IMG/VR virus record: IMGVR_UViG_3300025846_000011
Coordinates: 1 to 33,954 of that record
DNA: 33,954 bases
Origin: a virus
Direction: 5' to 3' (one strand)
Of the stretch, positions 1 through 33,954 are shown piece after piece (the first letter of the stretch is position 1; each line of letters opens with the position of its first letter). The notes beneath the pieces are model-generated. The model saw only the letters and a list, made by a program, of their open reading frames with translations, did not search any database and was not told where the DNA came from. The translations under genes were made by a program, and so were the position numbers.

Positions 1-123
1 GACATTGACTTTGACCAATGGGGGTTTGACTTAGCCATTTTGGGTGGTTCAAGCAAGAAGCAATCAGCAACAGCGTTTAGAGATGAGTCAATTCGCAGAA
101 TGAAAGCAAGGGCGGTGAAATAA
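1..123 (+). CDS. Tail assembly chaperone GT, C-terminal end (redundant copy)
   Basis: This is the last 40 codons of the frameshift-extended tail assembly chaperone. Its complete copy lies at 33490-33950. The frame ends at TAA 121-123, and the tape measure ATG starts on the last base of that stop (TAATG). It is not an independent gene; it appears twice only because the contig ends overlap. Confidence 0.85.
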   Translation, partial: DIDFDQWGFDLAILGGSSKKQSATAFRDESIRRMKARAVK

Positions 124-127
124 TGGA
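1..127. repeat. Terminal direct repeat, left copy
   Basis: Bases 1-127 are identical to 33828-33954. A repeat of exactly 127 bases inside a coding frame is what a de Bruijn-graph assembler with k=127 leaves at the ends of a circular contig. The simplest reading is that the genome is circular or circularly permuted with a unique length of 33,827 bp. A real terminal redundancy of this exact length is less likely. Confidence 0.95.
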
Positions 128-2177
128 CTTACAACAGCTCATACTCAGGATCGGTGGCGATGCAACGGGGGCAACCAATGCCCTAAACAGCGTTGGGGCT
201 GCCACTAATAAGTTTGGTAGCATCATCCAAGCTGTTGTCGCTGGTGCTGCTGTTGCCGCCATGGTCAAGTGGACAGAAACCACAATCCAGCTTGGGGTTG
301 AAGCCGAGGCGGCGGGGAATCTTCTGGAAGGCACTATGAAGCGCACACTGAACTCTACTAATGAGCAGGTCGCTGCGTGTAAGTCGTGGGCAGAGAATCA
401 GGAAAAGGTCAATCATTTTGATGCCGAGCTTCTTATGGCACAAATGGACAAGGCTATCGTCAAATATGGAGACCTTGGTACTGCTCAGGTTGCCGTAACT
501 GCCTCAGAAGAAGTTGCAAGATGGAAGCATATGGATGTTGCCGCCGCCTATGACCAAGTGTCGCAGGCAAGCAACGGTATGGCACGGTCTTTGGCGCTTT
601 ATGGCATTCAAGCCGTAAAGGGAACAACCCAATTGGAATACTTGCAACAGATATTGGAAAAAGCAAAGGGTTCGACAGATGACTTTAATAAGTCCACGGC
701 GGGTTTAATTGAGGGCATGAAGTCGTCCTATGAGGTCATGCGTGAGACGCTCGGGCAAGCCTTACTTCCTATCGTCAACACGTTTATGACGCAACTGAGT
801 CCGATTATTGAGAACCTGACCACGTACATCATTAATAACATGCCAACAATCGAAAGCAAGGTTGCGTCGGTATGCTCAGGCATTGCTAGTGCTTTTGAGG
901 CGGCTAGGCCAGTTCTTGATGCGGTCTGGAAAACAATGAGCTGGATTATCACCAATGCGGGTATAGCTATTGACTGGATCAATAAAACTCGTACAGCAAA
1001 CGAGGCTAATGATGCGGCAAATACAAGGAATGGAACCGCCGCTGTAGGCAATACCTTTGCAGCAGACGATATATGGAATACCGGCACGTCTGGCGGTCAT
1101 GCTTCGATGGGCGGTGCTGACTTTGGTGGGCTTCGCGCTGTAGACGTTATTGGTAACCGAACCGCAACGCGTGGTGCTATGCCCAATTCATCTGATGTCG
1201 CCAAGGGCATTGTTGCAGATATTCAAGCGGGAGTAAATGGTGTCCCCCCCGTAAATGTTCCGGTTTCTCCGTCTGCCGCTGACCTCAAAACTGCTGCTGA
1301 TGCTGCCGCTAAAGCTGCTGAAGCAATCATGGCGTCACGTCAATCAATCTCTGACAAGATTTATGCCCTTACTCACACAGATCAAGAGACTGAGCAGCGC
1401 GCGTTAGATCAGGAACTTGCCGCCAATATTGCGTCAAGCAAAGACAAAACAGCATCAAATACCTTGTATACCGCTGAGAGCAAGGCGCTGGTACAGAAAT
1501 ATGCTGATGCAGCCAAAGCGATATATCAGACTATCTCTGACAAAATCTATGCCCTTACTCATACTGACTTTCAAAATCAACAGCATGTACTAGATCAAGA
1601 ATATGCGGCCAATCTTAAGAATAACGTTGATAAACTGCAAGCAAGGGCACTGTATGTCGCTGGGTGCAAGGCGCTAGAAGAGGAAATAACCAAAAAAGAA
1701 CAAGAAGAACTGGACAAGCGCATTGCGGCACAACAGAAGTATCAAGACGCCGTTACCAGTGCCACGCAATTACTTTTAGATCAGATTCGCGCCATAACTG
1801 AAAACGATGCACAGAAAGCGGCACGGGATATTGCGATGAAAGCAGCTACAGCTGGGGCGTCTGGCGTATCGTCTAGCGTTATCAACCAGTATACCTCGGC
1901 GGCGACGAAAGATATGTATACGGAAGCAATGGCGAACCTAAAGACAGCGACAACGCTTGCCCCAGGTCAAACATCGTTCACGTCCGCACAAACAGCAGAA
2001 ATAGCAAGGCTACAGGGGGTCGTGGCGCAGTTACAAGCGGCACAGCAACAGTACCTTTCTGCACCCTCTGTTGTTAAGGCAATAACGGACATGGGGACTT
2101 CTGTTGTTGCTGCCGTTACTCAGGTTGCTGGCGGGGTAGGAAGGGCAATCAATGGTATGGCGGGGGCGACTCCATGA
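123..2177 (+). CDS. Tail tape measure protein
   Basis: This 684-residue protein sets the length of the siphovirus tail and carries factors for DNA ejection. It is recognised by context (directly after the G/GT chaperones and major tail protein, before the tail-tip genes) and by composition: Ala/Gln/Lys-rich helical sequence, a short apolar stretch near residues 34-46 (AVVAGAAVAAM), further apolar helices around 210-275, and a Pro/Ala/Gly-rich hinge near 350-400. From about residue 409 a 62-residue unit beginning SDKIYALTHTD occurs twice, followed by a coiled-coil-like stretch. At about 1.5 angstrom per residue (a rule from well-studied siphophages) the tail would be roughly 100 nm. The start overlaps the upstream stop as TAATG, indicating translational coupling. 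Confidence 0.85.
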   Translation: MDLQQLILRIGGDATGATNALNSVGAATNKFGSIIQAVVAGAAVAAMVKWTETTIQLGVEAEAAGNLLEGTMKRTLNSTNEQVAACKSWAENQEKVNHFDAELLMAQMDKAIVKYGDLGTAQVAVTASEEVARWKHMDVAAAYDQVSQASNGMARSLALYGIQAVKGTTQLEYLQQILEKAKGSTDDFNKSTAGLIEGMKSSYEVMRETLGQALLPIVNTFMTQLSPIIENLTTYIINNMPTIESKVASVCSGIASAFEAARPVLDAVWKTMSWIITNAGIAIDWINKTRTANEANDAANTRNGTAAVGNTFAADDIWNTGTSGGHASMGGADFGGLRAVDVIGNRTATRGAMPNSSDVAKGIVADIQAGVNGVPPVNVPVSPSAADLKTAADAAAKAAEAIMASRQSISDKIYALTHTDQETEQRALDQELAANIASSKDKTASNTLYTAESKALVQKYADAAKAIYQTISDKIYALTHTDFQNQQHVLDQEYAANLKNNVDKLQARALYVAGCKALEEEITKKEQEELDKRIAAQQKYQDAVTSATQLLLDQIRAITENDAQKAARDIAMKAATAGASGVSSSVINQYTSAATKDMYTEAMANLKTATTLAPGQTSFTSAQTAEIARLQGVVAQLQAAQQQYLSAPSVVKAITDMGTSVVAAVTQVAGGVGRAINGMAGATP
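1347..1718 (+). repeat. Tandem duplication inside the tape measure gene (2 x 186 bp)
   Basis: ATCTCTGACAA at 1347 and again at 1533 begins two 186-bp (62-codon) units. They share the protein pattern ISDKIYALTHTD, then LDQE.AAN, then LY.A..KAL. The nucleotide sequences have diverged, mostly by substitution, so the duplication is not recent. It resembles the internal repeats by which tape measures change length. Confidence 0.75.
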
Positions 2178-3838
2178 GCATTATCGTAAAGTATAGTTCT
2201 GGCAGCACCTATACCCTTGTCGCCAACAAGGTTGAGACTGGTATCGCGCAGGACGTTACTGCATACCATGTTGCCTTCTCAAATGTCAATGGCGGGGTCA
2301 GGACTGGCCTAAAACTTGCTCCCATGACCATCACTGGGGACATCCTGGACATGACTGCCTGCCAATGGGATGATGTCGTTGCTGTTTCTCTGGACTCTGG
2401 TACGACCTATCAGACCGTATACTTCACTAGTGCGGGTTATGCAAGTGATTGTTGGTCGGGGATCTATCCTTACTCTATGACCCTGCTTGTTTCGCCTTTG
2501 AGGTATGGCACAACACATACGAGTTCAACCTATTGGGGTTGGACGACCGCAACAGTACCAGCAGCGACGGGGGCAGGATTGATGCGTCTGTCCTATCAAG
2601 GCCCGACACGGTTCTGGCCACTGCTCAATTCTCTGGCATCAGTCGATGGCGTGAACCTGACATATACAGGAACACCCGCCTTCAGCAATGGGTTGGTCAT
2701 TAGTTCAGGGGTCAAGGCATCTGCATCCATAACCGCCAAGTCATTGGTGATGCACTTGCGCCCCTTCTTTTTACCTTCTGTATGGGCCGTTGGTACTAGC
2801 GGTGGGAATCTCCTAACGGGAAACGAGTCAAGCGCTGAAACTGACTTAACGGGCCTTGAAGCGGTAAATGGAACGATAGGGCAACTTTCTACTGATGGAT
2901 ATGCGGGAACTCATTGTGTTCGGATATATGGAGTAACGGCACCCAGCGCGCAGATAAGGGTAACCTACGTTAACGTGACGGCGGGAACAATATATATTGC
3001 CTCGATGTACGTCAACGGCGTTGATGCGTCGATAGGAAAATCTGTGCTGGCTCGCATCGAATGGTTCAACGCGGCATCAGTCTCCCTAGGAACTGTCGAT
3101 GGAGTTGCCGTTACTATGGTAAATGGGTATCTACGAGTGAGCGTTTTTGGAACGGCTCCAACAACGACAACCAAATGCAAAATCTCTGCGGTATTCACAG
3201 ATTCGGTAAGCGGGAACCAGCCCCACGTAGATGCGCTCATGCTTGAGGCCGCGACCATCCCCGCTTATCTTTACCTCTGGCAATCAGCTCACAATTCCTG
3301 CTTCATCGACACGGCAGCTGGAGCAGTCAAATGGACAGATGGAACCACAACCATTTCGCGAACGATTGACTTGGCGGGATATATTGGGGGTGGCTCGCTG
3401 GACGTTGTAGCGATTGATGATACGACAGATACCCTTGTCGTCATTCAGGCAGGAACGGCAGCGACTTCAACCGGCACTCTTGCAGCCCTCACATGGGGAA
3501 CACTCAATATCGGCTCAAATGGCTCAGCAAATGAGGCAATGGCGGCAATCTCGTATATCACCAACTATTCATACGCTCTTGCCGCAGGCGAGTATGGCGC
3601 ACTTCACCTGACTGCGAATCCCCTTACCCTTGGTACGCTCTCTATCTATTACCGCTCATCTGGAACCGTTATCGTCAACAATCAGGGACGGCTCATTGAT
3701 TCGGTCGGCAACGATGTCTCAGCGGGTATGGCTGGGCCTATCCCGACAGGCGTTTCTGGTTCTGCTGGAACGCTTGTGATGTCCGATGGTCTTTCGGCTC
3801 GCTGGCAGGTCTTGATAGATGATACCTGGAGAATCTAG
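2174..3838 (+). CDS. Distal tail / minor tail protein with lectin-like insert
   Basis: This 554-residue protein follows the tape measure with an ATGA overlap, the usual position of the distal tail (Dit-like) or a minor tail protein. The sequence is almost entirely beta-strand-forming and rich in Thr, Ser and Gly. Residues about 215-375 look like a carbohydrate-binding jelly-roll as seen in other phage minor tail proteins (NLLTGNESSAETD, then a YLRVSV strand and DALMLE near the end). This suggests the tail tip contacts surface glycans. No catalytic motif is visible. The Dit-like role rests on position, the binding domain on pattern only. Confidence 0.6.
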   Translation: MSIIVKYSSGSTYTLVANKVETGIAQDVTAYHVAFSNVNGGVRTGLKLAPMTITGDILDMTACQWDDVVAVSLDSGTTYQTVYFTSAGYASDCWSGIYPYSMTLLVSPLRYGTTHTSSTYWGWTTATVPAATGAGLMRLSYQGPTRFWPLLNSLASVDGVNLTYTGTPAFSNGLVISSGVKASASITAKSLVMHLRPFFLPSVWAVGTSGGNLLTGNESSAETDLTGLEAVNGTIGQLSTDGYAGTHCVRIYGVTAPSAQIRVTYVNVTAGTIYIASMYVNGVDASIGKSVLARIEWFNAASVSLGTVDGVAVTMVNGYLRVSVFGTAPTTTTKCKISAVFTDSVSGNQPHVDALMLEAATIPAYLYLWQSAHNSCFIDTAAGAVKWTDGTTTISRTIDLAGYIGGGSLDVVAIDDTTDTLVVIQAGTAATSTGTLAALTWGTLNIGSNGSANEAMAAISYITNYSYALAAGEYGALHLTANPLTLGTLSIYYRSSGTVIVNNQGRLIDSVGNDVSAGMAGPIPTGVSGSAGTLVMSDGLSARWQVLIDDTWRI

Positions 3839-4995
3839 TGGCGATCGTTTCTAATACCATAACCCAACAAGGGGAACTGCTTGTAGCGACGGGTACGGTT
3901 GATGCTTCGACTGGATCCACCGCAACATTCAAGGCGGGGCCGGACACGGTCGCAATGGAGCTGAATGGTGTGGTCTATAGCGGGGCGCTCTGGACAGAGT
4001 GTGGGGATATCCCATGGACAATCACCGTAACAGGACTGACCCCCATTACCGGTGTCTATCGTGTCTCCTATACCCCATTGCCCGGTGTCCAAATCTATCA
4101 AGGCAACGCACAACTGGACGTTACTCAGGTAAGCCTAGAAGAGCATGTCAGCCCCGATTATGACCGTTGTTCTTTTACTGTTGTCCAGAACCTTGATCCC
4201 ACACTTCAAATTGTGGTCAAGTCTCATGGAAGGCGCTGGCATATGATCCATCGAAGTGATTCGACAAATGACGACGCAGGAACATATTCAGCACAATATG
4301 TTGATGCTGGTTATGCTACCCTAGCGCGTCAAGTTACCGTAGCACCAACAACTGGGACTTCGTGGACTATCGCACAACTACTTGGCTTGACGTGGGCAGC
4401 CGACTATACCGCGCTCTTGCCAATGGTCATTACAGACGCGCAGTGGGAAACAACGGCAGTCAGTACCATCCTGCAACAGCTTGGTCTCTTGAACAACGTC
4501 ACTTTTGCCCTCAGAGATGGGATTATGTACGTCTTTGACCAAATCCGCAATCCCGCAATATGGGTAACGAGGGGAAGGCAAAGAGATTCAAGCTCGGTTA
4601 TCAATCACGTCACAGAGCAGTATACCGTGGCCAGTGTGGTCTATACGGTTGATGTCTACGCCATTGGCTGGACTGCTGCCTTAGATAATCCGCTGATCCG
4701 GACAACCGACCAATGGGCAGACTCAGTGGTGGCTACTGCGTTTGCAAATGCTCTTCTTGCTGAGCACTCTGCCCCTGTCATTTCCTATAGTGAAGCGGTT
4801 GACTGGAACACGCTTGTGAGCCTTGGCGATATTGTTATCACTCCAACGGGAAGCCTGATTGTCAATGGTATTGTGTGGGATACGGTAAATGGAATGAAGA
4901 CCCTTGCAGTTGGACAAGCAACGGCGGTCAGCTCAATGGTTGAGTGGATTAAGGACGCGAACAACACACTGGCAGAATTACAAAGGATCATATGA
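3838..4995 (+). CDS. Tail-tip / baseplate hub-like protein
   Basis: This 385-residue protein starts at GTG 3838, overlapping the previous stop by one base (TAGTG). The position after the Dit-like gene and before the fibre is where siphophages keep the hub or tail-associated protein (gp27/Tal-like). The content agrees: an N-terminal beta-sandwich, a central segment with paired aromatics (about 130-260), and a C-terminal part with WNTLVSLGDIVITPTG and IVNGIVW resembling the final beta-barrel of hub proteins. No peptidase or lysozyme domain is seen. Assignment is by position and general character. Confidence 0.5.
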   Translation: MAIVSNTITQQGELLVATGTVDASTGSTATFKAGPDTVAMELNGVVYSGALWTECGDIPWTITVTGLTPITGVYRVSYTPLPGVQIYQGNAQLDVTQVSLEEHVSPDYDRCSFTVVQNLDPTLQIVVKSHGRRWHMIHRSDSTNDDAGTYSAQYVDAGYATLARQVTVAPTTGTSWTIAQLLGLTWAADYTALLPMVITDAQWETTAVSTILQQLGLLNNVTFALRDGIMYVFDQIRNPAIWVTRGRQRDSSSVINHVTEQYTVASVVYTVDVYAIGWTAALDNPLIRTTDQWADSVVATAFANALLAEHSAPVISYSEAVDWNTLVSLGDIVITPTGSLIVNGIVWDTVNGMKTLAVGQATAVSSMVEWIKDANNTLAELQRII

Positions 4996-5225
4996 GCATA
5001 CGAAAGGATGTAGGGGACTTGATAGCGAAGATTGCGGACGCGACCGCGCAGAATGCCGACCTAATGGGGCAGGTTGCTGACCTAACCGTAGCGAATGATG
5101 ACCTGACAGAGCAACTGGCAACAGCGAACGCGGCGCTAGATACGTTGAACAAGCAGGTCGTAACGAATACCAAAGCGGTGGCGGATCTGAAAGCTGCAAG
5201 CGCAATACCAGTTAAGGGGGCATAA
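4992..5225 (+). CDS. Small coiled-coil protein of the tail module
   Basis: This 77-residue protein has heptad-like spacing of Leu, Val and Ile through residues 8-68 (IAKIADATAQNADLMGQVADL and onward). It is predicted to form a long parallel coiled coil and little else. It overlaps the hub-like gene by ATGA and is coupled to the fibre gene through TAATG. It may act as a trimerising adaptor or chaperone for the fibre. No family is recognised. Confidence 0.65.
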   Translation: MSIRKDVGDLIAKIADATAQNADLMGQVADLTVANDDLTEQLATANAALDTLNKQVVTNTKAVADLKAASAIPVKGA

Positions 5226-8200
5226 TGAGCAAAATATGGAAAGTAGCCGGTGAATTGTCGGTTGGTGGCGAGGAAACCTTACTGGAAGCAACGTGGCGGG
5301 GCGAATATGACCCCATTGTCGCCTATTTGCTCCATGATACCGTTTCCTATCTCGGTTCATCTTATATCTGCATTTTCCCTTGTACGGGGATAGTCCCGAC
5401 TGATATTACTCACTGGGAACTGGTAGTAGAAAAGGGAGACAAGGGAGACACTGGCGCTAATTCAACTGTCGCGGGACCAACGGGTTCTACTGGTTCCGCT
5501 GGATCCAATGGTTCTAATGGAACAAATGGGGCTACTGGTTCGGCTGGAAGTAACGGGTCCAATGGAACGAACGGAAAGACGGTCTGGAATGGTGTATCTG
5601 ACCCAACAACGGGGAATCCCACGGGTGTTCAGGCGGGAGACTTCTATGTAAATACCACAACCCACGTCATCTTTGGCCCCTATACAACATCGTGGCCTTC
5701 GGGTATCAGCTTGGTTGGTCCCACAGGTTCTACGGGTAGTGCGGGAGCTACTGGTTCGCAGGGTATACAGGGAATACAAGGAACAACGGGTGCAGCCGGA
5801 GCAAAAGGTGATACTGGTTCGACTGGTGCCAAAGGAGATACGGGTTCAACCGGAGCAGCAGGAAGTAACGGAACAAACGGAACAAACGGAACAAACGGAA
5901 AGACCCTATGGAGCGGTGCTGGAACGCCCACAACTGGGTTGCCTTCTGGTGTACAGACTGGCGACTTTTACCTCAACACTACTGCAAATACCATCTATGG
6001 GCCTTATAGTGCCGGTTGGGGAAGTCCAACGAGTTTGGTCGGAGCAACTGGTGCCGCAGGTTCTAACGGTACCAATGGAACAAACGGTGCTGCTGGCGCA
6101 ACAGGCGCGACCGGCCCGGGTGTAGCAACCGGCGGTTCAGCAGCACAAGTTCTTGCCAAAATAGACGCCACCAACTTCAACACCCACTGGGTTGACCCTG
6201 CGGCAGGTGGTGGCGACACAACGGGTTTGCAAACTCAATTAAATGCAGTCCGTCCTTTTGCTGCGCCCGTCGTAACTGCCACCGTAACCGTATCATCCGG
6301 TATTGACCACACGGGGGCAACTGACGTTACCGCAGCGCTTCAGGCCGTCATTGATGGGGCCGCAGATGGTTCGATCATCAGTTTCTTCCCTGCGGGTACT
6401 TATAAGATTACCAGTGCGCTCACGCTTGACGCTCGCCACAATCTTATCATTGATGGAAATGGCTGCACTCTGAAATACTACTCGGTAACGGGGACAGATT
6501 GGGGCTATTCACACTGGTACGATCTAGGTTCGGGGTCAGACATCTGGATTAAGAACTTCGTCCTCATCGGCAGCAGCCCATATCCTGGAGTCTATCACGG
6601 CGGAACGTCGCCAACTGGCGGCGAACATCAGATGGGCGTTCTCGTACGATCAGACCGCTTCGAGGTCTCGGGTTGCACAACCAGCCTTACATGGGGCGAC
6701 GGCTTCTATGTGGGTGGCGGCGCGACAGACGTTTGGATTCACGACAACCACGTCATTTCGGCGGGTCGGAACGGATTGAGTGTTGTCTATGGCGCGAACA
6801 TCATTGCTGAACGCAACGCTTTTGATGCAGTTGGTTGGGCAGCGTCTGATAATGAACCGAATGGCCCCACAGAATTCGTAACGAACAGTATCTTCCGCAA
6901 TAATACAATTGGAACACGAGGGCATTATTTCTTTGTTGCCGTAAGCTCGGTAGCGGCAGTCATGGACAGAATCATTGTAGATGGCAATACTGTGACGGGT
7001 GGCTCACTCTATACCGATGTCGGAATGCCAGATTCTGTCGCCATCATCAGTCGCGTCAAGTTTATTAATAATACTAGCGATACTGCCGCCGCAGGGCCAG
7101 TTCTCAATTTTATAAATGTTGCCGGTCTGACCGTCAGTGGAAATATCCAGCCCCTTAGTTCTGGTGTCTTGGTGGATGGTACGGGTTCGACCAGTGAGGA
7201 TGAAGCGGCATTCTTGTCTGCCTCTTCCTATGATCTCGGTGGAAAGGGTTTTGTAAAAGAGTTTACCGTTGAGTTTCCAACAGGAGTTGCAAACCAGAAG
7301 TTTGACATCTACTGGACGGGTTCACAGTCCTTCAATGGCCTTATCTCAGTAGAGGTGCTTGACACCTATCATGGTGCGAACGCTTCGGGCTATCTCCGCA
7401 AGATTTTTGGTGTCGAGACGGAGGATGCAACAATCTACACAAACGTCTCGAAGGTTACTGATGTTATTGGTCACACGGCCACCGAAGACGCAATTAGCGA
7501 ATTTTCTTGGAATGCGGCCAATTCTCGATATAAGATTACCATTGTCCACAGAACCACCGCACATAACTATCCAACGGTGCGAGTGTCTTTCTTCTCGGTA
7601 GATGATGCTTCTATATTGAATGTTCAGACCGTTGCCGTTTCTGCCGTTTACACGACAGACACTACGGTCTATGGTGCCCTCGTTGAAACGCAAGTAAACG
7701 GCCCTGCATCTGCTACCGCTGGACATTTAGCAACCTATGGAGATACGACTGGAAAGGTGATTGCCGATGGCGGTGCCGCCCCAACAGGCTCCAATACCGG
7801 AGACCAGAACGCTGCTGGCGTTTCCATTGCCGATGCTGGCGGTATCATTACTGGAACAAATGTTGAAACCGCTTTACAGGAAAACCGCACAGCCATCAAC
7901 CTCAATACTGCCAAGGTTACGAACGCCTCCCATACGGGTGATGTCACGGGTTCTGCCGCACTTACCATCGCGGCTAAAGCTGTCACACTCGCAGACATGG
8001 CAGACTTAGTACAAGACAAGATTATCGGACGGGCAACTGCCTCTACTGGTGTTCCCGAAGTGATTTCTTGTACTGCTGCCGGAAGGGCAATCTTAGACGA
8101 TGCGAATGCCGCAGCACAGCTGGTGACGCTGCTTGGCGCTACTTCGGCCACTGCCGCTGAACTTAATACCCTCGATGGCATTACGGCTACCACCGCCGAA

Positions 8201-8674
8201 TTGAACATCACAGATGGCGTAACCGCGACGGCGGCAGAATTGAACGTATTGGACGGGATTACCGCTACCGTCACCGAACTTAACTATACGGATGGGGTTA
8301 CCTCTGCCATCCAGACACAACTCGCTGCGAAGGCCCCTCTTGCCCCAGCGGGCGCTACTTATACTCCCGCTACTGGAGCGCAAACCATTGCCCTCGATGT
8401 GACAACTACCAACATGCACGTTGTTTCGGGTCACGCTAGCGGTACGGCAATCACGTTCAGCATCACTGGCGCGAGCAACAACCAACCTTTCGTGGTCTCA
8501 ATCTTGCAGGGCGGGACTACCGTTTCAACGATTGCCGCATGGTTCGCAACGGTGCGATGGGCGGGCGGAACGGCTCCGACGCTCACGGCAACGTTGAACA
8601 AACGCGACACGTTCGGCTTCATCAGGACGGGGGCCGATACCTATGACGGCTTCGTGATAGGACAAAACGCATGA
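5225..8674 (+). CDS. Collagen-like tail fibre / tailspike with beta-helix domain
   Basis: This 1149-residue protein is the likely receptor-binding fibre. In order it has: a small N-terminal domain (residues 1-75) with a Y.....V.Y.GS.Y.C pattern seen in carbohydrate-binding modules; Gly-X-Y collagen-like blocks (about 80-116, 172-224, 280-305) interrupted by two copies of a 55-residue globular module (starting GKTVW at 117 and GKTLW at 225, each ending GPY..WG/P...LVG); a right-handed beta-helix of the pectate-lyase-like type at about 350-640 (ALQAVIDGAADGSIISFFPAGTY, then repeated IDGN, GN.V, NN.I rungs); and a C-terminal trimeric shaft with four AELN.LDGIT-type repeats (about 978-1030). The beta-helix may cleave host polysaccharide, but no catalytic residues can be assigned by eye. 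Confidence 0.85.
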   Translation: MSKIWKVAGELSVGGEETLLEATWRGEYDPIVAYLLHDTVSYLGSSYICIFPCTGIVPTDITHWELVVEKGDKGDTGANSTVAGPTGSTGSAGSNGSNGTNGATGSAGSNGSNGTNGKTVWNGVSDPTTGNPTGVQAGDFYVNTTTHVIFGPYTTSWPSGISLVGPTGSTGSAGATGSQGIQGIQGTTGAAGAKGDTGSTGAKGDTGSTGAAGSNGTNGTNGTNGKTLWSGAGTPTTGLPSGVQTGDFYLNTTANTIYGPYSAGWGSPTSLVGATGAAGSNGTNGTNGAAGATGATGPGVATGGSAAQVLAKIDATNFNTHWVDPAAGGGDTTGLQTQLNAVRPFAAPVVTATVTVSSGIDHTGATDVTAALQAVIDGAADGSIISFFPAGTYKITSALTLDARHNLIIDGNGCTLKYYSVTGTDWGYSHWYDLGSGSDIWIKNFVLIGSSPYPGVYHGGTSPTGGEHQMGVLVRSDRFEVSGCTTSLTWGDGFYVGGGATDVWIHDNHVISAGRNGLSVVYGANIIAERNAFDAVGWAASDNEPNGPTEFVTNSIFRNNTIGTRGHYFFVAVSSVAAVMDRIIVDGNTVTGGSLYTDVGMPDSVAIISRVKFINNTSDTAAAGPVLNFINVAGLTVSGNIQPLSSGVLVDGTGSTSEDEAAFLSASSYDLGGKGFVKEFTVEFPTGVANQKFDIYWTGSQSFNGLISVEVLDTYHGANASGYLRKIFGVETEDATIYTNVSKVTDVIGHTATEDAISEFSWNAANSRYKITIVHRTTAHNYPTVRVSFFSVDDASILNVQTVAVSAVYTTDTTVYGALVETQVNGPASATAGHLATYGDTTGKVIADGGAAPTGSNTGDQNAAGVSIADAGGIITGTNVETALQENRTAINLNTAKVTNASHTGDVTGSAALTIAAKAVTLADMADLVQDKIIGRATASTGVPEVISCTAAGRAILDDANAAAQLVTLLGATSATAAELNTLDGITATTAELNITDGVTATAAELNVLDGITATVTELNYTDGVTSAIQTQLAAKAPLAPAGATYTPATGAQTIALDVTTTNMHVVSGHASGTAITFSITGASNNQPFVVSILQGGTTVSTIAAWFATVRWAGGTAPTLTATLNKRDTFGFIRTGADTYDGFVIGQNA
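5871..5897 (+). repeat. 3 x 9-bp tandem repeat in collagen-like block
   Basis: Three exact copies of GAACAAACG encode successive Gly-Thr-Asn triplets just before the second globular module. Such repeats expand and contract by slippage, giving length variation of the fibre stalk. Confidence 0.85.
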
Positions 8675-9273
8675 GCAGTCCAGTAACGATAATCCCGACA
8701 ATAGACAACTCTCTGCAGCAAGATGGTGCAACTGAAAACCATGGAAACTACCCACAGTTAGAAACGCGATTGACAGCAGGTGCGAATAGAAAGAGTCTGC
8801 TTGCATTTAACTTTTCCGCGTTAGTCCCAGCGGGAGCAACAATCACCGTAGCAACGCTGAAATTAAATTGTTATACCTATGCCGCATCCCGCACCCTTAC
8901 TGTCCAGCGTTTGTTGAGGACAGACTGGGTTGAAATGCAGTCAACGTGGAACATCTTCAAGACCAGTTCTAACTGGGGAACAGCGGGGGCATTGAATGCC
9001 ACCACAGATTTCACGACGACTGATGCAGCAACTACAAGTTTGACCGGTACGGGATGGCTGAACTGGGATGTGACAAATCAAGTGAAGACGGCATTTGCTT
9101 CCGTAGGCGGTATTGCTCATTTCGTCCTCTCGGAATCGGGGGGAGCAGATGGCGTCGTGAACCAGTACCATGCACGGGAGTATACAACCAATACCGCCCT
9201 TCGTCCTCAACTTTACATCGAGTATACGGTTCCATCTCTTACGGGCGCAGCTTTCTTGCTGAGGATGATATGA
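8671..9273 (+). CDS. DNRLRE-domain fibre-associated protein
   Basis: This 200-residue protein has the hallmarks of the DNRLRE/CBM96 beta-sandwich family: the opening TIDNSLQQDGATENHG, then RKSLLAFNFSALVPAGATITVATLKL, a W.E...TWN segment near residue 90, GTGWLNWDVT, and the terminal RPQLYIEY strand. Known members are adhesive or carbohydrate-binding domains on surface proteins. The gene overlaps the fibre gene by ATGA, so it probably decorates the tip of the fibre or acts as an accessory receptor-binding subunit. It is an unusually small free-standing version of a domain normally found inside long proteins. Confidence 0.75.
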   Translation: MSSPVTIIPTIDNSLQQDGATENHGNYPQLETRLTAGANRKSLLAFNFSALVPAGATITVATLKLNCYTYAASRTLTVQRLLRTDWVEMQSTWNIFKTSSNWGTAGALNATTDFTTTDAATTSLTGTGWLNWDVTNQVKTAFASVGGIAHFVLSESGGADGVVNQYHAREYTTNTALRPQLYIEYTVPSLTGAAFLLRMI

Positions 9274-9299
9274 GCTTTATTCCATTCTTTTGGGCGTAG
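9270..9299 (+). CDS. Nine-codon open frame (MSFIPFFWA)
   Basis: An ATG overlaps the DNRLRE gene stop (ATGA) and opens a nine-codon frame. Its TAG lies within the TAGGAGGG that forms the ribosome-binding site of the next gene. It may carry ribosomes to that gene by coupling, or be meaningless. There is no evidence of a functional peptide. Confidence 0.25.
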   Translation: MSFIPFFWA

Positions 9300-9309
9300 G
9301 AGGGCAAGC

Positions 9310-9807
9310 ATGAGCGAACATGACATCAATCCAGCATGCATAACGCGCACTGCGGAGGCGAAGGCAGACGTGGAACATGAGATTCAAGAAATGAGGCATG
9401 AGCGGGAACAACAGATTGCCGCGACGAATAAGAATGTTTCCGACTTAAACACCGCCCTTGCCATCCTGACGCGAGACGTTACCGACCTTGTTGGCGACGA
9501 GAAGACGCAAAGAGAGCGCATGGATAACCAGGACAAACTGATTACACAGATCGCACGACAAATGGAACTTGTTCAGAATTGGCAATCAGCAGAATTGACC
9601 CGCCACACGCGGGAAGAGCTTGAGAAGAAAGTTGCCATTGAGAAGGTTGCAGCAGATGTAGTCTCGACAGCAGCAACCCTGGATCAACAGAGAAAAGACC
9701 GTATCCGGCCTGTCATGGAAACGGTGTGGAAGGTAATCCAGTGGGCAACTATCCTCGCCCTCGGAAGTATTCTGAACGCAGTCTATATGCAGTATTTCAG
9801 GAAGTAG
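9310..9807 (+). CDS. Coiled-coil protein with C-terminal membrane anchor (lysis-associated?)
   Basis: This 165-residue protein has a Glu/Lys/Gln-rich helical body (residues 12-140) and one C-terminal membrane segment (about 143-161, VIQWATILALGSILNAVYM) ending in a short basic tail. This layout (amphipathic coil, Trp near the membrane face, one terminal helix) resembles XhlA-type haemolysin/holin accessory proteins, which are about half as long. It sits just before the endolysin behind a clear GGAGG site. A role as holin partner, spanin-like or membrane-tethering factor is inferred from position. Confidence 0.5.
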   Translation: MSEHDINPACITRTAEAKADVEHEIQEMRHEREQQIAATNKNVSDLNTALAILTRDVTDLVGDEKTQRERMDNQDKLITQIARQMELVQNWQSAELTRHTREELEKKVAIEKVAADVVSTAATLDQQRKDRIRPVMETVWKVIQWATILALGSILNAVYMQYFRK

Positions 9808-9819
9808 GAGCGTGATCCC

Positions 9820-10551
9820 ATGAAAGGACTTGATTATAGCTCAGGGCGTCCTGATTTAAAAAGGGTCAAGGCTCTTGGCTATGGGTTCTGCATTCGCTAC
9901 CTGTTTGCACCTATGCCGGGGGGGAAGGGAATCAGTAAGATTGAGGCCACCGCAATCCGAGCAGCGGGACTGGGACTGTGCGTTGTATACGAGGAATACG
10001 CGGGAAGGGCAAAAGAGGGTACGGCGTCAGGCGTGGCAGATGGTCATGTTGCACTTGCCTTTGCCCGAGCCATTGGCTTTCCTGAGAACAAACCTATCTA
10101 CTTTGCTGTGGACTTCAACGCAACTACCGCGCAATTATCGGTGATTGACCTATACCTGAAAGGCGTAGCGAGCGTCATTGGCCTCGCTCGAGTTGGTGTG
10201 TACGGTTCATATGCCGTCGTGGAGCACTGTCATTCCGTCGGCTCAGCCCAATGGATGTGGCAAACGTACGCATGGAGCGGCGGCAAAGTCAGCCCCCATG
10301 CGCACCTGCTCCAATATCTGAACGGGCAAGTCGTAGCGGGCGCGTCCGTGGATCTGAATGAGTCACGGCAGTTAGATTTTGGAAGCTGGGAGCCAGTAAC
10401 GGTGTCTGTCGTCGTGAAGCCAGTTGTGAAACCTGTCGTCGTAGCAAAGCCTGTCGTGAAACCTGTTGTCAAGTTGATGACCGGTGCAGAATTGATGACC
10501 ATGGTCAAGGAACACCTGGCAATGGTCAAGAACGCACTGACGAAGAAATAG
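9820..10551 (+). CDS. Endolysin, DUF1906 glycoside-hydrolase-like
   Basis: This 243-residue peptidoglycan hydrolase starts GLDYSSGRPDL and shows the DUF1906/Rv2525c-like TIM-barrel pattern: GYGFCIRYL, ATAIRAAGLGLCVVYEEY, a Gly-Ala-rich helix (DGHVALAFARAIGFPENKPIYFAVDF), RVGVYGSYAVVEH, WQTYAW, and a closing LNESRQLDFG. Candidate acidic residues are D4, the EE in VYEEY and D in AVDF. After residue 190 there is a Val-Lys-Pro linker of repeated VKPVV units and a short C-terminal helix, probably a small wall- or membrane-binding region. An upstream GGAG and the following holin define a lysis cassette. Members of this family are found in phages of Gram-positive and other monoderm bacteria. Confidence 0.8.
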   Translation: MKGLDYSSGRPDLKRVKALGYGFCIRYLFAPMPGGKGISKIEATAIRAAGLGLCVVYEEYAGRAKEGTASGVADGHVALAFARAIGFPENKPIYFAVDFNATTAQLSVIDLYLKGVASVIGLARVGVYGSYAVVEHCHSVGSAQWMWQTYAWSGGKVSPHAHLLQYLNGQVVAGASVDLNESRQLDFGSWEPVTVSVVVKPVVKPVVVAKPVVKPVVKLMTGAELMTMVKEHLAMVKNALTKK

Positions 10552-10560
10552 GAGGTACAC

Positions 10561-10968
10561 ATGATACCTATCGACTACAACCCGATTATTATTGCACTCA
10601 TTGGCCTTATCAGCACGGTCATCGTTACCTTGATTCCCGTTGCGGTTAATGCGTTCTTCAACGCTCAGACGGCAAAGCTTACCAAGTTGAAGACCGCCAT
10701 GGAAAACAATGAGGTCATCGCACAGAACGCCGTTCTACTCATTCAGCAAACATATGGGGCACTGGCTAACTCTGTGAAGTTGCAGTTGGCGTTTCAACGG
10801 GCTAGTGCGCTATTGAACCTGCCCGATGACACCATTAGAGACTTGCTTAATACCGCCGTTGGAGCAATGAAACTAGCGTGGGGAACGGACTGGGATTTAC
10901 TCGGAAGCAAACCTGAACCGGCGCCCCCTACGCCGCCAACCGACCCCGATACCTTACCCCTGGCTTGA
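10561..10968 (+). CDS. Holin, LL-H-like
   Basis: This 135-residue protein has one N-terminal membrane helix (about residues 8-33, IIIALIGLISTVIVTLIPVAVNAFF), then an amphipathic helix with NNEVIAQNAVLLIQQTYGAL and a further helix to about residue 115. The tail is Pro-rich. This is the arrangement of the LL-H family of phage holins. A perfect AGGAGGT site lies seven bases before the ATG, and the endolysin ends nine bases upstream. Its stop codon overlaps the -35 box of the next promoter. Confidence 0.75.
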   Translation: MIPIDYNPIIIALIGLISTVIVTLIPVAVNAFFNAQTAKLTKLKTAMENNEVIAQNAVLLIQQTYGALANSVKLQLAFQRASALLNLPDDTIRDLLNTAVGAMKLAWGTDWDLLGSKPEPAPPTPPTDPDTLPLA

Positions 10969-10990
10969 CACAGCATAGATTTGCTATAAT
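10965..10990 (+). promoter_or_regulatory. Sigma70-type promoter with extended -10
   Basis: TTGACA at 10965-10970 and TATAAT at 10985-10990 are both perfect hexamers. The -10 is preceded by TGC (extended -10). The spacer is only 14 bp, so the -35 contact may be weak and the extended -10 may carry the promoter. Transcription would start near 10997, the first base of the leader pseudoknot. Confidence 0.75.
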
Positions 10991-10996
10991 GGATAT

Positions 10997-11045
10997 GACG
11001 GGTGTGGACTCACCCCTGCATCCGTCGCTTGTTCAAACGGGTGAG
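10997..11045 (+). ncRNA. 5' leader H-type pseudoknot, copy 1 (candidate cis-regulatory RNA)
   Basis: From the predicted start site the RNA can form stem A, GACGG 10997-11001 with CCGTC 11022-11026 (plus a G-U pair 11002/11021), and stem C, CTCACCC 11009-11015 with GGGTGAG 11039-11045. The order A-C-A'-C' makes a pseudoknot. The A' to C' linker (11027-11038) is 12 nt and contains TTCAAAC. A competing local hairpin, GGGTG 11000-11004 with CACCC 11011-11015, shares stem C bases, so two states are possible. C' directly abuts AAAGGGG, the ribosome-binding site for the TTG at 11060. The same layout occurs at 17591-17667 with different stem sequences. Confidence 0.6.
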
Positions 11046-11059
11046 AAAGGGGTGAAATA

Positions 11060-11608
11060 TTGAGTGTAGTCGTTGGAATGGTAAAAGATGGCAAGGTTTA
11101 TTTGGCAGCAGATACCCGGTGTCTCGAAGGGTACGAACAGGGCGACATCAAAAAGTTGTTTGTCAATAAGCATTCACAGTGGGGTATGTGGGCTATTGGT
11201 GCAGCAGGATATATGCGAAACAGTGAGATCGCAGCAGAGTTGGACCTGCCGACATTGAGGTGGAAGGACAAGAGAAATACAACAATTTCCATGCTCTGCC
11301 GTGGATATTTCGATGCCCTTCGTGGGGAAATTGGCAACCGGGGAATCCTTAAAGACGGTGACTCTGAAACGGCATTCATGCTTGCTGTCGGAGGCCGTCT
11401 TTTTGAGGTTGAATCTTCATTTTGTATGACGGAGATTCTTGCGTCTAACGCAGTCGGTACCGGGGCGCCATACGCAAAAGGGGCGCTATGGGCACTACTC
11501 AAATATAATCCAACCATGCCCCCGGAACAGATGGTGCGTGTCGCCGTGGAAAGCGCGATATGTCACAACGTGAGTGTTGGCGGCAAGATTGAGGTTGTTG
11601 TCATATGA
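11060..11608 (+). CDS. Proteasome/HslV-like Ntn hydrolase
   Basis: This 182-residue protein matches the 20S proteasome beta / HslV fold: MSVVVGMVKDGKVYLAADTR at the start, a Gly-rich WAIGAAGYMRNSE turn, and GTGAPYAKGALWALL corresponding to the G.G..YA.GAL helix before the C-terminal sheet. After Met removal the N-terminal residue would be Ser, in place of the usual catalytic Thr1. Asp falls exactly at position 17 and Lys at 30/31, close to the Lys33 of proteasomes. Start: TTG 11060 behind AAAGGGG; a later start would lose the first strand. It overlaps the phosphoesterase by ATGA. Likely a self-compartmentalising peptidase or amidohydrolase acting in the host cytoplasm. Substrate unknown. Confidence 0.7.
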   Translation: MSVVVGMVKDGKVYLAADTRCLEGYEQGDIKKLFVNKHSQWGMWAIGAAGYMRNSEIAAELDLPTLRWKDKRNTTISMLCRGYFDALRGEIGNRGILKDGDSETAFMLAVGGRLFEVESSFCMTEILASNAVGTGAPYAKGALWALLKYNPTMPPEQMVRVAVESAICHNVSVGGKIEVVVI

Positions 11609-12390
11609 AGCTCATCGAAATGAGCGATCAGCGCAAGGCAGTCTATCTCTTGCCACTTGGCGACGTTCACGCTGGTTCGGGGCAGACAGACTACAAGAAA
11701 TTCGAAGGATACCTAGACTGGGCGAAGCGTGAGCGGGCATACATTTTCCTTATGGGAGATATGTATGATACGGTCGTCATGGGTGGTGTATCCAGTCCGT
11801 TTGATGCATCCATGAACCTCAGAGAAGCCAAGAAGTACATGCGGGATCGGCTCATGCCCGTAAAGCATCTTATTATTGGTGGTATCATCGGCAATCATGA
11901 GATGCGACTCATGCGCTATGCCAATGAAGACCTCATGGAGGACCTGTGTGATCAGCTTCAAGTTCCCTATGCCAGGTTCTCTGCCGTCCTGCGATTGAAT
12001 ATCGGACGCAAGACCGGCGACGGGGGCAAGACCGATACAACGCGCGTCCACTATGTCGCCTATTGTCATCACACAACGGGTGGTGGTGGAACCCCGGGGG
12101 GCCGGTTGAATCGGGTCTACAAACTCTCAGACATCTTCGAAGGGGCCGACGTGTTGATTGGTGCACACAATCACATGCAGGCGGGCGTTCCTGTCGACAA
12201 ATACCGCCTCCACGTGTCCGCGTCTGGGAAGGCAACCCTCAGTGCCGACAAACAGTTCCTCGTTGACTCGGGTTCGTTTGTGAAATGGAATGAGTCGTAT
12301 GCAGAGGAAAAGATGCTCGCCCCCTCCCATTGTGGCTGTCCACGAATCAGGCTGGATGGGGCGCGGAAGGATATACACGTTTCGGAATAG
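11605..12390 (+). CDS. Metallophosphoesterase
   Basis: This 261-residue protein carries all calcineurin-type metal motifs in order: GDVHAG (D20, H22), GDMYD (D52), GNHE (N97, H98), CHH, and GAHNH. It should bind two metals and hydrolyse phosphodiesters or phosphomonoesters. The substrate is unknown; phage relatives include DNA nucleases and cyclic-nucleotide or nucleotide phosphatases. It is translationally coupled to the Ntn hydrolase (ATGA at 11605), so both answer to the same promoter and leader RNA. The C-terminus (HCGCPRIRLDG) is short and probably only completes the fold. Confidence 0.8.
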   Translation: MKLIEMSDQRKAVYLLPLGDVHAGSGQTDYKKFEGYLDWAKRERAYIFLMGDMYDTVVMGGVSSPFDASMNLREAKKYMRDRLMPVKHLIIGGIIGNHEMRLMRYANEDLMEDLCDQLQVPYARFSAVLRLNIGRKTGDGGKTDTTRVHYVAYCHHTTGGGGTPGGRLNRVYKLSDIFEGADVLIGAHNHMQAGVPVDKYRLHVSASGKATLSADKQFLVDSGSFVKWNESYAEEKMLAPSHCGCPRIRLDGARKDIHVSE

Positions 12391-12569
12391 TATCGTGACG
12401 CAACAGTAAGGCAATACCGAATGGTTCGCCTTTGCGATTAAAGCTGCGGCTACGAATGGAGCACACGCCAGATAAGGCAACGGGCGGCTTACCAGCCCGA
12501 CCTTCCATCTCCCTCTTCTAAAAAATACAGGACTCGCGCTTTAGCTCGGTAAGGGGTAGCGGCGGGAAT

Positions 12570-12589
12570 AAGGGGCGGACGTTCCCCTT
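12570..12589 (+). other. Hairpin (6-bp perfect stem)
   Basis: AAGGGG 12570-12575 pairs with CCCCTT 12584-12589 across an 8-base loop. Another TAAGGGG occurs about 20 bases upstream. There is no T-run, so it is not an obvious terminator. Confidence 0.5.
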
Positions 12590-12697
12590 GAGAGATGGTA
12601 TTTTGAGTTGTAAGCAATTTCTTTATAGCTCGGTCTCCTGCATCGCATTGACGATCGCTAGGGGCTAAGTGGTGTGACGAGGAATCGCACAACCGAC

Positions 12698-12741
12698 ATG
12701 CGAGACAACACAGCCGATCCATCTAGGGTCGGCTCTCGCAT
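12698..12741 (+). other. Long two-segment hairpin
   Basis: ATGCGAG 12698-12704 pairs with CTCGCAT 12735-12741, and within it AGCCGATCC 12712-12720 pairs with GGGTCGGCT 12726-12734 (one G-T pair) around the 5-base loop ATCTA. That gives 16 base pairs, with a 7-base bulge on one side only. It is followed by TTTCC rather than a clean T-tract. It may be a terminator for the upstream operon, part of a structured RNA, or a protein-binding cruciform. Confidence 0.6.
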
Positions 12742-12873
12742 TTCCGTTCCAGCATTGCCCCAAAACCTTAGTATTCATGGAACAGAGCGGAATTATCCAT
12801 TTGGAAATATCTAAACGGATAACACCAAACGTGTTACACGGAACGTGGCACACCATAGGTGAATTGCGTTAAT

Positions 12874-12906
12874 CTTGCGGGGTACTTGCCGGGTACTTGC
12901 GGGGTT
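12874..12906 (+). repeat. 3 x 11-bp tandem repeat CTTGCSGGGTW
   Basis: Three adjoining units start at 12874, 12885 and 12896 and differ at two positions. An 11-bp period places each unit on the same helix face, as in iterons or operator arrays bound cooperatively. Confidence 0.75.
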
Positions 12907-13078
12907 TGGGATAGATACGGATTTGAGTATACATCTCCAACCTGAAATTATACCTTGTGTGCGCTTAATGCACATTGCGTTTCGCTCATTGCATATTTTC
13001 TGCGGGAACGTATGCAGATTGTACGTGGATGCACACTTTCTACAACTAGAGATGCAAGAAAGTCAAGGGCAACTCACA

Positions 13079-13098
13079 AGCAATCCTTAAGGGTTGCT
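13079..13098. repeat. Inverted repeat around CTTAAG
   Basis: AGCAATCC and GGGTTGCT form an 8-bp stem (one G-T pair) with loop TTAA. It lies just left of the AAAAGTGT arms and may be part of the same protein-binding or structured region. Confidence 0.55.
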
Positions 13099-13102
13099 CC
13101 TT

Positions 13103-13143
13103 AAAAGTGTACCACTTCCACACTTTTTGGTACGTAAAAGTGT
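13103..13143. repeat. AAAAGTGT repeats: inverted pair plus a third direct copy
   Basis: AAAAGTGT 13103-13110 and its reverse complement ACACTTTT 13120-13127 form a perfect 8-bp hairpin with a 9-base loop. A third AAAAGTGT lies at 13136-13143. Three equally long half-sites suggest a dimeric regulator or an initiator binding array. Confidence 0.65.
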
Positions 13144-13144
13144 T

Positions 13145-13183
13145 GGACACCTCCGGACACCTCGGGAAACGCCGGACACCTCC
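13145..13183 (+). repeat. Three GGACACCTC repeats
   Basis: GGACACCTC begins at 13145, 13155 and 13174, so the spacings are 10 and 19 bases, close to one and two helix turns. This fits an iteron or operator array. Confidence 0.7.
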
Positions 13184-13457
13184 ATGCCAAATTGTTGCGC
13201 TTTCTGTATACTTTCTGAATTGGATCTGCCAACTTTCTGACAACAATGTCGCAAGTTAGTCTCGCTGGATAGCGCAGGCATTGTTCTGTCATCTGTGGCG
13301 TTATCTCAAAGTTCTTGCCGTACGTTTCTTCGCTGGAAGGGGATAGCCCCGCAAATCGCACAGAATCGCGTCAGGTGCAATATGGCACAAAAGGCCATGA
13401 CAACAAGGCATATTATGATAATTCTGTCACAATTCCTCTGTACCGTTTCCATATTTA

Positions 13458-13466
13458 TGGTATACT
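13458..13466 (+). promoter_or_regulatory. Extended -10 promoter before early genes
   Basis: TGG-TATACT (13458-13466) is an extended -10 motif like those at the other three intergenic promoters. No good -35 is seen 16-18 bases upstream. Transcription would begin near 13473 and meet a terminator within 50 bases. Confidence 0.5.
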
Positions 13467-13495
13467 GTAACCGCTCCAAAGTGAGAGTGAGGTTT

Positions 13496-13522
13496 GCCCC
13501 GCCCAGCAAGACGGGGCTTTTT
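13496..13522 (+). terminator. Rho-independent terminator
   Basis: GCCCCG 13496-13501 pairs with CGGGGC 13512-13517 around a 10-base loop, followed by TTTTT. It shares the 13-base string GGGGCTTTTTCAT with the terminator at 24688-24733. Lying about 25-50 bases after the promoter, it acts as an attenuator or ends a very short RNA. Confidence 0.75.
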
Positions 13523-13702
13523 CATACCTACGCCATCCATTCACTTTTCATTCACCATTGTAAAATGGAAGTGTGCTATCCTTGTGTCAGCATCGAACGT
13601 GGAACACGAACCTTGACAATCAAAAACGGCTCCCGCTCCTAGCCTCCAAGGTGGGTACACGGTCCTAGAATACGAAACAAAATCTAACATGGAGAGTGAG
13701 AC

Positions 13703-13975
13703 ATGAAGCGTATGACCGTCTTAACTGGTTACCGCATGGAATCGCTCAAGCAACATGACCGCAAGAAGTATGACAGAGTGAACGCAATGCTCATGGACGG
13801 ATTGAAGGTTAAACCTGACGATGTTGACTTTAACTCAGATCTTGGGGAACAATCCGAGCGTGAACCTTGCCCTTGGTGCTGCCCCGTAACTTGCAGGAAT
13901 TGTGAGGTCAAGGGGTGTGTAGACAGAATCGCTGGAGGTGAAGATGAAGTATCCGAAAACATGGAAAGCCATTGA
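13703..13975 (+). CDS. Small Cys-rich hypothetical protein
   Basis: This 90-residue protein is the first gene of the early block, starting at ATG 13703 behind GGAGAGTGAG. The first half is basic and helical (YRMESLKQHDRKKYDRVNAM). The second half carries a cluster of six Cys (CPWCCPVTCRNCEVKGC), probably a small zinc-binding knuckle, and the tail is acidic. It overlaps the next gene by 32 bases. Function unknown; small zinc-binding proteins in early phage operons often bind host proteins or nucleic acid. Confidence 0.7.
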   Translation: MKRMTVLTGYRMESLKQHDRKKYDRVNAMLMDGLKVKPDDVDFNSDLGEQSEREPCPWCCPVTCRNCEVKGCVDRIAGGEDEVSENMESH

Positions 13976-14243
13976 CGCGGCAATCAAGCAGTCAAGCCTG
14001 ACTGGACTTACTGAATATCTGACCATCAACAATCTTGTCGCCTATATGCGCGAGTATCCACACGACGCTGAACTGCTCGAGTGGAACCTTGTGGTTTGTG
14101 CTGGGCACGAGATGATTGATGACTTGAAAGCACCAATTTGGAACAGCGTTTTGGATGTGTGGCACGGAGAGAAACATAAAGATGATGCAGTGCGTTGGAA
14201 TCAAATCAACGTAGTCGCACGAGAGACAAAGGAGAGGTTATGA
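13944..14243 (+). CDS. Hypothetical helical protein
   Basis: This 99-residue protein starts at ATG 13944, chosen because GGAGG ends six bases upstream; a GTG two codons earlier lies inside that site. It is helix-rich with Trp at several positions (TWKAID, LLEWNLVVCAG, PIWNSVLDVWHG). There is no signal, membrane segment or recognised motif. It overlaps the next gene by four bases (ATGA). Confidence 0.65.
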   Translation: MKYPKTWKAIDAAIKQSSLTGLTEYLTINNLVAYMREYPHDAELLEWNLVVCAGHEMIDDLKAPIWNSVLDVWHGEKHKDDAVRWNQINVVARETKERL

Positions 14244-15067
14244 GTTTAACTGTCAAGAATGATGGAGGCGAGCGCATGGTTGTCCCGTCTGGGACATACG
14301 TAGCACGGTGCTATTCAATTGTTGATCTCGGCACACAGTATTCTGAAAAGTTTGGGGTGTGGTCGCACAAAGTCCTGCTGCAATTTGAGCTGCCAACAGA
14401 GTTGATGGACGATGGAAGGCCACTGGCAATCAGCTCCAAATATACTCTTTCACTCAATGAAAAGGCCAACTTGAGACACATCCTTGAGAGCTGGCTTGGT
14501 AGAACTATTACCGAAAAAGAAGAGAAAGAGGGATTTGCGCTTGGTTCCATGTTGGGAGCGCCCTGTTTACTCGCAATCATCCATGCCGACTCAAATGGCA
14601 AGACCTATGCCAATATCGCGGGGGTCATGTCCGTACCCAAAGGAACACAAGTCCCTGAGCAGTCGAACCCCATAGTTTCCTATGACGTAGAGAACGGAAA
14701 GGACGCCGTGTTTACCAAACTGCCCGAGTGGATTAGAACCGTGATTGAGCAGTCAAAGGAATTCAAGGACGGTGACGAGCCGACCCCTGAGGAAGCAGCA
14801 GACACCTCCATGCCCTTTGGCGATGAACCCGAACCCGCCACACCTGCCGTTCCAGACGAAACATACACCTATGGCCCGAAGTCCTATACCAGAAGTGAGT
14901 GGCTTGCCAACCTTCATCAAGCGGCTACCGTTGCCGGTCTCACTGAACCAGTGGCAATGGATACAATGAAGTTTGACGACTTGCAGGCTAGTGGAAAAAT
15001 CATCATCAAGCAGTTGCAGGATTGGAGCGTGACTAAGAAGAAGGCAGAAAAGAAGGCGGTGGCATGA
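14240..15067 (+). CDS. Putative ssDNA-binding replication/recombination protein
   Basis: This 275-residue protein starts at ATG 14240 behind GGAGAGG. Its N-terminal 170 residues follow a pattern common in phage early operons: PSGTYVARCYSIVDLGTQYS, then a beta strand ending VLLQFELP, a polar SSKYTLSLNEKA segment, RHILESWLGR, and GAPCLLAIIHADSNGKTYANI. This resembles the OB-fold-like DUF669 group, which is linked with ssDNA binding and annealing. After an acidic Pro-rich linker (about 195-215) comes a separate 60-residue C-terminal domain ending in a Lys-rich tail. The acidic segment would suit contacts with partner proteins, as in other SSBs. No catalytic motif is seen. Confidence 0.5.
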   Translation: MSLTVKNDGGERMVVPSGTYVARCYSIVDLGTQYSEKFGVWSHKVLLQFELPTELMDDGRPLAISSKYTLSLNEKANLRHILESWLGRTITEKEEKEGFALGSMLGAPCLLAIIHADSNGKTYANIAGVMSVPKGTQVPEQSNPIVSYDVENGKDAVFTKLPEWIRTVIEQSKEFKDGDEPTPEEAADTSMPFGDEPEPATPAVPDETYTYGPKSYTRSEWLANLHQAATVAGLTEPVAMDTMKFDDLQASGKIIIKQLQDWSVTKKKAEKKAVA

Positions 15068-15068
15068 A

Positions 15069-15233
15069 ATGGTCCCAACAGAGCAAGTCCCACGTGTGGA
15101 AACAATCGTCGCTATGGTGGCTCTACTTCAGGGTCGCCCGCAAGCTGAGGTGTTGGAACAACTGTATGAGGCCGGTCAACAATCGGTGGTAGCGGACCCG
15201 CAGGCGTGGGGTCTAATTGGAGGTAGGGCATGA
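15069..15233 (+). CDS. Small hypothetical protein
   Basis: A 54-residue frame from ATG 15069 (two bases after the previous stop) to TGA 15233, ending in an ATGA overlap with the next gene. The product (MVPTEQVPRVETIVAMVALL at the start, then an amphipathic helix with LEQLYEAGQQSV) is balanced in composition and predicted helical. A competing frame from 15064 gives a Trp/Arg-rich peptide that does not look natural. Function unknown. Confidence 0.55.
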   Translation: MVPTEQVPRVETIVAMVALLQGRPQAEVLEQLYEAGQQSVVADPQAWGLIGGRA

Positions 15234-15790
15234 GGGTTCTTATCGCTTGTGAGTTTTCTGGTATTGTGCGCGACGCCTTTATTCGACATGGCCACGATGC
15301 CATGAGTTGCGATCTGCTGCCTTCCGAGCGCGAGGGGCCGCACCATCAGGGAGACGTGCGCGACCTGCTGACTGAACATTGGGATTTGATGATAGCGTGC
15401 CCGCCCTGTACTGATTTGGCAGTTTCAGGGGCAAGGTGGTTCAAGGAAAAACAAGCCGATGGCAGACAGCAGCGGGCATTGGACTTTGTGCGATTGTTGA
15501 TGAACGCGCCCATTGAGCGAATTGCGCTTGAAAATCCCGTAAGCATTATCAGCAGTTATATTCGACTTCCCGACCAAGTAATCCAGCCTTGGATGTTTGG
15601 ACATGGAGAAACGAAAGCGACCTGTCTATGGTTAAAAAACCTCTATCCGCTAATCCCAACCAATGTAGTCTCTGGTAGGGAGGCGCGGATTCACAAGATG
15701 CCACCAAGCCCCGACCGTTGGCGCGAACGCAGCAGAACCTACGAAGGCATAGCTGAAGCGATGGCAAGTCAATGGGGTGACGTATGCTGA
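15230..15790 (+). CDS. C5-cytosine methyltransferase-like protein (short)
   Basis: This 186-residue protein starts MRVLIACEFSGIVRDAF, an AdoMet-binding strand-turn-helix as in motif I of C5 DNA methylases. It has CDLLP after the second strand, GDVRDLL, the motif-IV-like IACPPCT with candidate catalytic Cys60, and LENPVS in place of the motif VI ENV. A separate target-recognition domain is missing, because C5 methylases run above 300 residues while this one ends soon after motif VIII-like sequence. It may modify DNA with limited specificity or a hypermodified base precursor. Good match to the fold; activity is inferred. Confidence 0.65.
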   Translation: MRVLIACEFSGIVRDAFIRHGHDAMSCDLLPSEREGPHHQGDVRDLLTEHWDLMIACPPCTDLAVSGARWFKEKQADGRQQRALDFVRLLMNAPIERIALENPVSIISSYIRLPDQVIQPWMFGHGETKATCLWLKNLYPLIPTNVVSGREARIHKMPPSPDRWRERSRTYEGIAEAMASQWGDVC

Positions 15791-16200
15791 CCCCTCCCTG
15801 CAACACGCAAGCCACCACCTATATCGACAAGATGTTTGCAGCACTGTCAACGCTTGGCACCCTGAATGAACTGTACCGTGCTGAGCTGGACGATTCAATC
15901 AACAAGTCTGCTGCTTTCAAGATGCTGTATGCCACGGTGCTGATTGAGGAAAAGGCGGGGCCGGACATCAAGGTTACGGTCGATGAACTCAAAGCCAAGG
16001 TAACGAAGCGCGTCAATGCCTCCGAAAAGGTTGCAGACATTGCCGAAGCCTTGTGCAAGGGAACCAGAGAGGCAATGGAGCTTCAGAAAGAAACAATCGG
16101 AGCCTGTCAATCGGCACTTGGCTATGCTAAGTCCGAACTGGAGGCAACGCCGAACCAAAACCCACCGAACCGTGAGCCGGCCTTTTATGGAGTGACATGA
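15784..16200 (+). CDS. Hypothetical helical protein
   Basis: This 138-residue, mostly helical protein has a regular charged middle (VTVDELKAKVTKRVNASEKV, EALCKGTREAMELQKETIG) and a disordered Asn/Pro-rich tail. It overlaps the methylase-like gene by seven bases and the next small frame by ATGA. The helices could form a coiled-coil bundle. No known family. Confidence 0.7.
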   Translation: MLTPPCNTQATTYIDKMFAALSTLGTLNELYRAELDDSINKSAAFKMLYATVLIEEKAGPDIKVTVDELKAKVTKRVNASEKVADIAEALCKGTREAMELQKETIGACQSALGYAKSELEATPNQNPPNREPAFYGVT

Positions 16201-16313
16201 GTACCCTACAGGTTCTCGATCTTAGAAAACACGAGCTGAGGGTGTCCCTTGTTCACACGGCTAAGACCTATGGCAAGGCATTTCCAACCCAACAAGCGCA
16301 TAGTCCTCATTAA
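16197..16313 (+). CDS. Small hypothetical protein
   Basis: A 38-residue frame starts with an ATGA overlap and stops at TAA 16311-16313, where the next frame begins (TAATG). The product is basic (MSTLQVLDLRKHELRVSLVH at the start). The double coupling and position support translation, but length is short and no family is recognised. Confidence 0.4.
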   Translation: MSTLQVLDLRKHELRVSLVHTAKTYGKAFPTQQAHSPH

Positions 16314-16360
16314 TGCCGAAACCATTCAACCAACTCCTGCAAAATCCTATACCAACGTAG
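16313..16360 (+). CDS. 15-codon open frame
   Basis: TAATG coupling opens the frame for MPKPFNQLLQNPIPT, ending 13 bases before the radical SAM gene, which has no clear ribosome site of its own. The frame may serve to deliver ribosomes. Weak evidence. Confidence 0.25.
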   Translation: MPKPFNQLLQNPIPT

Positions 16361-16373
16361 TATTGAAAACCCC

Positions 16374-17258
16374 ATGAGAATTGCCCTGATTCAAGTTGAT
16401 GGCAAGCAACCCAACCTCGCACTCATGAAGTTGTCGGCATGGCACAAAGCGCAGGGAGACGGGGTTGACATAAGCCCCGTCCCTGGCGTTCATTATGACA
16501 AGGCATACAAGGCAAAGGTGTTTGACTTCAGTCCTGAATATCGGTACAAAATCCATGCCGATGAAATTATCCAGGGCGGCACTGGGTACAATTTGACAAC
16601 CGCCTTGCCCGATGAAGTCGAGGCGATCTATCCCGACTATGCCGCTTTTGGTGTTGACCGCGCTATCGGGTACACCACGAGAGGTTGCGTCCGTAAGTGT
16701 CCGTTCTGCGTCGTGCCAGAGAAGGAAGGATTGGTTCATCGTGTGGCGGACCTGTCGGACTTCTGGCATGGACAAAAACGAGTGGAACTGTTGGACAACA
16801 ACTTGACGGCAAGCCCAAAGGACTTTGAGCGGACGTGTCTGCAACTGATTGACGCCAAAGTTCGGGTTGACTTCTCTCAGGGCCTTGACCTGAGGCTCAT
16901 CACCGTGGAACAGGCACAACTTTTGAAGCGAGTCCGAAGGTATAAGCAGGTTCACTTCGCTTGGGACAACATGAGAGAGGAAAGCGAAGTCAGGGCAGGG
17001 TTGGAACGGTTGCAACAGGCAGGGTTCCCAATGTCTGCAGTGATGGTCTACGTTCTGATCGGCTTTGATTCTGCGCCAGCAGAGGACTTGTACAGGGTTG
17101 AAGCATTGAGAGGGCTTGGCGTTGACCCCTTCGTCATGCCTTTCGTCAAGTCAGATACCTATCAGCGACGGTTTGCTAGATGGTGCAACATGAAGGCGGT
17201 GTTTAAGACAGTCAAGTGGAAAGAGTACGCATACGGCAAAAGGGAGATGACGACATGA
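16374..17258 (+). CDS. Radical SAM enzyme
   Basis: This 294-residue protein has the canonical 4Fe-4S motif CX3CX2C (C105, C109, C112 in TTRGCVRKCPFCVVPEKEG). It should cleave S-adenosylmethionine to a 5'-deoxyadenosyl radical. Further support: VELLDNNLTAS and VDFSQGLDLRLIT, matching the beta-strand motifs of the TIM barrel, and HFAWDNMREE and VMVYVLIGFDSAPAED later on. The N-terminal 90 residues resemble the degenerate Rossmann-like (cobalamin-type) domain often fused to such enzymes, without a DXHXXG motif. The ENVCPEKEG-like extension after the cluster is typical of an uncharacterised family found in bacteria, archaea and phages. Substrate unknown. No ribosome site is visible before the ATG. 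Confidence 0.8.
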   Translation: MRIALIQVDGKQPNLALMKLSAWHKAQGDGVDISPVPGVHYDKAYKAKVFDFSPEYRYKIHADEIIQGGTGYNLTTALPDEVEAIYPDYAAFGVDRAIGYTTRGCVRKCPFCVVPEKEGLVHRVADLSDFWHGQKRVELLDNNLTASPKDFERTCLQLIDAKVRVDFSQGLDLRLITVEQAQLLKRVRRYKQVHFAWDNMREESEVRAGLERLQQAGFPMSAVMVYVLIGFDSAPAEDLYRVEALRGLGVDPFVMPFVKSDTYQRRFARWCNMKAVFKTVKWKEYAYGKREMTT

Positions 17259-17425
17259 TTATTTTTATTATCTGGTTCATTCTCTGTTTATGTGTGGCAG
17301 GACTTTGGAGTTGGAAGGGCAGAAGTTACGCAGGTGGCTTTTGGGTTTCATTCTTCCTTAGTCCGCTCATCGGTTTCATCATCGGATTGTGCATTGCCCC
17401 GGCAAGGCGAAGGGAGACAACATGA
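17255..17425 (+). CDS. Small membrane protein with two helices
   Basis: A 56-residue protein starts at ATG 17255 (ATGA overlap; GGGAG upstream). Two membrane segments, about residues 2-19 (IIFIIWFILCLCVAGLW) and 27-46 (FWVSFFLSPLIGFIIGLCIA), are joined by a short basic loop, with an Arg-rich tail. The pattern resembles small membrane proteins seen widely in bacteria and phages. It could be an alternative holin, antiholin or superinfection factor. Confidence 0.65.
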   Translation: MIIFIIWFILCLCVAGLWSWKGRSYAGGFWVSFFLSPLIGFIIGLCIAPARRRETT

Positions 17426-17541
17426 TTGCCAGACTTGATCTTTACATTTACCTCATCAACGCGCTCAATCTTTCCCTCTGGTTCATTTTCTATTGGGTTG
17501 TCATTACGTTGTTTTCGTTTCAGAGGGCAAGGCGAAAGTAG
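17422..17541 (+). CDS. Small single-pass membrane protein
   Basis: A 39-residue frame from ATG 17422 (ATGA overlap, GGGAGA upstream) to TAG 17541 encodes one membrane helix (about residues 10-32, LINALNLSLWFIFYWVVITL) and a basic tail QRARRK. The pairing with the previous membrane protein and the matching Arg-rich tails suggest a two-component membrane unit. Function unknown. Confidence 0.55.
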   Translation: MIARLDLYIYLINALNLSLWFIFYWVVITLFSFQRARRK

Positions 17542-17556
17542 AACCCCGCTACTGAG

Positions 17557-17584
17557 TTGTATCAAACACGAAAGGTGGTATAAT
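17557..17584 (+). promoter_or_regulatory. Sigma70-type promoter with extended -10
   Basis: TTGTAT 17557-17562, a 16-base spacer and a perfect TATAAT 17579-17584 preceded by TGG (extended -10). Transcription is expected near 17591, the first base of the leader pseudoknot. The offset from -10 to pseudoknot (six bases) is the same as at 10985. Confidence 0.75.
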
Positions 17585-17590
17585 GAGTAT

Positions 17591-17667
17591 GGCGGCTGAT
17601 ATGGAGTTGCAAACCATATGACCGACGGACCTATCCTCGTCTGCCGCCCACAATCAAATCGGATAGG
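17591..17667 (+). ncRNA. 5' leader pseudoknot, copy 2 (candidate cis-regulatory RNA)
   Basis: Stem A: GGCGGC 17591-17596 with GCCGCC 17643-17648. Inside it are a hairpin ATATGG 17599-17604 / CCATAT 17614-17619 and a small stem GACG 17624-17627 / CGTC 17638-17641. The loop of that small stem holds CCTATCC 17630-17636, which pairs with GGATAGG 17661-17667 downstream of A'. Linkers are 6 nt (C to A') and 12 nt (A' to C', 17649-17660, ending ATCAAATC). The order A-C-A'-C' and both linkers match copy 1 at 10997-11045, with an extra hairpin inserted. C' ends 18 bases before the HNH gene ATG. Confidence 0.65.
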
Positions 17668-17685
17668 AAGGGCTAGGTGTGAGAC

Positions 17686-18210
17686 ATGATATACAAAACG
17701 AAGATTTGTCTTAGTTGCGGTCAGGAATATCAACCAACGGGTAGTCGACAAGGGTGGTGTTCTATGTGCATGCCGCAACAGGAACAGAAACGCAGGGCTG
17801 CATGGAATCTAGCCCACCACAAATTAGTGAGGGATATGGCTTATCGCGTAGAACATCGTGAAAAACTTCGAGTTGAGGCTGCGGCACGCTATATTTCTAG
17901 TCCCGAAAAGGTAAAAGCCGCCGTGGCTGCATCTGCAAAAGCCCACCCCGAAACTCGCGCCGAATGGATGGCGTTGCACCCCGAACAATGGGCCGTCATT
18001 AGAAGAAAGCATCAAGCCAAGCGGCGCACTTTCGGTTTTGTCCCACTGAATCAGCCATTTGACGGTTGTGAGGCACACCACCTAGACAAACAACGCGTTA
18101 TTTACATTCCTAGAGAATTGCATCACAGCGTCTGGCATAGTCAGTTTTCTGGGCAAGGTATGGAACAAATCAATGCCCTGGCCCTTCAATGGCTGGCACA
18201 AAATCCATGA
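17686..18210 (+). CDS. HNH-type endonuclease-like protein with zinc ribbon
   Basis: This 174-residue protein has an N-terminal zinc ribbon (CLSCGQEYQ and CSMCM, residues 8-28), a long basic helical middle, and a C-terminal segment FDGCEAHHLDKQRVIYIPRELHHSV with downstream WHSQFSGQGMEQINALALQWL. The HH of CEAHH and the LHHSVWH mark a His-Me-finger (HNH-like) nuclease of a kind found in phages and metagenomes as free-standing or homing nucleases. It is first behind the structured leader and overlaps the replisome organizer by ATGA. It may nick DNA in replication or spread as a homing nuclease. Confidence 0.65.
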   Translation: MIYKTKICLSCGQEYQPTGSRQGWCSMCMPQQEQKRRAAWNLAHHKLVRDMAYRVEHREKLRVEAAARYISSPEKVKAAVAASAKAHPETRAEWMALHPEQWAVIRRKHQAKRRTFGFVPLNQPFDGCEAHHLDKQRVIYIPRELHHSVWHSQFSGQGMEQINALALQWLAQNP

Positions 18211-19178
18211 AACCCGACAACAAGGGATCGTGGGTTGCCCTCTACACGAAAACGGCAGACAGCGATTCATTCCAGCCCCTCAGCTGTGCCGAACGCAGCG
18301 TATTCCTTCAGAGTTTCTTTTTGGCGGCTCGAATGGAATATGACTGCTCATATCATCGGCGTACCTATCACCTCCTTCCTGGCCAATTTGTCTGTACCCT
18401 CTCCGACCTTGCGCAACGCTCTGGAAGGGGCTGCTCGGTTAAAATGGTGCGTCGAACGCTTGACAAGTTAAAAGCGTGTTCGACGTGGGCAGACGGTAGG
18501 GCAAGTCAGAGGGCAGACGCACCACACCTGATAACCTTCATTAATTGGGGTTCTTATCAATGGTCTCCGGCAATAAGGGCAGACGATAGGGCAGACGATA
18601 GGAACACGATAGGGCAGACGGAGGGCATTCAACCGCTGTTCGCAAGCGAAGAAAAACATGCCTTACAAGGTAATAAGAAGGTTATTACACAGACAAGAGA
18701 AAAGACTATGTCCACCTTGCCCCCCGAAGTTTCAGAAGTTCTTGCATACCTGAATGAAAAGGTCAAAAGAAACTTCAAAGTACCAGGCGACATACCTGCC
18801 CGACTTAAGGACTACTCTGTTGAAGATTGTAAAACCGTCATTGACAAGAAGTGTGCCGAGTGGCTTGGTACTGAATTCGCCCGTCATCTTGATCCAGTAT
18901 CGCTTTTCCGCCCTGCAAACTTTGACCGCTACCTGAATCAGGTTGAAGTTTCCCGCGAGACAATGACATTTAGAGAGTGGGTTGCGCTAAATCCTACGTT
19001 TGACTTTTTACGGTTTACCGATGAATATGCCAAAGCGGATGCTTTTCAGAGGGCGATTAAAGAAGCAAAGCGAGACCCTCGCGTCAAGTTTACCGATGAT
19101 GACTTTGCAATGTTGCACACAGCGACTAGAATTAAAACACGTGAGGCACAAGATGATATGAGGGAGGCAAAAAGATGA
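18207..19178 (+). CDS. Replisome organizer / replication initiator (Phg_2220_C-like)
   Basis: This 323-residue protein starts at ATG 18207 (ATGA overlap). Its N-terminus (residues 1-110) looks like a winged helix of phage initiators: GSWVALYTKT, LSCAERSVFLQSFFLAARMEY, PGQFVCTLSDLA, VKMVRRTLDKL, ITFINWGSYQW. A linker of Arg-Ala-Asp-Asp repeats follows. Residues about 174-240 (VLAYLNEKVKRNFKVPGD, DCKTVIDKKCAEW, DPVSLFRPANFDRYLNQV) match the C-terminal domain of phage replisome organizers (Phg_2220_C). It should bind the repeats in its own gene and recruit the host helicase. No helicase or primase is recognised in the genome. Confidence 0.75.
   Translation: MKPDNKGSWVALYTKTADSDSFQPLSCAERSVFLQSFFLAARMEYDCSYHRRTYHLLPGQFVCTLSDLAQRSGRGCSVKMVRRTLDKLKACSTWADGRASQRADAPHLITFINWGSYQWSPAIRADDRADDRNTIGQTEGIQPLFASEEKHALQGNKKVITQTREKTMSTLPPEVSEVLAYLNEKVKRNFKVPGDIPARLKDYSVEDCKTVIDKKCAEWLGTEFARHLDPVSLFRPANFDRYLNQVEVSRETMTFREWVALNPTFDFLRFTDEYAKADAFQRAIKEAKRDPRVKFTDDDFAMLHTATRIKTREAQDDMREAKR
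18487..18620 (+). repeat. Five GGGCAGACG iterons inside the initiator gene; likely origin
   Basis: GGGCAGACG begins at 18487, 18511, 18577, 18589 and 18612; the last three sit in a GATAGG-flanked array. Spacings 24, 66, 12 and 23 bases are near multiples of a helix turn. Phages such as lambda and the lactococcal siphophages place their origin as iterons within the initiator gene. The encoded peptide linker (RADDRADDR) is low-complexity, so it can tolerate DNA constraints. Confidence 0.65.
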
Positions 19179-19648
19179 TCGAAGGTTCGATTGGTGAAAG
19201 CGTCCGAGGAATTGTGGACAGGGTTGCTGAGATTCGAGCGGATATTGCTGGAACTGAGCCGGTAATCCGCGAGGAACTGTTGAAGATTCCCGATAGTACA
19301 TTTTTTGCTACCGTTTGCCATAATGTTATTGGCCATATGCCCGAAGAGGTTCCCGAAGGTACCCACCTGTTTCAGTGTTCCTGGAACAATCGGCAACTGT
19401 TCAACGATCGCAGCCGTGATGCTGAATATATGAGAATACATGAAGGCAAACATGAATACATGATTGCCAATGACCCCGGGGTTCCAGAGAGACGAAAGGA
19501 ACAACACCCCGAGATTATGGTCAACATTGCGGGGCTATCTCGATTTTCAATGTCCTGTCCTTATGGCGAGACAGAGAAATGTCCGCGTCGTAATGTTCAA
19601 TTTAGCCATGATGAACGCATACAAAAGCAAAAGGAGACGGTGAGATGA
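19175..19648 (+). CDS. Hypothetical protein
   Basis: A 157-residue protein overlaps the initiator by ATGA. The N-terminal third is helical (ESVRGIVDRVAEIRADIAG), the middle has His and Trp (FFATVCHNVIGHMPEE, FQCSWNNRQ) and a charged HEGKHEYM segment, and the C-terminus has CPYGETEKCPRRNVQ, perhaps a metal-binding knuckle. No family recognised. Position immediately after the initiator suggests a replication-linked role. Confidence 0.65.
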   Translation: MIEGSIGESVRGIVDRVAEIRADIAGTEPVIREELLKIPDSTFFATVCHNVIGHMPEEVPEGTHLFQCSWNNRQLFNDRSRDAEYMRIHEGKHEYMIANDPGVPERRKEQHPEIMVNIAGLSRFSMSCPYGETEKCPRRNVQFSHDERIQKQKETVR

Positions 19649-19695
19649 GAGTATTTGTTGGCTGGATTTACAAATTGGAGGCCAAGCATGACTAA
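19645..19695 (+). CDS. 16-codon open frame
   Basis: ATGA overlap at 19645 opens MRVFVGWIYKLEAKHD, ending at TAA 19695, inside the next gene, whose GGAGG lies within this frame. It is probably a coupling device or spurious. Confidence 0.25.
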   Translation: MRVFVGWIYKLEAKHD

Positions 19696-20023
19696 GTTGA
19701 CACTTGAACAGCGAGAAGAAGCAGAAGAAATTATTGGCCTTGTTGAAGATGAGGATGCGCTGTCGGAAGCGATATACAAACTCATTGATGAACGTGACAC
19801 CGCTCATGCCGAAGGCGTGGCAGAGGGGGCAGAGCAGGCCAACGCAGGCAAACAGGAAGCATGGGTGCTTGCTCTTCAAGAAGGACAACATTGGCGGTTC
19901 ATCAGCGTCCCGACACACATCAAGGAAGGTGCCGATAGAGCGCATGACCCGTATAGCGAACATGTTGTCCGTATTCTATTTGACGGTCCCGCCTCCGTCC
20001 TCGCCCCGAAGGTGAAGCCATGA
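19688..20023 (+). CDS. Hypothetical acidic protein
   Basis: A 111-residue protein starts at ATG 19688 behind GGAGG. An earlier in-frame TTG at 19655 has no ribosome site. The N-terminal half is strongly acidic and helical (LEQREEAEEIIGLVEDED, EAIYKLIDERDTAHAEG); the second half is beta-like (WRFISVPTHI, VVRILFDG). No family is recognised. It overlaps the next gene by ATGA. Confidence 0.65.
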   Translation: MTKLTLEQREEAEEIIGLVEDEDALSEAIYKLIDERDTAHAEGVAEGAEQANAGKQEAWVLALQEGQHWRFISVPTHIKEGADRAHDPYSEHVVRILFDGPASVLAPKVKP

Positions 20024-20244
20024 CCGACTATGACAGCATGAAAGTGTTTGCGGATGAATCGGGCAACCTTGTTGACATCAACGGCAGGGTGCTTGTTCCT
20101 GCCGAGAAACGCCAAAGGTGCGAGGTCTACAGCCGTGTGGTTGGCTACCTTCGCCCAGTTGCCCAGTGGAACAAGGGGAAGAAGGCTGAGTGGGCTGACA
20201 GAATATGCTTTACGGCCACAACAACGCCAAAGGAGGTCAAATGA
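20020..20244 (+). CDS. Stand-alone NrdD-like glycyl-radical C-terminal domain
   Basis: This 74-residue protein consists largely of the sequence that ends class III (anaerobic) ribonucleotide reductases: C34-EVYSRVVGYLRPVAQWNKGKK-AEWADR. In NrdD the Gly of R-V-x-G-Y is the radical site; here it would be Gly42. The catalytic barrel (about 600 residues) and most zinc-site Cys of full NrdD are missing. Small glycyl-radical spare parts are known for pyruvate formate-lyase (GrcA/YfiD), so it may repair a damaged host NrdD. This is inferred from motif only. It overlaps its neighbours by ATGA on both sides. A radical SAM enzyme is encoded 3 kb upstream. Confidence 0.6.
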   Translation: MTDYDSMKVFADESGNLVDINGRVLVPAEKRQRCEVYSRVVGYLRPVAQWNKGKKAEWADRICFTATTTPKEVK

Positions 20245-20492
20245 AACATCGTCATCGTGAGACCCGAAAGTCCAAGGTTCTGAACATCCCATCATACCAC
20301 ATTGTCTATCCCCCGTTTGATATGGAAAAGTTTGTTGCAGCGATGGGTCGGGCAACAGCAGAGGTTTTGGTGGGGCTTAAGTGTTGGGTCAGTAAAGAAG
20401 AGGCAATAGAGTTTGCAAAGACGGTCAAGCGGCAAGATTTTCCTATGACATTATATTCGTATGAGCCAAAGGAGCATCCCGAAATTAAGTAA
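20241..20492 (+). CDS. Hypothetical protein
   Basis: An 83-residue protein from ATG 20241 (ATGA overlap, AAAGGAGG upstream). The basic start (MKHRHRETRKSK) leads into IVYPPFDMEKFVAAMGRATA and a helix ending EEAIEFAKTVKRQ. No motif or family is recognised. Confidence 0.65.
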   Translation: MKHRHRETRKSKVLNIPSYHIVYPPFDMEKFVAAMGRATAEVLVGLKCWVSKEEAIEFAKTVKRQDFPMTLYSYEPKEHPEIK

Positions 20493-20507
20493 CACCAAAT
20501 CGCAGTA

Positions 20508-20523
20508 GCCCCGGCAAAGGGGC
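20508..20523 (+). other. Hairpin directly before a ribosome-binding site
   Basis: GCCCC 20508-20512 pairs with GGGGC 20519-20523 across GGCAAA. The ribosome site AAGGAG begins on the next base (20524). It could tune translation of the HNH gene. Confidence 0.45.
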
Positions 20524-20537
20524 AAGGAGTGTCAAAT

Positions 20538-20999
20538 GTGAGTAGCGTAGTGTTGAAACGTAAAGTCAATGGGCAAGTTGTCAGGGTCGAAGGGGTAGAC
20601 AAGCCCAAGCGTAAAAAAAGATCACCGCGTCAGATCGAGGACGACCTGTGTTGTACCCTCTGGTCCGCGGTGGTCAGGACCCGAGATAAGTATGTCTGTC
20701 AAGCATGTGGAACCCCCACGAAGCGAGCGGAAGCACATCATATCTTCACGCGTCAGCACATGTCGACAAGGTTTGATGTGGACAATGGGATTACGCTCTG
20801 CTGGCCATGCCACAAGTACCGTGCCGTCAGCGGCGATTTCGCCTACTGGGAACAGCACACTTGGCTTGGACTTAAGAAATGGGAAGCATTGCATGACAAG
20901 ACGATGAAAACCATCAAGACAACGGACGCATGGTACGCCGAGCAGGAAGCGCAGCTCAGGGCGAAACTTGAAAAGTTGCAGGACAAGGGGACAGAATGA
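20538..20999 (+). CDS. HNH endonuclease, NinG-like
   Basis: A 153-residue protein with start GTG 20538, chosen for its eight-base distance from AAGGAG; the earlier in-frame GTG at 20529 overlaps that site. The basic N-terminus leads to YVCQACGTPTKRAEAHHIFTR, FDVDNGITLCWPCH: two CxxC knuckles and the AHH core of an HNH nuclease. The tRFDvdN segment resembles lambda NinG/Rap, which resolves recombination intermediates. A charged helical tail follows. Likely role: DNA recombination or maturation. Confidence 0.75.
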   Translation: MSSVVLKRKVNGQVVRVEGVDKPKRKKRSPRQIEDDLCCTLWSAVVRTRDKYVCQACGTPTKRAEAHHIFTRQHMSTRFDVDNGITLCWPCHKYRAVSGDFAYWEQHTWLGLKKWEALHDKTMKTIKTTDAWYAEQEAQLRAKLEKLQDKGTE

Positions 21000-21130
21000 G
21001 CGGCGACCAGTTTTCCCCGATTACCAAGCCCTATCTGAAACAGTGGCAAGATCGTCTGGATGCTGAAAAACTTGTCAAGGTCATCAAACGTGTCAAGGCG
21101 AAGCGCAAGAAGCGGAAGGCGCGGAAATGA
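20996..21130 (+). CDS. Small basic protein
   Basis: A 44-residue protein from ATG 20996 (ATGA) to TGA 21130, which overlaps the next start. The last 20 residues are almost all Lys and Arg (KRVKAKRKKRKARK), typical of a nucleic-acid-binding tail. Coupling on both sides supports it. Confidence 0.55.
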   Translation: MSGDQFSPITKPYLKQWQDRLDAEKLVKVIKRVKAKRKKRKARK

Positions 21131-21651
21131 GACACTCAGAGCCAATGACTTGTGTTGAAGCCACCATTGCTCTTCTACTCATTCTCATCTCGATTGCCAT
21201 GGTCTTGTGGGTTACGGCCATTTTTGGTGTGACGTTCAGCAAACCCTCAACGAGCAATCGAATCAATCTCAGAATTGCAACCCGTCAGGCGGTTCCAACC
21301 CCACATCTGGATATGGTCACTACACGCGATTCTAGCTCTGTAGTGAAGGTATTGCTCATGGAGGTGAGCGCATACTCGCCTCGCGTTTGTGAGACCGATG
21401 GCGACCCCTTAACTATGGCGTCCGGTCAGAAGGTTCGAGTTGGAGCGATCGCATCGGACTGGACTTTGCTTCCTGAGGGTAGTTTGGTGAGAATTCCCGG
21501 GTATAACAATGGACAGCCTTGCGTTTGCCTAGATACCGGAGGGTCCATAAAGGGTTTCAAACTTGATATTTTTCTATGGAGTACGGAGGCTGCAATTCAG
21601 TGGGGTCGTCGTAAAAATGTTCCCGTTGAAATATTGCGGATAGGGGAGTGA
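21127..21651 (+). CDS. Membrane-anchored 3D-domain cell-wall hydrolase-like protein
   Basis: A 174-residue protein with one N-terminal membrane helix (about residues 11-36, ATIALLLILISIAMVLWVTA), a Thr/Ser/Pro-rich linker, and a C-terminal 3D domain: MEVSAYSPRVC, TMASGQKVRVGAIASDW, LLPEGSLVRIPGYN, CVCLDTGGSIKGFKLDIF. The last stretch keeps the Asp residues (D136, D147) that name the 3D family, which share the double-psi barrel of lytic transglycosylases. It lies far from the lysis cassette, so it may act in early wall remodelling, genome entry or superinfection exclusion. Overlaps by ATGA. Confidence 0.75.
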   Translation: MRHSEPMTCVEATIALLLILISIAMVLWVTAIFGVTFSKPSTSNRINLRIATRQAVPTPHLDMVTTRDSSSVVKVLLMEVSAYSPRVCETDGDPLTMASGQKVRVGAIASDWTLLPEGSLVRIPGYNNGQPCVCLDTGGSIKGFKLDIFLWSTEAAIQWGRRKNVPVEILRIGE

Positions 21652-21654
21652 GTG

Positions 21655-21900
21655 ATGAAATCCGATGATGGCTGGAATCTCTTTGACGAACCGATTGAGC
21701 AGGGTACTCCCATTGAAGTTCCCGCCCCGTACGGCAAGTGGTATCAAGATGGCAAGACAACGTGGGATTGTTTCACCTGTGTTTGCCTTAACTGTGCCAA
21801 CAATGGGAAAAGCTGTAGCGATTGTAAGGGAATTGAGGCTTGCATGAAGCACAGCGGCAAGATTGACCATTGCCCGGACTACCGAAAGGCGGAAGCATGA
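21655..21900 (+). CDS. Small Cys-rich, probably zinc-binding protein
   Basis: An 81-residue protein starts at ATG 21655 behind GGGGAG; a GTG just before is closer to the site and less likely. Eight Cys lie in CFTCVCLNCANNGKSCSDC, KGIEACMKH and HCPDYR, suggesting one or two zinc sites. It begins with an acidic WNLFDEP segment. Function unknown. Confidence 0.65.
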   Translation: MKSDDGWNLFDEPIEQGTPIEVPAPYGKWYQDGKTTWDCFTCVCLNCANNGKSCSDCKGIEACMKHSGKIDHCPDYRKAEA

Positions 21901-22208
21901 GCGACGACTTGTTCGCACAAGAACTTCCAGCAGACCTTCATTTGCCCACGAAGGGGTGTCATTTCCCCCATGAGGTTTTCGAGGCCAACGGATTTAAGGG
22001 AGAATGGGTACTTACGTTCAATGGCGATGATGAACTTTACCGGTTATTGGGTGGTCACGACAACTACATGTTTGCAAAAGATAGGAGATACTACATTTGT
22101 GGAAAGGATGTGCCGATGTATCTAAGTCACATTACGCAGTTGCCCCCAACGATCACCGCAATCGATGTCACAAGTATTGTTTGTGAGTTCAGAAAGAGGA
22201 ACCCATGA
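21897..22208 (+). CDS. Hypothetical protein
   Basis: A 103-residue protein from ATG 21897 (ATGA overlap). Sequence is mixed alpha/beta with many aromatics (FNGDDELYRLLGGHDNYMF, DRRYYICGKDVPMYL). No family recognised. It overlaps the AP2-domain gene by ATGA. Confidence 0.65.
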   Translation: MSDDLFAQELPADLHLPTKGCHFPHEVFEANGFKGEWVLTFNGDDELYRLLGGHDNYMFAKDRRYYICGKDVPMYLSHITQLPPTITAIDVTSIVCEFRKRNP

Positions 22209-22675
22209 CCCCCCTTGTGGATGCGGCCACCCGCGCAGGTTATACCGTCATCAGCAACAACGCGCCTACAGTTATGGAAATCTCAGGTTTAGGCAACTGG
22301 GGTGCACTGGAAAACTATTGCCACAAGTGGGTAAAACATACCCATGCTGGACATCACTATGACCATGTCAGCGTGATCTATCGATATGCAGATGGGAACA
22401 GAAGTTTGCGGGACATTGGGGTTAATGGAGTAAGGTTTGGAGATTTGCCAAGCGTTTGCGAATGTACCCCGGTTCATCGCGGTGTCCAGGGGATGTGGGG
22501 TGTGCGAAAAATGTACCGACGTTGGTCATCCCAACTGACCGCGCATGGAGTCAAGGTTTACCTAGGAACGTGGCCGACAGCAGGGGCGGCAGCAAGGGCA
22601 AGAGACCGGTATGTTGTGGAACATGAGTTGACCGTACCATTAAATTATCCGCAAGAGGAATTGGTGACGGCATGA
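22205..22675 (+). CDS. AP2-domain DNA-binding protein
   Basis: A 156-residue protein. Residues about 97-149 fit the AP2/ERF fold: GVRKMYRRWSSQL, then VKVYLGTWPTAGAAARARDRY and a closing VPLNYP, the typical W.....Y.LGT...E.AA.A.D pattern ending in LN.P. In bacteria and phages AP2 domains are usually fused to HNH homing nucleases; here the N-terminal 95 residues have no HNH. The front part has Cys and His (ENYCHKWVKHTH, CECTPVHRG), so a metal site is possible. It is coupled to the DNA methylase gene by ATGA. Confidence 0.65.
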   Translation: MTPLVDAATRAGYTVISNNAPTVMEISGLGNWGALENYCHKWVKHTHAGHHYDHVSVIYRYADGNRSLRDIGVNGVRFGDLPSVCECTPVHRGVQGMWGVRKMYRRWSSQLTAHGVKVYLGTWPTAGAAARARDRYVVEHELTVPLNYPQEELVTA

Positions 22676-23886
22676 CCACAATTTACTGTGGCGATTGCCT
22701 TTCTGTCATGCCTTCCCTTCCCGAAAACTCGGTTGATAGCGTCATCTGCGACCCGCCCTATGGCCTGGACTTCATGGGTAAGTCGTGGGATCACGGTGTT
22801 CCTGGCGTGGAGTTCTGGCAAGCCGCCCTGCGTGTTGCCAAGCCAGGTTGTATTTTGCTCGCATTTGGCGGCACTCGCACTGTTCATCGTTTAGCGTGTG
22901 CCATTGAGGATGCGGGCTGGGAAATGCGCGACAGTATTGGCGTTCCACATCGGTCGGGCGACTGGGGGGATTGTCCTTGGATGCTTGCTTGGATTTATGG
23001 TTCAGGATTCCCTAAGTCGCTGGACATCAGTAAGGCGATTGACAAAGCGGCAGGGGCAGAAAGGGAAGTGGTGGGCGTCAATCAAAACGCCAAAAGTGGG
23101 GCTGGCTATCAAGCTGAATACGTTGGTGGAAAAGTGGAAAGAGATGGCGATGTGATGTTAACTGCACCCTCCACTCCTGCCGCTCATCTCTGGCAAGGTT
23201 GGGGTACTGCCCTGAAACCAGCATGGGAGCCAATCATCGTTGCCATGAAACCCCTCGAAGGAACCTATGCCGAAAACGCGCAGAAGTGGGGCGTGGCAGG
23301 ACTGAACATTGATGGGGGAAGAATCGCGGGAGAGGTTCCGAGCGTTCCTGAACCATCTGGCAAAACGGGAACCATCTATGGTTTTGCAAACGGTGTAGGG
23401 AGAAATGGGGAAATGTCTGTACCGTCTCCCCTTGGTCGTTGGCCTGCCAATCTTATCTTAGACGAGGAAGCAGCACGGTTGCTGGGAGAGCCTTCCCGTT
23501 TCTTCTATACCGCCAAGGCTTCATCGAGTGAGCGGAATGCGGGGCTGGAAGGCGATACTGAGGATTCAATGAAGTGGAACGGTTCGGAGGGCCACAAGGG
23601 AATTGGCGACTTCTATCCAGATGGAACGCCTAGACCCAAGACGGCATACGTCAATAGCCACCCCACCGTCAAGCCCGTCTCCCTTATGCGCTATCTGTGC
23701 AAGTTGACCCGTACCCCGACAGGTGGTGTAGTTCTTGACCCCTTCATGGGTTCAGGTACGACAGGGATTGCCTGTATTCTGGAACATCGCGACTTCATCG
23801 GTATAGAGATCGATGAGAATTATGCAGAAATCGCTAGAAAGCGGATAGCCGATATGACTGGCCCGCTGTTTGTTCTCCGGAGGTGA
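22672..23886 (+). CDS. DNA N6-adenine/N4-cytosine methyltransferase
   Basis: A 404-residue AdoMet-dependent methylase. Motif IV is DPPY at 27-30 (SVICDPPYGLDFMG). AdoMet motif I comes late, DPFMGSGTTG at about 356, followed by FIGIEIDENY. The order IV before I marks the beta class. The stretch between (about 60-330, with WGTALKPAWEPIIVAMKPL and NLILDEE) holds the target-recognition part. No restriction enzyme is beside it, so it is probably an orphan that protects phage DNA or alters expression. ATGA overlap with the AP2 gene. Confidence 0.85.
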   Translation: MTTIYCGDCLSVMPSLPENSVDSVICDPPYGLDFMGKSWDHGVPGVEFWQAALRVAKPGCILLAFGGTRTVHRLACAIEDAGWEMRDSIGVPHRSGDWGDCPWMLAWIYGSGFPKSLDISKAIDKAAGAEREVVGVNQNAKSGAGYQAEYVGGKVERDGDVMLTAPSTPAAHLWQGWGTALKPAWEPIIVAMKPLEGTYAENAQKWGVAGLNIDGGRIAGEVPSVPEPSGKTGTIYGFANGVGRNGEMSVPSPLGRWPANLILDEEAARLLGEPSRFFYTAKASSSERNAGLEGDTEDSMKWNGSEGHKGIGDFYPDGTPRPKTAYVNSHPTVKPVSLMRYLCKLTRTPTGGVVLDPFMGSGTTGIACILEHRDFIGIEIDENYAEIARKRIADMTGPLFVLRR

Positions 23887-23889
23887 AAC

Positions 23890-23934
23890 ATGTCGATTCT
23901 TATCTTTACAACTAGGGTACGACAAAGGAGGTAG
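23890..23934 (+). CDS. 14-codon leader-like open frame
   Basis: GGAGGTGAAAC-ATG gives a good ribosome site for MSILIFTTRVRQRR. Its TAG (23932-23934) ends within the ribosome site of the next gene. It could be a leader peptide that couples translation. Evidence is limited to the ribosome site and its position. Confidence 0.3.
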   Translation: MSILIFTTRVRQRR

Positions 23935-23939
23935 AGAAC

Positions 23940-24149
23940 ATGATGGAGATACCGGCAGGTAAGTATTGCAACCAAGGGCAGGAACCTAATTGCCCGCTTG
24001 TCCGTTGCCTATTTTGGCACGATGTTGACTATCCAACAACATGTACCCCCGATATTTATCGCGGGGTGGATGTCGTGACAATGCGTTGTAAGCAATGTCT
24101 TGCCTCTTATCCTCATGGTGGCGTCATAAAGATTGAGGCAAACCCATGA
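23940..24149 (+). CDS. Small Cys-rich protein
   Basis: A 69-residue protein from ATG 23940 behind AAAGGAGG. Six Cys are spread through NCPLVRC, TTCTPD, and MRCKQC, likely a zinc-binding fold. No family recognised. Overlaps the next gene by ATGA. Confidence 0.6.
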   Translation: MMEIPAGKYCNQGQEPNCPLVRCLFWHDVDYPTTCTPDIYRGVDVVTMRCKQCLASYPHGGVIKIEANP

Positions 24150-24391
24150 CTAAGGTTGAAGAAATACGCGAGATACTGATTGACACGGGCGAGACAGAAA
24201 GTGATGGCTTGTGGATGATGCGGAACCTTGACGATCTTATTGCCGCCGTAGTGGAACAAGAAAGGGAAAGGATACGGAACGGCAGCGAGTATTCAGATTG
24301 CCATGACGATGAAAGGTGGTGCGGTCGGCCCGATGGAGACACAACAAAGGCATTTTGGCATGTTCCCGCCTCCATTCTTCCCCCTGGATGA
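24146..24391 (+). CDS. Hypothetical acidic protein
   Basis: An 81-residue protein (ATGA overlap). The acidic helical start (KVEEIREILIDTGETESDG) and EQERERIRNGS are followed by a loop with Trp and Cys. No family recognised. Confidence 0.6.
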   Translation: MTKVEEIREILIDTGETESDGLWMMRNLDDLIAAVVEQERERIRNGSEYSDCHDDERWCGRPDGDTTKAFWHVPASILPPG

Positions 24392-24540
24392 AGAAATCCG
24401 ATGTTTGTTTTGAAGAGTTAGACAAAATCTGGTATGACCAACAGGGCAAGAAACCAGCCGTTAAGAAAGCCAAGCGTAGACCTAAGGTTAGAGTTTATGT
24501 GGCAGGACATAAGACTCATAGGGGCGGAAATCGGCGGTGA
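24388..24540 (+). CDS. Small basic protein
   Basis: A 50-residue protein starting at ATG 24388 (ATGA overlap). After an acidic start the sequence becomes Lys/Arg-rich (KKPAVKKAKRRPKVRV), suggesting nucleic-acid binding. It is the last gene of the early/middle block. Confidence 0.55.
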   Translation: MKKSDVCFEELDKIWYDQQGKKPAVKKAKRRPKVRVYVAGHKTHRGGNRR

Positions 24541-24569
24541 CCCCATAGCCTAGAACCCTCACTACTGGC

Positions 24570-24598
24570 TTGACTTTGCCACCCTTTTGTGCTATAAT
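24570..24598 (+). promoter_or_regulatory. Sigma70-type promoter with extended -10
   Basis: TTGACT 24570-24575, a 17-base spacer and TATAAT 24593-24598 preceded by TGC. It is the best-formed promoter in the window. Transcription would start near 24605 and would lead into the terminase/late operon if it escapes the terminator at 24688-24733. Confidence 0.8.
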
Positions 24599-24604
24599 TC
24601 CGTT

Positions 24605-24733
24605 TAGCAATGATGGGCAATGTGGCAAGGCTCCGAAAGGGGCAAGACTGTCAGTGTTCATCGGTTAAATCGGATGTTTATGACTACGCCCCACTAATCC
24701 CTTTGCTTAGTCGGGGGATAGGTGGGGCTTTTT
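24605..24733 (+). ncRNA. Candidate short terminated RNA
   Basis: From the expected start at 24605 to the terminator is about 130 nt. It contains GCTCC-GAAA-GGGGC (24630-24643), a GNRA-capped hairpin, and repeated GGCAA. No open frame with a ribosome site fits inside. It may be a regulatory small RNA or a leader with an attenuator controlling late expression. Confidence 0.45.
24688..24733 (+). terminator. Rho-independent terminator
   Basis: GCCCCAC 24688-24694 pairs with GTGGGGC 24722-24728, with an inner stem ATCCC 24697-24701 / GGGAT 24715-24719, followed by TTTTT. It shares GGGGCTTTTTCAT with the terminator at 13496-13522. Confidence 0.8.
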
Positions 24734-25013
24734 CATGTTCAGATCGAGGCACCGGGACCTCTCCGAAGTTGGATTTCGTGGCCGGTGTTTACACCGATAG
24801 GTCCTGCTGGGCCAACAGGATAGACGGCGGCTCCCTCTACGCCAATAACGCGGGAGCATTTGATTTAGAAACCCTGAGAAAGTCGGCAAATGGAACATCA
24901 AATCGGGTTCCCCTGGTGGCGGGTGTGTCTGTGGACGCCCCTGCGAGAGTTCGACACTCTCGGACCCGCTCGTTTTCTCAGTTATTGGATACTGAGCTAG
25001 AGGCTCGGTACAG
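24734..25013. other. Dyad-rich intergenic stretch before terminase genes
   Basis: No convincing gene is seen. It contains CGGTGT-TT-ACACCG (24783-24796), a GAGG/CCTC hairpin, an incomplete palindrome CCTGCTGGGCCAACAGG, a weak third pseudoknot-like pattern (24857-24909) and a tRNA-like fold (24904-24968). Lying just upstream of the small terminase block, it is a candidate packaging site or control region. Confidence 0.5.
24857..24909 (+). other. Possible third, weaker pseudoknot of the leader type
   Basis: CATTTG 24857-24862 pairs with CAAATG 24887-24892, and AACCC 24870-24874 with GGGTT 24905-24909, in the same A-C-A'-C' order. The A'-C' linker is again exactly 12 nt and ends ATCAAATC, as in copy 2. 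The C-A' linker is 12 instead of 6, stem C is short, and no good promoter lies six bases upstream, so confidence is low. Confidence 0.3.
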
Positions 25014-25343
25014 ATGTCACAAGAGGGCGTGGCCTTTGTGGTTCCCTATCGACAGGTTGCCCCGATGAGCCGTTCGATGATGCACTCATGGGGTGGCCCT
25101 ACTGCCTGTTGCCGCTCAATGAAGCAGGACAAGAGAATTGCCAATGGTATCTATCGCGCCAATGCTAACCGCCTAGTCCAGCAAGAGGGCGAAGATTACA
25201 TTGAGCGCGACAGACATGAGTTCCACTATGGCGATAACTGGTCATGGGGTTGTGATGGTCATGGGCTGTATGGGTCGATAGCAGAACTGAAGGTGTTTGT
25301 TGACAATGACCCCGCGTGGTACCACAAGATGCTGGGGAAATGA
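25014..25343 (+). CDS. Hypothetical protein
   Basis: A 109-residue protein. ATG 25014 is preceded at about 10 bases by TAGAGG; an in-frame ATG at 25065 is an alternative. The C-terminal half has many Asp, His and Trp (RDRHEFHYGDNWSWGCDGHG) and ends YHKMLGK. No family recognised. The 88 bases to the next gene hold only short open frames. Confidence 0.5.
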   Translation: MSQEGVAFVVPYRQVAPMSRSMMHSWGGPTACCRSMKQDKRIANGIYRANANRLVQQEGEDYIERDRHEFHYGDNWSWGCDGHGLYGSIAELKVFVDNDPAWYHKMLGK

Positions 25344-25431
25344 TGAGCCGTCCCGTGTATGTGTGGTGATGGATGGGTATCAGGGGTCGCAGGTGGCTAA
25401 CGTGGGATCGCTGCATGAGGGCTAGGTAGCA

Positions 25432-25950
25432 ATGGCTATAGCCAAGTACGATTGGTCAGTCATACGTCAGGAATACGTCAGCCATGTCGGCCCTATTGCT
25501 AAGCAAGATTTGGCAGAGAAATATGGAATGGCTTCAGAGACATTGATCAGGAAGGCCACCAAAGAGCAATGGGATATTCAGCGCGATCGTTTCCTTACCA
25601 GGGTACAAGAGCAGAAAACCGAGAAGAAGGCAGAGGTCGTCGCCACCAAGGGCGCTCAGTGGGACGCGACCTGTATGAGCAAGGCTGAGGCCCTCATGGT
25701 TCTGGTAGATGCAGAACTGAAGGGTCAGATCACACTAGACCGCGAGGGGAAACAGGTGTTGCTTCAGAGGGCCGCTAAAGATATTGGTGCGGCAATCAAG
25801 ACAGCACAGGATGTCGGCAAGGCGGCACTAGGGGATAAGCCCGAAACTACCGTCAAGATAGACGGCAAGCTTGACCTCTCCATTGAGCAAGTCATTCAAG
25901 AATATGCTGACTCCGACATCAGCCCGATTTCTACAGAGAACGGTTCTTAA
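25432..25950 (+). CDS. terS: Small terminase subunit
   Basis: A 172-residue protein directly before the large terminase, overlapping it by about 47 bases. Residues 8-55 (WSVIRQEYVSHVGPIAKQDLAEKYGM, TLIRKATKEQWDIQRDRF) look like the helix-turn-helix of phage small terminases, which recognise the packaging site. A Lys/Glu-rich coil (about 56-140) would form the oligomeric ring, and the C-terminal tail is acidic and would contact the large subunit. Confidence 0.75.
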   Translation: MAIAKYDWSVIRQEYVSHVGPIAKQDLAEKYGMASETLIRKATKEQWDIQRDRFLTRVQEQKTEKKAEVVATKGAQWDATCMSKAEALMVLVDAELKGQITLDREGKQVLLQRAAKDIGAAIKTAQDVGKAALGDKPETTVKIDGKLDLSIEQVIQEYADSDISPISTENGS

Positions 25951-27145
25951 CAACCGCTATGTCCCCCACAAGCCGACCGTCAAGCAAGCTCGGTTCCTGT
26001 TATCTCTTGAACCTGAGCTTTTGTATGGTGGGGCTGCGGGTGGTGGCAAGTCAGATGCGTTGCTCATGGCTGCGCTTCAGTTTGTCGAGATCCCGGGGTA
26101 TTCTGCGATCTTGTTTCGTCGAACCTTTCAGGACCTTAGCCTTCCTGAAGCCCTCATGGACAGAGCCGCAGGCTGGCTTAGTGGAACAGACGCCAAGTGG
26201 AATGCCATTGAGCACATGTGGTCATTCCCCAGTGGGGCACGCTTGACCTTCGGCTATCTTCAGACTGCATCCGATAAGTACCGCTATCAGTCGGCTGCTT
26301 TCCAGTTTGTTGGCTTCGACGAACTCACGCAGTTCGAGGAAACGAGTTACTCGTACCTGTTCAGCCGATTGCGCAGACCTGAAGGTTCAGTGATTCCCCT
26401 GCGTATGCGGGCGGCAAGTAACCCTGGCGGTATTGGTCATGCGTGGGTAAGGAATCGCTTTGTGGACGGCGGGAAGTTCATACCTGCAACTTTCACAGAG
26501 AATCCCTATCTTGACCATACCGCATATGAAGCATCCCTGAACATGCTGGATTCAGTGACGAGAGCACAGCTTAAGGATGGCAACTGGACAGTAGAGAATG
26601 GCATCCTGTTCAAGCGTGAGTGGTTCCATGTTGTTGATGACTACCCTCGCGATGCGAACCTTGTCCGTTATTGGGACCTTGCCGCAACTGCAGACAATGG
26701 CAGGAATGACCCCGATTATACCTCAGGTTGCCTCATTGCTGAAAAGGACGGGCGGTATTGGATCGTGGACATGGCACATACCAGGTCTACGCCCCTCGGG
26801 GTTCAGCAGCTTGTTGCACAGAAGGCAATGACTGACGGGCAAAGGGTTGGAGTATGGATGGAACAGGAACCGGGTAGTGGCGGTGTCAACACCATTGACT
26901 ACTACCGGCGCGAAGTTCTGAATGGCTATGACTTTCGAGCAGACAAGGTAACGGGTAGCAAGATGGAGCGGGCAAGGCCCCTTTCGTCTGCTGCTGAAGC
27001 GGGCAATGTCATGTTGGTTCGTGGCGCGTGGAATGAGGGTTTTCTTGATGAACTCTGCATCTTTCCCGAAGGTGGCCACGATGATCAAGTCGATGCAGCG
27101 AGTGGGGCGCTATCAAATTGCTTCCAACTCGGGCTAGTAGCGTAG
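25904..27145 (+). CDS. terL: Large terminase subunit (ATPase-nuclease)
   Basis: About 413 residues from ATG 25904; an in-frame TTG at 25871 is an alternative, and neither has a strong ribosome site. ATPase: Walker A GGAAGGGKS (about 42-50), Walker B FVGFDE (about 139), coupling motif SNPGG. Nuclease: RYWDLAAT (Asp about 258), WMEQEPGSGG, and GGHDDQVDA near the end, giving the acidic triad of RNase H-like terminases. It packages DNA into the prohead. All motifs are intact. The packaging type (headful, cos) cannot be read from motifs alone. Confidence 0.95.
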   Translation: MLTPTSARFLQRTVLNNRYVPHKPTVKQARFLLSLEPELLYGGAAGGGKSDALLMAALQFVEIPGYSAILFRRTFQDLSLPEALMDRAAGWLSGTDAKWNAIEHMWSFPSGARLTFGYLQTASDKYRYQSAAFQFVGFDELTQFEETSYSYLFSRLRRPEGSVIPLRMRAASNPGGIGHAWVRNRFVDGGKFIPATFTENPYLDHTAYEASLNMLDSVTRAQLKDGNWTVENGILFKREWFHVVDDYPRDANLVRYWDLAATADNGRNDPDYTSGCLIAEKDGRYWIVDMAHTRSTPLGVQQLVAQKAMTDGQRVGVWMEQEPGSGGVNTIDYYRREVLNGYDFRADKVTGSKMERARPLSSAAEAGNVMLVRGAWNEGFLDELCIFPEGGHDDQVDAASGALSNCFQLGLVA

Positions 27146-27153
27146 GAGACACA

Positions 27154-29184
27154 ATGGCAAACTGGTTCAGTCGATTTGGTCATAAGGATGGCGTGCCGTT
27201 CAATGCCGCTATGGAAGACGTGTACAGTGTTTTGTTTCCACACAAAGGGCAATCACCTGTAACCGATGCCCGCACCGGAATGGACAGGTCTGTTTGGGTG
27301 TACCGCGCCGTTGCTACAGTGGTAACTAGGGTCGGCTCCCTGCCTTGGCACCTGATGAAGGGCGATAAGGTTGTTGAAGGGCAATCAGCACAGTTGACCA
27401 GGCCCTCTCCCAACATGACTGGCACAGAATTCGTTGAACGTATCGTGGCATGGGAACTTCTGCAGGGTACGGGCATGGTCTATGTTGAAAAGCCTGCCAT
27501 CAAGGGGTTGACCGTCTTAGATGCCGACATGATTCGCATTGATCAGGGCGGCAACATCAATTACCGCGAGCCCAACGGTTCAAGTGGGTATTCGGAGCGG
27601 CAACTGGACAAGTCGAACATTGTGTTGTTCCCGAACTTTGCCATCACTGGACAATTGGGGTTGTCTGAACTGCGCCCCATCATGGACTCTGCCAACATGG
27701 ATGAATCAAGCAAGCAGGTGTTCAACAATCAGATGGCGGGTGGCGGGTTGCTTTCAGGGTTGTTCTCTACTGAACTCCGATTGTCCCAACAGGAAATGGA
27801 CGCTTCCAAGAAAGCATGGGAAGAGAAGTATGGCGGCATAGGACACGCTGGAGGTATCGGGTTCCTGGGCGCAGGGTTCAAGTTCCAACCCCTTGGTATC
27901 TCAGCGGCAGACATGCACATGCTGGAATTGTCGCAGATCACGCGGAATGAGATAGGTACAGCGTTTGGCGTTCCTGGCATTTTCCTTGGCGATATGGACA
28001 GCGTGGATTACAGCAACGCAACGGTACAAGAGAAGATCCTGTACTCCAATACCATCATACCCAAGGCTGACAGATTGGCAGATAGGATTACGACGTTCCT
28101 TCTTCCGCTGTTGCCAGGCTTGAAGGGTCTAACGTTCAAGTTTGACTACACCGGCATCGAGTGTTTGCAGGAGGACAGGCTACAGCGGGCACAGAGCGAT
28201 GAGATAGAGTTCCGCTCTGGCAAGTTGACCGTTAACGAGGCAAGGGTACGGGATGGACTGAAGAAGGTTGCATGGGGCGACGTGTGGTGGGGATCCGCAA
28301 TGCTGGTTCCCATTTCTACATCTGACTTACCCGAACCCCCGCCACCTGTTGCGCCCCCTGCAACAACTGCCCCCGTTGTGCCACCTGATGCCAATTCTAT
28401 CCCCGTGGCTGAGCCAAAGGGCATGAAGGCGTTGCATAGTCCAGAAGCAAGACAATTGATTGCTAAATCGTTCCTTGCCACAGTGAAGCCACAAGAGAAG
28501 AAGTTCATGCAAGCCACACAGAGGGTGTTCAACAAACAAGCAAAACTTGTGAGTTCGTGGGTTGAAGATGGGGCAAAGGCTGTTCCAGTTAAGAAGGTCC
28601 GCGACCTGTTAGATGATTCTGACTTTGTTGACAGTTGGCACTCGCTGTTCGTTTCCTTCGGCTTGACTGCCGCTGAAACTGTGGCCGCTCGTTATGGCAT
28701 GGCCGTACCTGATGGCTCTCGTATCTTAGCGTGGATACGGGCGCATGAGACGAAGCAATCCACATTGGTCAACAACACAACTGCTGATGAGATAGGTCAG
28801 ATATTGGCAGATGCTCGAGCAAATGGTCAATCCATTCCCGAGATGGTGAAGGCGACCAAACAATACTTTGATGGGATTGCCTATCGTGCTGAACGTGTCG
28901 CGCGTACCAACGTCATAGCCGTGAACAACTCTGCTGCTCAGGATACCTACGTTGAAAATGGGGTCAAGCAGCATGAATGGCTGGCAACCCATGATGAGCG
29001 CACAAGGGGCGAATCCAATGGACACCCTAGCGATGAGTTTGACCACATGGCGGCAGATGGTGAGGTTGTTGACATTACTGCGCCGTTTATGAATACCGGT
29101 GGCCCGTTGATGTACCCCGGGGATCCAGATGGTGATCCCGCTAATACCATCAACTGCAGATGTACGATTCTTCCCGTAGTGTGA
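27154..29184 (+). CDS. Portal protein fused to MuF-type head morphogenesis domain
   Basis: 676 residues from ATG 27154 behind TAGGAGA. The first 400 residues are an HK97-type portal: TDARTGMDRSVWVYRAVA, GTEFVERIVAWELLQGTGMVY, ITGQLGLSELRPIM, GVPGIFLGD near 283, and the clip and wing helices. A Pro-rich linker (about 390-420) and a charged helical segment lead into a C-terminal MuF/SPP1 gp7 domain (about 560-676): ARTNVIAVNNSAAQDTYVENG, WLATHDERTRG, HMAADGEVV, PLMYPGDPDGDPANTINCRC. In most phages these are two genes. Fusion fixes one MuF domain per portal subunit. Confidence 0.9.
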   Translation: MANWFSRFGHKDGVPFNAAMEDVYSVLFPHKGQSPVTDARTGMDRSVWVYRAVATVVTRVGSLPWHLMKGDKVVEGQSAQLTRPSPNMTGTEFVERIVAWELLQGTGMVYVEKPAIKGLTVLDADMIRIDQGGNINYREPNGSSGYSERQLDKSNIVLFPNFAITGQLGLSELRPIMDSANMDESSKQVFNNQMAGGGLLSGLFSTELRLSQQEMDASKKAWEEKYGGIGHAGGIGFLGAGFKFQPLGISAADMHMLELSQITRNEIGTAFGVPGIFLGDMDSVDYSNATVQEKILYSNTIIPKADRLADRITTFLLPLLPGLKGLTFKFDYTGIECLQEDRLQRAQSDEIEFRSGKLTVNEARVRDGLKKVAWGDVWWGSAMLVPISTSDLPEPPPPVAPPATTAPVVPPDANSIPVAEPKGMKALHSPEARQLIAKSFLATVKPQEKKFMQATQRVFNKQAKLVSSWVEDGAKAVPVKKVRDLLDDSDFVDSWHSLFVSFGLTAAETVAARYGMAVPDGSRILAWIRAHETKQSTLVNNTTADEIGQILADARANGQSIPEMVKATKQYFDGIAYRAERVARTNVIAVNNSAAQDTYVENGVKQHEWLATHDERTRGESNGHPSDEFDHMAADGEVVDITAPFMNTGGPLMYPGDPDGDPANTINCRCTILPVV

Positions 29185-29199
29185 TTTAGGAGGCATGAC

Positions 29200-29910
29200 A
29201 TGGACGCAACAAGCATGAAGAGAGTTATCTATCCCATTACGCGCGGTGAGACGGTTGGCGATGTCAATTATGCAACGATAACCGACAACTCGCTAGATCG
29301 CCAAGGGGAAATTGTTGACCCGGATGGCATGGATTTCACAAACTTCATGCAGAACGGCGTTGTTCTCTATGGTCATGCCTATCAGGGGATAGACTCCATA
29401 CCCGTGGGCAAGATTGCGTCGCTTTCTCTTATCCATGAAAACGAACGCAAGAAACTGGATGCGGGCTGGACGTTCCAGGCCGATGACGTGACGCCCCTCA
29501 TTTCTGCTGTTCGTAAGTCATGGGAGCGTGGCTTCCTGAACACCGTCTCCATTGGCTTTCTTGCCAAGGAGTACGACGGCAACACCATCACGAAGTCTGA
29601 GCTGCTCGAGTTCTCCATTGTACCCGTACCCGCCAACCCCATGGCACTGAGGCTTAACGGGTTTACGGATCCCGAAATCAAGGCGCTCGGGGTTGATGTG
29701 ACACCCGAAACCCTGATTGCCGATTTGGAAGCAATGGTAGTCACTAAGGAAGGGCGTGTGTTGTCCGCTAAGAACTATGAGATTTGTTCCCAATGTGTTT
29801 CATCGCTGACTGCCCTCATGCAAGCGAGCGACGGCAAGATGCTATCAGGAGATAGCGAGCCGGAACCCGATGATTGGCTGACGCGCGTATATAAGTCTAT
29901 TTGCAAGTGA
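29200..29910 (+). CDS. Prohead protease, HK97 (S78) type
   Basis: 236 residues from ATG 29200 behind GGAGG; an ATG at 29195 is in another frame. It matches the S78 family: DRQGEIVDPDG, VVLYGHAYQ (catalytic His59), GFLNTVSIGF (catalytic Ser117), and ELLEFSIVPVPANPMAL, the family signature that carries a conserved Glu. It trims capsid and scaffold parts during maturation. The C-terminal 70 residues have CSQC and an acidic end and may be a scaffold-like tail. Confidence 0.9.
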   Translation: MDATSMKRVIYPITRGETVGDVNYATITDNSLDRQGEIVDPDGMDFTNFMQNGVVLYGHAYQGIDSIPVGKIASLSLIHENERKKLDAGWTFQADDVTPLISAVRKSWERGFLNTVSIGFLAKEYDGNTITKSELLEFSIVPVPANPMALRLNGFTDPEIKALGVDVTPETLIADLEAMVVTKEGRVLSAKNYEICSQCVSSLTALMQASDGKMLSGDSEPEPDDWLTRVYKSICK

Positions 29911-29926
29911 CCTGAGGAGGTCTGAA

Positions 29927-31042
29927 GTGACTGATTTAGAGAAGAAGATGCAACAGGACGTGATTGACGGGGTGGCAGAGAAACTCAAAACAGAGGGTTC
30001 CTTTGCAACTCGCGATAGCGTTCACAATGACATTATGGATGCAATGAAGTCCGTCACCATTACCCCTGATCTTAGTGTAAACGGCGAACTGACCCCGAAG
30101 CAGGAAGCTGAAGGCAAGGCCGCATGGTACAGGCAGTGTCTCGGCAAGGGTCTCCCTTGGGAAGCCAAGGCTTGGACTAGCGCCACGTCTGGCGCTGCTG
30201 CTGAGTTGATTCCCACGGTTGTCGCAAACAGCCTTGTGCTGAAGCTGGACAATACGCCCTTCCGCAAGGTTGTGACGCAGTATCCATACAGCCCGAAGGG
30301 AACGATTCTGGCAGAATCAACACTGCCGCTGGCCTACCGTATGCTTGCTGGTAAGCCCGTTCCTGAAGCGACCCCAACGCTTTTGCCAATTGAATATTCC
30401 ACCTCTGGCATTATGGCATGGATGGGAATCGACAACGACCTCATTCGCAATGCCACGATTCGCACCATCCCCTATATTGAGGACGCCCTTGTCCGCGCCA
30501 TTGCTCGCAGGGAGACCTATGAGTGGACGCTTGGTATTCATGGCGGGGCAACGTTTGAGATGACCGGTATGGTAGGACGCGCAACTGCCGTTGATATGGT
30601 AGCAACGCACGACACTCTCGCAGAAGTCACCAAAGCCGACCTGCTTAAGCTGTTCTGGTCGCTTGACGGGATGTATGCAGACAATGCCGTGCTGATTGCC
30701 CCTAACTCATTCCTGGCACAGATTGCCTTGCTGAATGACCCTCTCGTTGCCGGTGGCATGAACTATTTTGACATTGGCAACATGAAGTTCATGGGTGGAA
30801 TCTCTGTGATTCGTATGCCCGAGAGCTGCTTTGACACCCCTGCGGATGGTAAGGTTGCCGCATATTTCGGTGACCCCAAAGCCTACTACCTCTTCAGCGA
30901 TGGACCTATCCAGATTGCCACGACCGATGTTGGTAAGACTGCGATGACCATGGATCAGACGTATGTTGCGGCTAAGGTTTATACCGACGGCAACCTGATT
31001 CAGCCTCTCAGCATGTACGCTCTGAAGTACAACACGATCTAG
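29927..31042 (+). CDS. Major capsid protein, HK97 fold
   Basis: 371 residues from GTG 29927 behind GAGGAGGT. The N-terminal 80 residues are helical and charged and probably form a delta-domain scaffold cut off by the protease. The remainder follows HK97-fold order: GAAAELIPTVVANSLVLKL, an E-loop-like segment, IDNDLIRNATIRTIPYIEDALVRAIARRETYEWTLG (long spine helix), ADLLKLFWSLDG, GGISVIRMPESCF, AYYLFSDGPIQI, and VAAKVYTDG.LIQPLSMYAL at the end. It is followed by a terminator-like hairpin, which can limit downstream transcription. Confidence 0.9.
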   Translation: MTDLEKKMQQDVIDGVAEKLKTEGSFATRDSVHNDIMDAMKSVTITPDLSVNGELTPKQEAEGKAAWYRQCLGKGLPWEAKAWTSATSGAAAELIPTVVANSLVLKLDNTPFRKVVTQYPYSPKGTILAESTLPLAYRMLAGKPVPEATPTLLPIEYSTSGIMAWMGIDNDLIRNATIRTIPYIEDALVRAIARRETYEWTLGIHGGATFEMTGMVGRATAVDMVATHDTLAEVTKADLLKLFWSLDGMYADNAVLIAPNSFLAQIALLNDPLVAGGMNYFDIGNMKFMGGISVIRMPESCFDTPADGKVAAYFGDPKAYYLFSDGPIQIATTDVGKTAMTMDQTYVAAKVYTDGNLIQPLSMYALKYNTI

Positions 31043-31057
31043 TTCTGACTAACTATC

Positions 31058-31080
31058 GGGGGCGGCTAATCACCGCCCCC
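31058..31080 (+). terminator. Hairpin after the capsid gene, terminator-like
   Basis: GGGGGCGG 31058-31065 pairs perfectly with CCGCCCCC 31073-31080 over a 7-base loop. Only ATTTG follows, so termination would be partial. This would keep the capsid transcript at higher level than the connector and tail genes. Confidence 0.65.
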
Positions 31081-31094
31081 ATTTGAGGTGAAAC

Positions 31095-31274
31095 TTGAAG
31101 TATCGCGTCACTGAGAAAATGCCAATCAACGCAGAGGGTTACAAGGCTGGCGACATCATCGAATATGATCCCGAGACTGCCGCCCTTTCGCTTGCCAAGG
31201 GCTATATTGCACCCTTGGATGTGACAGAGGTTATGCCGGACAAGCAACTGCGTCATTACAACCGTAAAGCATAA
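31095..31274 (+). CDS. Small head-associated protein
   Basis: A 59-residue frame starting at TTG 31095 behind GAGGTGAAAC and ending at TAA 31274, whose TAAGGAG overlaps the next ribosome site. The product (MKYRVTEKMPINAEGYKAGD at the start, then IIEYDPETAALSLAKGYIAPL) shows the small beta-barrel pattern G..V.....ETA..L...GYI.P common to short proteins found after phage capsid genes. Role unknown; probably a head decoration or connector accessory. Confidence 0.6.
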   Translation: MKYRVTEKMPINAEGYKAGDIIEYDPETAALSLAKGYIAPLDVTEVMPDKQLRHYNRKA

Positions 31275-31283
31275 GGAGACATC

Positions 31284-32075
31284 ATGCCGTCAGCGCTGAA
31301 AGCAATCTCTTCATTTACTTTTGCCGGACTTACTCCGACAGTTGCGGGTGTAATCAATGAAGTAACCCACACCGCAGCGCTGACGGTTCCTTATGGCGTT
31401 CCCGTGACGGCACTAGTTCCAACGATCGTTGTTTCTGCTGCCGCCCACGTTGACCCCCATACTGCTGTCGCTGCCGATTTCACCTTGCCCGTCACCTATA
31501 CGGTTACGGCAGAGGACACATCAACACAAGCCTATGTGGTAACGGTCATCTCTTCGTTGACCCTGCTGAAACAATATCTGATGCTATCGGCGGACGATAC
31601 TAGCAGAGATACCCTGATTCAATCCATGTGGAACTCTGCCATTGAGACGATAGAGAATGCGATAGGGTATGAGACTGCGCTTCATGCGGTTTCGTATCAA
31701 GTTGCAGGAGATCTCGAAATAACTCTCCCTGAGCCAGTCTATTCAACCCTCGTGGTCAAGTATCGCAATGACTTGACAGATATCGTCGGAACAACGGACA
31801 CAACGCTCACGGCATGGACTGACTATTACCCCTATGCCCGACACATTGAGCTGATTTCCTATCGCTGTTCAGATCCGCGCATTATCATCACCTATGTCTC
31901 AGGCTGGACCGCGCTCCCCGCTCCTTTAGAGAATGCTGCCAGAATGTTGGTTGCTGCACAGATGATGGCAGTAGCACAACAGCAACCAGGGGTGTATATC
32001 AATCCCGCCAAACAGATACCCGCTGATGTGGCTGCGATTCTGGTTCCCTTCATGCCGTTTCAACTGCCAGGGTAA
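31284..32075 (+). CDS. Head-tail connector with N-terminal Ig-like domain
   Basis: 263 residues. The C-terminal part (about 97-263) is a gp6-like head-tail adaptor: LTLLKQYLMLSADDTSRDTLIQSMWNSAIETIENAIGY, strands, a basic patch, VSGWTALPAPLENAARMLVAAQMM. Residues about 5-96 form a separate Ig/cadherin-like domain: ISSFTFAGLTPTVAGVINE, VPYGVPVTALVPTIVVSAAA, TLPVTYTVTAEDTSTQAYVVTV. This pattern is known from surface proteins and is unusual on a connector. It would display an Ig-like fold at the neck. Confidence 0.75.
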   Translation: MPSALKAISSFTFAGLTPTVAGVINEVTHTAALTVPYGVPVTALVPTIVVSAAAHVDPHTAVAADFTLPVTYTVTAEDTSTQAYVVTVISSLTLLKQYLMLSADDTSRDTLIQSMWNSAIETIENAIGYETALHAVSYQVAGDLEITLPEPVYSTLVVKYRNDLTDIVGTTDTTLTAWTDYYPYARHIELISYRCSDPRIIITYVSGWTALPAPLENAARMLVAAQMMAVAQQQPGVYINPAKQIPADVAAILVPFMPFQLPG

Positions 32076-32076
32076 C

Positions 32077-32580
32077 ATGCCCGACATTTCGATTGAGATT
32101 GAGGGTATGGCAGAGCTTCAGAAGGTTTTGTCCAGTCTTTCGGCACAGGTCAAGCCACAACTTCAGAAAGGTCTTATGAAAACTGGTATGCAGATTGTCA
32201 GACAGGCGAAGAAACTCTGCCCTGTCGATACGGGATACCTGCGCTCTAGTATTGCCTATAACAAGATTGAGGGTGGTGGTGTTCTAGTTTCGGCAGGTGG
32301 TGTGGGGTCGGGCGCGGGAACAACGGCGGGCATAAAGGGTGGAACAAGGGACGTTGACTATGCCGTCTATGTTGAATATGGTACTCGGAATATGGCCGCT
32401 GAGCCGTTTTTCAGGCCCGCCATTGACCAATGTATGCCCAACCTGATACAGAACATCACTGACGCATTGACCGTTGAACAGGCAAGCGCATTAGGCGGGG
32501 TTCACTTCAAGACTGACCTTGGACTTGGCGCTGCTGGTTCCCTTGGCGGCGATCTCGGCATGAATGAAGAGGGCGAGTAA
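32077..32580 (+). CDS. Neck/head-closure protein, HK97 gp10-like
   Basis: 167 residues starting at ATG 32077, two bases after the previous stop. It matches the HK97-gp10 family: IEGMAELQKVLSSL, KTGMQIVRQAKKLCPVDTGYLRSSI, a Gly-rich insert (about 65-88), DVDYAVYVEYGTRNMAAEPFFRPAI. It joins tail to connector. The insert after SIAY is longer and more Gly-rich than usual. The next gene starts on its stop (TAATG). Confidence 0.85.
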   Translation: MPDISIEIEGMAELQKVLSSLSAQVKPQLQKGLMKTGMQIVRQAKKLCPVDTGYLRSSIAYNKIEGGGVLVSAGGVGSGAGTTAGIKGGTRDVDYAVYVEYGTRNMAAEPFFRPAIDQCMPNLIQNITDALTVEQASALGGVHFKTDLGLGAAGSLGGDLGMNEEGE

Positions 32581-32915
32581 TGGCAACTGACAAAGTTGAT
32601 GCAGTTATAACCGAGCTTAAGAAGGCCACAGTGTTTAGTTCTAGGGTTTATAGGTCGTGGCCGCCAATAACAACACTCATGCCCGACTGTTGTGTACAAG
32701 AGGCCGTCAATGGAGAGAGGGGCATAGATCATGGTCTAGCCTCGTGGAATATTCAGATTGATTCATGGTGTGTTTCTTCAACTGACATCGTAGCGGTTAA
32801 GGCCGCAATCAAGGTAGTCGCTGATAAATATCACAGTTCGGTAAACCATCGCGCCATTCCTGAGGCCGCAGATACACATATCGTCAGCACGTTCAGCGTG
32901 CTTGGAGGCTTCTAA
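32580..32915 (+). CDS. Tail completion / terminator protein, DUF3168-like
   Basis: 111 residues, coupled by TAATG. It sits between gp10 and the major tail protein where the tail terminator lies in HK97-like phages. Sequence pattern: DAVITELKKATVFSSRVYRSWPP, VNGERGIDHGLASWNIQIDSWC, IVAVKAAIKVVADKY, with beta strands and a long helix as in DUF3168 proteins. Function is given by context and fold pattern. Confidence 0.65.
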   Translation: MATDKVDAVITELKKATVFSSRVYRSWPPITTLMPDCCVQEAVNGERGIDHGLASWNIQIDSWCVSSTDIVAVKAAIKVVADKYHSSVNHRAIPEAADTHIVSTFSVLGGF

Positions 32916-33479
32916 ATGGCTATTACCAATTTGATTGAGAAACTCGCTGCCGCGCGGATAGCGGACTGCGAAATCAAGGTTTACGTTGCGGGAACTGCAA
33001 CAACGCTTGTTGATATTGCAGAAGTATCAGACGTCAAGGCTTCGGTTGCGTGGAATGTTGCCAAGGGAACCGGTGATGGTTCTACGTTTGCCGTTTCTAG
33101 CAAGATGGGCGAAGCTGACATTTCGTTTGGCACCATGTGTTTGTCGGCTGCACTCCTTTCTGCCCTGACTGGCGATACCCCGTCAACCCCTTCGGCAACA
33201 ACCGAGACAAGCAATTTCAACGTTTCCTCTGTTCCCCCCTATTTCTCTTTTGAGATTCAGTCAACAGACATCACGGGGTTGGAAATGGTTGACGCCACCA
33301 ATGGTTTACCTGCCGACATTCACGTCAACTTTGGCAAGTGCAAGATCACGAAGATTGACAACATCCTACCGACAACGGAAGGTTTTGCTACAATCTCGGT
33401 TACCGCTGTGGCGATTCCTGATTCATCTGGCCTTCTGTTCAAGCTTGTCAAGAACGCAACCGCAACCGCCATTGCATAG
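32916..33479 (+). CDS. Major tail protein
   Basis: 187 residues, beginning on the base after the previous stop. It is beta-rich, with a Ser/Thr-rich middle (GDTPSTPSATTETSNFN), a CKITKID strand and the C-terminal FATISVTAVAIPDSSGLLFKL typical of tail-tube proteins. Its place between the terminator and G/GT genes is characteristic. It forms the stacked hexameric rings of the tube. Confidence 0.8.
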   Translation: MAITNLIEKLAAARIADCEIKVYVAGTATTLVDIAEVSDVKASVAWNVAKGTGDGSTFAVSSKMGEADISFGTMCLSAALLSALTGDTPSTPSATTETSNFNVSSVPPYFSFEIQSTDITGLEMVDATNGLPADIHVNFGKCKITKIDNILPTTEGFATISVTAVAIPDSSGLLFKLVKNATATAIA

Positions 33480-33489
33480 TCTGTGACTT

Positions 33490-33828
33490 ATGACGGTTGA
33501 AGAGTACAAGCATAGAACTATTGAATTGACATTCCCCTCGGGGCTGGTATTGACTGTCCAGCCCCCGAAGGCCAAAGCAATGCTGGATGCCTCCAATGCT
33601 TCGACTAGCCCAGTAGAGGTTATGGCTGGACTGTTGAAACTGGTAGAGGCGGGGTTTCCTGCTGATTTCACTCTTGACGACATCTCGGAGCCTAAGGATT
33701 GGGCATACCTCCAGGAGTGGGTAGCTCGTTTTTTCGCGGAGATGTTCCCTTCCCAGTCGGAGAAAGTATCGAAAAGCTCCTCAAAGACCGCTTTAGTAGT
33801 ACAGGACGCTGGCCCCACGACTTCTTAG
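33490..33828 (+). CDS. Tail assembly chaperone G
   Basis: 112 residues. The short product of the G/GT locus reads through the slippery site in frame and stops at TAG 33828. The N-terminal 80 residues (TIELTFPSGLVLTVQPPKAKAML, VMAGLLKLVEAGFPADFTLDDI) resemble the compact helical chaperones that coat the tape measure before tail tube assembly. It lies between the major tail and tape measure genes. The last 30 residues are polar and probably disordered. Confidence 0.85.
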   Translation: MTVEEYKHRTIELTFPSGLVLTVQPPKAKAMLDASNASTSPVEVMAGLLKLVEAGFPADFTLDDISEPKDWAYLQEWVARFFAEMFPSQSEKVSKSSSKTALVVQDAGPTTS

Positions 33829-33950
33829 ACATTGACTTTGACCAATGGGGGTTTGACTTAGCCATTTTGGGTGGTTCAAGCAAGAAGCAATCAGCAACAG
33901 CGTTTAGAGATGAGTCAATTCGCAGAATGAAAGCAAGGGCGGTGAAATAA
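33490..33950 (+). CDS. Tail assembly chaperone GT (-1 frameshift product)
   Basis: A -1 slip on TTTTTTC (33729-33735) joins codons 1-82 of G to 71 codons of the overlapping frame, giving about 153 residues ending at TAA 33950. The T part (RGDVPFPVGESIEKLL, then FLDIDFDQWGFDLAILGGSS) has no ribosome site or proper start of its own. Its stop overlaps the tape measure start once the ends are joined. GT binds the tail tube subunit while G binds the tape measure in lambda-like systems. Confidence 0.8.
33729..33735 (+). promoter_or_regulatory. Programmed -1 frameshift slippery site
   Basis: T-TTT-TTC in zero frame (CGT TTT TTC) is a full X-XXY-YYZ heptamer in the overlap of G and T frames. Both tRNAs can re-pair after slipping one base. 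Confidence 0.8.
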
Positions 33951-33954
33951 TGGA
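33828..33954. repeat. Terminal direct repeat, right copy
   Basis: Identical to 1-127; see the left copy. It should be counted once. Confidence 0.95.

Follow-up and report, generated by a model that had tools for sequence, protein, structure and literature searches.

Structured RNA leaders of HNH endonuclease genes in phages: a covarying family with a decoy ribosome site and a probable role in translational switching

Two leaders of one phage genome, each located between a promoter and a ribosome site, had been predicted from the sequence to fold into pseudoknots of the same design, which raises the question whether they belong to a family of structured RNAs and, if so, what such RNAs might do. 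The window, i.e. the whole stretch of DNA that we analyzed, is the complete IMG/VR record IMGVR_UViG_3300025846_000011 (33,954 bases, one strand). Its genes for terminase, portal, capsid and HK97-gp10 are those of a tailed phage, and no tRNA was detected in the 33,954 bases. Among known terminases, the large subunit encoded at 25871-27145 comes closest to its counterpart in Methanobacterium phage psiM2, with 51% identity; despite this psiM2-like terminase, the promoters and ribosome sites of the window are bacterial-looking.

Two leaders in the window

The first leader (copy 1) is a short form that precedes the gene for an Ntn hydrolase and consists of the following elements:

10985..10990, + strand: -10 element TATAAT with a TGC extension, read from the sequence
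10997..11007, + strand: 5' strand of stem A (GACGG), then the D arm (GTGTGG, with G-U pairs); pairs with 11016-11026
11008..11016, + strand: D loop; its strand C (CTCACCC at 11009-11015; TCACCCC at 11010-11016) is the complement of the ribosome site
11016..11026, + strand: 3' strand of the D arm and stem A, CTGCAT-CCGTC (stem A part CCGTC, 11022-11026)
11027..11038, + strand: 12-nt linker with TTCAAAC; the T-C-A-A/G-A motif recurs in the family
11039..11045, + strand: C', GGGTGAG, decoy of the ribosome site and pseudoknot partner of C
11049..11055, + strand: C'', GGGGTGA, ribosome-binding site and alternative partner of C
11060..11608, + strand: gene for a proteasome-fold (Ntn) hydrolase with a TTG start (PF00227, E 1.6e-5)

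The second leader (copy 2) is a full form, with an additional hairpin, in front of an HNH endonuclease gene:

17579..17584, + strand: -10 element TATAAT with a TGG extension, read from the sequence
17591..17596, + strand: 5' strand of stem A, GGCGGC; pairs with 17643-17648
17599..17619, + strand: hairpin B, ATATGG-AGTTGCAAA-CCATAT, with the palindromic loop TTGCAA
17624..17641, + strand: hairpin D with the loop ACCTATCC; strand C at 17630-17636
17643..17648, + strand: 3' strand of stem A, GCCGCC
17649..17660, + strand: 12-nt linker with ATCAAAT
17661..17667, + strand: C', GGATAGG, decoy and pseudoknot partner
17670..17677, + strand: C'', GGGCTAGG, ribosome site, 6/7 pairs with C
17686..18210, + strand: gene for an HNH-type endonuclease (GCEAHH...), ATG at 17686; E 1.1e-42 with a profile of leader-associated HNH C-termini of which this protein is itself one member

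On re-examination, the pseudoknot stems proposed for the two copies proved correct in every letter and coordinate, and the geometry that they were said to share, a 6-nt gap between the -10 element and stem A and a 12-nt linker with TCAAA, is indeed present in both. The sequence of the TGC-TATAAT promoter of copy 1 was also given correctly, but the TTGACA at 10965-10970 is spaced only 14 nt from the -10 element, so that this promoter is better termed an extended -10 promoter. The common plan of the two copies extends to the order A-C-A'-C', whereas a B hairpin is inserted between A and C in copy 2 only; in copy 1, stem A extends into a hairpin of 11 pairs, several of them G-U, with a loop of 8 nt. 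The nested minimum-energy fold of copy 1 employs the C:C'' pairing. In copy 2, this pairing is imperfect, with a duplex energy of -4.7 kcal/mol compared to -9.4 kcal/mol for C:C'.

The expectation that a promoter followed by A-C-A'-C' would occur above chance was not borne out: the + strand of the window contains 3 such arrangements, against a mean of 1.7 and a maximum of 4 in 60 dinucleotide shuffles. When C'' is added to the same descriptor, the window yields 2 matches, compared to a shuffle mean of 0.15 and never more than 1. Because the promoter with A-C-A'-C' alone is at the chance level, the claim has to be decided by relatives in other phages.

A family of covarying leaders and its client genes

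A search of IMG/VR with the copy 2 protein as the query yielded nine loci, most of which carry a leader of the same plan just 5' of the gene. Scanning of the whole related records with the descriptor revealed further leader copies, several per phage, and a profile of the C-terminal HNH region recovered 55 viral loci. Twenty leaders, which are related in sequence, were aligned with MAFFT (alignment A2), and the covariance model built from this alignment (R1), which encodes neither C:C' nor C:C'', produced 38 matches over 56 loci, 27 of them distinct, including 25 long forms. In whole-record searches, R1 matched at E<1e-9 in 13 of 25 records, and G002, a further record, holds several leaders. 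The 25 distinct long-form leaders come from about 14 phage records, a sample of metagenome DNA comprising few independent lineages. Instead of the two-copy family originally envisaged, there are thus many copies across phages. The strict B-hairpin pattern had no match in 84,980 bacterial and archaeal genomes, nor did the HNH profile search of genomes reveal one, so that no prophage copy was found in a host by either route. In IMG/VR, the B-hairpin pattern matched only contigs already in the set, to which the true copies of the pattern GTTCATGACC..GAAGCCGG in viral contigs were likewise confined; the copy 2 protein had no match among 50,697 phage records.

In the full form, a three-way junction joins stem A (7 pairs), which closes it, to hairpins B (6 pairs, 9-nt loop) and D (4-5 pairs, 8-nt loop), and the D loop holds strand C, which forms the pseudoknot by pairing with C'. 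Downstream follow A', a linker that usually contains TCAAA, and C'; C'' comes next, as a rule after 2-4 nt, and the start codon lies a few nucleotides on, commonly after GTGAGAGAC. The GA between B and D is invariant, and the linker carries the motif T-C-A-A/G-A, with UCAAA being frequent; copy 1 lacks the junction. Across the 20 sequences, 93% of the pairs in the four helices are standard, with a covariation score of 0.594 compared to 0.064-0.163 for slid structures, and the pseudoknot helix is 96% paired; as these values come from a MAFFT alignment of related sequences, they call for some caution. Pairs changed on both sides were observed in all four helices of the 20 seeds (6 of 6 in B, 4 of 7 in A, 3 of 4 in D and 6 of 7 in the pseudoknot). 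The earlier proposal of compensating stem changes and selection on structure is thereby upheld in relatives with strongly covarying stems and, as judged by this covariation, the leaders are a structured RNA family that extends across phages.

Leaders of other sizes were noticed in the same set. In two A+T-rich phages (L082, 448-500, and L091, 1620-1680), HNH genes are preceded by a minimal leader with one hairpin and no decoy C'; the ribosome site pairs with the loop of this hairpin (ACCAGTC or ACCTATC), and the leader is a possible simpler relative. The longer leaders of L054 (3195-3360) and L076 (5994-6150) have, beyond the junction, decoy and site, a T-run and then another conserved hairpin, CTCCCACC...GGGAG, and may also act on transcription.

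The leaders also contain a duplication: 2-4 nt beyond C' lies a second copy of it, C'', that overlaps the ribosome-binding site. On average, C matches its own C' at 6.80 of 7 positions and its own C'' at 6.90 of 7, compared to 4.27 and 4.41, respectively, under permutation among the 20 distinct C classes (0 of 20000 permutations in each case), a test that is somewhat overstated because some of the seeds were chosen by a descriptor requiring C''. Two leaders found by the covariance model only, L061 and L090:10913, match both C' and C'' at 7/7. Throughout the 27 analyzed leaders, C:C'' comprises 6-7 of 7 pairs and, in most of these, the duplex energies of C:C' and C:C'' differ by about 0.6 kcal/mol or less. 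With the pairings so nearly equal, C must choose one of two near-equivalent partners; the pseudoknot, which leaves the site free, and C:C'', which masks it, are mutually exclusive, as the two states of a switch would be. Because C' is nearer and pairs equally well, a free site might be the default, with masking as the rare condition; being made first, the decoy would favor the free state on a fresh transcript. C:C'' is the conserved alternative pairing, whereas the competing GGGTG/CACCC hairpin that had been put forward for this role is confined to copy 1.

The loop of hairpin B is unusual as well. Its middle four bases are self-complementary in 24 of the 24 aligned rows, against a background of 5% elsewhere in the alignment, with eight different centers (TATA, AATT, AGCT, GATC, TGCA, TCGA, CATG and CGCG); L061, which is gapped at this point of the alignment, has TCGA in the loop too, and copy 1 has no palindromic loop of this type. 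The palindrome lies half a base off the axis of the stem and accordingly is not merely part of one long DNA palindrome. Since two adjacent bases of one loop are unable to pair together, the palindrome calls for a partner molecule, pointing to putative kissing-loop homodimers. Within each of the eight phages with multiple leaders (L041, L032/L033, L059, L063/L078, L067, L090, L034/L035 and the window), all C/C'/C'' sequences and nearly all B-loop palindromes are different, as if selected against cross-talk. The B loop, with 9 nt arranged as 2+6+1, has the layout of the HIV-1 DIS loop. Functional RNA homodimers are rare (PMC7357161); the kissing dimers of the HIV-1 DIS and the oskar 3' UTR (PMC7357161) likewise have a self-complementary loop center, in contrast to the eight varying palindromes found here, which are set in a bacterial-type mRNA leader and would form a dimer that is putative.

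Most of the leaders are located directly 5' of HNH endonuclease genes, the products of which represent three or more Pfam families, copy 1 being an exception (Ntn). The clients of the long forms include HNH proteins of a family of their own (A1), one of which contains NUMOD3 (PF07460), as well as Endonuclease_7 (PF02945) and HNH/HNH_5 (PF01844/PF14279) proteins; the client in L039, which is 70 residues long, matches no Pfam family. The short forms precede the Ntn hydrolase gene of the window, genes for SprT-like proteins, which have no Pfam match and were named by the AHEVYH motif, and one HNH gene. The Ntn hydrolase operon, originally regarded as the target of control, is accordingly the client of one short form only, and the main clients are HNH endonuclease genes. 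HNH genes without a leader are present in the same set, so the leader is not obligatory. In related phages, the genes behind the leader of the copy 1 operon (HNH, SprT-like, Ntn and phosphatase) appear in varied combinations, and the leader of this operon is a long form in G006 instead of the short form seen in the window; this comparison is a stronger tie between copy 1 and the family than is its R1 score of only 19 bits (E 0.05 in the search of 56 loci and 0.002 in its own record).

A unit of promoter, leader and HNH gene that one phage carries can be missing from the corresponding place in a second phage, as in the case of L059, with 675 bases where the window has 40. G002 and the window differ in the HNH gene that they carry at the copy 2 locus, but the 500 bases downstream are identical in both. 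By this comparison, leader, promoter and HNH gene appear to behave as one cassette at many phage positions.

A proposed translational switch and its alternatives

We consider it likely that the leader is a mobile cis-acting translational switch that limits nuclease expression through the alternative pairing of C with C' or C''. From the pairings, their covariation, the C'/C'' duplication, the palindromic loops and the association with HNH genes, all of which are read from the sequences, we infer how the leader would be transcribed, in which direction it would switch, that it may dimerize and which purpose it could serve. Its own bacterial-type promoter would drive a short operon or a single gene, with the RNA beginning at or just before stem A. 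In full forms, this stem would close the junction of B and D, whereas in the short copy 1 it would lead directly into D. Strand C in the D loop would then act as an anti-Shine-Dalgarno sequence with two equivalent partners, the decoy C' and the ribosome site C''. While the C:C' pseudoknot is held, probably with the aid of the UCAAA linker along stem A, C'' would be free and the gene translated; when it is not, C:C'' would form and mask the site. Candidate triggers of such a change are dimerization, a small molecule, a protein of the phage or the host, and co-transcriptional timing. The presence of the cassette at many phage positions suggests that the likely job of the leader is the restraint of a mobile, potentially harmful nuclease, the expression of which would be kept low or conditional; in the window, the leader would have been placed before the Ntn-hydrolase operon as well. 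What the original prediction described as an undescribed structured, cis-acting leader adjoining the ribosome site stands, in that the leader covaries, lacks an Rfam match and is probably a switch.

In full forms, hairpin B probably kisses a copy of the same transcript, so that the state of the leader could depend on transcript dose. More tentatively, dimerization through the palindromic loop might itself flip C between the decoy and the real site, such that transcript concentration would throttle the nuclease with no protein or ligand involved; we treat such self-dosing as a possibility well short of an expectation. That all C sequences differ within the eight multi-leader phages is what orthogonal self-dosing switches would need. 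Copy 1 has no B hairpin, implying that the junction and kissing loop are unneeded for the function of the short form.

The conserved nucleotides of the junction and linker (the invariant GA and T-C-A-A/G-A) would also suit a riboswitch in which a metabolite bound in the junction and pseudoknot sets C:C' against C:C'', and a pseudoknot that competes for the ribosome site is a common expression platform. However, the clients are nucleases rather than metabolic genes, short forms have no junction and no known riboswitch model matches; ligand sensing hence seems unlikely. Alternatively, the leader could be an operator at which translation is repressed by a bound phage protein, possibly the HNH enzyme, for which the pseudoknot of T4 gene 32 provides a precedent (PMC3014915), and the presence of several copies per phage would suit one common regulator. 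This possibility is doubtful, given that the clients are unrelated (three or more HNH families, SprT-like and Ntn proteins), which makes self-binding by each of them unlikely, and that stem and loop sequences vary between the leaders of one phage. In both window copies, stem A starts at about the expected start of transcription, as it would if a stem at +1 blocked 5' decay or served transcript processing and C' and C'' were merely tandem ribosome sites, but it would remain unexplained why C covaries with C' as well as with C'' and why the B loops are palindromic, and we deem this reading very unlikely.

Four- to six-base palindromes are typical of DNA recognition sites, and the palindromic B loops might accordingly be endonuclease targets or operators in the DNA rather than RNA contacts. 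This appears quite improbable because the eight centers do not follow the type of the client HNH protein, the palindrome is displaced from the symmetry axis of the stem and the B stem covaries as RNA; a restriction-site meaning was rejected as unlikely, with no link to HNH type. In copy 2, CUGAU after stem A and GAC after B recall the core of the hammerhead, a self-cleaving ribozyme with a three-way junction. The consensus, however, is CUA(G/A)...GAA, not CUGANGA...GAAA, and no Rfam hammerhead matches even at E<=10, so that self-cleavage is hardly credible. Along with the other Rfam classes, the hammerhead was rejected.

Nothing in Rfam 15 matched at the gathering score and only unrelated chance matches appeared at E<=10, in agreement with the earlier statement that known pseudoknot classes do not fit. 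The preQ1, SAM-II and downstream-peptide/glutamine-II RNAs are translational riboswitches with pseudoknotted expression platforms. The leaders share with them a pseudoknot linked to the ribosome site and two exclusive states, but differ in the absence of an Rfam match, in their nuclease clients and in the pseudoknot partner, which duplicates the ribosome site instead of being that site. RNA structures mask the ribosome site on T4-type homing-endonuclease mRNAs, free-standing ones included, as shown for mobE and implicated for segB (PMC3014915). The T4-type I-TevI, mobE and segB mRNAs (PMC3014915) are similar to the leaders in that phage nuclease genes have a masked site, which would limit or time expression; the structures covered by that review, however, are helices that sequester the site, in contrast to the multi-helix RNA with pseudoknot, decoy and self-complementary loop that is found here at many genes. 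Judging from these features, the family is apparently akin in purpose to the T4-type occluded sites and structurally distinct from them, and is not a member of those families. In the T4 gene 32 leader, a pseudoknot controls translation and gp32 binds its own mRNA there, nucleating at the pseudoknot and spreading over the unstructured A+U-rich site (PMC3014915). This H-type pseudoknot is also upstream of the ribosome site but, unlike the family, involves no decoy, no junction and a single gene. The metastable anti-SD hairpins of the Helicobacter pylori aapA3 toxin mRNA (PMC6733600) similarly show ordered competition for one ribosome-site pairing on a harmful gene, with several anti-SDs and one SD, as opposed to one anti-SD and two SD-like partners here. 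The family itself is undescribed in the open-licence literature, to which our text searches extended, and the combination of decoy, real site and self-complementary loop was not found described in these papers.

The analysis adds a well-supported structured RNA family, outside Rfam, that is located on mobile genes of phages, and links RNA switching to the tolerance of phages for free-standing nucleases. The parts are short enough to be reused as a compact translational switch and, if the kissing loop works as proposed, the leader would be a rare natural case of an mRNA leader that senses its own dose.

Other candidate regulatory regions

A leader of a different kind is found at 24570-24740 of the window, where a consensus-like promoter (TTGACT-17-TGCTATAAT) is followed by a leader of about 90 nt in which a strong hairpin (CCCCAC...GTGGGG) and then CTTTTTC directly precede an ATG at about 24735. 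The arrangement resembles a transcription attenuator that would act on the gene before the terminase operon; Rfam gave no match for this leader. In L073 (about 9440-9600), an HNH gene is preceded by a leader with a similar hairpin and T-run. Finally, about 1.3 kb of the window (12390-13690) is devoid of convincing genes and contains short repeated stretches of the GGACACCTCC type, which makes this region a candidate origin or small RNA locus; a promoter and terminator pair near 13455-13525 could yield an RNA of roughly 50 nt.
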